This document shows, in pieces, positions 1 through 36,890 of a stretch of 36,890 bases of DNA; the stretch's first letter is position 1; every line of letters starts with the position of its first letter. Both the position numbers and the translations under genes were made by a program. The notes beneath the pieces are model-generated. The model was not told the DNA's origin. It searched no databases and saw only the letters and a program-made list of their open reading frames with translations. The stretch is from Dehalococcoidia bacterium (lineage in GTDB: Bacteria; Chloroflexota; Dehalococcoidia; Lucifugimonadales; UBA3495): assembly GCA_022451925.1 (NCBI GenBank), contig JAKUNL010000004.1:57532-94421 (forward strand). Direction: 5' to 3'.

Positions 1-213
1 ACTCCTGTCCTGCTGCTGCATGGAGATGCCGACGCCCGATGTCCTATCAGTCAGAGTGAAGAGTATTTCACGGCTTTAAAAAGATTGGATAAGGAGGTGG
101 AATTTGTTCGGTTCCCAGGCTGTTCTCACCTGTTCCCAAGGATGGGACATCCAAAGCTGCGTGAGGAATATCTCACCCGCACTCTAGGCTGGTTCAACCG
201 GTTGTTGGCTTAG
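1..213 (+). CDS. S9 family peptidase (acylaminoacyl-peptidase/prolyl oligopeptidase type), C-terminal end only
   Basis: The window opens inside this gene; only the last 70 residues and a TAG stop are present. Frame 1 reads through an HGDADARCP segment, which is the strand and loop carrying the catalytic Asp of S9 peptidases (D11 of the fragment), and then a GCSH segment carrying the catalytic His (H43). The end (EEYLTRTLGWFNRLL) is the usual C-terminal helix of the alpha/beta-hydrolase domain. The nucleophilic Ser and the N-terminal beta-propeller would lie upstream of the window. The family cleaves short or N-acylated peptides. A long hairpin about 170 nt downstream could end the transcript. 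The family call is firm from the Asp/His motifs; the exact substrate class cannot be told. Confidence 0.85.
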   Translation, partial: TPVLLLHGDADARCPISQSEEYFTALKRLDKEVEFVRFPGCSHLFPRMGHPKLREEYLTRTLGWFNRLLA

Positions 214-524
214 GTGATAACCGTCCATTCATCATGTAACACGATAAGTATTTGACGGGACGTATTAAACCAGGCGAGTTTCCTAGCCCGTCGTGACTTC
301 ATCTTTCTCAGTCAATTACGGATGAAATCGGTTTGGGGGAGGCAACTCAAATTATGTTAGTTATACTCGGCAGTGGTTGCGTGAAAAGGAACGGATTCTT
401 AACTAAAGAATCCGTTCCTTTTGGTAGTACGTCAGGACGCCGTAACCCCGAATGTCAGAGCAGCCAGTCTTTTATGCTGGCGGACTGCTGATCGGCAGAC
501 AAGGCGATGTGATAGTTTGAGATG
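214..524. other. intergenic stretch, no gene seen
   Basis: This is a gap of about 310 bases between the end of the S9 peptidase gene (plus) and the end of the small minus-strand gene at 525-710, so the two genes converge on it. The only structure I see is the long hairpin at 384-422. I found no convincing reading frame and no tRNA-like T-loop. Confidence 0.6.
384..422. terminator. bidirectional Rho-independent terminator
   Basis: This is a perfect 17-bp inverted repeat. The left arm is 384-400, the loop AACTA is 401-405 and the right arm is 406-422. The stem is A-rich at its left foot and ends in TTTT on the right, so it can work in both directions. It lies between convergent genes: the S9 peptidase ends at 213 and the small minus-strand gene ends at 525. 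Confidence 0.85.
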
Positions 525-710
525 CTAGCTCGGGTTGTGTTTGTTCAGTACTTCGATGACGCGGGGGTCAATGTTTCCTAGATCCACTCCGCCGTCGGAT
601 CGGGCGATGCCCAGGTGGGCATCCCGTTGGATTTCTTCCCATTCGGGCTCCAGCTCGTAGGCGTCCTTAAGCTCGTTAAACATAGCGTCAAGGGATTTTT
701 TGTCAAACAT
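525..710 (-). CDS. small conserved-looking hypothetical protein, 61 aa
   Basis: This is a short, charged, soluble protein with no membrane segment or Cys. An acidic helix-like first half (ELKDAYELEPEWEEIQRD) is followed by a Gly/Asp-rich middle and an IDPRVIEVLNKHNP tail. I do not recognise the family. An AGGAGGA ribosome-binding sequence lies upstream (minus strand, near 725-731), but about 14 nt from the ATG, which is longer than usual; no nearer in-frame start exists. The gene ends about 100 nt before a strong bidirectional hairpin, which supports it being a real transcription unit. It is possibly cotranscribed with nothing else, since the next minus-strand gene upstream ends 233 nt away. 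Confidence 0.5.
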   Translation of the reverse strand: MFDKKSLDAMFNELKDAYELEPEWEEIQRDAHLGIARSDGGVDLGNIDPRVIEVLNKHNPS

Positions 711-943
711 GTCTTTTCGCTGAGTCCTCCTAATTTTTGGAAGCCGAACACTTTATTCAAGCGAGTGCGGCACTTCAATCCACCAAGTTTGTAACGGCTT
801 CTTTTTCACACCGGGTAATGTGAACCGAAGCGAAAGTTAGTCTACAATTTTTGCTTGACTGTGGCAAGTCGAGATTATATCGATTGGAATGTGGTGTTTG
901 ATAATCTCGATACAGGTTTGTTGAAAACTCGTTGGCGTTTCAG

Positions 944-1195
944 TCATTTATCGTTTATGTCTGTATCTCGCTTGATTTTGGTTGAGCGTTCTGCGGCGGC
1001 TCTTCTGCTACTTTCCATCAAGTAAACAGTCATGATGGATATTGGGATAGCAAAGATGAAGAATCCTATTATTCCAACTAGAGCCCAGGGGCTCGGGCCA
1101 AGAATTTGGTCCAGTCTTTCTTTAATCCAGTGGACCAACTCAGGTTCGGCAGAGTCACCGAAATGGGCGAGGAAAAAATTGAAGAAGCCGGCCAT
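944..1195 (-). CDS. small single-pass membrane protein, 83 aa, cotranscribed with the MFS transporter
   Basis: The protein has an amphipathic N-terminus, one clear hydrophobic segment (about residues 37-58, ALVGIIGFFIFAIPISIMTVYL) and a positively charged C-terminal tail (SSRRAAAERSTKIKRD), which predicts an N-out/C-in single-pass protein. It starts only 9 nt after the stop of the MFS gene on the same strand, so the two are almost certainly one operon. No family is recognised. By position it could be an accessory or stabilising subunit of the transporter, but that is inference from context only. No strong Shine-Dalgarno sequence is seen; translation may be coupled to the MFS gene. Confidence 0.6.
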   Translation of the reverse strand: MAGFFNFFLAHFGDSAEPELVHWIKERLDQILGPSPWALVGIIGFFIFAIPISIMTVYLMESSRRAAAERSTKIKRDTDINDK

Positions 1196-1204
1196 GGTGG
1201 CCTG

Positions 1205-2512
1205 CTAATCTCCGGCTGCAGCTGTGGGAACAGCTTCTTGGTAACGAGCTGAGTATCTTCGCTCCTTTATCGAGAAAGCTGATATTGCTGCTGGGAACAA
1301 CATGGCTCCGAACAATGCGAATGGGAGGGTGTACGTTCCAGTGATGTCAAAGAGTCGGGCTGCTATTAAGATGGCCAAGGCCCCTCCGAAAGAATGGAAC
1401 ATGAAGGATATGCCTGAGATGGTTCCCATAGCCTTCGTGCCGTAAACCTCTGCCGTCAGTGAGGAAGTCAGAGGGACCGTTGCAATCCAAGAGAACCCTG
1501 CAACAGTGGCGAACACCCACATTCCAATTACGGAATCTATGCTCACAAGCATGATATAGGCCAAACCACGTACGGCGTAAACTAATGCCAACAGATTTTT
1601 AGTCCCACCGAACTTGTCTGAAAGCAAACCGGCCCCGACGACACCAATCATGTTAAGCCCCATCATATAACCAAATATAGATGCGGCAGTTGTCCCTGAA
1701 ACCCCTCTATCATCCATTGCGAAGGGAATGAAATGGACGGCCAATACCGTGGTGGTCATACCGCAGACGAAGTATGAACCTGATAGCTGCCATATGGGGG
1801 CGTGGGCGAAGGCTCTTCGCCACGTATCTACTGTCAGAGGACCTGGGATTACGGCCTTGCGTGCCTGGATCCCGCCTTCGGCCGGGTCTGGGTCTCCGTC
1901 AGGAAGTAGCCCTCGATCTTCCGGGCGTTCGTGTAAGAACAAATAGGCCATTGGCAAAGTGCCCAGGACAATTGATCCGATAATTATCCATGCTAGCCGC
2001 CAATCGTCAGTTGCCTGTAATAGATACATGGCAAAAGGAACCATTATGAGCCCACCCAAAGAAAGTGCTGCGGAGTTGATGCTGATTGCCGTTCCCCTCC
2101 GGCGTCTGAACCACCGGGACATGAGAGCCGCGGTGTTGGAAAGGGCTGGTCCGCTTTGCGCCATAGAAACCACTATACCGAACATGAATACCAAGTAGAT
2201 TACGTTGCTGGTCTGGGAGATGGCTATGGTCCCTATCCCCAGAACGGCCAAAGTGATGAGAATCATGTTTCGACCGCCGGTGCGGTCAAATAGCTGACCC
2301 ATAAACGGCTGAGATATACCATTTACCGCAACGCCCAACGACGCGGCGATCGTTACAGTGGTCCTGTTCCACTGGAACTCGTCACTCATAGGGTCTACAA
2401 ACACTCCGAAACTGTTTCGAACACCGATGACAACGAAACCAATGAACATTGTTGCGGCACAGACGTACCATCCAAAATATATGGGTTTCTTAATCTTCTT
2501 TGGTGAATCCAT
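1205..2512 (-). CDS. major facilitator superfamily (MFS) transporter, monocarboxylate/oxalate-formate-like
   Basis: This 435-residue protein has about 12 hydrophobic segments in two halves, starting with a KKPIYFGWYVCAATMFIG first helix typical of the OFA/monocarboxylate-transporter branch of MFS. The loop between helices 2 and 3 has a GQLFDRTGGRNMI version of the MFS signature motif A (G-x-x-x-D-R-x-G-R-R). The corresponding loop in the second half reads GLLSDKFGGTKN. A hydrophilic central loop (about residues 195-230) separates the halves. It should move a small organic anion across the cytoplasmic membrane by a proton-linked or exchange mechanism; the substrate cannot be read from sequence. 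The nearby TcuA-like flavoprotein suggests a di- or tricarboxylate, as a guess. It is followed directly by the 83-residue membrane protein. Confidence 0.88.
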   Translation of the reverse strand: MDSPKKIKKPIYFGWYVCAATMFIGFVVIGVRNSFGVFVDPMSDEFQWNRTTVTIAASLGVAVNGISQPFMGQLFDRTGGRNMILITLAVLGIGTIAISQTSNVIYLVFMFGIVVSMAQSGPALSNTAALMSRWFRRRRGTAISINSAALSLGGLIMVPFAMYLLQATDDWRLAWIIIGSIVLGTLPMAYLFLHERPEDRGLLPDGDPDPAEGGIQARKAVIPGPLTVDTWRRAFAHAPIWQLSGSYFVCGMTTTVLAVHFIPFAMDDRGVSGTTAASIFGYMMGLNMIGVVGAGLLSDKFGGTKNLLALVYAVRGLAYIMLVSIDSVIGMWVFATVAGFSWIATVPLTSSLTAEVYGTKAMGTISGISFMFHSFGGALAILIAARLFDITGTYTLPFALFGAMLFPAAISAFSIKERRYSARYQEAVPTAAAGD

Positions 2513-2669
2513 TCCGTTTTTAATCTGTTACAGCCAAATACATATTTGGAATTCGATGTGAAATCCGGTTGGCGGAGGGTAGAGTATAACACCCGTATGC
2601 GACTGTAAATACGGACTAAAGACGCAGATGAGAGAAATTAGATGTCTGCAAGCAATAAAAGATCGATTA

Positions 2670-3509
2670 TCAGTTTGATAGCCAGTCGGCGAATTCTTGC
2701 CCTGCTCCTGCTCTGTCTTCAATTGCAAGTCTGCCATCGGCCAATAGTTCTGATGGCTTTATGCGACCCCAGACTAAGAGAGCCAGGTGATCTGCATGGC
2801 AGGTGAAGGTAGCCGTGGGCTCTCCCTCTGCTATGTCCAGGCGATTCTCTTGATCGGCAATCACTACGTCTTTCTGGAAATTTGCGGATCCGGTGGTCTG
2901 TATTCGGTAACGGGCCGGAACATGGGTTGCCTTGAAGTTTTCTAAACCATGTTCATTAAGCCAAACAGGCAATCGTTCTAAGACTGGTTTGATGCACTCT
3001 GGTGAGAGTCCTGCTCGGTTATTAAACGGGTAGCGAATGTCCCAGGAATGGATGACCATTTCGCTTAAGCGGGATATGACATAGGCCTTAGCAGGCCGAA
3101 GTTCTCTTAGGCCCCAACATAGGGTGGCCCAATCTCCATCCTCTTCCATGAGTGCGAATAAGCTGTTTAACCTGTCCACGCTGGAGGAGAACGCGTCTAT
3201 CAGGTCAGCTCCAGCGGAAAGATTGTATTCTTTGGCCATCCTGGCGATGAATGCAGAGATTTCAGAGGTCGGTATGGTACCGATTTCTGGCATACCATCC
3301 GGAGCAGTTGTGATAGCTGCCCTACCACGGGAAATGGAATCTGCGAAGAATTCCGCAGCCCAGCCGAGGTGACCGATTACGTCACCGACGGTCCAGCCTT
3401 CACAAGGACTCTCTAGAGCCCATTCCTCTTGGCCGGTGCCTCGAAGATATTCCTTAATCCGAGCTGTCTCGGCAGAGATAAGTTTGATCCCTTCTGCAGT
3501 TGAGACCAT
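2670..3509 (-). CDS. maleylpyruvate isomerase/mycothiol-dependent (DinB-like) family protein
   Basis: The protein has about 279 residues from the chosen start. The N-terminal part has the CEGWTVGDVIGHLGW helix seen in the MDMPI_N/DinB-like domain, whose His contributes to a metal site. Later, EMVIHSWDIR supplies the E-x-x-x-H pair that completes the usual three-ligand site. The last 90 residues resemble the SCP2-like C-terminal domain of these proteins (ATFTCHADHLALLVWGR, then SELLADGRLAIEDR). In Actinobacteria such proteins act with mycothiol; outside them the role is mostly unknown. An upstream in-frame ATG at 3542 would add 11 residues, but it lies inside the terminator hairpin of the preceding gene, so ATG 3509 is preferred. 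Confidence 0.75.
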   Translation of the reverse strand: MVSTAEGIKLISAETARIKEYLRGTGQEEWALESPCEGWTVGDVIGHLGWAAEFFADSISRGRAAITTAPDGMPEIGTIPTSEISAFIARMAKEYNLSAGADLIDAFSSSVDRLNSLFALMEEDGDWATLCWGLRELRPAKAYVISRLSEMVIHSWDIRYPFNNRAGLSPECIKPVLERLPVWLNEHGLENFKATHVPARYRIQTTGSANFQKDVVIADQENRLDIAEGEPTATFTCHADHLALLVWGRIKPSELLADGRLAIEDRAGAGQEFADWLSN

Positions 3510-3524
3510 TATTTTCCCCAATAA

Positions 3525-3563
3525 AAACAGCCTTTCGGACAAAGACTATCCGGAAGGCTGTTT
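3525..3563 (-). terminator. Rho-independent terminator of the FAD-dependent dehydrogenase gene
   Basis: The hairpin has 15-nt arms, 3525-3539 and 3549-3563, with one wobble pair and a 9-nt loop. Read on the minus strand it is followed by TTTTTATT, so it ends transcription 15 nt after the stop of the flavoprotein gene. It also shows that the next gene starts after it. Confidence 0.85.
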
Positions 3564-3577
3564 GGCTAACTGGACAA

Positions 3578-5089
3578 CTAGGTTGTTTTAATCTCTTTGG
3601 CTTCTATGCCGGCGCTGGTGCCGGACAGCTTGCCAAATACCATACCAGCTGAGAGACCTGAGCCGCCCGGGTAGTTGTGATAGAACAATCCACCTACCAT
3701 CTCGCCGGCAGCATATAAGCCAGGTATAGGTTCTTGGCTGTTGGTCACCACGCGTCCCTTGGTGTCTATTTTGACGCCACCAAAGGTGAAGCTAATGCCA
3801 CAAGTCACGGCGTATCCCGTATAGGGTGGTGTGTCAATCGTCTCGGCCCAGTTGCTCTTGGGTGGATTGATACCAACGGTGTTCCGTCCGTCTTTGACAG
3901 TGGGGTTATAGGGTATGTCAGTTTGGACGGCAGCGTTGTATTCCTCGATGGTTTTTACAAAGCCTGCGGGATCGATGTCCAAGCGTTCGGCGAGTTCTTC
4001 TAGGGTGTCTGCCTTGGCCATGGTCACCTGGTCGATATGGTACTCGTCGCGTAGGAGGTGCTTGACCTTCTCGTCGAAAATGTGGAAGCCCAAGCCCTGG
4101 GGTTGGGTAAGGTAGGCTCGGCCGAACTTAACGTATGTGTAGTTGCGGAAGTCCTCTCCTTCGTCTAGGAATCGCTCACCATTGATGTTGACGATGAGGC
4201 CGAATGGATATGAGTGCTTCTGGTACAGCTCGGTGATTTGACGGTCGCCAAACGCCGGAGCGTTCATATCCCAGGCCACAGCATGGCAGCTACTGTAATG
4301 GCCGTGGGATTGAGCCCCTACGTCTAAGGCCATCTTGATTCCGTCGCCAGTGTTGTAAGGGATGCCACGTACTTTAACGTTTTCCCAACCTGGGCCAAGG
4401 TAGCGACAGCGCATCTCAGCGTTGGCTTCAAACCCACCGGCGGCCAAGACCACGGCACTTGCTGATATATCTTCAAATCCATCTGGTCCAAGCACTGTCA
4501 GCCCACTGACACGTCCCGTCTGGTCTTGAATTAGTTTCGTGGCTTGTGTGGAGTATCGGACATCTATGCCCATTTCAGCACAGACATCAAACTGCTGGTC
4601 GGACAAACCCTTGCCGGCGCCGACTGCTTCAACAAGAAGTCCTCCCCAGAATCGGTATTTATCACCGTCTTTGAAGGCTTGCCTACCGTAGGATAGGACG
4701 AAGCGAACGCCCTTGGATTGGAGCCATTGCATTGTTGGCAGAGACTGGCTGACCAAAATCTGGGCCAGATCAGGGTCCGTTAAGCCTTCGGTGACTCGCA
4801 TCATGTCGTCATAGAATTGGTTCTCGGTATAACTGCCCACTTCTACTTGATTGACTTCGGTTTCCGACATGTCAGGGATAAGAGTGCGAATGTCATCTAA
4901 TCCATCAAAGGCGAAGCGGATGATTCCACCTGTGAAGTAGGTATTACCTCCCCTGAAGTATTCCGGGGCTTTTTCCAAAACCAATACTGAATCGGCGTTT
5001 TCTTTGGCGGCGATGGCAGCAGAAAGTGCCGCGTTACCTGCGCCGACTACAACCACGTCGTAATGACTAGCCAATGTGGGTACCTCCAA
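3578..5089 (-). CDS. FAD-dependent dehydrogenase of the fumarate reductase/tricarballylate dehydrogenase (TcuA) type
   Basis: This 503-residue flavoprotein has the FAD_binding_2 fold. The Rossmann dinucleotide motif VVVVGAGNAALSAAIAA lies at about residues 13-29, and the NAALSAA variant is typical of TcuA-like enzymes. VVLAAGGFEAN is the second FAD-contact motif, and GLYAAGEMVGGLFYHNYPGGSGLSAGMVFG at the end closes around the flavin. TcuA oxidises tricarballylate to cis-aconitate; related proteins act on fumarate-like acids or 3-ketosteroids. No signal peptide or heme-binding CxxCH is present, so it should be a cytoplasmic enzyme needing a separate electron acceptor. It stands alone in its transcription unit, ended by the hairpin at 3525-3563. 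Substrate assignment is uncertain; the flavoprotein class is firm. Confidence 0.85.
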   Translation of the reverse strand: MEVPTLASHYDVVVVGAGNAALSAAIAAKENADSVLVLEKAPEYFRGGNTYFTGGIIRFAFDGLDDIRTLIPDMSETEVNQVEVGSYTENQFYDDMMRVTEGLTDPDLAQILVSQSLPTMQWLQSKGVRFVLSYGRQAFKDGDKYRFWGGLLVEAVGAGKGLSDQQFDVCAEMGIDVRYSTQATKLIQDQTGRVSGLTVLGPDGFEDISASAVVLAAGGFEANAEMRCRYLGPGWENVKVRGIPYNTGDGIKMALDVGAQSHGHYSSCHAVAWDMNAPAFGDRQITELYQKHSYPFGLIVNINGERFLDEGEDFRNYTYVKFGRAYLTQPQGLGFHIFDEKVKHLLRDEYHIDQVTMAKADTLEELAERLDIDPAGFVKTIEEYNAAVQTDIPYNPTVKDGRNTVGINPPKSNWAETIDTPPYTGYAVTCGISFTFGGVKIDTKGRVVTNSQEPIPGLYAAGEMVGGLFYHNYPGGSGLSAGMVFGKLSGTSAGIEAKEIKTT

Positions 5090-5142
5090 GGGGTTTTTCG
5101 AATTGTTTTAATGCTGATCGCTTTGTATTTTTTAGCGTGCAC

Positions 5143-5148
5143 TATAAT
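5143..5148 (+). promoter_or_regulatory. perfect -10 box (TATAAT) upstream of tag
   Basis: TATAAT lies 45 nt before the tag ATG in the divergent gap between the flavoprotein and tag genes. A poor TTTGTA-like -35 lies about 15 nt upstream. The -10 matches the sigma-70 consensus exactly, but the -35 is weak, so this is a moderate call. Confidence 0.45.
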
Positions 5149-5192
5149 AATCGGTCAGAGATTAACTCACAAGATATAAGGTGTTATCAGGC

Positions 5193-5747
5193 ATGAATCG
5201 ATGTGAATGGGCATCCAACGAATTGATGGTCTCATATCACGACGAAGAATGGGGTGTGCCGCTACATGACGAACGGTTACTGTTCGAGTTTTTGACCCTA
5301 GAGGGAGCCCAGGCAGGATTGAGTTGGAGCACCGTTTTGAATAAGCGTCAGAGTTACCGAGACGCCTTCGATGAATTCGATGTGGCGACCGTCGCCAAAT
5401 ACGACGACGACAAGCTTCGAAGTCTGATGGCCAATACAAGAATCGTCAGAAACCGTCTTAAGATAATATCGACGATTAGTAATGCTAAAGCTTTTCTAAA
5501 AATAGCGGAGGAAACAGGTAGTTTCGATAGCTATATCTGGGGTTTTGTGGGTGGGAGTGCCGTGGATAATCAACGTGTATCCATGTCTGACGTACCTGCT
5601 ACTACTTTGGAATCGCACGCCATGAGCAAAGACCTGAAGCGTCGAGGGTTCAAATTTGTTGGTCCAACCATCTGTTATGCCTTTATGCAGGCGACAGGGA
5701 TGGTCAACGACCACAAGTTAGATTGTTTTAGGCACGGGCAGGTTTAG
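5193..5747 (+). CDS. tag: DNA-3-methyladenine glycosylase I
   Basis: This 184-residue protein removes 3-methyladenine from alkylated DNA in base excision repair. It starts with MNRCEW, the family's usual N-terminus, and carries YHDEEWG close to the start and VNDHKLDCFRH near the end. In Tag the N-terminal Cys, the His of YHDxEWG and the C-terminal His/Cys bind a structural zinc, and all four are present. The GLSWSTVLNKRQSYRDAF segment is the conserved region around the base-binding pocket. The length fits the family (about 185-190). A GTG at 5181 is in frame, but ATG 5193 gives the conserved N-terminus. It is divergent from the flavoprotein gene; the MDR dehydrogenase follows 125 nt later. 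Confidence 0.95.
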   Translation: MNRCEWASNELMVSYHDEEWGVPLHDERLLFEFLTLEGAQAGLSWSTVLNKRQSYRDAFDEFDVATVAKYDDDKLRSLMANTRIVRNRLKIISTISNAKAFLKIAEETGSFDSYIWGFVGGSAVDNQRVSMSDVPATTLESHAMSKDLKRRGFKFVGPTICYAFMQATGMVNDHKLDCFRHGQV

Positions 5748-5872
5748 TAAGTCACCCGAGGTGTTTCTGTTAGGTTGCCGTGATCGGGTGCCCGGTTTAA
5801 GATACACACGGCTTAAGGGATTTAGGGCAAAAACCAACAACGAGCTAATAAAAATTAGGGGGATTCGCCAGC

Positions 5873-6841
5873 ATGAGAGCTGCGAGACTTGCCGGACCAA
5901 AACACTTTGAATTCATCGATACTGATATGCCTGTGGCAGGGGATGGTGAGTGTCTGATTAAGCTGGAACGCGTATCCGTATGTGGCAGTGATTGCCGCCA
6001 TGGGTTCAACATCCACCCAGAAGAAGAATATCCTATGGAACCGGGCCGGCCGTGCCACGAGTTAGCTGGGGTCATAGTCGAAAGCCGAACCGATGAGTAC
6101 CGCGAGGGACAGCGAGTTATCGCGATTCCTGCCAGGGGTTCCGGCGGGCTGATGGAGTACATGACCTCTGATCCAAGCCGGATGATTTTACTACCTGACG
6201 AAGGACCGCTTGATGAGTGGGTCATGTGCCAGCCTTCCGGTACTGTGCTTTATTCCTGCCAGCAGATGCCCAACATCCTAGGCAAAAATGTTGTCATTAT
6301 GGGCCAAGGAAGCATTGGTCTCAGCTTTGCGATGATCACTTCTCGGATGGGGGCGTCTAACGTCGCGGTGGTTGACCCGCTTGACTACAGGCTCGAAAAG
6401 TCAAAGCATTTTGGTTCCACACACCAGATCAATCCGGACAAGGAGAATGTGGATGAAGCTGTTTTAGATATCACTGATGGCGTTGGCCCAGACGTGATTG
6501 TAGAAGCATCTGGTTACCCGGGGCCTTTCAATGATTGTTTCCGGTTAGTTCGGCAGTTTGGGACGATTATGGTTTTCGGTGTTCAAGCCGACGACTTTGT
6601 ACCTGTAGAGCACAACTACATCATGGATAAACAGCCTAGGATGATTGGAACCACTGGCGCCCGCAGTGGTGATCCCACCACTCAGATCAAGCACATGGTG
6701 GCCCTTAGGCAACGAGGTTGGTGCGAGCCTGCTGATCTGATCACCCACCGAATGGACTTCTCTGATGTCCAGAAAGCCTACGATATGTACGATACCCAAC
6801 AAGATGAAATCATCAAGGTAATCATAGACATCAACAAGTAA
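5873..6841 (+). CDS. zinc-dependent medium-chain dehydrogenase/reductase (alcohol dehydrogenase-like)
   Basis: This 322-residue MDR protein has an N-terminal GroES-like domain with the catalytic zinc motif VCGSDCRHG (Cys about 38) and PCHELAG (His-Glu, about 61-62). A Rossmann domain follows with VIMGQGSIG as the nucleotide-binding glycine motif at about residues 142-150 and VVDPLDYRLEKSKHFGST after it. The Asp after the second strand (VVDP) favours NAD over NADP. The four-Cys structural zinc lobe of classical ADHs is absent, so it is a shorter MDR subtype. VIVEASGYPG matches the usual V-D-x-x-G strand. The substrate is probably a secondary alcohol or polyol but is not readable. A GGGGGA Shine-Dalgarno sequence precedes the ATG. 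Confidence 0.88.
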   Translation: MRAARLAGPKHFEFIDTDMPVAGDGECLIKLERVSVCGSDCRHGFNIHPEEEYPMEPGRPCHELAGVIVESRTDEYREGQRVIAIPARGSGGLMEYMTSDPSRMILLPDEGPLDEWVMCQPSGTVLYSCQQMPNILGKNVVIMGQGSIGLSFAMITSRMGASNVAVVDPLDYRLEKSKHFGSTHQINPDKENVDEAVLDITDGVGPDVIVEASGYPGPFNDCFRLVRQFGTIMVFGVQADDFVPVEHNYIMDKQPRMIGTTGARSGDPTTQIKHMVALRQRGWCEPADLITHRMDFSDVQKAYDMYDTQQDEIIKVIIDINK

Positions 6842-6962
6842 AAACTCGTCTGCGGACGGCTAACATTAACGTGTATCTAACTGGCCGGTGGTTATAGAAT
6901 TACAAGAACTATTTACTCCCGGCCTAAATTTTGGAATTCCTGGGTGTGGTTGAGGTGTTGTG

Positions 6963-7892
6963 ATGGTGAATCCCGCATTTGAAATCAGAATGGTCAAGGA
7001 GAACTTAGATCTGGCGATGGCCCTGTTGCAGGCAGTCCAGGAGGAAAAAGTCACGGCTAGACAGTTGTTTAGAGACGGTCCTGAGGATATGTTTGTGGCT
7101 TTTGCTGTGGATAATAATGGCCCAGATCAGATAGAGTTCACCAGACGTGCTGCCAATCAAGCTCGTGCTGCTTTTGCTTTGTCGGTGATTCAAACTCAAC
7201 GCAGTTTGGACAGGGTTTTCGTAAATAAGCCGCTGGAGGAAGAAAATCCGGACCTGCAAGCAGCTAGGTGTGTGATGTTCTTGTTGAACAACACTGTTTT
7301 TCCTAACTTGTTCCAGCCTGTGTGGAATTGTCCTCCCGAGTATCGCCGGCGCTTCGAGGTCAGGCCGATTAATCTATTGATGGATGCTGCAGAACTCCAC
7401 GGGAAGGGTCTTAGTTGGGACCATGTGGGCGGTCTGCCTCAATATTTGGAATTGCTGGTATTTTTCGCCAATTGGGTTCAAGACCTTGATGAGGTTGGTT
7501 CGCCAGTGCAGGCAGTTCAACAGATTGCCATGGAGTCAGAAATCATCAATGCTAGTCCCGCTCCGGCGCGTATGATTGAAGACTCTGTTCAGCGGTTTGT
7601 AGACGTCCAGTGTGAGGTTGGAGAGACTAATCTGGTTCTGGCTAAGGATCTTTATTCTGCTTTCCAAGAGTGGTGCCGTGATACTGGCCAAAACGACGTT
7701 TCTCAGCGTAGTTTTGGCATGCAGCTGACTGCCTTGGGACTTCAACGACGCCGGAGGGGGCGAGGTAAGCACTGGTGGGACGGCATTAAACTCACCGCCT
7801 CTATACACCTCGGAGAGGTTGCGACTCAAAAAAGTCTGGTTGGGTCATCCACTGCCTATCCGGAAGCCTATCAGACGGAATTGCCTACCTAG
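6963..7892 (+). CDS. unknown helical protein with a phage/plasmid primase C-terminal (D5/P4-type) winged-helix-like domain
   Basis: The protein has 309 residues from ATG 6963 (GTG 6960 is also in frame; GAGGTG upstream is the likely Shine-Dalgarno). The C-terminal part, about residues 195-275, reads FVDVQCEVGET..., LYSAFQEWCRDTGQNDVSQ, SFGMQLTALGLQRRRRGRG and WWDGIKL. This is the pattern of the DNA-binding domain at the end of P4/D5 phage primase-helicases. No helicase Walker A or primase catalytic motif is present. The N-terminal 170 residues are helical and include ARCVMFLLNNTVFP and RRRFEV segments that faintly recall HEPN-like proteins with LRNAFAH-type helices, but the R and H would be replaced. 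No function is assigned. It stands alone, 118 nt after the MDR gene. Confidence 0.7.
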   Translation: MVNPAFEIRMVKENLDLAMALLQAVQEEKVTARQLFRDGPEDMFVAFAVDNNGPDQIEFTRRAANQARAAFALSVIQTQRSLDRVFVNKPLEEENPDLQAARCVMFLLNNTVFPNLFQPVWNCPPEYRRRFEVRPINLLMDAAELHGKGLSWDHVGGLPQYLELLVFFANWVQDLDEVGSPVQAVQQIAMESEIINASPAPARMIEDSVQRFVDVQCEVGETNLVLAKDLYSAFQEWCRDTGQNDVSQRSFGMQLTALGLQRRRRGRGKHWWDGIKLTASIHLGEVATQKSLVGSSTAYPEAYQTELPT

Positions 7893-8176
7893 TTCCGGTA
7901 ATAGTCGTTCTAGTCGGGTTTAGCCTTCAGGGACCTGCGGCTCATCCCCGCTCAGTCAACATCCGGGTTCGTTAAAGTTGCCACAGCATGTTCTACGCGT
8001 ACGCAGTTTTATGAAATTGTTGCGTACGAGATGGTGTATCTTCCACCATAATGGCATTGGCTGCTTTAAGTTGGTCCAAGGTTGGAAATGTCTTTGGTTT
8101 TGCCCACACATATTCTTGGATTATGACAGTCGGGTAAACTGCTGACAACCAAACGCTGATTTGGCAGGAGATTAAT

Positions 8177-9529
8177 ATGCCCCGCTACTTAAATCGCCTC
8201 TCCGACTTTGTCTTTGATACCCGCCTGGAATCCCTTGAGCCCTCCACTATTTTGGCTGCGAAGTTGGTGGTGTTGGACACCATCGGCGCCATTTTAGGAG
8301 GGAGCAATCTTCCGGAGAACGTAAAGCTCGCTCAGTTGGCTGCCAATACCGGTGGAAAAGGCCACTCTACTCTTTTAGGCCAACCTGGGTCGTCCACAGC
8401 GGTATTCGCTGCACTTTCGAACGCAACCGCCGGAGTGTCCCTGGAGATGGACGAAGGCAACCGACTCGGAGGAGGTCATGCTGCCATACACGTTGTTCCA
8501 GCTGCTTTGGCCATTGCTGAAGAGCGAGGTTCCAGCGGGAAAGAGTTCATGGAAAGCGTGATTGTCGGCTATGAGGTGACCTCGCGCATCGGTAGCGGGA
8601 CAGTAGTTAAGGATACTGTCCACTCTCACGGGACTTGGGGCACAATTGGTTCTGCGGTGGCAACTGCCAAACTGATGAACTTTGACTCCGATAAAATCAA
8701 GACGACGATAAACCTAGCGGCGTCTATGAGCCCAGCTAACACCTGGACTCCGTGTTTGGAAGGGGCGACGATTCGTAACCTGTACCCTGGCCGATCTGGG
8801 TTTCAGGGTATCATGGCCGCTCATCTGACCGATTGTGGTTTCACCGGTCTCGAGGATGGGCCTTTGGATATCTACTCTAATATCCTTGGCGAGGGATTTG
8901 ATACAGAGTCCGTTTTGACAGGTCTTGATGATCCGGGGTCATATCGGATTCAGAATAATTATTTTAAGCTCCACGCCTGCTGCCTATATAATCACCCTGT
9001 GTTAGATGGTGTGCAAATTATATTGAACCGGGACAAAATCGTTGCTGATGATGTGGTAGGTATTAGAGTGGAAGCACCGCCGTTGGCGATGATTATGACC
9101 CATCCCGAACCAGTCAATATGCTATCAGCGAAGTTCTCGCTACCATACGCTGTGGCTACAGCGGTGGTCTACAATAGCACAGACATAAAGGCTTTTTATC
9201 CGGATCGGCTGCAGGACCCGGAGACGTTGGATCTTTCTCGCCGTGTAGAAATCGTAGCTAATCCTCAGATGGACCTGCGTCGATATGACTATCCAGCAGC
9301 CAAGGTTGCAATATCTCTGAAAGATGGTCGTGTGTTAACTGAAGATGTGACTGCTCACTACGGAGATGCTCGGAACCCTGCCTCTCGACGAGACTTGGAA
9401 GGCAAGTTCAATTTCCTAGTTGATGAAATCATAGGCGAGATGCAGGCAGCAAAGGTGTTGGAGACGGTGCGTCATTTAGAGGATCTTGGTGATATCAGGG
9501 ATCTGACTAATTTAATGAATCGTAACTAA
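8177..9529 (+). CDS. MmgE/PrpD family protein (2-methylcitrate dehydratase-like)
   Basis: This 450-residue protein has the MmgE/PrpD layout: an all-helical first domain containing LVVLDTIGAILGGS, then AGVSLEMDEGNRLGGGHAAIHVVPAALAIAEE, HSHGTWGTIGSAVATAKLM and ACCLYNHPVLDG, and a smaller alpha/beta second domain. The MDEGNR and GHAAIH segments correspond to the conserved active-site region (D-x-D and H-P/G motifs) of the family. Known members dehydrate 2-methylcitrate or isomerise cis-aconitate-like acids; bacterial genomes of this type often carry many paralogues of unknown substrate. No prpB or prpC is nearby, so a methylcitrate-cycle role is not supported by context. An AGGAG Shine-Dalgarno precedes the ATG. 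Confidence 0.88.
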   Translation: MPRYLNRLSDFVFDTRLESLEPSTILAAKLVVLDTIGAILGGSNLPENVKLAQLAANTGGKGHSTLLGQPGSSTAVFAALSNATAGVSLEMDEGNRLGGGHAAIHVVPAALAIAEERGSSGKEFMESVIVGYEVTSRIGSGTVVKDTVHSHGTWGTIGSAVATAKLMNFDSDKIKTTINLAASMSPANTWTPCLEGATIRNLYPGRSGFQGIMAAHLTDCGFTGLEDGPLDIYSNILGEGFDTESVLTGLDDPGSYRIQNNYFKLHACCLYNHPVLDGVQIILNRDKIVADDVVGIRVEAPPLAMIMTHPEPVNMLSAKFSLPYAVATAVVYNSTDIKAFYPDRLQDPETLDLSRRVEIVANPQMDLRRYDYPAAKVAISLKDGRVLTEDVTAHYGDARNPASRRDLEGKFNFLVDEIIGEMQAAKVLETVRHLEDLGDIRDLTNLMNRN

Positions 9530-9803
9530 GCTCTGTTTATCTGCCTTGCACGTCTCCCAGCACGATTATGTGGAACAGTGTTGAGAATTGGAATCCGTAT
9601 TTAATGCATAGTTCCGAATGCCAGGTGGTTTTCATCTAGTGAATCAACAGTTAGAAAGACTTCGGAGCGGCAGGTGATGCCATTGGCATAAGTACACTTG
9701 CCGCTTAGTTCAACAGGCGGTGCCCGCTGTCAAATATGAACTCGCTTCTTATCTAGTGAATGGTCGGTTGATGGCGGTTGCGATAGGTAATCTGTTTAGT
9801 TGT

Positions 9804-10238
9804 CTACGTGCTGATTTGTTCGGCTGAATATTCAACTGTAACTGTGGTGTGCAGGCCTCCCCTGACCTTGTAGTCGAGCGTGATCTTCATGGAGCGGGGT
9901 TTACAAATGTCAACCAAGTCTATGAGCATTCGGTTTGCAGCGTGCTCTTGGACTATGCCAACGTCCCGGTACGATAGTAGGTAGTACTTTAGTGATTTGA
10001 GTTCGATGCAGGAGCCACTTGGCACGTAGGAGATAGTTAGGACACCGTAGTCAGGTAGGCCGGTCCACGGGCAGACTGCAGTGAATTCGTCAGTATCTAT
10101 CTCAACTTGGGAATGTTGGTTTGGGTATTCATATTGAAAAGTGATAAGGCAGGAAGGGTCGATGGCCTCTTCACTCTTTGCGGGCAGTTCCTGGTCGAGA
10201 CCTACGTATTGGTCTTTTAACTCTTGTATGGTGGGCAT
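9804..10238 (-). CDS. queF: NADPH-dependent 7-cyano-7-deazaguanine reductase
   Basis: This 144-residue protein reduces preQ0 to preQ1 in queuosine biosynthesis for tRNA wobble position 34. FTAVCPWTGLPDYG at about residues 53-66 contains the nucleophilic Cys and Asp of the family, and ELKSLKYYLLSYRD is the QueF signature (E-S/L-K-S-L-K-x-Y-x-x-x-Y/F-R). EHAANRMLIDL supplies the substrate-binding His-region. It is the short single-domain type I form, not the long tandem form of E. coli. No queC, queD or queE lies in the window, so preQ0 would be made elsewhere in the genome. The gene is divergent from the selenoprotein candidate at 10437. Confidence 0.93.
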   Translation of the reverse strand: MPTIQELKDQYVGLDQELPAKSEEAIDPSCLITFQYEYPNQHSQVEIDTDEFTAVCPWTGLPDYGVLTISYVPSGSCIELKSLKYYLLSYRDVGIVQEHAANRMLIDLVDICKPRSMKITLDYKVRGGLHTTVTVEYSAEQIST

Positions 10239-10436
10239 GGGTGCCTCCGTGGGATATCAAAGGGAATCTAGAAGTAATGATAGGTGCAGTGGTTGAAGAG
10301 TGTCAAAGTGTCTTGCGTGGGCAGATACCCAAAGTTAAGATACGTATAAATTACGGTTAATCACAGAAACTATCGGTATGCGGCCCCCCCGCAATGATAA
10401 TATTAAGAGCTGGTTAGTTTCAGCCGAGGACGATAT

Positions 10437-11372
10437 ATGCGCATTTGTTCTTTCTTACCTAGTGCCACTGAGATAGTCTACGATCTTGGCCTTAAGGACT
10501 CGCTTTATGGCGTAACCCACGAATGCGATTACCCTCCAGAAGCTCGGGATAAACCCCATGTGGTTCATAGTGTTTTCGAGGGGCAAGAACCCACTAGCGG
10601 TGAGATCAGTAGAGTAATCGCTGAACGATTGGCTCAAGGGCTGGGCATATATGAGATTGACTCAGATCTCCTCAATGCCGCTAGACCGGACCTTCTAATA
10701 ACGCAGGCAGTCTGCGAGGTTTGAGCCATCTCTACTCGGCAGGTAGCCGAAGTTAGCGTAGGACTTGCCAAAGAACCGGAGATTTTGTCATTGGACCCCC
10801 TCCTTATAGGTGATGTTGTTGAAGACATCAACCGAGTTGGTCGGGCCACCGGCACAGCCACCAAAGCCGCTGAGATAACTGACAAGCTGAATGGAAGAAT
10901 TGAGTCAATAGTCGAGCGTGCGAGAGACGCTGATCACCACCCTAGTGTCCTCCATGTCGAATGGGCTGACCCAGTCATGTGCGCTGGTCACTGGGTGCCT
11001 GAAATGACTGAGATGGCCGGTGGCACGAACAGTTTTGGAGACAAAGACACCGGTACGTTGAAACTGGATTGGGATGAGGTAGTAGCGAGTCAGCCGGAAA
11101 TAATCATTATGATGCAGTGCGGGTTTGATGTTAAACGGTGTCTGGAAGACATGCCACTGATGACTTCCAAAGAAGGCTGGGCGTCGCTACCAGCAGTGCA
11201 GAATAATCGGGTCTACGTAGTGGATGCCGGGGCTTATACTAGCCGCTCGGGACCTAGATTAGTGACTGGGTTAGAAATCATGGCTGAGATGATTCATCCA
11301 GAGTTGTTCTCAGGATTAATACCCGAATCTGGCGCGTTGCGTCTCTTTGGAGATTTGACGAAGGCCAGTTAG
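10437..11372 (+). CDS. BtuF-like cobalamin-binding protein, candidate selenoprotein (UGA at residue 96)
   Basis: Two frame-matched pieces, 10437-10721 (95 codons) and 10725-11372 (215 codons plus stop), are joined by TGA at 10722-10724. Together they give a 311-residue protein, the usual length for the cobalamin-binding periplasmic-binding-protein-like family. Matches run through both halves: N-terminal [12 protein letters not shown] and [23 protein letters not shown] before the [13 protein letters not shown] directly after it, then [40 protein letters not shown] and [21 protein letters not shown]. In relatives I recall, the joint reads Q-C-E-V-C-A-V-S, so the UGA replaces the second Cys of CxxC, giving C93-E-V-U96. 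A hairpin 11 nt after the UGA fits a bacterial SECIS. No signal peptide or lipobox is seen, so the protein may be cytoplasmic. The alternative is a single nonsense mutation (TGC/TGT to TGA). Confidence 0.72.
10722..10750 (+). promoter_or_regulatory. candidate SECIS: UGA codon plus downstream hairpin in the BtuF-like gene
   Basis: The UGA is at 10722-10724. After exactly 11 nt (10725-10735) comes TCGGCAGGTAGCCGA (10736-10750), a 5-bp perfect stem with loop AGGTA. The loop carries G at position 2 and a GGU core as in the E. coli fdhF element. A short CTA/TAG pairing may extend the lower stem. In bacteria SelB reads such a hairpin just after the UGA to insert selenocysteine. Confidence 0.6.
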
Positions 11373-11382
11373 CATCGGTGCC

Positions 11383-12054
11383 TTAGTTCAAGCGAGGGCC
11401 TTGGAAGGGATTTTGCTTTCTGATGCTCTCTCTTAACGCCTCATTACCTTGTTGAAGCAAAGGGATCAGGTCATACAACCGCGTCGCCGCGGTCTCTGTG
11501 ACCAGGAGGCTTTGACGGAGGTGCGACTCCATCTCCAGGCTGGCCGCGATGGAATATGAGAGTTCTATAGGGTCTACTGGAATGTCCACTCTTGAGGTAT
11601 AGCCCCCGGTAAGTGCGGTCAGGTTTCTCACCAACTCAACGTATTCTTCGTTTATTTGAGGCAGTAATTCAGCGCAATTATCGCCTTCTATATCCACGAG
11701 GTAACGGACAAGTCCTACGACGTGAGGTACCCGCTGGACGATTTCTTCGATCTCGAATCGCTGCTGTCCCTTGGTCATGATATTCATTCGACCTTGGTCC
11801 AGTATCTCCGAGCGAAGTATTCGTGTGGATGTTCCGATGCGTTCTGGTTCGGCAGGTGCTCCAACCTCCGGTCCCTCTTTAATCAGGACCACACCAAAGG
11901 GAGTGTCGTTTTCGAGGCACTCACCAATCATGTTCCGGTACCGTTCTTCAAAAATATGAAGAGGCAGGTCCATGCCAGGAAATAAAACCAAGTTCAATGG
12001 GAACAGAGGCAGTCTGGTGAGCCCGTCTTGGGGCTCATGTTGAGGCTGAGCCAT
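11383..12054 (-). CDS. LON substrate-binding domain protein (Lon N-terminal domain only)
   Basis: The protein has 223 residues from ATG 12054; an upstream in-frame ATG at 12093 adds 13 residues that do not look conserved. The start RLPLFPLNLVLFPGMDLPLHIFEERYRNMI is the hallmark first strand-helix unit of the Lon N-terminal (PUA-like) domain. It is followed by GVVLIKEG, IGTSTRIL and the QRFEI strand. The second half is a helical bundle (LRQSLLVTETAATRLYDLIPLLQQ). No AAA+ or Ser-Lys protease domain follows. Stand-alone proteins of this kind are common and may bind unfolded polypeptides; their role is not established. The gene is convergent with the BtuF-like gene, with stops 10 nt apart. Confidence 0.9.
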   Translation of the reverse strand: MAQPQHEPQDGLTRLPLFPLNLVLFPGMDLPLHIFEERYRNMIGECLENDTPFGVVLIKEGPEVGAPAEPERIGTSTRILRSEILDQGRMNIMTKGQQRFEIEEIVQRVPHVVGLVRYLVDIEGDNCAELLPQINEEYVELVRNLTALTGGYTSRVDIPVDPIELSYSIAASLEMESHLRQSLLVTETAATRLYDLIPLLQQGNEALRESIRKQNPFQGPRLN

Positions 12055-12130
12055 AACACTAGAAGTATATTCCCTGACGTTACGACAATACAAGAAGAGT
12101 CAAACTGTAAGCCCATCGGAAAAGTTTAAC

Positions 12131-12532
12131 TTAATGTCGGTTCTTGGCTCTGCGAACTCTGAAGTTGGTCGGCCCTTTTTGATTCCTGGCCCACTTCAGA
12201 TAGTCAGAGAATTCTGGATTGGTACGTAAAGCGGCGATGGAGTTTAGTTCTTTAGCTAGCGTGGATTCGGTGAACATGGCGTGGACCTGCCGATGGCAGG
12301 TCAGGCAGAGCTTGGCCTGAGGGCCTAATTTACCGCCACGAGACCGAGGGATAAGGTGATGGGAAGTAAAGCGCGACGATTCGCGCTTACATAGCTCACA
12401 TAAGCTAGAATCTTGTGGCGGGCGAGACGGTATCAGTGGCTTGGTGTTTATAGATGTCCGCCGTACCAAGTTGTCAGGCTTTGTCCGGGACTTCCAGAAA
12501 TCGCCAACCTGGAAGGTCAACCTTCCAGTCAT
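12131..12532 (-). CDS. HNH endonuclease domain protein
   Basis: The protein has up to 133 residues. The core has CELC (about residues 45-48) followed by SHHLIPRSRGG (the HH of the HNH motif), then KLCLTCHRQVHAMF, so two CxxC pairs bind a structural zinc and the His/Asn/His metal site sits between them. This is the compact HNH fold of 5-methylcytosine-restriction-like or free-standing nucleases. No intein, homing or restriction partner is adjacent, so the target is unknown. The longest form overlaps the upstream gene by 59 nt; a TTG at about 12469 would remove the overlap and keep the whole domain, so the true start is uncertain. Minus strand, directly after the 12474-12956 gene. Confidence 0.8.
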   Translation of the reverse strand: MTGRLTFQVGDFWKSRTKPDNLVRRTSINTKPLIPSRPPQDSSLCELCKRESSRFTSHHLIPRSRGGKLGPQAKLCLTCHRQVHAMFTESTLAKELNSIAALRTNPEFSDYLKWARNQKGPTNFRVRRAKNRH

Positions 12533-12956
12533 CGTCTTCCCATAGCATGGGAAGAATCAGCCCGTTCATGGCTCTGCCATGTTCAACTTCCGTGGTGTCA
12601 TCCTGCATTCCAAACGGAAGAAATGCGAATGCGTGGAGGTCATCAAGATAACTGGTGGGAGATATTCCTAGATCGGTCAGGTCTTCTAGCGGCCAAAGAC
12701 TGAGCACGGTCTTTCGGAAATCATCTAGCATCTCTGCTCTCATGGGGTGATCTTGGTTGTACCCAGCACGGTAGGCATCCTGCATGTTGATCTGGTTTCG
12801 AGTAGCCCAGACCCCCATGCGCATCCCACGAGTTTCCTTGGATAACATGGACCACGCCAGATCCATATCTCCGTCTCTTACGGCCTCAGCGAAGGTTCCG
12901 GCCCTTCCACCGCATTCGTCGGGGTAGGGGTTTCTTTTCGATCCCGGTATACGCAT
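12474..12956 (-). CDS. hypothetical protein, possibly NTF2-like, 160 aa
   Basis: This soluble protein is rich in acidic residues and Trp/Met. The early helix AEAVRDGDMDLAWSMLSKETR and the terminal strands MNGLILPMLWEDDDWKVDLPGW look like the first helix and last beta-strands of the NTF2/SnoaL-like fold, where small ligands or partners are bound in a cone-shaped cavity. That is inference from pattern only; no catalytic residues are identifiable. The start gives an N-terminus with KRNPYPDECGG. It lies 33 nt downstream of the gamma-glutamyltransferase stop on the same strand and just before the HNH gene, so it is probably part of the same operon. Confidence 0.6.
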   Translation of the reverse strand: MRIPGSKRNPYPDECGGRAGTFAEAVRDGDMDLAWSMLSKETRGMRMGVWATRNQINMQDAYRAGYNQDHPMRAEMLDDFRKTVLSLWPLEDLTDLGISPTSYLDDLHAFAFLPFGMQDDTTEVEHGRAMNGLILPMLWEDDDWKVDLPGWRFLEVPDKA

Positions 12957-12989
12957 TTATTTCTCGTCCCGTTGATTGTTGAGCGGCGG

Positions 12990-14708
12990 CTACCAGCCAA
13001 TTGCGTAGCCGTCTCGTCTTGGGTCTGCGGATCCGTGCAAAGCGCCAGTCTTAGGATCCACTTGGATCATCATCTCACTGCCTTGGGCACCCCAATCGGG
13101 CATCATGTTCAGTTGATGGCCTTTTGCTCGGAGCGAATTCAGGACGTCTGCGCCGAATCTGGATTCCATATGCAACAGATTATCACAGACGTGTGGGACA
13201 TTGGACTCGGTTGGGCTGTGGGAATTACGCCACCGTGGGGCTTCTACACACTCGGAAACAGTCATGCCAAAGTCAATCAAGTGGGTTATGACCTGCATGT
13301 TAGTCTGCACCTGAGTGTCCGCACCGGGCGTGCCGCAGACTAACATCAGATTGCCTCCACCCGACGCCTTGCCTTCTGAGGCAGGGCCGTCACCTTTAAA
13401 TACCATCACTGGGTTCATGGTGTGGCGTACCCGTTTACCGGGTTGGAGGCAATCAACATGATCCTCGTCAAGGTGCCAGTATGTCATTCTGTTATTGAGT
13501 AGAATTCCAGTGCCCTCAGCTACGATGCTGGATCCCAAGGAGCTCTGAATGCTCTGGAGTTGGCAGACTGCGTTGCCCCATTGGTCAACAATTACGAAAC
13601 AGGTGGTGTCCTCTTCTTGGGCGGCCGCGGTAGTAACCAATCCCGCAGTGCCGCTCCCTTTCTGATAAGTCCAAGGGTCTCCATGGGTCGGGTCAGACGT
13701 TTTGGCTGGGTCGATGAGCTTGGCACGGTCTTTGGCATACTCTTTGGAGATCAATCCTAAAGTTGGCACGTCAGTATGATCGGGATCGGCCATGTAGGCT
13801 TCTCTATCAATGAACGCGAGCTTCTTGGCTTCCACCATCAGGTGGATGATTTCAGCGGAGTGGCAGCCCAATGATCGCAGGTCGAACTGTTCCAATATGT
13901 TTAACTCTTGCAGTAACACGTGGCCGCTGGAGTTGGGCGGCGCTTCGTAAACTGAGTGATCACGGTAGCTGGTCGAGATCGGCGTCTCCCAACGGGAATG
14001 GCAGTCTGCTAGGTCTTTCATGGATATGAGGCCGCCTTGTTCGTCGGAGAACTTGACGATGGCTTTGGCGATGTCACCTTTGTAAAAGGCGTCCCTGCCA
14101 CCATCCACAATCGCCCTAAAGGTCTTGGCCAGGTCTTTTTGGTAAAGAATTTCACCTGGTTGCATGGGCTTCCCGCCAGGGGCAAAGATTGCTTGAGAAG
14201 AAGGGAACTCGCAGAGTAAGGAATCACTTGCGATGACTCCAGACAGAACATGAGATACTGGAAAACCGTTGTCGGCTAGGTCAATTGCGGCGGCGAACAG
14301 CTCTGATCGCTGTAGGGTTCCGTATTTTTCGTGGGCGGCTATCCAGCCGTCGACCAAGCCAGGAACGGAGAAAGACATGATTCCTTTAGTGGGTATGCCA
14401 TTGGCGCGGTACCAGGCGACGTCTGTGGCATAGGGAGCGGCTCCGGTGGCGTTGCAGATATCTATCTTATTTTCGGCTTTGTTATAAATCATGATATAGC
14501 CGTCGCCGCCGACACCAGACATATTCGGTTCAACCACGTTTAGGGCTGCGGCAGTGGCGATTGCCGCATCCACGGCATTACCGCCCTTTTGCAGGATGGC
14601 TATGCCAGCCTGGGCGGCCAGTGGTTGCCCTGCACACACCATTCCGTTGCGACCCATGACCACAGGGCGGTTGGATTCAAATTTGATGCCGTGCGGCGTC
14701 TGCACCAT
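12990..14708 (-). CDS. gamma-glutamyltransferase family Ntn hydrolase
   Basis: This 572-residue protein begins GRNGMVCAGQPLAAQAGIAILQKGGNAVDAAIATAAALNVVEPNMSGVGGDGYIMIY, the classic GGT N-terminus. The self-processing and catalytic Thr lies in EEDTTCFVIVDQWGNAV (about residue 373-374); the usual TTH is TTC here. Later, SIQSSLGSSIVAEGTGILLNNRM is the oxyanion/lid region, and GTPGADTQVQTNMQVITHLIDFGMTVSECVEAPRW the C-terminal signature. GGTs hydrolyse or transfer gamma-glutamyl groups (glutathione and related amides). No signal peptide is seen, so unlike E. coli Ggt it may act in the cytoplasm. Homologues also include cephalosporin acylases and YwrD-type proteins, so the substrate is open. It heads an apparent minus-strand operon with the next two genes. 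Confidence 0.92.
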   Translation of the reverse strand: MVQTPHGIKFESNRPVVMGRNGMVCAGQPLAAQAGIAILQKGGNAVDAAIATAAALNVVEPNMSGVGGDGYIMIYNKAENKIDICNATGAAPYATDVAWYRANGIPTKGIMSFSVPGLVDGWIAAHEKYGTLQRSELFAAAIDLADNGFPVSHVLSGVIASDSLLCEFPSSQAIFAPGGKPMQPGEILYQKDLAKTFRAIVDGGRDAFYKGDIAKAIVKFSDEQGGLISMKDLADCHSRWETPISTSYRDHSVYEAPPNSSGHVLLQELNILEQFDLRSLGCHSAEIIHLMVEAKKLAFIDREAYMADPDHTDVPTLGLISKEYAKDRAKLIDPAKTSDPTHGDPWTYQKGSGTAGLVTTAAAQEEDTTCFVIVDQWGNAVCQLQSIQSSLGSSIVAEGTGILLNNRMTYWHLDEDHVDCLQPGKRVRHTMNPVMVFKGDGPASEGKASGGGNLMLVCGTPGADTQVQTNMQVITHLIDFGMTVSECVEAPRWRNSHSPTESNVPHVCDNLLHMESRFGADVLNSLRAKGHQLNMMPDWGAQGSEMMIQVDPKTGALHGSADPRRDGYAIGW

Positions 14709-15157
14709 TATCTATGTACTCCTACAAATTGGGTTATATAACAAATTGCGGTTGGATCGGGTTCCGTCTGCAATTCCATCGGTCTCGGTATCATCTCTAG
14801 AGAGATGGATTCTTGAACTCCTGCTGTTTCATTTGCTTCTGTGTACTGATATATATCCGCCCGAATCCGAATAGTGTCTGCTGTCCAACTTTACCACTAG
14901 CTGCTTATCAAGGCACGCTAAATCTACTATGTAAGATTTAGCTGGGTGGTGTCGTCTAAATAATTATATGCAGAACAGACTTTGGTGTAGAAAGACCAGA
15001 GGCCAGCGTGTCACTGAGTTGCCTGGCTTGGAGTGTTTTGCGGCTACGGGTTTTGATTCATGATAAGGATATAAGGAATTCTCTTTATTTAAAGGACGTG
15101 TCTGTCATCATGAGAGTTGGGTTGGATGATGCTATTGAATTCCGATATCGTTTGGAA
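14709..15157. other. upstream region of the gamma-glutamyltransferase gene, no gene seen
   Basis: About 450 bases lie between the ggt start and the terminator of the A-type-carrier-like gene. Apart from the dyad at 14917-14942 I see no convincing coding frame, RNA or repeat. It probably holds the promoter of the minus-strand ggt operon, but I could not pick out matching -35/-10 boxes with confidence. Confidence 0.5.
14917..14942. repeat. 26-nt dyad, possible operator
   Basis: GCTAAATCT (14917-14925) and its exact reverse complement AGATTTAGC (14934-14942) are separated by 8 nt. There is no U-tract after it, which argues against a terminator. It sits about 210 nt upstream of the gamma-glutamyltransferase start, so it could bind a dimeric regulator. 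No regulator gene is nearby. Confidence 0.4.
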
Positions 15158-15201
15158 GTCAACAAAAAGGGCTTCAGTATTCTGAAGCCCTTTTTGTTGA
15201 C
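15158..15201 (-). terminator. Rho-independent terminator of the A-type-carrier-like gene
   Basis: This is a perfect 20-bp inverted repeat (15158-15177 and 15182-15201) with a TATT loop. AAAAA/TTTTT tracts are built into the stem, so the structure can act on either strand. It lies 21 nt after the stop of the minus-strand gene at 15222-15641. Confidence 0.85.
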
Positions 15202-15221
15202 GTTGTATTGATTGGTTCTGT

Positions 15222-15641
15222 TTAGTGTCCGCCGCAACCGCCGCCGCCGCCGCCGCAACCGCCGCCGCCGCCGCCGCCGCAACCGCCGCCGCCGCCGCAA
15301 CCGCCGCCGCCGCCGCTACCACAGGAGCAGCCACCGCCGCAGCCACCAGCGCTGGAGAACATGGGGTTATTAATTACGAACCCAACCTGTCCGCCCAGAT
15401 TCTCGACGTAGTCTATTGTCGCCTCTTCTAGGAAGGGCGCACTATCTGAGTCCATGAGGAAGTTGACTCCCTCTTTCGCCATGACAGTATCGTCAGCCTG
15501 GGTCTCATTTTCCATGGTCAGCATATATTGGAGGCCGCCTGTTTCAGCAGGTATGGCTACTACCCGGAGTGACCCATTAGTTTCGCCCTGTTCTTCCATT
15601 ACTTCTTTGAGCTTCTCTATGGCGAGAGTCGTGACTTCCAT
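15222..15641 (-). CDS. A-type iron-sulfur carrier-like (HesB/IscA/ErpA family) protein with a Gly/Cys-rich tail
   Basis: This 139-residue protein has a first 95 residues that follow the HesB/IscA fold: AIEKLKEVMEEQG, SLRVVAIPAETGGLQYML, ETQADDTVMAKEGVNFLMDSDSAPFLEEATIDYVENLGGQVGFVINNPMF. IscA and ErpA bind Fe-S with three Cys. The first (in GGCSG) is missing here, replaced by an ETGG segment. The usual C-terminal CxC is present as CSC within a longer tail. That tail (about residues 98-139) consists of Gly runs broken by seven Cys in all and ends in His. It may bind metal or a cluster differently, or be unstructured. The DNA of the tail is a GCC/GGC simple repeat. Single-gene unit, ended by the hairpin at 15158-15201. 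Confidence 0.8.
   Translation of the reverse strand: MEVTTLAIEKLKEVMEEQGETNGSLRVVAIPAETGGLQYMLTMENETQADDTVMAKEGVNFLMDSDSAPFLEEATIDYVENLGGQVGFVINNPMFSSAGGCGGGCSCGSGGGGGCGGGGGCGGGGGGGCGGGGGGCGGH
15226..15318. repeat. GCC/GGC triplet-rich low-complexity repeat encoding the Gly/Cys tail
   Basis: On the plus strand this is runs of CCG triplets broken by CAA; on the minus strand they read as Gly codons interrupted by TGC Cys codons. It is a coding simple repeat, open to length change by replication slippage. Apparent alanine-rich or arginine-rich frames across it are artefacts of the repeat. Confidence 0.8.
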
Positions 15642-16071
15642 TGACTATTCTCCTTGGGAGATTGGTTGGGGAAGATTCTCAGGCCGTCTAGCGACCATAG
15701 TTGTAGCTGTTAACGCTAACACAGCGGCAAATACCCAGTCAACGCTAATGGCGGCATATCTTCGCGCAGTCGAAGGCGAATATCCTTATATAGCAGACGT
15801 TTTAGGTTAGCATTTACACTCTGGCAAGCGTATTGCCGTATTTAATACCAACAGGCTCATAATAAAAGCTATTGACTTGCATTATTCGCTACGCTAGAAT
15901 TGCTCAACTTTGGGATGGCCCGACCAGATAATGTTTATTCGAATATGCAATTTCGGGCGGCCAAAGTTATCATTGTGTCTGTCGTGATACGGGCCTTTGA
16001 GTTCAGATAGTGGATTCAAAAATGACAGTTTCGACGATTAGGCACATTACTTCCAAATCGGAGGAGACTAC
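15642..16071. other. divergent intergenic region between A-type carrier and peptide-binding lipoprotein genes
   Basis: These 430 bases hold no convincing gene. The plus-strand half contains a near-consensus sigma-70 promoter at 15872-15900, leaving a 5' leader of roughly 165 nt before the lipoprotein gene. A GGAGGAG ribosome-binding site closes the region. I saw no known riboswitch pattern in the leader. Confidence 0.55.
15872..15900 (+). promoter_or_regulatory. sigma-70 promoter for the peptide importer genes
   Basis: TTGACT (15872-15877) and TAGAAT (15895-15900) are separated by exactly 17 nt, one mismatch each from consensus. It points toward the peptide-binding lipoprotein gene at 16072. 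The predicted transcript has a leader of about 165 nt. Confidence 0.7.
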
Positions 16072-17859
16072 ATGTCGAGGCACCGGATATTTAACTTTAG
16101 GACCCTACTTCCAATCGTTTCGGCCATCTTACTGATTGTTGCTGTTGCGTGCGGATCATCGGAGACCGAAGCACCGGAGTCTGCTGCATCAACTGGTAGC
16201 ACACCAGTACCTGCTGCGGTCGACGCAAAGGACACACCTGCTACGACAGGTGGTGATGCCAAATATGGCGGAAATATCAAAATGTCCGCTTACGCAGATA
16301 CGAGAGACTGGGATCCAAAGGGATCTGCTTCCCTTTCCAGCATCCAAGCCTATTCGCAGCTGTATAACCAGATGGTGCAGTTTTCGACCGGATCTGACAC
16401 CACAAAGATCGAGGGCGACTTGGCGGATACCTGGGAGTCATCTAACGGAGGTCAGACTTTCACGTTCCACCTGAACGAGGATGCAGTTTGGGGCGACGGA
16501 ACCGACGTAACCTCGGACGATGTAGTCTATGCCCTATCTCGATATATGGACCCTGAAAACTCCATAGGTCGGTCTGGTCTGTTCCGGAACTACACACTTC
16601 CTGTTGCCGAAGGCGGAGTAAAGAAGATAGACGACTCGACTGTCGAGATGAACCTTTCCTTCGCATCAGGTGCGTTTCTCAGTTTCTTGGCTTTAGACTA
16701 CGCCAAGATCCTTCCGAAACACATCATGGAAGCCGGAGTTGACCTTAACCAGGCTGAAGGGATAATGGAGAGCAGCTCAGAGTCAGGTCCATTCCTGCTC
16801 GATGATTACCAGCGTGGTAACAGCTACTCGGTATCCAAGAACCCTAACTATTTCAAAGAAGGCAAACCCTATTTCGATAGTATCGACCACTTCATCATCA
16901 CTGACACCGGAACGTTGATTGCGCAGTTCAAAGCCGGTCAGTTGGATATGATGAATGGTGGGTTCTCGAACCTCTCGCCTACTGAATATCTTGAGCTTGA
17001 CGCAGATACTAAAGGAACTGCAAACGGCCATATCATCGCGAATGAGATGCCTGGTTCCCGTAACTGGGGCTTGATGATGAACACCAAGGCGGAGAAACTT
17101 CAAGACCCGCGCATAAGGAAAGCCATCTATCTGGCCGTGGATCGAGCTCAGATCAACGACATCCTGGAAGATGGTACCGGTGATATTCCGTGTGCCTTAT
17201 GGGGAATGGGGTACTCACTAGAGGAATGCGAAACGTTCCCTGGCATCCGCGACAAGAACAGTGAGGGCGGTAAAGCTGACCTCGCCTACGCCAAACAGCT
17301 GATGGCAGAGGCTGGGGTACCAGACGGTTTCACGGTAACTTACGATGCACGTCAGGTGGGTAACTATCCAGACGTCTGTACGGTGATCAAGAATCAACTG
17401 TCGGACAATCTGGGTATAGAAGGTGAGATCACCACCCATGAGAGCGCAGCGGGTTATTCTCTGTATGCGACCGCTCGTTCCGGAACTGGTGACTGGGAAC
17501 TAGCCTGCCAAGGTGAGGGCATGACCGTACTAGACCCAGATGCTCTGTTAGGTGGTGTCTACCTGGCCGGTGGGACCCGTAACTATAGTGACTGGGAACC
17601 GGCCAATGTCCGTGCTGCGTTTGAGGAGCAGAAGGAAGAACAAGACCCGGCTACGCGTAAACAGCAGTTGTCGGACCTTGAAGACTTCTTGATCCCCACG
17701 GACCCGGATGATATCTCAAAGGGATTCACCGACAATCACTGGGTGACCCTTTATTGGGGTAAGTTCTTCTGGTTGACGCATGAGGACATTCGGGGTTTCA
17801 ACGCCCCTGCGACTGTCCAATATAGTTTCAAACACGAAGACCTCTGGTTGGACCGCTAG
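16072..17859 (+). CDS. peptide ABC transporter substrate-binding lipoprotein (SBP_bac_5 family)
   Basis: This 595-residue protein has a lipoprotein signal: positively charged start, hydrophobic stretch and a VAVAC lipobox with Cys27 as the lipidated residue. An Ala/Thr/Pro-rich linker follows. The mature part has the family-5 pattern: DLADTWESSNGGQTFTFHLNEDAVWGDGTDVTSDDVVYALSRY, later GPFLLDDYQRGNSYSVSKNPNYF, and PRIRKAIYLAVDRAQIND. These proteins capture peptides or other small solutes outside the membrane and pass them to Opp/Dpp permeases. The start ATG has an excellent Shine-Dalgarno (GGAGGAG) and a good promoter about 170 nt upstream. The two permease genes follow after a hairpin. Confidence 0.93.
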   Translation: MSRHRIFNFRTLLPIVSAILLIVAVACGSSETEAPESAASTGSTPVPAAVDAKDTPATTGGDAKYGGNIKMSAYADTRDWDPKGSASLSSIQAYSQLYNQMVQFSTGSDTTKIEGDLADTWESSNGGQTFTFHLNEDAVWGDGTDVTSDDVVYALSRYMDPENSIGRSGLFRNYTLPVAEGGVKKIDDSTVEMNLSFASGAFLSFLALDYAKILPKHIMEAGVDLNQAEGIMESSSESGPFLLDDYQRGNSYSVSKNPNYFKEGKPYFDSIDHFIITDTGTLIAQFKAGQLDMMNGGFSNLSPTEYLELDADTKGTANGHIIANEMPGSRNWGLMMNTKAEKLQDPRIRKAIYLAVDRAQINDILEDGTGDIPCALWGMGYSLEECETFPGIRDKNSEGGKADLAYAKQLMAEAGVPDGFTVTYDARQVGNYPDVCTVIKNQLSDNLGIEGEITTHESAAGYSLYATARSGTGDWELACQGEGMTVLDPDALLGGVYLAGGTRNYSDWEPANVRAAFEEQKEEQDPATRKQQLSDLEDFLIPTDPDDISKGFTDNHWVTLYWGKFFWLTHEDIRGFNAPATVQYSFKHEDLWLDR

Positions 17860-17889
17860 GCAACCATCTGGTTCCCGAGCCTAATCATT

Positions 17890-17921
17890 GATGGCCTGCC
17901 TCCACTTGGAGGCAGGCCATC
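17890..17921 (+). terminator. intercistronic hairpin, partial terminator or mRNA-stabilising structure
   Basis: A perfect 14-bp GC-rich stem (17890-17903 and 17908-17921) with an ACTT loop is followed only by AAATTT, so it is a weak terminator. It lies between the binding-protein gene and the first permease gene. It could raise binding-protein levels over permease levels. Confidence 0.65.
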
Positions 17922-18083
17922 AAATTTGCCTAGCTATAAAGTTGAATTGAGCATTGGAATCTAAGGCATGCAACTGCTCTTTGTAATGTTTATCTTGTAA
18001 ACCGTGTAACCCTCACGGATACACCTTTCGATAACCAGTCGATATATAATCACGAACGAAATTGACTACTGGATAGGCTAACA

Positions 18084-19070
18084 ATGCGACAATACGCCAT
18101 CAAAAGAGTAGCCCTCTTTATCCCCACAGTTCTACTTGTCACTTTAATCGCATTCGTCGTTATGCGGGTTATCCCAGGAGACCCAGCAATCGCTATATTG
18201 GAAGGTGACGGAGGTGGACAATACACTCAGTTCGATTTAGATAAACTTCGTGCGGAGCTGGGGACCGACCGGCCCATTGCGGTCCAATACATTGAGTGGA
18301 TTGGTGGCGTGGTTCGCGGTGATTTTGGTGAATCGCTATGGTTCAAATCATCGGTCATGACTGAGTTGGGTTCTAGGATTCCTGTGACTGTGGAACTGGC
18401 GATTCTATCGACTCTTATGGCGGTCGTGATAGCAGTACCTCTAGGAATCGTATCAGCCATTCGGCCGGACAGCCCGTTGGATTACTCAGCTAGGATATTC
18501 ACCTTAATCGGAATAGCCATCCCGAATTTCCTAGTTGCAGTGTTGATGATTTTGTTCTTATTAAAGACCTTCAACTGGCTTCCAGATTTGGGTTACGTAG
18601 AGTTATGTGTACGCGTTTGGACTGACGGATGTGAAAAGGGAGATATATTTAAAAACCTGTCACAGATGTTCTTTCCAGCACTTGCTTTGGCCCTGTATGA
18701 GATGGCTTTCATTGCTAGGGTGACTCGCTCTTCAATGATGGAAATTATTAGGGAAGACTATATGCGAACGGCCAGGTCTAAGGGTCTTTCCGAACGTGTG
18801 GTACTCTTCCGCCACGGCCTGAAAAATGCGATTCTGCCTATCTTGACTATCTCCGGTTGGCAATTCGGTCGCTTGTTTGGTGGAACGGTTGTCATTGAGA
18901 CCATCTTCTTGATCCCGGGTATGGGTCGCATTGTAATCGAGGCAGTGCAGCATCGGGATTTCCCGTTAATTCAGGCGGCTATTGTAATAATCGGTTTGGC
19001 TATAATATCTATCAATTTATTCGTAGATTTGTTGTATGGCTGGCTCGATCCCAGAATTCGGTACGCCTAG
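18084..19070 (+). CDS. ABC transporter permease, DppB/OppB type
   Basis: This 328-residue inner-membrane protein has about six transmembrane helices. It starts with the typical first helix (YAIKRVALFIPTVLLVTLIAFVVMRVIPGDPA) followed by an extracytoplasmic region. The cytoplasmic EAA loop reads RTARSKGLSERVVLFRHGLKNAILPI, the site that contacts the ATPase. The end YGWLDPRIRY is the usual DppB C-terminus. It forms a heterodimer with the next protein to carry the solute delivered by the lipoprotein. It is preceded by a 224-nt gap with a hairpin, so it may also have its own promoter. Confidence 0.93.
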   Translation: MRQYAIKRVALFIPTVLLVTLIAFVVMRVIPGDPAIAILEGDGGGQYTQFDLDKLRAELGTDRPIAVQYIEWIGGVVRGDFGESLWFKSSVMTELGSRIPVTVELAILSTLMAVVIAVPLGIVSAIRPDSPLDYSARIFTLIGIAIPNFLVAVLMILFLLKTFNWLPDLGYVELCVRVWTDGCEKGDIFKNLSQMFFPALALALYEMAFIARVTRSSMMEIIREDYMRTARSKGLSERVVLFRHGLKNAILPILTISGWQFGRLFGGTVVIETIFLIPGMGRIVIEAVQHRDFPLIQAAIVIIGLAIISINLFVDLLYGWLDPRIRYA

Positions 19071-19150
19071 TTGGCTTACGGTGCCTGTCATGCACAGCTA
19101 GCAGCCCTGATATTCGAAACTGAAATTTAGGTTTGATATAGGAATAACAA

Positions 19151-20080
19151 ATGTCAGTGGATCAAACAAGTAGCGATGAAATGGATGTTTTAGAATCTAA
19201 TTTACGGATTAGGCCTAAACCTATATGGTACGTCGCGGCTTACCAAAGTACGGTACGTTTCGCCAAAACCAAACCGCTGGCCTTCAGTGGAGGCGTGGTT
19301 CTGCTAGTCATGGTGATAATAGCGTTCCTGACCCGGTTTACGGGGATTGCTCCATATGATCCAGAACAGGTTGGCGTAGCGACTAAGTTCGCCGCACCAG
19401 GTGCTGATGCAATATTGGGGACTGACCAACTTGGAAGGGATGTTCTTAGTAGATTAATGTACGGTACTTGGATTTCGTTGAAAGTGGGTCTGTTGAGCAC
19501 TCTTATCGGAATCAGCGCGGGAACAATAATAGGCATCTTCAGCGCTTATATTGGAGGTCTGTTTGACCTGATTGTTCAGCGGTTAGTGGACTCCTTGATG
19601 GCCTTTCCCCCGATTATCTTGGCGCTTGGCCTAATGGCCGCTCTTGGAGCTTCGGATAGAAACGTTATTATCGCACTGATAGCGATTTTGACCCCTGGGG
19701 CCACCCGAGTCGTCCGGTCCCAAGCTCTTAGTATTAAGGAGCTGGATTATACTCTGGCTGCTAGAGCCATCGGCGCAACTGCCGGTAGGGTCGTCTGGCG
19801 GCATATTTTGCCCAATGTGATGGCCACCTACATAGTATTGATTACCATCACTGTGGGATTTGCCATAGTAGTAGAGGCAGCGCTCAGCTTCTTAGGGGTA
19901 GGGGTTCCTCCAGACGTCCCCACGTGGGGTGGTATGCTGCAACTTGGGCGCAAGTACATTGACGTCACGTCATGGTTGTCTGTGTTCCCTGGTATTGCTA
20001 TCGCATTGGTGGTTTTCTCTGTGAACTTCCTGGGAGACGGTCTACGGGACGTAATGGATCCCAAACTCCGAGGCCGCTAA
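19151..20080 (+). CDS. ABC transporter permease, DppC/OppC type
   Basis: This 309-residue protein has a cytoplasmic N-terminus, a first transmembrane helix (LAFSGGVVLLVMVIIAFLTRF), then the LGTDQLGRDVLSRLMYGTWISLKVGL segment diagnostic for DppC/OppC. The EAA loop is AARAIGATAGRVVWRHILPNVM. The C-terminus LGDGLRDVMDPKLRGR is typical. It pairs with the preceding permease. The unit ends here at a terminator; no ATP-binding subunit (DppD/DppF) follows, so the ATPases must be encoded elsewhere or shared. Confidence 0.93.
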   Translation: MSVDQTSSDEMDVLESNLRIRPKPIWYVAAYQSTVRFAKTKPLAFSGGVVLLVMVIIAFLTRFTGIAPYDPEQVGVATKFAAPGADAILGTDQLGRDVLSRLMYGTWISLKVGLLSTLIGISAGTIIGIFSAYIGGLFDLIVQRLVDSLMAFPPIILALGLMAALGASDRNVIIALIAILTPGATRVVRSQALSIKELDYTLAARAIGATAGRVVWRHILPNVMATYIVLITITVGFAIVVEAALSFLGVGVPPDVPTWGGMLQLGRKYIDVTSWLSVFPGIAIALVVFSVNFLGDGLRDVMDPKLRGR

Positions 20081-20115
20081 TCCACTGAAATATAAACTAT
20101 AATTTGGTTTAACTT

Positions 20116-20148
20116 AACGGCAGGCATCATGTCTGCCGTTATTTTTTT
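20116..20148 (+). terminator. Rho-independent terminator of the permease operon
   Basis: AACGGCAG pairs with CTGCCGTT around a short loop with additional CAT/ATG pairing, followed by ATTTTTTT. It lies 36 nt after the second permease stop and marks the end of the importer operon. Confidence 0.88.
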
Positions 20149-20257
20149 CTGACCTAAGCTAGTGATGACACCCATCAGGCTACCGGCTATACTGGCCTTG
20201 CTCGCCTAAATTCGCGCCTATTGATCTATCTAATCGCACAACAGGATAACCGACGTC

Positions 20258-21046
20258 TTGAACGAACATATCATCCTTGATTCATCTCACCCAATTGCGA
20301 CCGTCACTTTCAATCGTCCCAGTCAACGTAATGCAATCAGCTTTGCAATGTGGCGAGAATTCGCCGATATATTGCAAGAAATCGACTCGGATAAGAACAT
20401 TAGGGCCGTTGTAATTACCGGGGCCGGTGAAGAGGCTTTTTCTGCTGGTGCAGACATCCAAGATTTTGATGATTACCGCTCTGACTCCACCAAAGGCCGA
20501 ATATATAACGATGCCGTAAACGGTGCATTGAAAACTCTTTCCGAAATGGCGACTCCGACCATATCCATGATTCGCGGATTTGCTGTTGGAGGCGGATGCG
20601 AACTGGCAGTGGCCACTGATCTGCGTATAGTAAGTGACGACAGCCGAATGGGTATTCCAGTAGGCAAACTGGGGATCAGCATCGGCCACCGAGAGATGCG
20701 TGGTTTGGTCAATTTGGTTGGCAAGGGTAATGCCATGTATATCCTGTTGTCTGCCAGGCTGCTGAATGCAGAGGAGTCCTTGCGCATTGGCCTGGTTAAC
20801 CAAGTTTTGTCTCCAGAGGAACTACATGATTACACTTATAAATTGGCGGATGAAATTGCTGGATTAGCACCTCTTTCCCACGCGGTTAATAAGCTAACGA
20901 TGCAGCAAGTGCAAGACAAACCTTCTCTGGAGAATCTTACTAAGGAAGAGGATGACCTACCACTGACTCAGTTCGATACGAAGGATTACATTGAGGGTTA
21001 TAAAGCATTCTTGGAAAAGCGTCGGCCCAATTTCATCGGCGAATAA
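20258..21046 (+). CDS. enoyl-CoA hydratase/isomerase (crotonase) family protein
   Basis: The protein has 262 residues from a TTG start. The crotonase oxyanion-hole motifs are clear: GAGEEAFSAGADIQDF and GFAVGGGCELAVATDLRI, which stabilise acyl-CoA enolates. The two Glu used by true enoyl-CoA hydratases appear to be missing. The first lies in a PVGKLGISIG segment where the family has P-E, and the second in AMYILLSA where the family has A-M-E. Hydration of crotonyl-CoA is therefore doubtful; isomerase, hydrolase, decarboxylase or other CoA chemistry is possible. The SLRIGLVNQVL stretch after it is standard. No other beta-oxidation genes flank it; tlyA starts 50 nt downstream and may be cotranscribed. 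Confidence 0.88.
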   Translation: MNEHIILDSSHPIATVTFNRPSQRNAISFAMWREFADILQEIDSDKNIRAVVITGAGEEAFSAGADIQDFDDYRSDSTKGRIYNDAVNGALKTLSEMATPTISMIRGFAVGGGCELAVATDLRIVSDDSRMGIPVGKLGISIGHREMRGLVNLVGKGNAMYILLSARLLNAEESLRIGLVNQVLSPEELHDYTYKLADEIAGLAPLSHAVNKLTMQQVQDKPSLENLTKEEDDLPLTQFDTKDYIEGYKAFLEKRRPNFIGE

Positions 21047-21095
21047 TCACCAGAATCACTTTCGTTAGTTTCAATCTCACCTCTGAGCGTACATT

Positions 21096-21833
21096 TTGAC
21101 AGAACGCGCAGCTAAAATTCGGGCCGACCTGCTGCTCTTTGAGAGGGGGCTGGCAGAATCCCGAGAACAAGCACAAGCTTTGATCATGGAAGGCGTGGTA
21201 TATACACCTACTGGTCGGGTTCTAAAGGCTGGTTCTACGCTCTCTGCAGATGTGGATCTCGAGGTGAAGGGGCGGTTGCCATTCGTCAGCCGAGGTGGAT
21301 TAAAGCTGGCCCATGCTCTTGATGAATTTCAGCTGGATGTCTCTGGTCTGATTGTGTTGGACGTTGGTGCTTCCACCGGCGGGTTTACCGACTGTGTACT
21401 GCAACGAGATGCAAATAAGGTCTATGCTGTCGATGTCGGACATGGGCAATTGCATTATGGGTTGCGCAAGGACGAACGGGTATCGGTGATGGAAAAAACC
21501 AACGCGCGCTATCCATTTGAATTGCCAGAGTTGGTTGATCTCATTGTCATGGATGTGTCGTTTATATCCATTGGCATGGTTATTCCTGAGGTCATACGAC
21601 ACCTGAAACAGGGCCATTACATCGTCTCATTGGTTAAACCCCAGTTTGAATCCCAAAGAGACCAGGTCGGTCGCGGCGGAGTGATTAAAGACCCCAAGGT
21701 GCACGCAAGCGTTTTAGGCAAGATAGTTAATTGGGCGGTTGGACAAGACATCAGAGTCAGAAATATATGTCGTTCTCCAATTCAAGGCGATTCCGGTAAC
21801 CGCGAATTTTTCATCCTGCTGGAAAAACCATAG
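21096..21833 (+). CDS. tlyA: TlyA family rRNA (cytidine-2'-O)-methyltransferase / hemolysin-like
   Basis: This 245-residue protein uses a TTG start. The N-terminal S4 RNA-binding domain (RADLLLFERGLAESREQAQALIMEGVVY) is followed by an FtsJ-like methyltransferase domain with LPFVSRGGLKLAHALDEF (catalytic Lys), LDVGASTGGFTDCVL (SAM-binding motif), VYAVDVGHGQLHYGLR, LIVMDVSFIS and SLVKPQFE. In mycobacteria TlyA 2'-O-methylates 16S and 23S rRNA cytidines and affects capreomycin sensitivity; other members are called hemolysins without proof. The length fits the family. The short gap before the next gene and the strong Shine-Dalgarno of the next gene suggest an operon with pncC. Confidence 0.93.
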   Translation: MTERAAKIRADLLLFERGLAESREQAQALIMEGVVYTPTGRVLKAGSTLSADVDLEVKGRLPFVSRGGLKLAHALDEFQLDVSGLIVLDVGASTGGFTDCVLQRDANKVYAVDVGHGQLHYGLRKDERVSVMEKTNARYPFELPELVDLIVMDVSFISIGMVIPEVIRHLKQGHYIVSLVKPQFESQRDQVGRGGVIKDPKVHASVLGKIVNWAVGQDIRVRNICRSPIQGDSGNREFFILLEKP

Positions 21834-21867
21834 AATTAGTGAATTACGGTTAAAGGAGGCATTTCAA

Positions 21868-22338
21868 ATGGAAGTTCAAAAGATCGCAGAAATACTGACC
21901 GAACGCGGCAAAACCGTCTCAGTGGCCGAGGCTGATACCGCAGGTCTGATTGGTTACATGCTTGGGGCTATCCCTGGCAGTTCCAAGTATTTCCCTGGCG
22001 GAGTGATTGCTTATACAGGTGGCCTCAAGGAGAAAGTTTTAGGCGTGGCTGACGATGTATCTCCAAATCACGGAACCGTGAGTAGCCAGATGGCCATTGG
22101 AATGGCCCGAGGTGTACTCGAACTGTGTGGAACTGACTATGCAGTGTCTACCACCGGAGTGACCGGACCGGCTGCCGGGCGCGCTGGACTGCCTATCGGT
22201 ACGTTCTGGATTGGTCTTGCTGTTAAAGGTGGTCAGGATAGGGCTATAGAGGTCCTCTTGTCTGGAGACCGTGACGACTGTAAACAGGGCGCTGCCAAAG
22301 CAGCCCTCGATCTGTTGGGTGAAGAACTCAGTACTTAG
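21868..22338 (+). CDS. CinA C-terminal domain / nicotinamide-nucleotide amidase (PncC)-like protein, altered motif
   Basis: The protein has 156 residues from ATG 21868, which has a perfect AAAGGAGG Shine-Dalgarno; the open frame extends upstream inside tlyA but is not used. The fold signature is present: VSVAEADTAGLIGYMLGAIPGSSKYFPGGVIAYTGGLKEKVLGV and later STTGVTGPAAGRAGLPIGTFWIGLA. PncC deamidates nicotinamide mononucleotide to recycle pyridine nucleotides. The family normally has E-S-C-T-G-G; here it is E-A-D-T-A-G, so the usual Ser/Cys is absent and activity is uncertain. It ends by overlapping the stop of the convergent acylase gene by 3-4 nt. Confidence 0.85.
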   Translation: MEVQKIAEILTERGKTVSVAEADTAGLIGYMLGAIPGSSKYFPGGVIAYTGGLKEKVLGVADDVSPNHGTVSSQMAIGMARGVLELCGTDYAVSTTGVTGPAAGRAGLPIGTFWIGLAVKGGQDRAIEVLLSGDRDDCKQGAAKAALDLLGEELST

Positions 22339-24671
22339 TCTGGAATAAGAGTCTGCTCGGTTTCGCAATTGGCCTTGATACTCTCCCAGTCATAGCCCAT
22401 GGGGATCATCTCGACCTTCCGCCAGGTTTCAGACTGATCCGCGTAGTGGTTGCTTCCCGGATGACCTGAGCTTCCTAATGGTACTACCCAAAGGGATTTG
22501 TCCCAGTTGGACGGGTCGTACGAATACCTTGCCACTGACAGGCTTGTCACTGTATTAGGGGTGGCCGGGGAATAGCCTCCTTGGAGTGGCGTGTCGCCAT
22601 CGCCGCTAGTGGGTATAGCTGGTGGATCTAATAGATCTGCCAACTCGGGGTACGCCGTAGAAAGGTTGTGTTTGGGGCGAGCCTGATGCACCTTGCCCCA
22701 TTGCCACTGGTCAATGTCTTCTCCTAGTCTTTCAGACAATGTAACTATGGCCTTGGACAACGCCCTAGCCACTGCTGTCGGCCATGTGTCTCCTTCTGGA
22801 AGCAGTGAAGTGTCGTTTTGCTCAATCATTGCTACTAACCTGGCTTTGAGACGGTTCGAAAACGAGCCCAGCCCCCTGTCCGCTGGATGCCATGCTTCAA
22901 AGGCTAGCTTTTCGGTTAGGTTGGTTTCCAATATTTCTTTCAGTAGAGCGTCACGCATTGCGCTGTAGATAGTGGGCTCCACTTTTTGCGCTTCCATCTG
23001 GCAGTCCCAGTTAATTAGGCGGTCTTTGGCATCTTGACTAATAGAATTTTGAGGCTCCATTTGTTCGATGACGCTCTGATATGCCAATGCTGGAATGGAC
23101 ACCTGTTCTGCGTGAATTTTGGCCATATCCGCTGCTGTTGGACGAGTCAATGATTTCAACCCTGCCGTCACCCGTTTCACTCGATATTCGGGAGTAAAAT
23201 CGATTGCGATGTAATGGGGATAATCATCACCAACAGGACGGTTGTTGGCAGTTGCGATATAGCCTTCCGGTGGGTTGATTGACACCGGTAACTCCTTAAA
23301 TGGGATATCCCCTTCCCACTCGTGCTCTCCAGTCCAACCAGGTACTGGGAGCCATCCGTTCACCCTAGACCGGATGGGAATACGGCCACGACAGAGATAG
23401 CCCATATCACCGTGTATATCGGAAAAAAGGAGGTTGTTGCATGGATCTACCCAGCCTTCCATGGTTGCTACAAACTCCCGGCTGTTGTCTGCCCGTAGCA
23501 TCTTCCAGAGAATATCTGGCCAGGTGGACGCCTTCTCGGTCGCTGTGTATTTGAATGCCAGTCCTGATCCTTGCTCTGGATTACCGGCGATGATTGGCCC
23601 ATGCTGTGTGATAGTCACCGTGGTTTGAACATCATTGCCATCTTTGACCTTTATTGTCTCTTTGATAGTCTCGGCATCAAGCCATTTGTTTTGGAATAGA
23701 TACTTCCTGGGTTCTCCCTCTTTGAATCTCTCAATATATAGGTCCTGGTAGTCTGCTGCAGTGTGTGTGACACTCCAGGAAACTCGACCGTTATGACCAA
23801 AGTGTGGAAACCCTGGAACACCGGGGAAAGACAGGCCTACCACGTCAAACTCGGGACAGGCGATCTGGTTCTGGTAATAGGCGTTGGGTGTGTCCAATGC
23901 CCTGTGGGAGTCTCCGGCCAATATGGGTTTGCCAGTGGCGGTCTCAGCACCGCAGAGGACCCAACTGTTGCTACCCGAGTCCATCTCATTTAGGTAGTTC
24001 AGTCCGGCTGCGCCTTCTGCAAGTTCTTTGAGCCCCTCATCTAAGGGTCCTGGAGAAGTAGAACCAGGTGGTAAGATCATCAGAAAACCTGGCTCGATGC
24101 CGGGGAAGAGTTTCCCTGCAGTTTCGGCACCCATATCACGGACCATACGAGCTCGCCAGACTTTGGACTCAAACACTCCCATGGATATGTGCCGGACCTT
24201 GTAGGCAATGAGCCCATCCCATGGCTCCCAAGGTTCAGGGGTCAATCCAGTGATACGGTATTCCACCGGCAGTGCGTCGCCGCTTTCAATGAAGGCATTG
24301 ACTCCGGCAGTATAGGAGTCGAACATGGATTTGGTGTGAGAGTCCATTGCTCGATAGTCGGCCTTGGCGCTCGACTTCAGCCGAAAGCGTCGCATCATTA
24401 TGTCCTGGGAGACCGCCTGTTGGCCAACAGCTTCTGCCCAGCGTCCAGACCCCCTGAGCCGGTCATATTCCATGTGCCACAGCCGATCCTGGGCAGTGGC
24501 GAAACCCTGGGCAAAATAGGCATCCATTTCAGTGCGTGCTTTGATTCTAGGGATCCCGTAAATGTCCCGGTATATCTTGACTTGCTCGTTCAACCCCTTC
24601 AACGAAACATCGTCACTCGTATTGGGGATGGCTGATATTAAGTCCTGACTGGTAATCATTTCAGAGATCAT
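22335..24671 (-). CDS. penicillin acylase family Ntn hydrolase (peptidase S45)
   Basis: This 778-residue protein has the S45 layout. The alpha part starts with VKIYRDIYGIPRIKARTEMDAYFAQGFATAQDRLWHMEYDRLRGSGRWAE. A linker follows, and then GSNSWVL, where Ser about 234 becomes the N-terminal nucleophile of the beta subunit after self-cleavage and Asn follows it as in penicillin G acylase. GDSHRALDTPNAYYQ and GLSFPGVPGFPHFGHNGRVSWSVTHTAADYQDLYIE are the usual beta-subunit motifs. The family cleaves amides: penicillins, acyl-homoserine lactones or N-acyl amino acids. No signal peptide is visible, unlike most members, so it may work in the cytoplasm. It stands alone on the minus strand. Confidence 0.92.
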   Translation of the reverse strand: MISEMITSQDLISAIPNTSDDVSLKGLNEQVKIYRDIYGIPRIKARTEMDAYFAQGFATAQDRLWHMEYDRLRGSGRWAEAVGQQAVSQDIMMRRFRLKSSAKADYRAMDSHTKSMFDSYTAGVNAFIESGDALPVEYRITGLTPEPWEPWDGLIAYKVRHISMGVFESKVWRARMVRDMGAETAGKLFPGIEPGFLMILPPGSTSPGPLDEGLKELAEGAAGLNYLNEMDSGSNSWVLCGAETATGKPILAGDSHRALDTPNAYYQNQIACPEFDVVGLSFPGVPGFPHFGHNGRVSWSVTHTAADYQDLYIERFKEGEPRKYLFQNKWLDAETIKETIKVKDGNDVQTTVTITQHGPIIAGNPEQGSGLAFKYTATEKASTWPDILWKMLRADNSREFVATMEGWVDPCNNLLFSDIHGDMGYLCRGRIPIRSRVNGWLPVPGWTGEHEWEGDIPFKELPVSINPPEGYIATANNRPVGDDYPHYIAIDFTPEYRVKRVTAGLKSLTRPTAADMAKIHAEQVSIPALAYQSVIEQMEPQNSISQDAKDRLINWDCQMEAQKVEPTIYSAMRDALLKEILETNLTEKLAFEAWHPADRGLGSFSNRLKARLVAMIEQNDTSLLPEGDTWPTAVARALSKAIVTLSERLGEDIDQWQWGKVHQARPKHNLSTAYPELADLLDPPAIPTSGDGDTPLQGGYSPATPNTVTSLSVARYSYDPSNWDKSLWVVPLGSSGHPGSNHYADQSETWRKVEMIPMGYDWESIKANCETEQTLIPD

Positions 24672-24806
24672 AGTTGCCCTCTATTCATGTGGAAGAAGCT
24701 TTAGTCCGTGGTTGGATATCCCAGGATATTAACATAAGAATGGCAGGGGATTGACGACACTTAGGCTCAGGACTACCATCCGTTCACCTAAACTATCAGC
24801 ATTTTT

Positions 24807-25658
24807 ATGGGGATGAAACGGCCGATGCAGATTAGCAAGAATATCTACGCAACCCACATTGAAGAGGATTCTAGCACTTTCGGAGCCATGCACCCTGGTG
24901 GGACCCACATTTATTTCGTGGGAGATCCCAATGATCACATGGTGATGGTAGATTCGGGTGAACCTTATCGCTCCTGGACTAAGCAGATCCAGGATTTTTA
25001 CTCTGAACTTGGAAAACCGCGCATATCATCCATCGTGGTCACCCACGGTCACGGGGATCACATCGGGGGATTAGATAGGCTTCAAGAGCAGTTTGGCTGC
25101 ATCGTTCGCTGTCATCCCAAGCTAGAACCGTTGCTTACTCACAAGCTGGGTGAAGGCACTGTGAAAAAACTTCGTTCTAAGGAGTCGGTTATTGCCGGTG
25201 GCGGCGTCAAGCTAAGGGCTCATTTCACCCCTGGTCATGAAGCTGATCACATTTCCTATTATATTCCCGGAGACAAAGTAATATTTAGTGGAGATACCAT
25301 CCTGGGAAACTCTTCGTCAAGTGTGCGAAATCTGAAGCAATATATGGAATCATTGGAAACACTTGCTGGATTGAAGCCCAACTTGATCTGCCCTGGCCAC
25401 GGGCAAATCATTAAGAATGGCACTGCCCGGGTTGAGGGATATATTCGTCACCGAACTGAGCGGGAGGAACAGGTTCTGTCCGCGCTGAAGTCTGGTGTGG
25501 ATTCCGTGGATGAGATTGTCACTGAAGTCTACTCAAGGAACTTACGTAGAAATCTGCGGAGCGCTGCTGGGCGCAACGTGCGCACCCATCTGGATAAATT
25601 GACTGAAGAGGGCCTTGTCGAAAGACAAGAGGCTACATTCAAATTGGTCAAAGGTTAA
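24807..25658 (+). CDS. MBL-fold metallo-hydrolase (LACTB2-like) with C-terminal winged helix
   Basis: This 283-residue protein has the zinc-binding motif THGHGDHIGG at about residues 79-88, plus TPGHEADHISYY, SGDTILG and CPGHG, so all seven dinuclear-site ligands are present. After the metallo-beta-lactamase fold, the last 70 residues (EGYIRHRTEREEQVLSALKSGVDSVDEIV ... VRTHLDKLTEEGLVERQEATFKLV) form a winged-helix-like domain as in the LACTB2/glyoxalase-II-like group. Human LACTB2 is a single-strand endoribonuclease; bacterial relatives are mostly of unknown substrate. Several ATGs (24807, 24813, 24825) are possible starts. It is cotranscribed with the small membrane protein that follows 5 nt later. 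Confidence 0.88.
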   Translation: MGMKRPMQISKNIYATHIEEDSSTFGAMHPGGTHIYFVGDPNDHMVMVDSGEPYRSWTKQIQDFYSELGKPRISSIVVTHGHGDHIGGLDRLQEQFGCIVRCHPKLEPLLTHKLGEGTVKKLRSKESVIAGGGVKLRAHFTPGHEADHISYYIPGDKVIFSGDTILGNSSSSVRNLKQYMESLETLAGLKPNLICPGHGQIIKNGTARVEGYIRHRTEREEQVLSALKSGVDSVDEIVTEVYSRNLRRNLRSAAGRNVRTHLDKLTEEGLVERQEATFKLVKG

Positions 25659-25663
25659 GGGAT

Positions 25664-25879
25664 ATGCAGTTTAGGCAGTTCAATCTAGGAGGCACTTTAC
25701 AGAGTGCTGGAGTCGGTTGTGGTGGGCTGCTTTTTCTGCTGGGGTTAATCTTAATATCACCGGTGGGGAAGTGGCTCATAACTAGTATAGGATGGTTGTT
25801 CGTTCTGATCGGAATATTCAGTATAGTCACTGGAATATATTATTGGATTAAAAGCTCAAGTAAGGATGGATCTATCTAA
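25664..25879 (+). CDS. small two-helix membrane protein, 71 aa
   Basis: A Gly-rich N-terminus (NLGGTLQSAGVGCGGLLFLLGLILISP) leads into two hydrophobic helices joined by a short VGKWL turn, with the second helix (SIGWLFVLIGIFSIVTGIYYWI) ending in a Lys/Ser-rich tail. No family is recognised. It starts 5 nt after the MBL hydrolase stop, so translation is probably coupled. A strong hairpin follows 27 nt later, supporting it as the last gene of the operon. It might anchor or partner the hydrolase, but that is only positional inference. Confidence 0.65.
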   Translation: MQFRQFNLGGTLQSAGVGCGGLLFLLGLILISPVGKWLITSIGWLFVLIGIFSIVTGIYYWIKSSSKDGSI

Positions 25880-25906
25880 AAGTTAAAAGACTCCAAATGC
25901 ATAGCG

Positions 25907-25937
25907 AAAAGGCCGACGTATTAGGCGTCGGCCTTTT
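25907..25937. terminator. bidirectional Rho-independent terminator
   Basis: AAAAGGCCGACG (25907-25918) pairs perfectly with CGTCGGCCTTTT (25926-25937) around a 7-nt loop. It separates the convergent MBL/small-membrane-protein unit (plus) and the VOC gene with its upstream selenoprotein gene (minus), and can end both. Confidence 0.9.
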
Positions 25938-25955
25938 GTTTTAAGCAATGGAACT

Positions 25956-26339
25956 CTATTCGCGGCGTTCCAGAAGTTCGATCCGAACATCCCCGGGAGC
26001 ACGTACAAATGCTATCCGAAGGCCCGGACGGAGATCCTTCGGTTCCATCGAGAATTCTGCCCCTTTTGCCTTCAGGTCTGCAGCAGCAACATCCAGGTTC
26101 TCGACTCGCAGTCCAAAGTGGTCTAAGCCCACATACGGCTCGTGAGGACCGTCTGGTGTAGTGTCTTCTGCCTGAGCAATGAATACCACCAGGCCGTTGA
26201 TATCAATATCGACTCGGCCCTGGCCATCGGATTGGATGCTTTCTTTAATCTCAGCGCCAAACATCTGGTTGAAGTACTTCGCCGTTTCCAACGGTTGTCG
26301 GCTGCGTAGGTGTATGTGGTCGTACGTATAGGTAACCAA
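25956..26339 (-). CDS. VOC family protein (glyoxalase/dioxygenase fold)
   Basis: The protein has 127 residues from a TTG start supported by an AGGAAGTGA Shine-Dalgarno 8 nt before it. The two beta-alpha-beta-beta-beta repeats are visible: YDHIHLRSRQPLETAKYFNQMFGAEI and LDHFGLRVENLDVAAADLKAKGAEF. The metal ligands expected are His in DHIHLR, His in LDHFGLR and Glu in VRIELLE. VOC proteins isomerise, epimerise, cleave or protect small molecules; the exact chemistry is not readable, although methylmalonyl-CoA epimerase and glyoxalase I share this fold. It lies 47 nt after the GrdB-like selenoprotein gene on the same strand and probably shares its transcript. Confidence 0.85.
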   Translation of the reverse strand: MVTYTYDHIHLRSRQPLETAKYFNQMFGAEIKESIQSDGQGRVDIDINGLVVFIAQAEDTTPDGPHEPYVGLDHFGLRVENLDVAAADLKAKGAEFSMEPKDLRPGLRIAFVRAPGDVRIELLERRE

Positions 26340-26386
26340 TGATGTTCACTTCCTAATCGGTTTTATGGTTTGTATTGACGTCAACG

Positions 26387-27583
26387 TTATCTGGCTATGC
26401 CGTAGGAGACGGCCTGGGTTTCTTTGTCGTCTACGTTGCTCATATGCTGGCCTAGTGCCATTATCAGGGCGCCCATGGCAGTCTCTGACCAGAACCATTC
26501 GTGGATGTCCCTGTCTGCGACGTTAGGCCGTTGGGCCATCCGAGCTTCGTAATAGAATGCCTTCAGGTCATTTACGCAATGGCGAAGGAACTGGGGGACG
26601 TTAATGTCTTCGGGTCTTTCTTTCATGTCCGTCTCTTCGTCGTTGATGTATTTTTCTATGAACCTGATTATCCCTCGAAACCTACGTTGAGGAACTGAGC
26701 TTGCACCAACAGCAGTGCGGCCGTTATGAGAGGTCACCCACTTCTCATAGTAGGCCCTGAGTGAAGTGAGTTCGTCAGCGGCGTTGAATCCTTTCTCTTC
26801 GGAAGAGTTAGTGGTCTCAGAACCTTGCATCAATATGTCAGGGATCATGTCGTCGGGGAGTTGTTCTAGCACAGGGCCTTGGTCGCGGTTAAGCAGGTCG
26901 AACGTTGCTTGCAAAACCTGGTGTTGGTATTCTGGGTTGTCCGCTTCACCCAGAGCGTTCCCAAAGAAGAATGGAACGGCCAGCATTCTCGGCGGCTTCA
27001 CTCTTTGGGCGTGTTCCTCGATCAGAACGATTCCGGTTGTGGTTATGCCAGATTCTTCGATTATGCGTGCGATCACGCTTACAGCGTGAGAGCATGCCGG
27101 TCAAGTAGGGGTCAGTAGCACCACATCTACGTTCTCGTCTTTGAGTTGGCGGACAACTTCAGGGCCCGAATTATCAATTATCCCCGTTACATCCCTGAGC
27201 GCCCCCATGAACGAGTAATAGTTGTCGGATAGCGAGCCGATTTTACCCTGCTCGACCAATTCCGTGAGACGGTCGATGGGAAAAGTTACGTTGATATCTC
27301 GGTATATGCCTGTATGGTCGAATCCCAGACTGGTATGGGTTTGGATGATGTCTGCACCGCTGGCGCTCCGTGGTATGGTCCGGAATGTAGTGTCACCACC
27401 ATCGTGTGACGCCCGGAAAGGTTTGTCGCCTCGCAAGTGTAGTCCAGCTGTTGTGATCAAGCTTAACTTGCTCTCTGATAGTGGTTTGGCCATGGGTGTC
27501 CACGGTGTGTCGTCGTGCTCCATACACGGCCACATCAGCATGCTTTTTCTCTGAATCTCACTCAAGGCTGATAGCTTAGGCAT
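26387..27583 (-). CDS. GrdB/PrdB-like selenoprotein B family protein (UGA at residue 161), reductase-like
   Basis: The true gene joins two apparent ORFs through TGA at 27103-27101. It has 160 codons, UGA, then 237 codons in the same frame, total 398 residues. The first half has LITTAGLHLRGDKPF, ADIIQTHTSLGFDHTGIYRDINVTFPIDRLTELVEQGKIG and YYSFMGALRDV, all typical of the glycine/sarcosine/betaine/D-proline reductase selenoprotein B family. The joint reads VVLLTPT-U-PACSHAVSVIARIIEESGI, matching the family's TPxUPxC active site (U161, C164). RVKPPRMLAVPFFFGNALG after it is also family-specific. Calling the second part as a separate protein would lose the active site. A SECIS-like hairpin follows the UGA. 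True GrdB works with GrdA/GrdC/GrdD, none of which is in the window, so the reaction is unknown. GGAG precedes the ATG. Confidence 0.88.
27073..27103 (-). promoter_or_regulatory. candidate SECIS: UGA codon plus downstream hairpin in the GrdB-like gene
   Basis: On the minus strand the UGA (27103-27101) is followed by 11 nt and then TCACGCTGTAAGCGTGA (27089-27073), a perfect 6-bp stem with loop TGTAA, G at loop position 2. The spacing is identical to the candidate in the BtuF-like gene and to my recollection of E. coli fdhF. It should direct SelB-dependent selenocysteine insertion. Confidence 0.72.
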
Positions 27584-27692
27584 AACATCTCCATACGATT
27601 GTGAAATAACTGGCTTTGAGTGTTTCTAAAAGTATTCTCTGACCTATGGTATGTCAAGAAAACGCTAATTTCTGGTTTGCGGTGTGTGCTAG

Positions 27693-27712
27693 GCAGGAAT
27701 TCCTGCGTTTTT
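27693..27712 (+). promoter_or_regulatory. palindrome plus T-run in the leader of the cobalamin operon
   Basis: GCAGGAATTCCTGC (27693-27706) is a perfect palindrome that can form a 5-bp stem with an AATT loop, followed by GTTTTT. It lies between the divergent selenoprotein gene and cobB, about 90 nt before cobB. It could be an attenuator, a weak terminator or a regulator site. I see no B12-box or other cobalamin riboswitch around it. Confidence 0.35.
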
Positions 27713-27800
27713 CTAGAACGCCAGTTATAATGAGTCTCATAAAATTTACCTGACTTACCCACACTTGGGTTTTGATCACGAGATATTCAGGATTGATTCA

Positions 27801-29168
27801 ATGGTCGCAACAGTTGTAATTGCGGGAGTCCGCAGCGGCGTGGGCAAGACGACTATCGCCACCGGTATCATGGGTGCTTTAACTCGCCGTGGCCATAGAG
27901 TACAACCGTTCAAAGCCGGACCGGACTACATTGACCCTTCGTACCACAAGTTGGCCTGCGGAGTGCCGAGCCGTAACTTGGACACCTGGCTTTGCGACCA
28001 CCCGACTGTCTTGGAACTTTTCCAACGGGCGAGCTCTGGTTCCGACGTCTCAGTTGTGGAAGGCGTGATGGGTGTTTTTGATGGACGTTCGAGCCTCACT
28101 GAAGAAGGTTCCAGTGCCCAACTGGCCAAGCTTTTAGGCGCGCCCGTTATTTTAATTGCTGATGCGGCTAAGGTGGCGCGCAGCGTAGCGGCTGAAGTCC
28201 TGGGGTTTCAGACTTTCGACCCTGACCTGAATATTGCTGGTGTTATTTTGAACGGTGTGGCCAGCGAACGCCACTTGGAATTTTGCAAGCCGCAGATAGA
28301 AGCCACTACCGGCATACCTGTTCTTGGCTATTTGCCACGAAAAGAAGAATTCATCCAACCGGAGCGCCATCTGGGTCTCATACCCACTGTGGAAGGTACA
28401 GTGGCCAATGACTGGTATGACAATGTGATTAACCAGGTTGAAGCGACTATGGATGTGCCGACTATTCTCAAATTGGCTAATACAGCTAAAACTCCCCCGT
28501 CTTCGCCGAACGTCTATCCGGAAACGCCAATACCGGCTAGGGCAACTATTGCCGTGGCTCAAGATGAGGCCTTCAACTTTTACTATCAGGACTCCCTAGA
28601 TTTGCTGGCGGCATGGGGCGCTGAACTTGCTCCATTCAGTCCTCTTCAAGACGAGACATTGCCATCAGGAGCCAATGGAATCTATCTTGGCGGAGGCTTT
28701 CCCGAACTTTTCGCTGACCAACTTGCAGGCAACAAGCCTATGCACTATGCGATACGCCAGGCAGTTGTAAAGGGCGTGCCAGTCTACGCCGAGTGTGGTG
28801 GGCTGATGTACCTTGGTAAAAGTCTGTCGGACTTGGAAGGTGTAACACATCCGATGTTAGGAATTATTCCTGCTGAGTCGGCGATGTCCCAAAGTAGGCT
28901 GACTTTGGGGTATCGCGAAGTGGAGTCATGTTCTGATAGCCCTGTCCTGCCCAAAGGGGAGAGGGTTAAAGGCCACGAGTTTCATTGGTCTACGCTGGCC
29001 CGGGAGCCGGATAACCAAGAATCGGTCTATAAAATCGTCGACCAAGATAATCGACTCGATGGCTTTCGGACTGGTAGCGTTTGGGCGTCGTATGTCCACA
29101 TCCATTTGGGAAGTCGTATGGGTCTGGCATCCAGGTTCGTGGAGACCTGCTCCTCGGACCGAATTTAA
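27801..29168 (+). CDS. cobB: cobyrinic acid a,c-diamide synthase
   Basis: The protein has 455 residues from ATG 27801 (an in-frame ATG at 27765 adds 12 residues). VVIAGVRSGVGKTTIATGIMGAL holds the P-loop, then PFKAGPDYIDPSYHKLACGVPSRNLDTWL and VVEGVMGVFDG are the CobB/CbiA ATPase motifs. The C-terminal glutaminase domain has IYLGGGFPELFADQL, AECGGLMYLGKSL with the nucleophilic Cys, and KGHEFHWS. The enzyme uses Gln and ATP to amidate the a and c side chains of (hydrogeno)cobyrinate. GGGFPE and the PDYID motif separate it from cobyric acid synthase (CobQ). It heads the late cobalamin operon; the CobB/CbiA distinction depends on whether the pathway is aerobic or anaerobic. Confidence 0.93.
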   Translation: MVATVVIAGVRSGVGKTTIATGIMGALTRRGHRVQPFKAGPDYIDPSYHKLACGVPSRNLDTWLCDHPTVLELFQRASSGSDVSVVEGVMGVFDGRSSLTEEGSSAQLAKLLGAPVILIADAAKVARSVAAEVLGFQTFDPDLNIAGVILNGVASERHLEFCKPQIEATTGIPVLGYLPRKEEFIQPERHLGLIPTVEGTVANDWYDNVINQVEATMDVPTILKLANTAKTPPSSPNVYPETPIPARATIAVAQDEAFNFYYQDSLDLLAAWGAELAPFSPLQDETLPSGANGIYLGGGFPELFADQLAGNKPMHYAIRQAVVKGVPVYAECGGLMYLGKSLSDLEGVTHPMLGIIPAESAMSQSRLTLGYREVESCSDSPVLPKGERVKGHEFHWSTLAREPDNQESVYKIVDQDNRLDGFRTGSVWASYVHIHLGSRMGLASRFVETCSSDRI

Positions 29169-29212
29169 AATCTAGAGTCAATCCGGATCTGGAAAAATAA
29201 TGGAATAAGAGA

Positions 29213-29815
29213 ATGAGCATAAATACACCGGAGAATCAAAACACGGATCCCAAAGAACAGGCAGAACCGGGTCCCCAATCAGTTACTGGTCCCAGAATCG
29301 ACAAGGGGCTGGTAATCGTCAACACGGGTAAGGGCAAAGGTAAGACCACAGCAGCCATCGGGGTCTTGGTGAGGGCTTGGGGCCGCGGCATGAACGTGAC
29401 TATGTTCCAATATATTAAGCATTCCACTGCCAATTTTGGCGAACAGCGCGCTGCCCAGAAGATGGGGATCGAGGTCCGGTCCATGGGCGATGGTTTCACC
29501 TGGCGGTCTAAAGACTTGGATCAGTCTGCAGATCTAGCACGCGCGCAATGGGAAGACAGCAAAGAAGCCATATTGTCGGGGAAATATGACGTGATGGTCT
29601 TAGATGAATTTACCTATCCTATGCACTATGGTTGGATCGAAACTGCGGAGGTAATCGAGGTTTTGAAGGCCCGGCCAGAGATGTTGCACGTTATCATCAC
29701 CGGGCGTAACGCGCCGGAAGAGTTGATGGAATACGCCGATTTAGTCACAGAAATGAATGTGGTGAAACACCCCTATCAACAAGGCATCAAAGCCCAACCC
29801 GGGATAGAATTTTAA
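29213..29815 (+). CDS. cobO: cob(I)yrinic acid a,c-diamide adenosyltransferase (CobO/BtuR type)
   Basis: This 200-residue protein has a disordered N-terminal 30 residues, then [38 protein letters not shown], where the unusual P-loop GKGKGKTT is the CobA/CobO signature for binding ATP in reverse. [18 protein letters not shown] and [42 protein letters not shown] close the fold; the last stretch is the family's C-terminal tag. It transfers the 5'-deoxyadenosyl group to cob(I)alamin precursors. It starts 44 nt after cobB and is followed by cobT, so it is in the same operon. Confidence 0.95.
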
Positions 29816-29862
29816 TCAGACAGATTTTGTATTAACTTTAACCAAGGATTTGATAAAGACTA

Positions 29863-30948
29863 ATGCCTATCTCAGACCTGATAGATCTAACTGTAAATGC
29901 GATAACTCCTCTGAACGAGACCGCAATGGCCGAAGCCGGGGCTAGGCAAGACCAACTGACTAAACCCTTGGGCAGCCTGGGTAGGCTGGAAAAGTTGTCT
30001 ATCCAGATTGCTGGTATCTTTGGTCAGGGGACTCCCCGCATCGGTAAAAAAGTCATTATCCTGGCCGCCGGCGACCACGGTGTGGTATCCGAAGGCATAA
30101 GCGCTTATCCACAGGACGTTACTCCTGCCATGGTGATGAACTTCCTGGGCGGCGGTGCTGCGATCAATGTTCTGTCTAATCATGCCGGGGCCGAGATAGT
30201 GGTTATAGATGCTGGTGTAGCTGCGGACCTACCGGATCACCCCCAACTTCGTTCTGCGAAAATCGGCCGAGGTACCGATAACATATCAATTGGGCCGGCC
30301 ATGTCCCGTAAACAGGCCATCCAGTGCCTTGAGACTGGAATTGAAATCGCTCGCGAACAGATTGCCGCTGGGGCAGACCTGTTTGCGTGCGGTGATATGG
30401 GTATTGGGAACACTACTCCGTCCAGCGCCATAACAGCAGTCGTCACGGGAACTTCTCCTGATATCACTACCGGACGTGGGACTGGATTAGACGATGTGGG
30501 CTTAGCCCACAAGTCGTCGGTCGTAAAGCGGGCCATAGATGTTAACAAACCGGATCCCAAAGATGGACTGGATATATTGATGAAGGTTGGTGGGTTTGAG
30601 ATTGGCGTGTTGGCGGGAGTTTACCTTGGCGTCGCAGCAGCAAATCGGCCTGTTGTTGTTGATGGGTTTATATCTGGAGCAGCTGCCTTGATTGCCCATG
30701 CCGTTGATCCCGACGCAGCGCAAAGTTTCATAGCGTCTCACCAGTCGGTGGAGCCGGGTCACCGTATATCTCTGAATCATATGGGTTTGGAGCCATTGCT
30801 GGATCTACAAATGCGCTTAGGTGAAGGCTCTGGCGCCGCCCTGGCAATGCATATCGTTGAAGCTGCAGCAAAATGCCTCTCCGATATGACGACCTTTGCC
30901 GAGGCGGGAGTCTCAGAGAAAATAGAAGACGACGAGGTCGTCTCCTGA
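29863..30948 (+). CDS. cobT: nicotinate-nucleotide--dimethylbenzimidazole phosphoribosyltransferase
   Basis: This 361-residue protein makes alpha-ribazole phosphate, the lower-ligand nucleotide of cobalamin. QDQLTKPLGSLGRLEKLSIQIAGI is the conserved N-terminus; ILAAGDHGVVSEGISAYPQDVT holds the base-binding site; GDMGIGNTTPSSAI and GTGLDD follow. TFAEAGVSEK near the C-terminus carries the catalytic Glu. Substrate-base choice cannot be told. The gene ends in GTCTCCTGA and the cobS frame is open across its last 75 nt, so translation is coupled. Confidence 0.95.
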   Translation: MPISDLIDLTVNAITPLNETAMAEAGARQDQLTKPLGSLGRLEKLSIQIAGIFGQGTPRIGKKVIILAAGDHGVVSEGISAYPQDVTPAMVMNFLGGGAAINVLSNHAGAEIVVIDAGVAADLPDHPQLRSAKIGRGTDNISIGPAMSRKQAIQCLETGIEIAREQIAAGADLFACGDMGIGNTTPSSAITAVVTGTSPDITTGRGTGLDDVGLAHKSSVVKRAIDVNKPDPKDGLDILMKVGGFEIGVLAGVYLGVAAANRPVVVDGFISGAAALIAHAVDPDAAQSFIASHQSVEPGHRISLNHMGLEPLLDLQMRLGEGSGAALAMHIVEAAAKCLSDMTTFAEAGVSEKIEDDEVVS

Positions 30949-31748
30949 TCGCGTTCTGGCTGACACCGCTCCGGTTGGCGGTGACATTCCTCTCCATATT
31001 CCCGTTGGCACGCGGTTTGGAATGGAGGCCCGAAGATATCAGTAACTCCCGGGCCTTCTACCCGACGATAGGTTTGATCATGGGCCTGCTTTTGGTGGCA
31101 GTAGAAGAGGGCTCCAGCCAATTGTTTTCCGCTCCATTGACCGCTGGGCTTCTGGTCGTCACCATGGCGATTATCACCAGAGCACTTCATCTGGATGGCC
31201 TTATGGATATCTGCGACGGTGTATTTGGCGGGTTTACTCCAGAACGTCGCCTTGAGATCATGAAAGACTCCAGAGTAGGGGCGTTTGGCGTCGTAGGCGG
31301 CGTCACCGTAATTCTACTGAAGTACGGGGCCTTGGTGAGCTTATTGACTTTACCTGAACCAGGAAAGGAGTGGGCTCTACTGCTCTTCCCTGCCATCTCT
31401 CGTTGGACCATGGTGGTCTTGCTGGCGACTTTCCCATATGCTCGTTCTCATGGGCTCGGTTCTCCATTCGACAACAGCGACAGCAAAATCTGCACCTTGT
31501 TGGCTGGTATATCGATTTTGGTCGCGGCCATATTGCTGGGCGGGTTTGGCGGACTGGGCCTGCTGTTTGGTGCAACGGTGATTGCTTGGTTGATTGGTTG
31601 GGCTATGGTCAAGTCTCTGGGCGGCCTCACCGGAGACTCCTATGGGGCAACCAACGAGATCATGGAGGTAGCGGTCATAATTGCTGCTACTGCGCTGCTG
31701 GCCCAAGAATGGTTGGAACAACTGCCATTCCTATTGGATAGGTTTTGA
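30873..31748 (+). CDS. cobS: adenosylcobinamide-GDP ribazoletransferase (cobalamin synthase)
   Basis: This is an integral-membrane enzyme joining adenosylcobinamide-GDP to alpha-ribazole(-phosphate). TPLRLAVTFLSIFPLARG is the usual CobS start, and ALHLDGLMDICDGVFGGFTPERRLEIMKDSRVGAFGV holds the D-G-x-x-D-x-x-D metal motif and the following K-D-S-R-x-G. About six hydrophobic segments follow. The only canonical ATG (30873) lies inside cobT and gives an Arg-rich extra 24 residues; CTG at 30945 overlapping the cobT stop as CTGA would give a more family-like N-terminus, and TTG 30975 is another choice. The start is therefore uncertain. It ends overlapping the cbiB TTG start (TTGA). Confidence 0.88.
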   Translation: MPLRYDDLCRGGSLRENRRRRGRLLIAFWLTPLRLAVTFLSIFPLARGLEWRPEDISNSRAFYPTIGLIMGLLLVAVEEGSSQLFSAPLTAGLLVVTMAIITRALHLDGLMDICDGVFGGFTPERRLEIMKDSRVGAFGVVGGVTVILLKYGALVSLLTLPEPGKEWALLLFPAISRWTMVVLLATFPYARSHGLGSPFDNSDSKICTLLAGISILVAAILLGGFGGLGLLFGATVIAWLIGWAMVKSLGGLTGDSYGATNEIMEVAVIIAATALLAQEWLEQLPFLLDRF

Positions 31749-32698
31749 TATTCTCTGGGACTGATGACTTGTCGGTACTTGCATTGGCTGTGTTGATCGA
31801 CCTAACCCTTGGAGAGCCACCAATGTGGGCACATCCAACAGTCTGGATGGGACGGATGTTGGGCATAGTCGAACAGCGTTTGCCAAAAAAAGGGACACTC
31901 GCTCTTACTTCTGGATTGATGATAGCGTTAGTCTTGCCGTTGATTTGGGGGGTGGCGGCCTATTTCACGGCATTTTGGCTGAAAGAAGTTCATACTATCG
32001 CTTACATCCTCGTGGCTGCAGTTCTCCTTAAAACCACATTTTCAGTCCGGCTATTGCATAAAGAAGCCGCTTTGATACGACGATATCTGGGTCAGGATGA
32101 TATGGAGAAGGTCCGGGCCAGGATGCCGTCGTTGGTCAGCCGGGATCCCTCCGTTCTGACTGCGAAACAAGCCACAGCGGCTACGGTGGAGTCGGTATCT
32201 GAGAACATAAACGATAGCTTTCTGGCTCCGTGGTTGTTCTTTGCCATATTTGGATTGCCGGGGGCTTTTGTTTTCCGAATGATTAACACATTAGATAGTA
32301 TGATAGGCTACCGGGGAGTCTATGAATACCTTGGCAAAGCCTCAGCCAAGTTAGATGACTACGTTAATCTTATTCCGGCCCGGATTGCAGGTCTGCTCCT
32401 GGTCTTCTGTGCTGGATTTCTCCCAGGTCAGAAGCTCTCGAGGGCTTGGATAATCATGTGGAGGCATCATAATCGTACCCAAAGCCCCAACGCGGGTTGG
32501 ACCATGGCTGGCATGGCCGGGTCATTGGGTGTTCGGCTTGAAAAAGACGACCCAGAATTGGGATACCAGCTGGGAGAACCAGATCGGGAGATAGAACCTC
32601 AGGATATAACGCGTACTGTCCAGTCCATGTATTTAGTAGCATTATTGGGCTTGGTGATCTCGTTCGCTGTGGTCTATGTTCGGGGCAGCCTCATATAA
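31745..32698 (+). CDS. cbiB: adenosylcobinamide-phosphate synthase
   Basis: This 317-residue membrane protein (cbiB/cobD in different nomenclatures) attaches aminopropanol (or its phosphate) to cobyric acid. LAVLIDLTLGEPPMWAHPTVWMGRML is the signature N-terminus, and ATVESVSENINDSFLAPWLFF is the E-x-x-x-S-E-N-x-x-D motif. NTLDSMIGYR and LGKASAKLDDYVNLIPARIAG follow, and MWRHHNRTQSPNAGWTMAGMAGSLGVRLEK completes the conserved core. The TTG start at 31745 overlaps the cobS stop by 3 nt, a clear sign of translational coupling. Confidence 0.94.
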   Translation: MIFSGTDDLSVLALAVLIDLTLGEPPMWAHPTVWMGRMLGIVEQRLPKKGTLALTSGLMIALVLPLIWGVAAYFTAFWLKEVHTIAYILVAAVLLKTTFSVRLLHKEAALIRRYLGQDDMEKVRARMPSLVSRDPSVLTAKQATAATVESVSENINDSFLAPWLFFAIFGLPGAFVFRMINTLDSMIGYRGVYEYLGKASAKLDDYVNLIPARIAGLLLVFCAGFLPGQKLSRAWIIMWRHHNRTQSPNAGWTMAGMAGSLGVRLEKDDPELGYQLGEPDREIEPQDITRTVQSMYLVALLGLVISFAVVYVRGSLI

Positions 32699-32712
32699 AG
32701 CAACCATCAAAA

Positions 32713-33837
32713 ATGACTAACCAATCAAATCAATATCCTGTCAGGCCTCGTCCTGTGCACGGGAGCATTGGACCCACCGAGTTGCGAGCCCTCGGCTTGA
32801 ACCCGGAAGATCTGCTCGACTTCAGCGCCAGCATCAGCCCAATAGGACCTCCAGATGGAGTTTGGAACGCCATACGAGGTGTCGACCTGAGCCGTTATCC
32901 AGACCCAGAATGTCTGGAACTGCGAGAGACCATCTCTCGCAAAATTTCAATTACCGACCGACAGATTCCAATCGAGAACGTAATTGTAGGTAATGGTTCC
33001 ACAGAGATATTCCATCTGATCGCTCGGGTTTATCTGTCGAAGCGTCCAGTTCATGGGACCGCAGTGTTGATGACTCCTACGTATGGTGAGTATGAGGGGG
33101 CTTGCCGCTTGGCAGACGCACGAATACTGAAATGCGTTGCCAATCTAGATGGCGATTTCAGATGGGACATTGATTCTGCATCGAAACTAATTGAGGACAA
33201 CAAACCCGATATCGTAATCGTCTGTAACCCCAACAACCCAACTGGAGTGTACTTGTCCCGCCGAGAGATCGAGGCTCTAGCCGATGCAACGCGCGATGCT
33301 GATGGATTGTTGGTGATTGATGAAGCCTACTTGGCGTTTGTGGAAGAGCCATGGGATTCCCTGCCTCTGCTGGATAGACCTGAGGTGATGTTGGTTCGTT
33401 CCATGACCAAAGACTACGCCCAAACAGCCTTGCGTTTGGGCTATGCATTGGCGTCGAAAGATGTGGTGGCACGGCTGAGAGAGTTTCAGCCAGACTGGAG
33501 TGTAAACACCCTAGCCCAAAGGGCTGGCGTGGTTGCCTTGAATGACATAGCTTATCTACCCCGGGCCAGAGCTGCGGTTTTCAGTGCCAAGGCGTATCTA
33601 GTGGATCAGTTGAGGAGCTTAGGATTGGAAGTTCCCGACACAGAAGCCAACTTTATCTTGGTGAAAGTTGGTGAGGCCGCTAAGTGGCGTTCCCTGCTTT
33701 TGGCGAAGAGGTTTGTGGTGCGGGATTGCACTTCGTTCGGTCTGCCGGAATACATCCGGATAGGAATATTACCTATGGGAGATACTAAGAGATTAGCCAA
33801 GGCGATAGTTGAAATCGCCAAGTCAGAAGCGCATTAA
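32713..33837 (+). CDS. CobD/CobC-like PLP-dependent L-threonine-O-3-phosphate decarboxylase
   Basis: This 374-residue fold-type I aminotransferase-like protein has HGSIGPTELRALGLNPEDLLDFSASISPIGPP at its start, which is typical of CobD/CobC; histidinol-phosphate aminotransferases differ here. It then has NVIVGNGSTEIFHLIARVY, VCNPNNPTGVYL (phosphate and PLP pocket), LLVIDEAYLAFVE (Asp/Tyr) and RSMTKDYAQTALRLGY with the PLP-binding Lys. The enzyme makes aminopropanol phosphate from threonine phosphate for CbiB, the preceding gene. Separation from histidinol-phosphate aminotransferase rests on the N-terminus and the neighbourhood. It starts 14 nt after cbiB and ends the cobalamin operon. Confidence 0.85.
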   Translation: MTNQSNQYPVRPRPVHGSIGPTELRALGLNPEDLLDFSASISPIGPPDGVWNAIRGVDLSRYPDPECLELRETISRKISITDRQIPIENVIVGNGSTEIFHLIARVYLSKRPVHGTAVLMTPTYGEYEGACRLADARILKCVANLDGDFRWDIDSASKLIEDNKPDIVIVCNPNNPTGVYLSRREIEALADATRDADGLLVIDEAYLAFVEEPWDSLPLLDRPEVMLVRSMTKDYAQTALRLGYALASKDVVARLREFQPDWSVNTLAQRAGVVALNDIAYLPRARAAVFSAKAYLVDQLRSLGLEVPDTEANFILVKVGEAAKWRSLLLAKRFVVRDCTSFGLPEYIRIGILPMGDTKRLAKAIVEIAKSEAH

Positions 33838-33920
33838 GTAAATTGCTTGATGAAACAAACCAGGGCGATTAGAATCTATTCCAATAAACTTGTAACGCTT
33901 GGTGTAAGGAGTTTCCTGCC

Positions 33921-34535
33921 ATGGCTACTATTCGACAGACCTCGTCAGGGGAATTCGTAGGCGATAGCCGGTTCCATGAGGATTTTGGGGCTCCATCTGA
34001 CAGGGCAGTCCTGAAGCTAAAGTCACACTTGACCCCATATGTTCAAGAGTTCATACAGAACGCTCCTTTTGCAATCATGGCTACTGCTGACGCTGATGGC
34101 CGCTGTGACGCTTCACCCAAGGGTGGTAAACCTGGTTTCGTAAAAGTTTTGGGAGAAAAATATTTACTATTCCCGGACGTGGCTGGCAACAGGCTGTTCC
34201 AGTCCTACCAGAATATAGATGAGAATCCATTCATCGGTTTGATCTTCTTCATACCTGGTATCAATGACACTGTAAGGGTCAACGGCAAGGTAAGCATCGT
34301 TAACAAAGAAGAACTTGAAAAGCAGAATATTGAGCTGTCCCTCTACGAGACAGACGATAATTCCAAGCATCTGCAGGGGATGTTGGTCGAGGTAGAAGAG
34401 TCTTATGGTCACTGCCCCCGAGCACTCAAATTCTCTAATTTATGGGGCGCTGAAGAGATCGCCAAAAATAAGGCCACACTTCCTTTTGAAGAACGAACCG
34501 ACGAGAATTACTATCACCATAAAGAAGGGTCTTAA
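33921..34535 (+). CDS. FMN-binding pyridoxamine 5'-phosphate oxidase-like (PPOX) family protein
   Basis: This 204-residue protein has a split-barrel FMN-binding fold. The core FAIMATADADGRCDASPKGGKPGFVKVLGEKYLLFPDVAGNRLFQSYQNIDENPFIGLIFFIPGINDTVRVNGKVSIV follows the general FMN-barrel pattern, with the R-V-N-G motif of the DR2398/MSMEG_1061-type subgroup as I remember it. Members are flavin reductases or oxidoreductases of unknown substrate; a true pyridoxamine oxidase role is not supported. An AAGGAG Shine-Dalgarno lies 9 nt before the ATG. It is 83 nt after the cobalamin operon and followed by its own strong terminator, so it is probably a separate or tail unit. Confidence 0.85.
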   Translation: MATIRQTSSGEFVGDSRFHEDFGAPSDRAVLKLKSHLTPYVQEFIQNAPFAIMATADADGRCDASPKGGKPGFVKVLGEKYLLFPDVAGNRLFQSYQNIDENPFIGLIFFIPGINDTVRVNGKVSIVNKEELEKQNIELSLYETDDNSKHLQGMLVEVEESYGHCPRALKFSNLWGAEEIAKNKATLPFEERTDENYYHHKEGS

Positions 34536-34589
34536 GTCGATAGTAAATCAGTCGGTCAGTAGCCGTCTGCACTTAGTTTTTGAACCTAG

Positions 34590-34625
34590 AAACAGGCTCC
34601 TAGAATGCTAGGAGCCTGTTTTTTT
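34590..34625 (+). terminator. Rho-independent terminator of the PPOX gene
   Basis: AACAGGCTCCTAG (34591-34603) pairs perfectly with CTAGGAGCCTGTT (34608-34620) around an AATG loop, followed by a run of seven T. It closes the PPOX unit before the M16 peptidase gene. Confidence 0.93.
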
Positions 34626-34770
34626 ATGTTGGTATGGATTGGATAATATTTCTAAAATGCACTCCCCATTTGGCGAGGTTGTCAAGGATCGATTTTGGTT
34701 TACAACGATGCTGCACCGCCTTAATATGGGTTGATTGACATTACCCAACCCCCTTAGAGGATTTGTGCAG

Positions 34771-36890
34771 ATGGTAACCATCGCTTTTGAGAAACATAGA
34801 TTGTCCAATGGACTGGACGTGATACTTCACCGGGATAATACGATTCCTGTTGTAGCCGTAAATGTTTGGTATCACGTTGGTTCCAAGGATGAAGAAGTCG
34901 GCAGGACCGGATTTGCTCACTTGTTTGAACACGTGATGTTTGAAGGGTCTAAACACCACAACAGTAGCCACTTTGAGCCGCTTCAAAAAGCAGGGGCTAA
35001 CCTTAACGGATCAACGACCCCAGACCGGACAAACTACTGGGAGGATGTGCCCACCAATTACTTAGACTTGGCTTTATGGTTAGAGTCTGATCGCATGGGA
35101 TTCCTGCTGGATGCCCTAGACCAAGAACGACTCGATATTCAACGGGATGTTGTGAAGAACGAACGACGCCAGTCCTATGAGAATCGTCCCTACGGAATGG
35201 CCCATTGGAATATACAAGAAGCGCTCTATCCCATGCCACATCCTTATCATTGGATGACCATAGGCTCTCAGGAAGACCTAGATGCTGCTACCCTCGACGA
35301 CATTAAAAATTTCTTTAAAAAGTTTTACTCCCCGACTAATGCTAGCCTGGCCATTGCTGGTGACATCGACATGGGAGAAGCCCTGGAACAGGTCAATCAT
35401 TATTTTGGGGATCTTCCTCCGGGTGAGGTAGTTCCACGGAGAGGCCGTCATGATTCTGGCCTAATCGGTCGCATCGACCTGGAAATGCGGGACAAGGTCA
35501 CGTTACCCAGGACCTATATCGCCTGGCCGACTCCTCCGGAAGGCGACCCTGATGATGCCCCTTTGGAGATATACCAAGCCATAATGTCGGACGGGTTGAC
35601 CTCCCGGCTGCATAAGTCCCTTGTCTATGAGAAACAGATCGCCCAGAGCGCTCACATACGCTACCATTCTTCTGAGATTGCTGGACAGGCCGTGCTGCAG
35701 GTGACTGCTGCTGAAGGGCACGAATTAGAAGAGGTGGAAGCCGCTGCGGAAGCTGAGATGGCTCGCCTACTCCGGGAACCACCAACTGATGAAGAGCTGA
35801 CGCGCGTTAAGAACCGGATCGAAGCCAGCCATTTTCGCCAATTGGCCCGTATTGGCGGGTTTGGCGGTCGGGCTGACCAACTGAATCATTTCAGCGTATT
35901 TGCGGATGACCCCGCATTGATTAATACAAGCTTGGACCGGTACATGTCTGTTACACGTGAAGACGTGACCCGGGTTGCTGAAAACGTCCTGGGAGAGAAT
36001 CAAGTACGGCTGCATGTTCTTCCAGAGCCGACTCTTTCGCCGGCCATTGTCACTATTGATCGCACAGTTATGCCGTCGCCTAAGAGTGAGCCGGTATTTA
36101 TACCTCCAACACCAACAAGGACTACGCTTACCAACGGGATGGGCATATCGGTTGTCGAACAACGCGGCCTACCCATAGTGGCCTTCGGTGTCCTCATGGA
36201 CGCTGGTGCATCACGTGATCCGGAAAAACTGCCTGGCTTGGCGGGGTTCACCGCTCAGATGTTGCCAGAAGGTACTAATAGTAAGTCCAGCCAAGAGATC
36301 GCCCAGGCATTCGAGTTCATTGGATCCAGGATTTCAGCTGATGGGCGCCGCGAGTACACCCTGCTTTCGGCAGAAACTCTCACTAAGCATTTCTCAACAG
36401 CCTTGGAACTGACCTCTGATTTGTTGCTGCATCCAAACTTCCCAGACCACGAGGTGGAACGGGTAAGGAGGGAGCACCTGACGGAGCTAAGACGTGGCAA
36501 AGACGAGCCTAATGCCGTGGCCGAACAATTGATGGCCGGTCTGGTCTTCAATAAGGACTCGGGTTACGGTCACTCGCTATCTGGAACAGAAACGTCAATC
36601 GGATCTCTGACCCGCGAAGACTTGGTCCGTCAGTTCAGCAGGGATTACAGCCCAGCCAACGCCAATTTGATTGTCGTGGGAGATGTCAGTATCGATGAGG
36701 TTGTCAAACAGGCAGAGTCCGTGTTCGGTGATTGGAAATCTGACAGCAATGCAGCCAATATTCGATCTGAATCTGTGCCTTCCAACGGCGTTGCGAGCAT
36801 CTACTTGGTAGACCGTCCGGGGGCGCCCCAGTCGGTTATCCGCGCAATGCATACAACCATCCCCAGGTTGCATCCGGATTATCTGGGGCT
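34771..36890 (+). CDS. M16 family zinc peptidase (pitrilysin type), two-domain, 3' end beyond the window
   Basis: An open frame of at least 706 codons has no stop to the window's end. The N-terminal domain has the inverted zinc motif HLFEH (H-x-x-E-H) within TGFAHLFEHVMFEG at about residues 50-54, with the third ligand Glu about 76 residues later in DVVKNERRQSYEN. The segment NASLAIAGDIDMGEALE is the strand-helix region of the first repeat. A second M16-like repeat begins near residue 450 (TTLTNGMGISVVEQRGLPIVAFGVLMDAGASRD) and lacks HxxEH, as in tandem M16B proteins where the second domain only closes the chamber. No signal peptide is seen at the chosen start. Function: cleavage of peptides within a closed chamber. 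AGAGGA serves as the Shine-Dalgarno. Confidence 0.92.
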   Translation, partial: MVTIAFEKHRLSNGLDVILHRDNTIPVVAVNVWYHVGSKDEEVGRTGFAHLFEHVMFEGSKHHNSSHFEPLQKAGANLNGSTTPDRTNYWEDVPTNYLDLALWLESDRMGFLLDALDQERLDIQRDVVKNERRQSYENRPYGMAHWNIQEALYPMPHPYHWMTIGSQEDLDAATLDDIKNFFKKFYSPTNASLAIAGDIDMGEALEQVNHYFGDLPPGEVVPRRGRHDSGLIGRIDLEMRDKVTLPRTYIAWPTPPEGDPDDAPLEIYQAIMSDGLTSRLHKSLVYEKQIAQSAHIRYHSSEIAGQAVLQVTAAEGHELEEVEAAAEAEMARLLREPPTDEELTRVKNRIEASHFRQLARIGGFGGRADQLNHFSVFADDPALINTSLDRYMSVTREDVTRVAENVLGENQVRLHVLPEPTLSPAIVTIDRTVMPSPKSEPVFIPPTPTRTTLTNGMGISVVEQRGLPIVAFGVLMDAGASRDPEKLPGLAGFTAQMLPEGTNSKSSQEIAQAFEFIGSRISADGRREYTLLSAETLTKHFSTALELTSDLLLHPNFPDHEVERVRREHLTELRRGKDEPNAVAEQLMAGLVFNKDSGYGHSLSGTETSIGSLTREDLVRQFSRDYSPANANLIVVGDVSIDEVVKQAESVFGDWKSDSNAANIRSESVPSNGVASIYLVDRPGAPQSVIRAMHTTIPRLHPDYLG

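Follow-up and report, generated by a model that had tools for sequence, protein, structure and literature searches.

A two-domain PrdB-like selenoprotein of SAR202 Chloroflexota that may act without a pyruvoyl partner subunit

A gene on the minus strand of the window (the whole 36,890-nt stretch of DNA analysed, from a Dehalococcoidia bacterium) encodes a selenoprotein in which a core resembling PrdB of D-proline reductase is followed by a helical domain that canonical PrdB does not have. Sequence comparison argues strongly that UGA codon 161 is translated as selenocysteine (Sec), with insertion by SelB guided by a hairpin downstream. No gene for the pyruvoyl subunit that accompanies PrdB was found in the genome, and we lean towards a protein that acts alone as a selenol/thiol oxidoreductase. 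The features of the gene are collected in Table 1.

Table 1. Positions in the window of the selenoprotein gene, its parts and its downstream neighbour
Feature	Position	Strand	Basis
Whole selenoprotein gene	26387..27583	-	398 codons and a stop, codon 161 being TGA; full-length orthologues exist
In-frame TGA, read as Sec161	27101..27103	-	Kept in all full-length orthologues; Cys in stop-free relatives
U-P-A-C redox motif, residues 161-164	27092..27103	-	Alignment of orthologues and Cys relatives
SECIS-like hairpin, conserved GU in loop	27073..27089	-	Compensatory changes; covariation 0.249 vs 0.083 in shuffles
PrdB-like alpha/beta core, ~residues 26-237	26873..27508	-	TIGR04483 159.9 bits, PF07355 39.6 bits, structure model
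C-terminal helical domain, residues 249-398, missing in canonical PrdB	26390..26839	-	Conserved in long-form clade; no Pfam family; predicted all-helical
Co-directional downstream VOC/glyoxalase-family gene	25956..26339	-	Neighbour conserved only in own genus and one nearby genus

Two minus-strand ORFs, 27583-27101 (160 aa) and 27076-26387 (229 aa), share one frame. With Sec at the TGA (27103-27101) they join into a protein of 398 residues containing the sequence VVLLTPT-U161-P-A-C164. This join had been proposed in a sequence-only reading of the window, which gave no strand, and it is borne out: homologues align across both halves, as a single protein. Matches were found in 46 of 50 genomes of the same family, and every full-length match (residues 1-398) has exactly one TGA. 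The TGA is followed by P-x-C in all 37 distinct full-length sequences, where x is A or L. Over 130 codons around the TGA the window differs synonymously from each of six close relatives at 51-66 positions, so the TGA has not been retained merely through lack of time. Cysteine occupies the exact column of the Sec in ten short, stop-free relatives from Chloroflexota, as C-P-L-C, and the motif is CPIC in the Haematobacter homologue and CPVC in that of Roseomonas.

The hairpin (TCACGC-TGTAA-GCGTGA, 27089-27073) has its first nucleotide 11 nt past the TGA. The perfect 6 bp stem of the sequence-only reading is present in the window, but only the inner five base pairs are general among the relatives, the outermost sixth forming in 7 of 25 sequences. 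Compensatory exchanges convert C-G to A-U in 7/25 sequences and G-C to A-U in 4/25; in one exchange a codon goes from His to Asn while the paired base alters a Val codon synonymously. The covariation score is 0.249, compared with 0.083 (sd 0.021) for shuffled alignments, none of 500 scoring as high, and the covariation is abolished when the pairing partner is slid.

The genome encodes SelA (453 bits), SelB (348 bits) and SelD (377 bits), together with a tRNA-Sec having the anticodon TCA. One in-frame TGA lies within the selD gene as well (L064; G000:C45:73071-73988, where G000 is the genome of the window), which makes it probable that SelD is another selenoprotein. The assignment to the selenoproteins of the GrdB/PrdB superfamily made from the sequence alone is upheld by the conserved TGA, the Cys relatives, the hairpin and the Sec machinery. 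Standard gene calling yields two ORFs, which might be taken as the decayed remnants of a pseudogene or the product of a sequencing error; this is extremely improbable and was rejected, given that dozens of separately assembled genomes share the TGA, that stop-free relatives have cysteine in its column, that the downstream hairpin covaries and that the Sec machinery is complete.

The core of the protein is closest to PrdB. Among the NCBIfam models, residues 26-232 score 159.9 bits with PrdB (TIGR04483), followed by GrdH (53.8 bits), GrdF (48.7 bits) and GrdB (40.1 bits). All of these scores fall under the curated cut-offs; that of the PrdB equivalog is 300 bits, and TIGR01917 and TIGR01918 give 40.1 of 602.2 and 44.6 of 65.45 bits. 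The Pfam family GRDB (PF07355) matches at 39.6 bits, above its gathering score of 22, over profile positions 210-347 only. Thioredoxin_3 reaches 13.2 bits against a cut-off of 24.8, and fold searches gave no significant match. The earlier description 'GrdB-like' holds at the level of the GrdB/PrdB superfamily, but the core is nearer to PrdB than to the GrdB types (40-54 bits). The selenoprotein is homologous to the C-terminal half of GrdB, GrdF and GrdH (of glycine, sarcosine and betaine reductase), with Sec in the same place, but it scores far under their equivalog cut-offs and lacks both the GrdB N-terminal half and a GrdE-type partner. Membership of GrdB was rejected on the model scores and the missing partner subunit.

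Annotated PrdB proteins are 35-38% identical to the selenoprotein over approximately residues 28-237, and share with it the core domain and Sec within a UxxC motif. Canonical PrdB is ~240 aa long with the motif UGTC and no helical domain, whereas the selenoprotein has 398 aa, UPAC and a helical domain. Canonical PrdB is usually encoded in a prdA operon (prdA is in the same operon for three of the four annotated examples examined), whereas no PrdA was found for the two-domain selenoprotein. When 68 core sequences were placed in a maximum-likelihood tree, canonical PrdB formed one clade (100/99), with UGTC in five of its six members and CGTC in the sixth. A separate clade of 35 rows (99/96) holds the two-domain proteins from SAR202 and from some other Chloroflexota, and the Cys forms of Chloroflexota make up a third (100/99). 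Judged by these comparisons the selenoprotein is PrdB-like and not a true PrdB, because its score is below the cut-off, its motif is UPAC and not UGTC, it carries the additional helical domain and it lies outside the canonical clade.

The C-terminal ~150 residues constitute an extra domain outside the known family models. No Pfam family was matched by residues 249-398, which contain 21 invariant columns among 15 sequences and are modelled as entirely helical with a mean pLDDT of 86.8. In the model of the full-length protein (mean pLDDT 80.5) U161 follows the strand 154-158 and directly precedes the helix 162-177, and a site between strand and helix is usual for a redox-active Cys or Sec. The core has many invariant charged residues besides U and C. 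Foldseek found no significant match in the PDB, the best E values being 0.026 for the whole model and 1.1 for the helical domain. VIA-align against the PDB gave best Z scores of 8.1 and 6.2 respectively, within the range of that tool for no clear match, and a sequence search of solved structures found nothing relevant.

The same genome contains a second two-domain paralogue (L002; G000:C77:2420-3505), 33% identical, with its own TGA and the motif UPGC. A fragment at a contig edge (L003, 1-457) looks like a third two-domain copy. The gene adjoining the paralogue L002 is also found next to a further member of the family in L053.

In proline and glycine/betaine reductases the binding and activation of the amino substrate depend on a pyruvoyl subunit, PrdA or GrdE. 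PrdA (TIGR04480) was not found in the genome, which is ~90% complete, while a Clostridia control genome gave 1021 bits. PF09338, the family to which pyruvoyl-type component B subunits belong, has no match in this genome, nor in five relatives assembled as one or two contigs (G017, G018, G019, G022 and G049), with a control score of 714 bits. The long-form selenoprotein is present in all five, and because these nearly closed genomes also lack PF09338 they cover the gap left by the ~90% completeness. The expectation of the sequence-only reading that the protein would stand alone agrees with these searches as far as the pyruvoyl partner is concerned, as does its view that classical glycine reduction is unlikely. 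A search of the genome for GrdA gave no match, and the control genomes gave none either. A PF09338 protein is present in three other relatives (G021, G030 and G037), where its gene lies within a few kb of a distinct and distant GrdB-like gene with a TGA, and not at the two-domain gene. These GrdB-like genes (L184, L185 and L186, in G037, G030 and G021 respectively) have an in-frame TGA within the motif T-U-G-T-S-T-R, in which the usual second Cys is thus missing.

The probable function is that of a stand-alone selenol/thiol oxidoreductase, comprising a PrdB-like core and a helical domain and acting without a PrdA/GrdE pyruvoyl subunit. SelB and the hairpin 11 nt downstream would insert Sec at UGA codon 161, and the alpha/beta core would supply the U-P-A-C redox pair. 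The selenolate of U161 may then attack an electrophile; examples would be a small molecule with an activated C-X bond, or a partner that carries an oxidised thiol or a species derived from peroxide. A U161-C164 selenenylsulfide would form next and be re-reduced by a thioredoxin-type donor, while the helical domain would serve in the recognition of substrate or partner. This function is supported by the failure to find PrdA where the control was positive, and by the lack of PF09338 here and in five relatives. The separate two-domain clade, and the predicted position of the Sec between strand and helix, also argue for it. It is weakened by the lack of conservation of gene neighbourhoods in the long form and by the ~90% completeness of the genome, and the selenoprotein may have a partner subunit that was not recognised.

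An unlikely alternative is that the selenoprotein is the catalytic subunit of a genuine reductase of amino compounds. The pyruvoyl subunit would then be replaced by the helical domain or by an unrecognised protein, and a C-N bond of D-proline, or of some comparable dissolved amino compound, would be cleaved reductively. Such an enzyme is favoured by the homology of the core to PrdB and GrdB, in which Sec occupies the same position, and by the many invariant charged residues of the core. No PrdA/GrdE-type subunit was found, however, the protein has UPAC instead of UGTC and falls in a separate clade, and its helical domain is unlike any known subunit in both sequence and fold searches.

Among the loci of the long-form clade that were compared, no neighbouring gene is common to all. 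At the SAR202 loci L056, L057 and L059-L062 a penicillin amidase and a flavoprotein are encoded upstream of the selenoprotein gene. Assignment of a function from the neighbourhood was rejected, as the divergent cobalamin genes and the VOC, metallo-beta-lactamase and penicillin-amidase genes are all local to sub-lineages. An apparent run of cobalamin synthesis genes (window 27765-33837, plus strand) adjoins the selenoprotein gene divergently; the CobB/CbiA-like and CobO-type members were confirmed by Pfam and the remainder judged from sequence, and most of the run is common only to the genus itself.

The Cys-type relatives, annotated as 'glycine/sarcosine/betaine reductase selenoprotein B family protein' in Chloroflexota and Alphaproteobacteria, have the same core and were not seen beside prdA. 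They differ from the selenoprotein in having Cys for Sec, a length of ~240-310 aa and, in part of the Chloroflexota, a peroxiredoxin neighbour. Such a gene is found near six of ten Cys-type loci (L143 and L146-L150; flank lengths vary between loci), and is directly adjacent and co-directional at L143, L148 and L150, which are of the CPLC type from other Chloroflexota. This suggests a role in redox defence for the PrdA-less Cys-type branch. Extended to the selenoprotein, it would make the protein the dedicated reductant or peroxidase partner of a peroxiredoxin, with Sec making it fast and hard to over-oxidise in oxic water, and the UxxC motif is suited to thiol-disulfide exchange. We regard such a role in peroxide defence as quite unlikely, since a peroxiredoxin neighbour is missing from all the other PrdB-bearing loci examined, among them every Sec-type locus and so every one of SAR202 (flank lengths vary), and the Cys-type clade of Chloroflexota is only ~31-37% identical to the selenoprotein and lacks the helical domain. 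The peroxiredoxin genes adjoining part of the Cys-type relatives, the one clue to function that gene context offers, do lend support to the broader proposal of a stand-alone oxidoreductase, which is in turn weakened by their restriction to the Cys-type sister clade, with none in SAR202. A further reading is less likely than not: the two-domain proteins could be a separate enzyme family with a new reaction, each a single-polypeptide selenol reductase in oxic seawater whose helical domain replaces the pyruvoyl subunit.

Two other genes in the window are recorded here. The first encodes a second selenoprotein (10437-11372, plus strand, TGA at 10722-10724), which matches PF01497 at 78.9 bits as a BtuF-like periplasmic binding protein and has the motif C-E-V-U. 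The ORF with its TGA recurs in most of the 50 family genomes, and one paralogue has CEVC. An IscA/HesB-like protein (15222-15641, minus strand; PF01521, 44.3 bits) has a long C-terminal tail rich in Gly and Cys. BtuF with CxxU is already entered as a selenoprotein family in a review (PMC13188914).

Selenoproteins of PrdB type with a UxxC motif have been known from the sea since 2005, when 42 genes were reported from the Sargasso Sea; PrdB was the third most abundant of the previously known selenoprotein families in those data (PMC1088965). In the Global Ocean Sampling data 235 such genes were found, and PrdB was again among the most abundant families (PMC2398784). The Sargasso Sea paper gives the role of PrdB as D-proline reduction (PMC1088965), and the family appears under D-proline reductase in reviews (PMC13188914, PMC9312934). 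The marine proteins of both surveys resemble the present one in being UxxC selenoproteins of PrdB type, and are abundant in the ocean. The available portions of these surveys treat them as proline reductase and mention neither a two-domain form nor a missing PrdA, and no description of the two-domain form was found in the portions available of the literature on marine PrdB. No paper joining SAR202 with a selenoprotein or glycine reductase was found in a literature search. The marine PrdB-type UxxC selenoproteins are therefore already known; what is new is the two-domain architecture, its clade and the evidence of working without PrdA.

In the marine SAR202 lineage a genome has from one to several selenoproteins of PrdB-like type, and standard gene callers break the present gene into two unrelated pieces. 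Searches of this genome and of five one- or two-contig family genomes turned up no subunit of PrdA/GrdE type, and the two-domain clade is therefore probably mislabelled as 'proline reductase'. If the two-domain proteins do form a separate family, part of the 'proline reductase' counts of marine surveys would represent this other activity. A common marine use of selenium may be one without a known reaction, and a single defined gene, together with its Cys-type relatives, makes the function testable at the bench.
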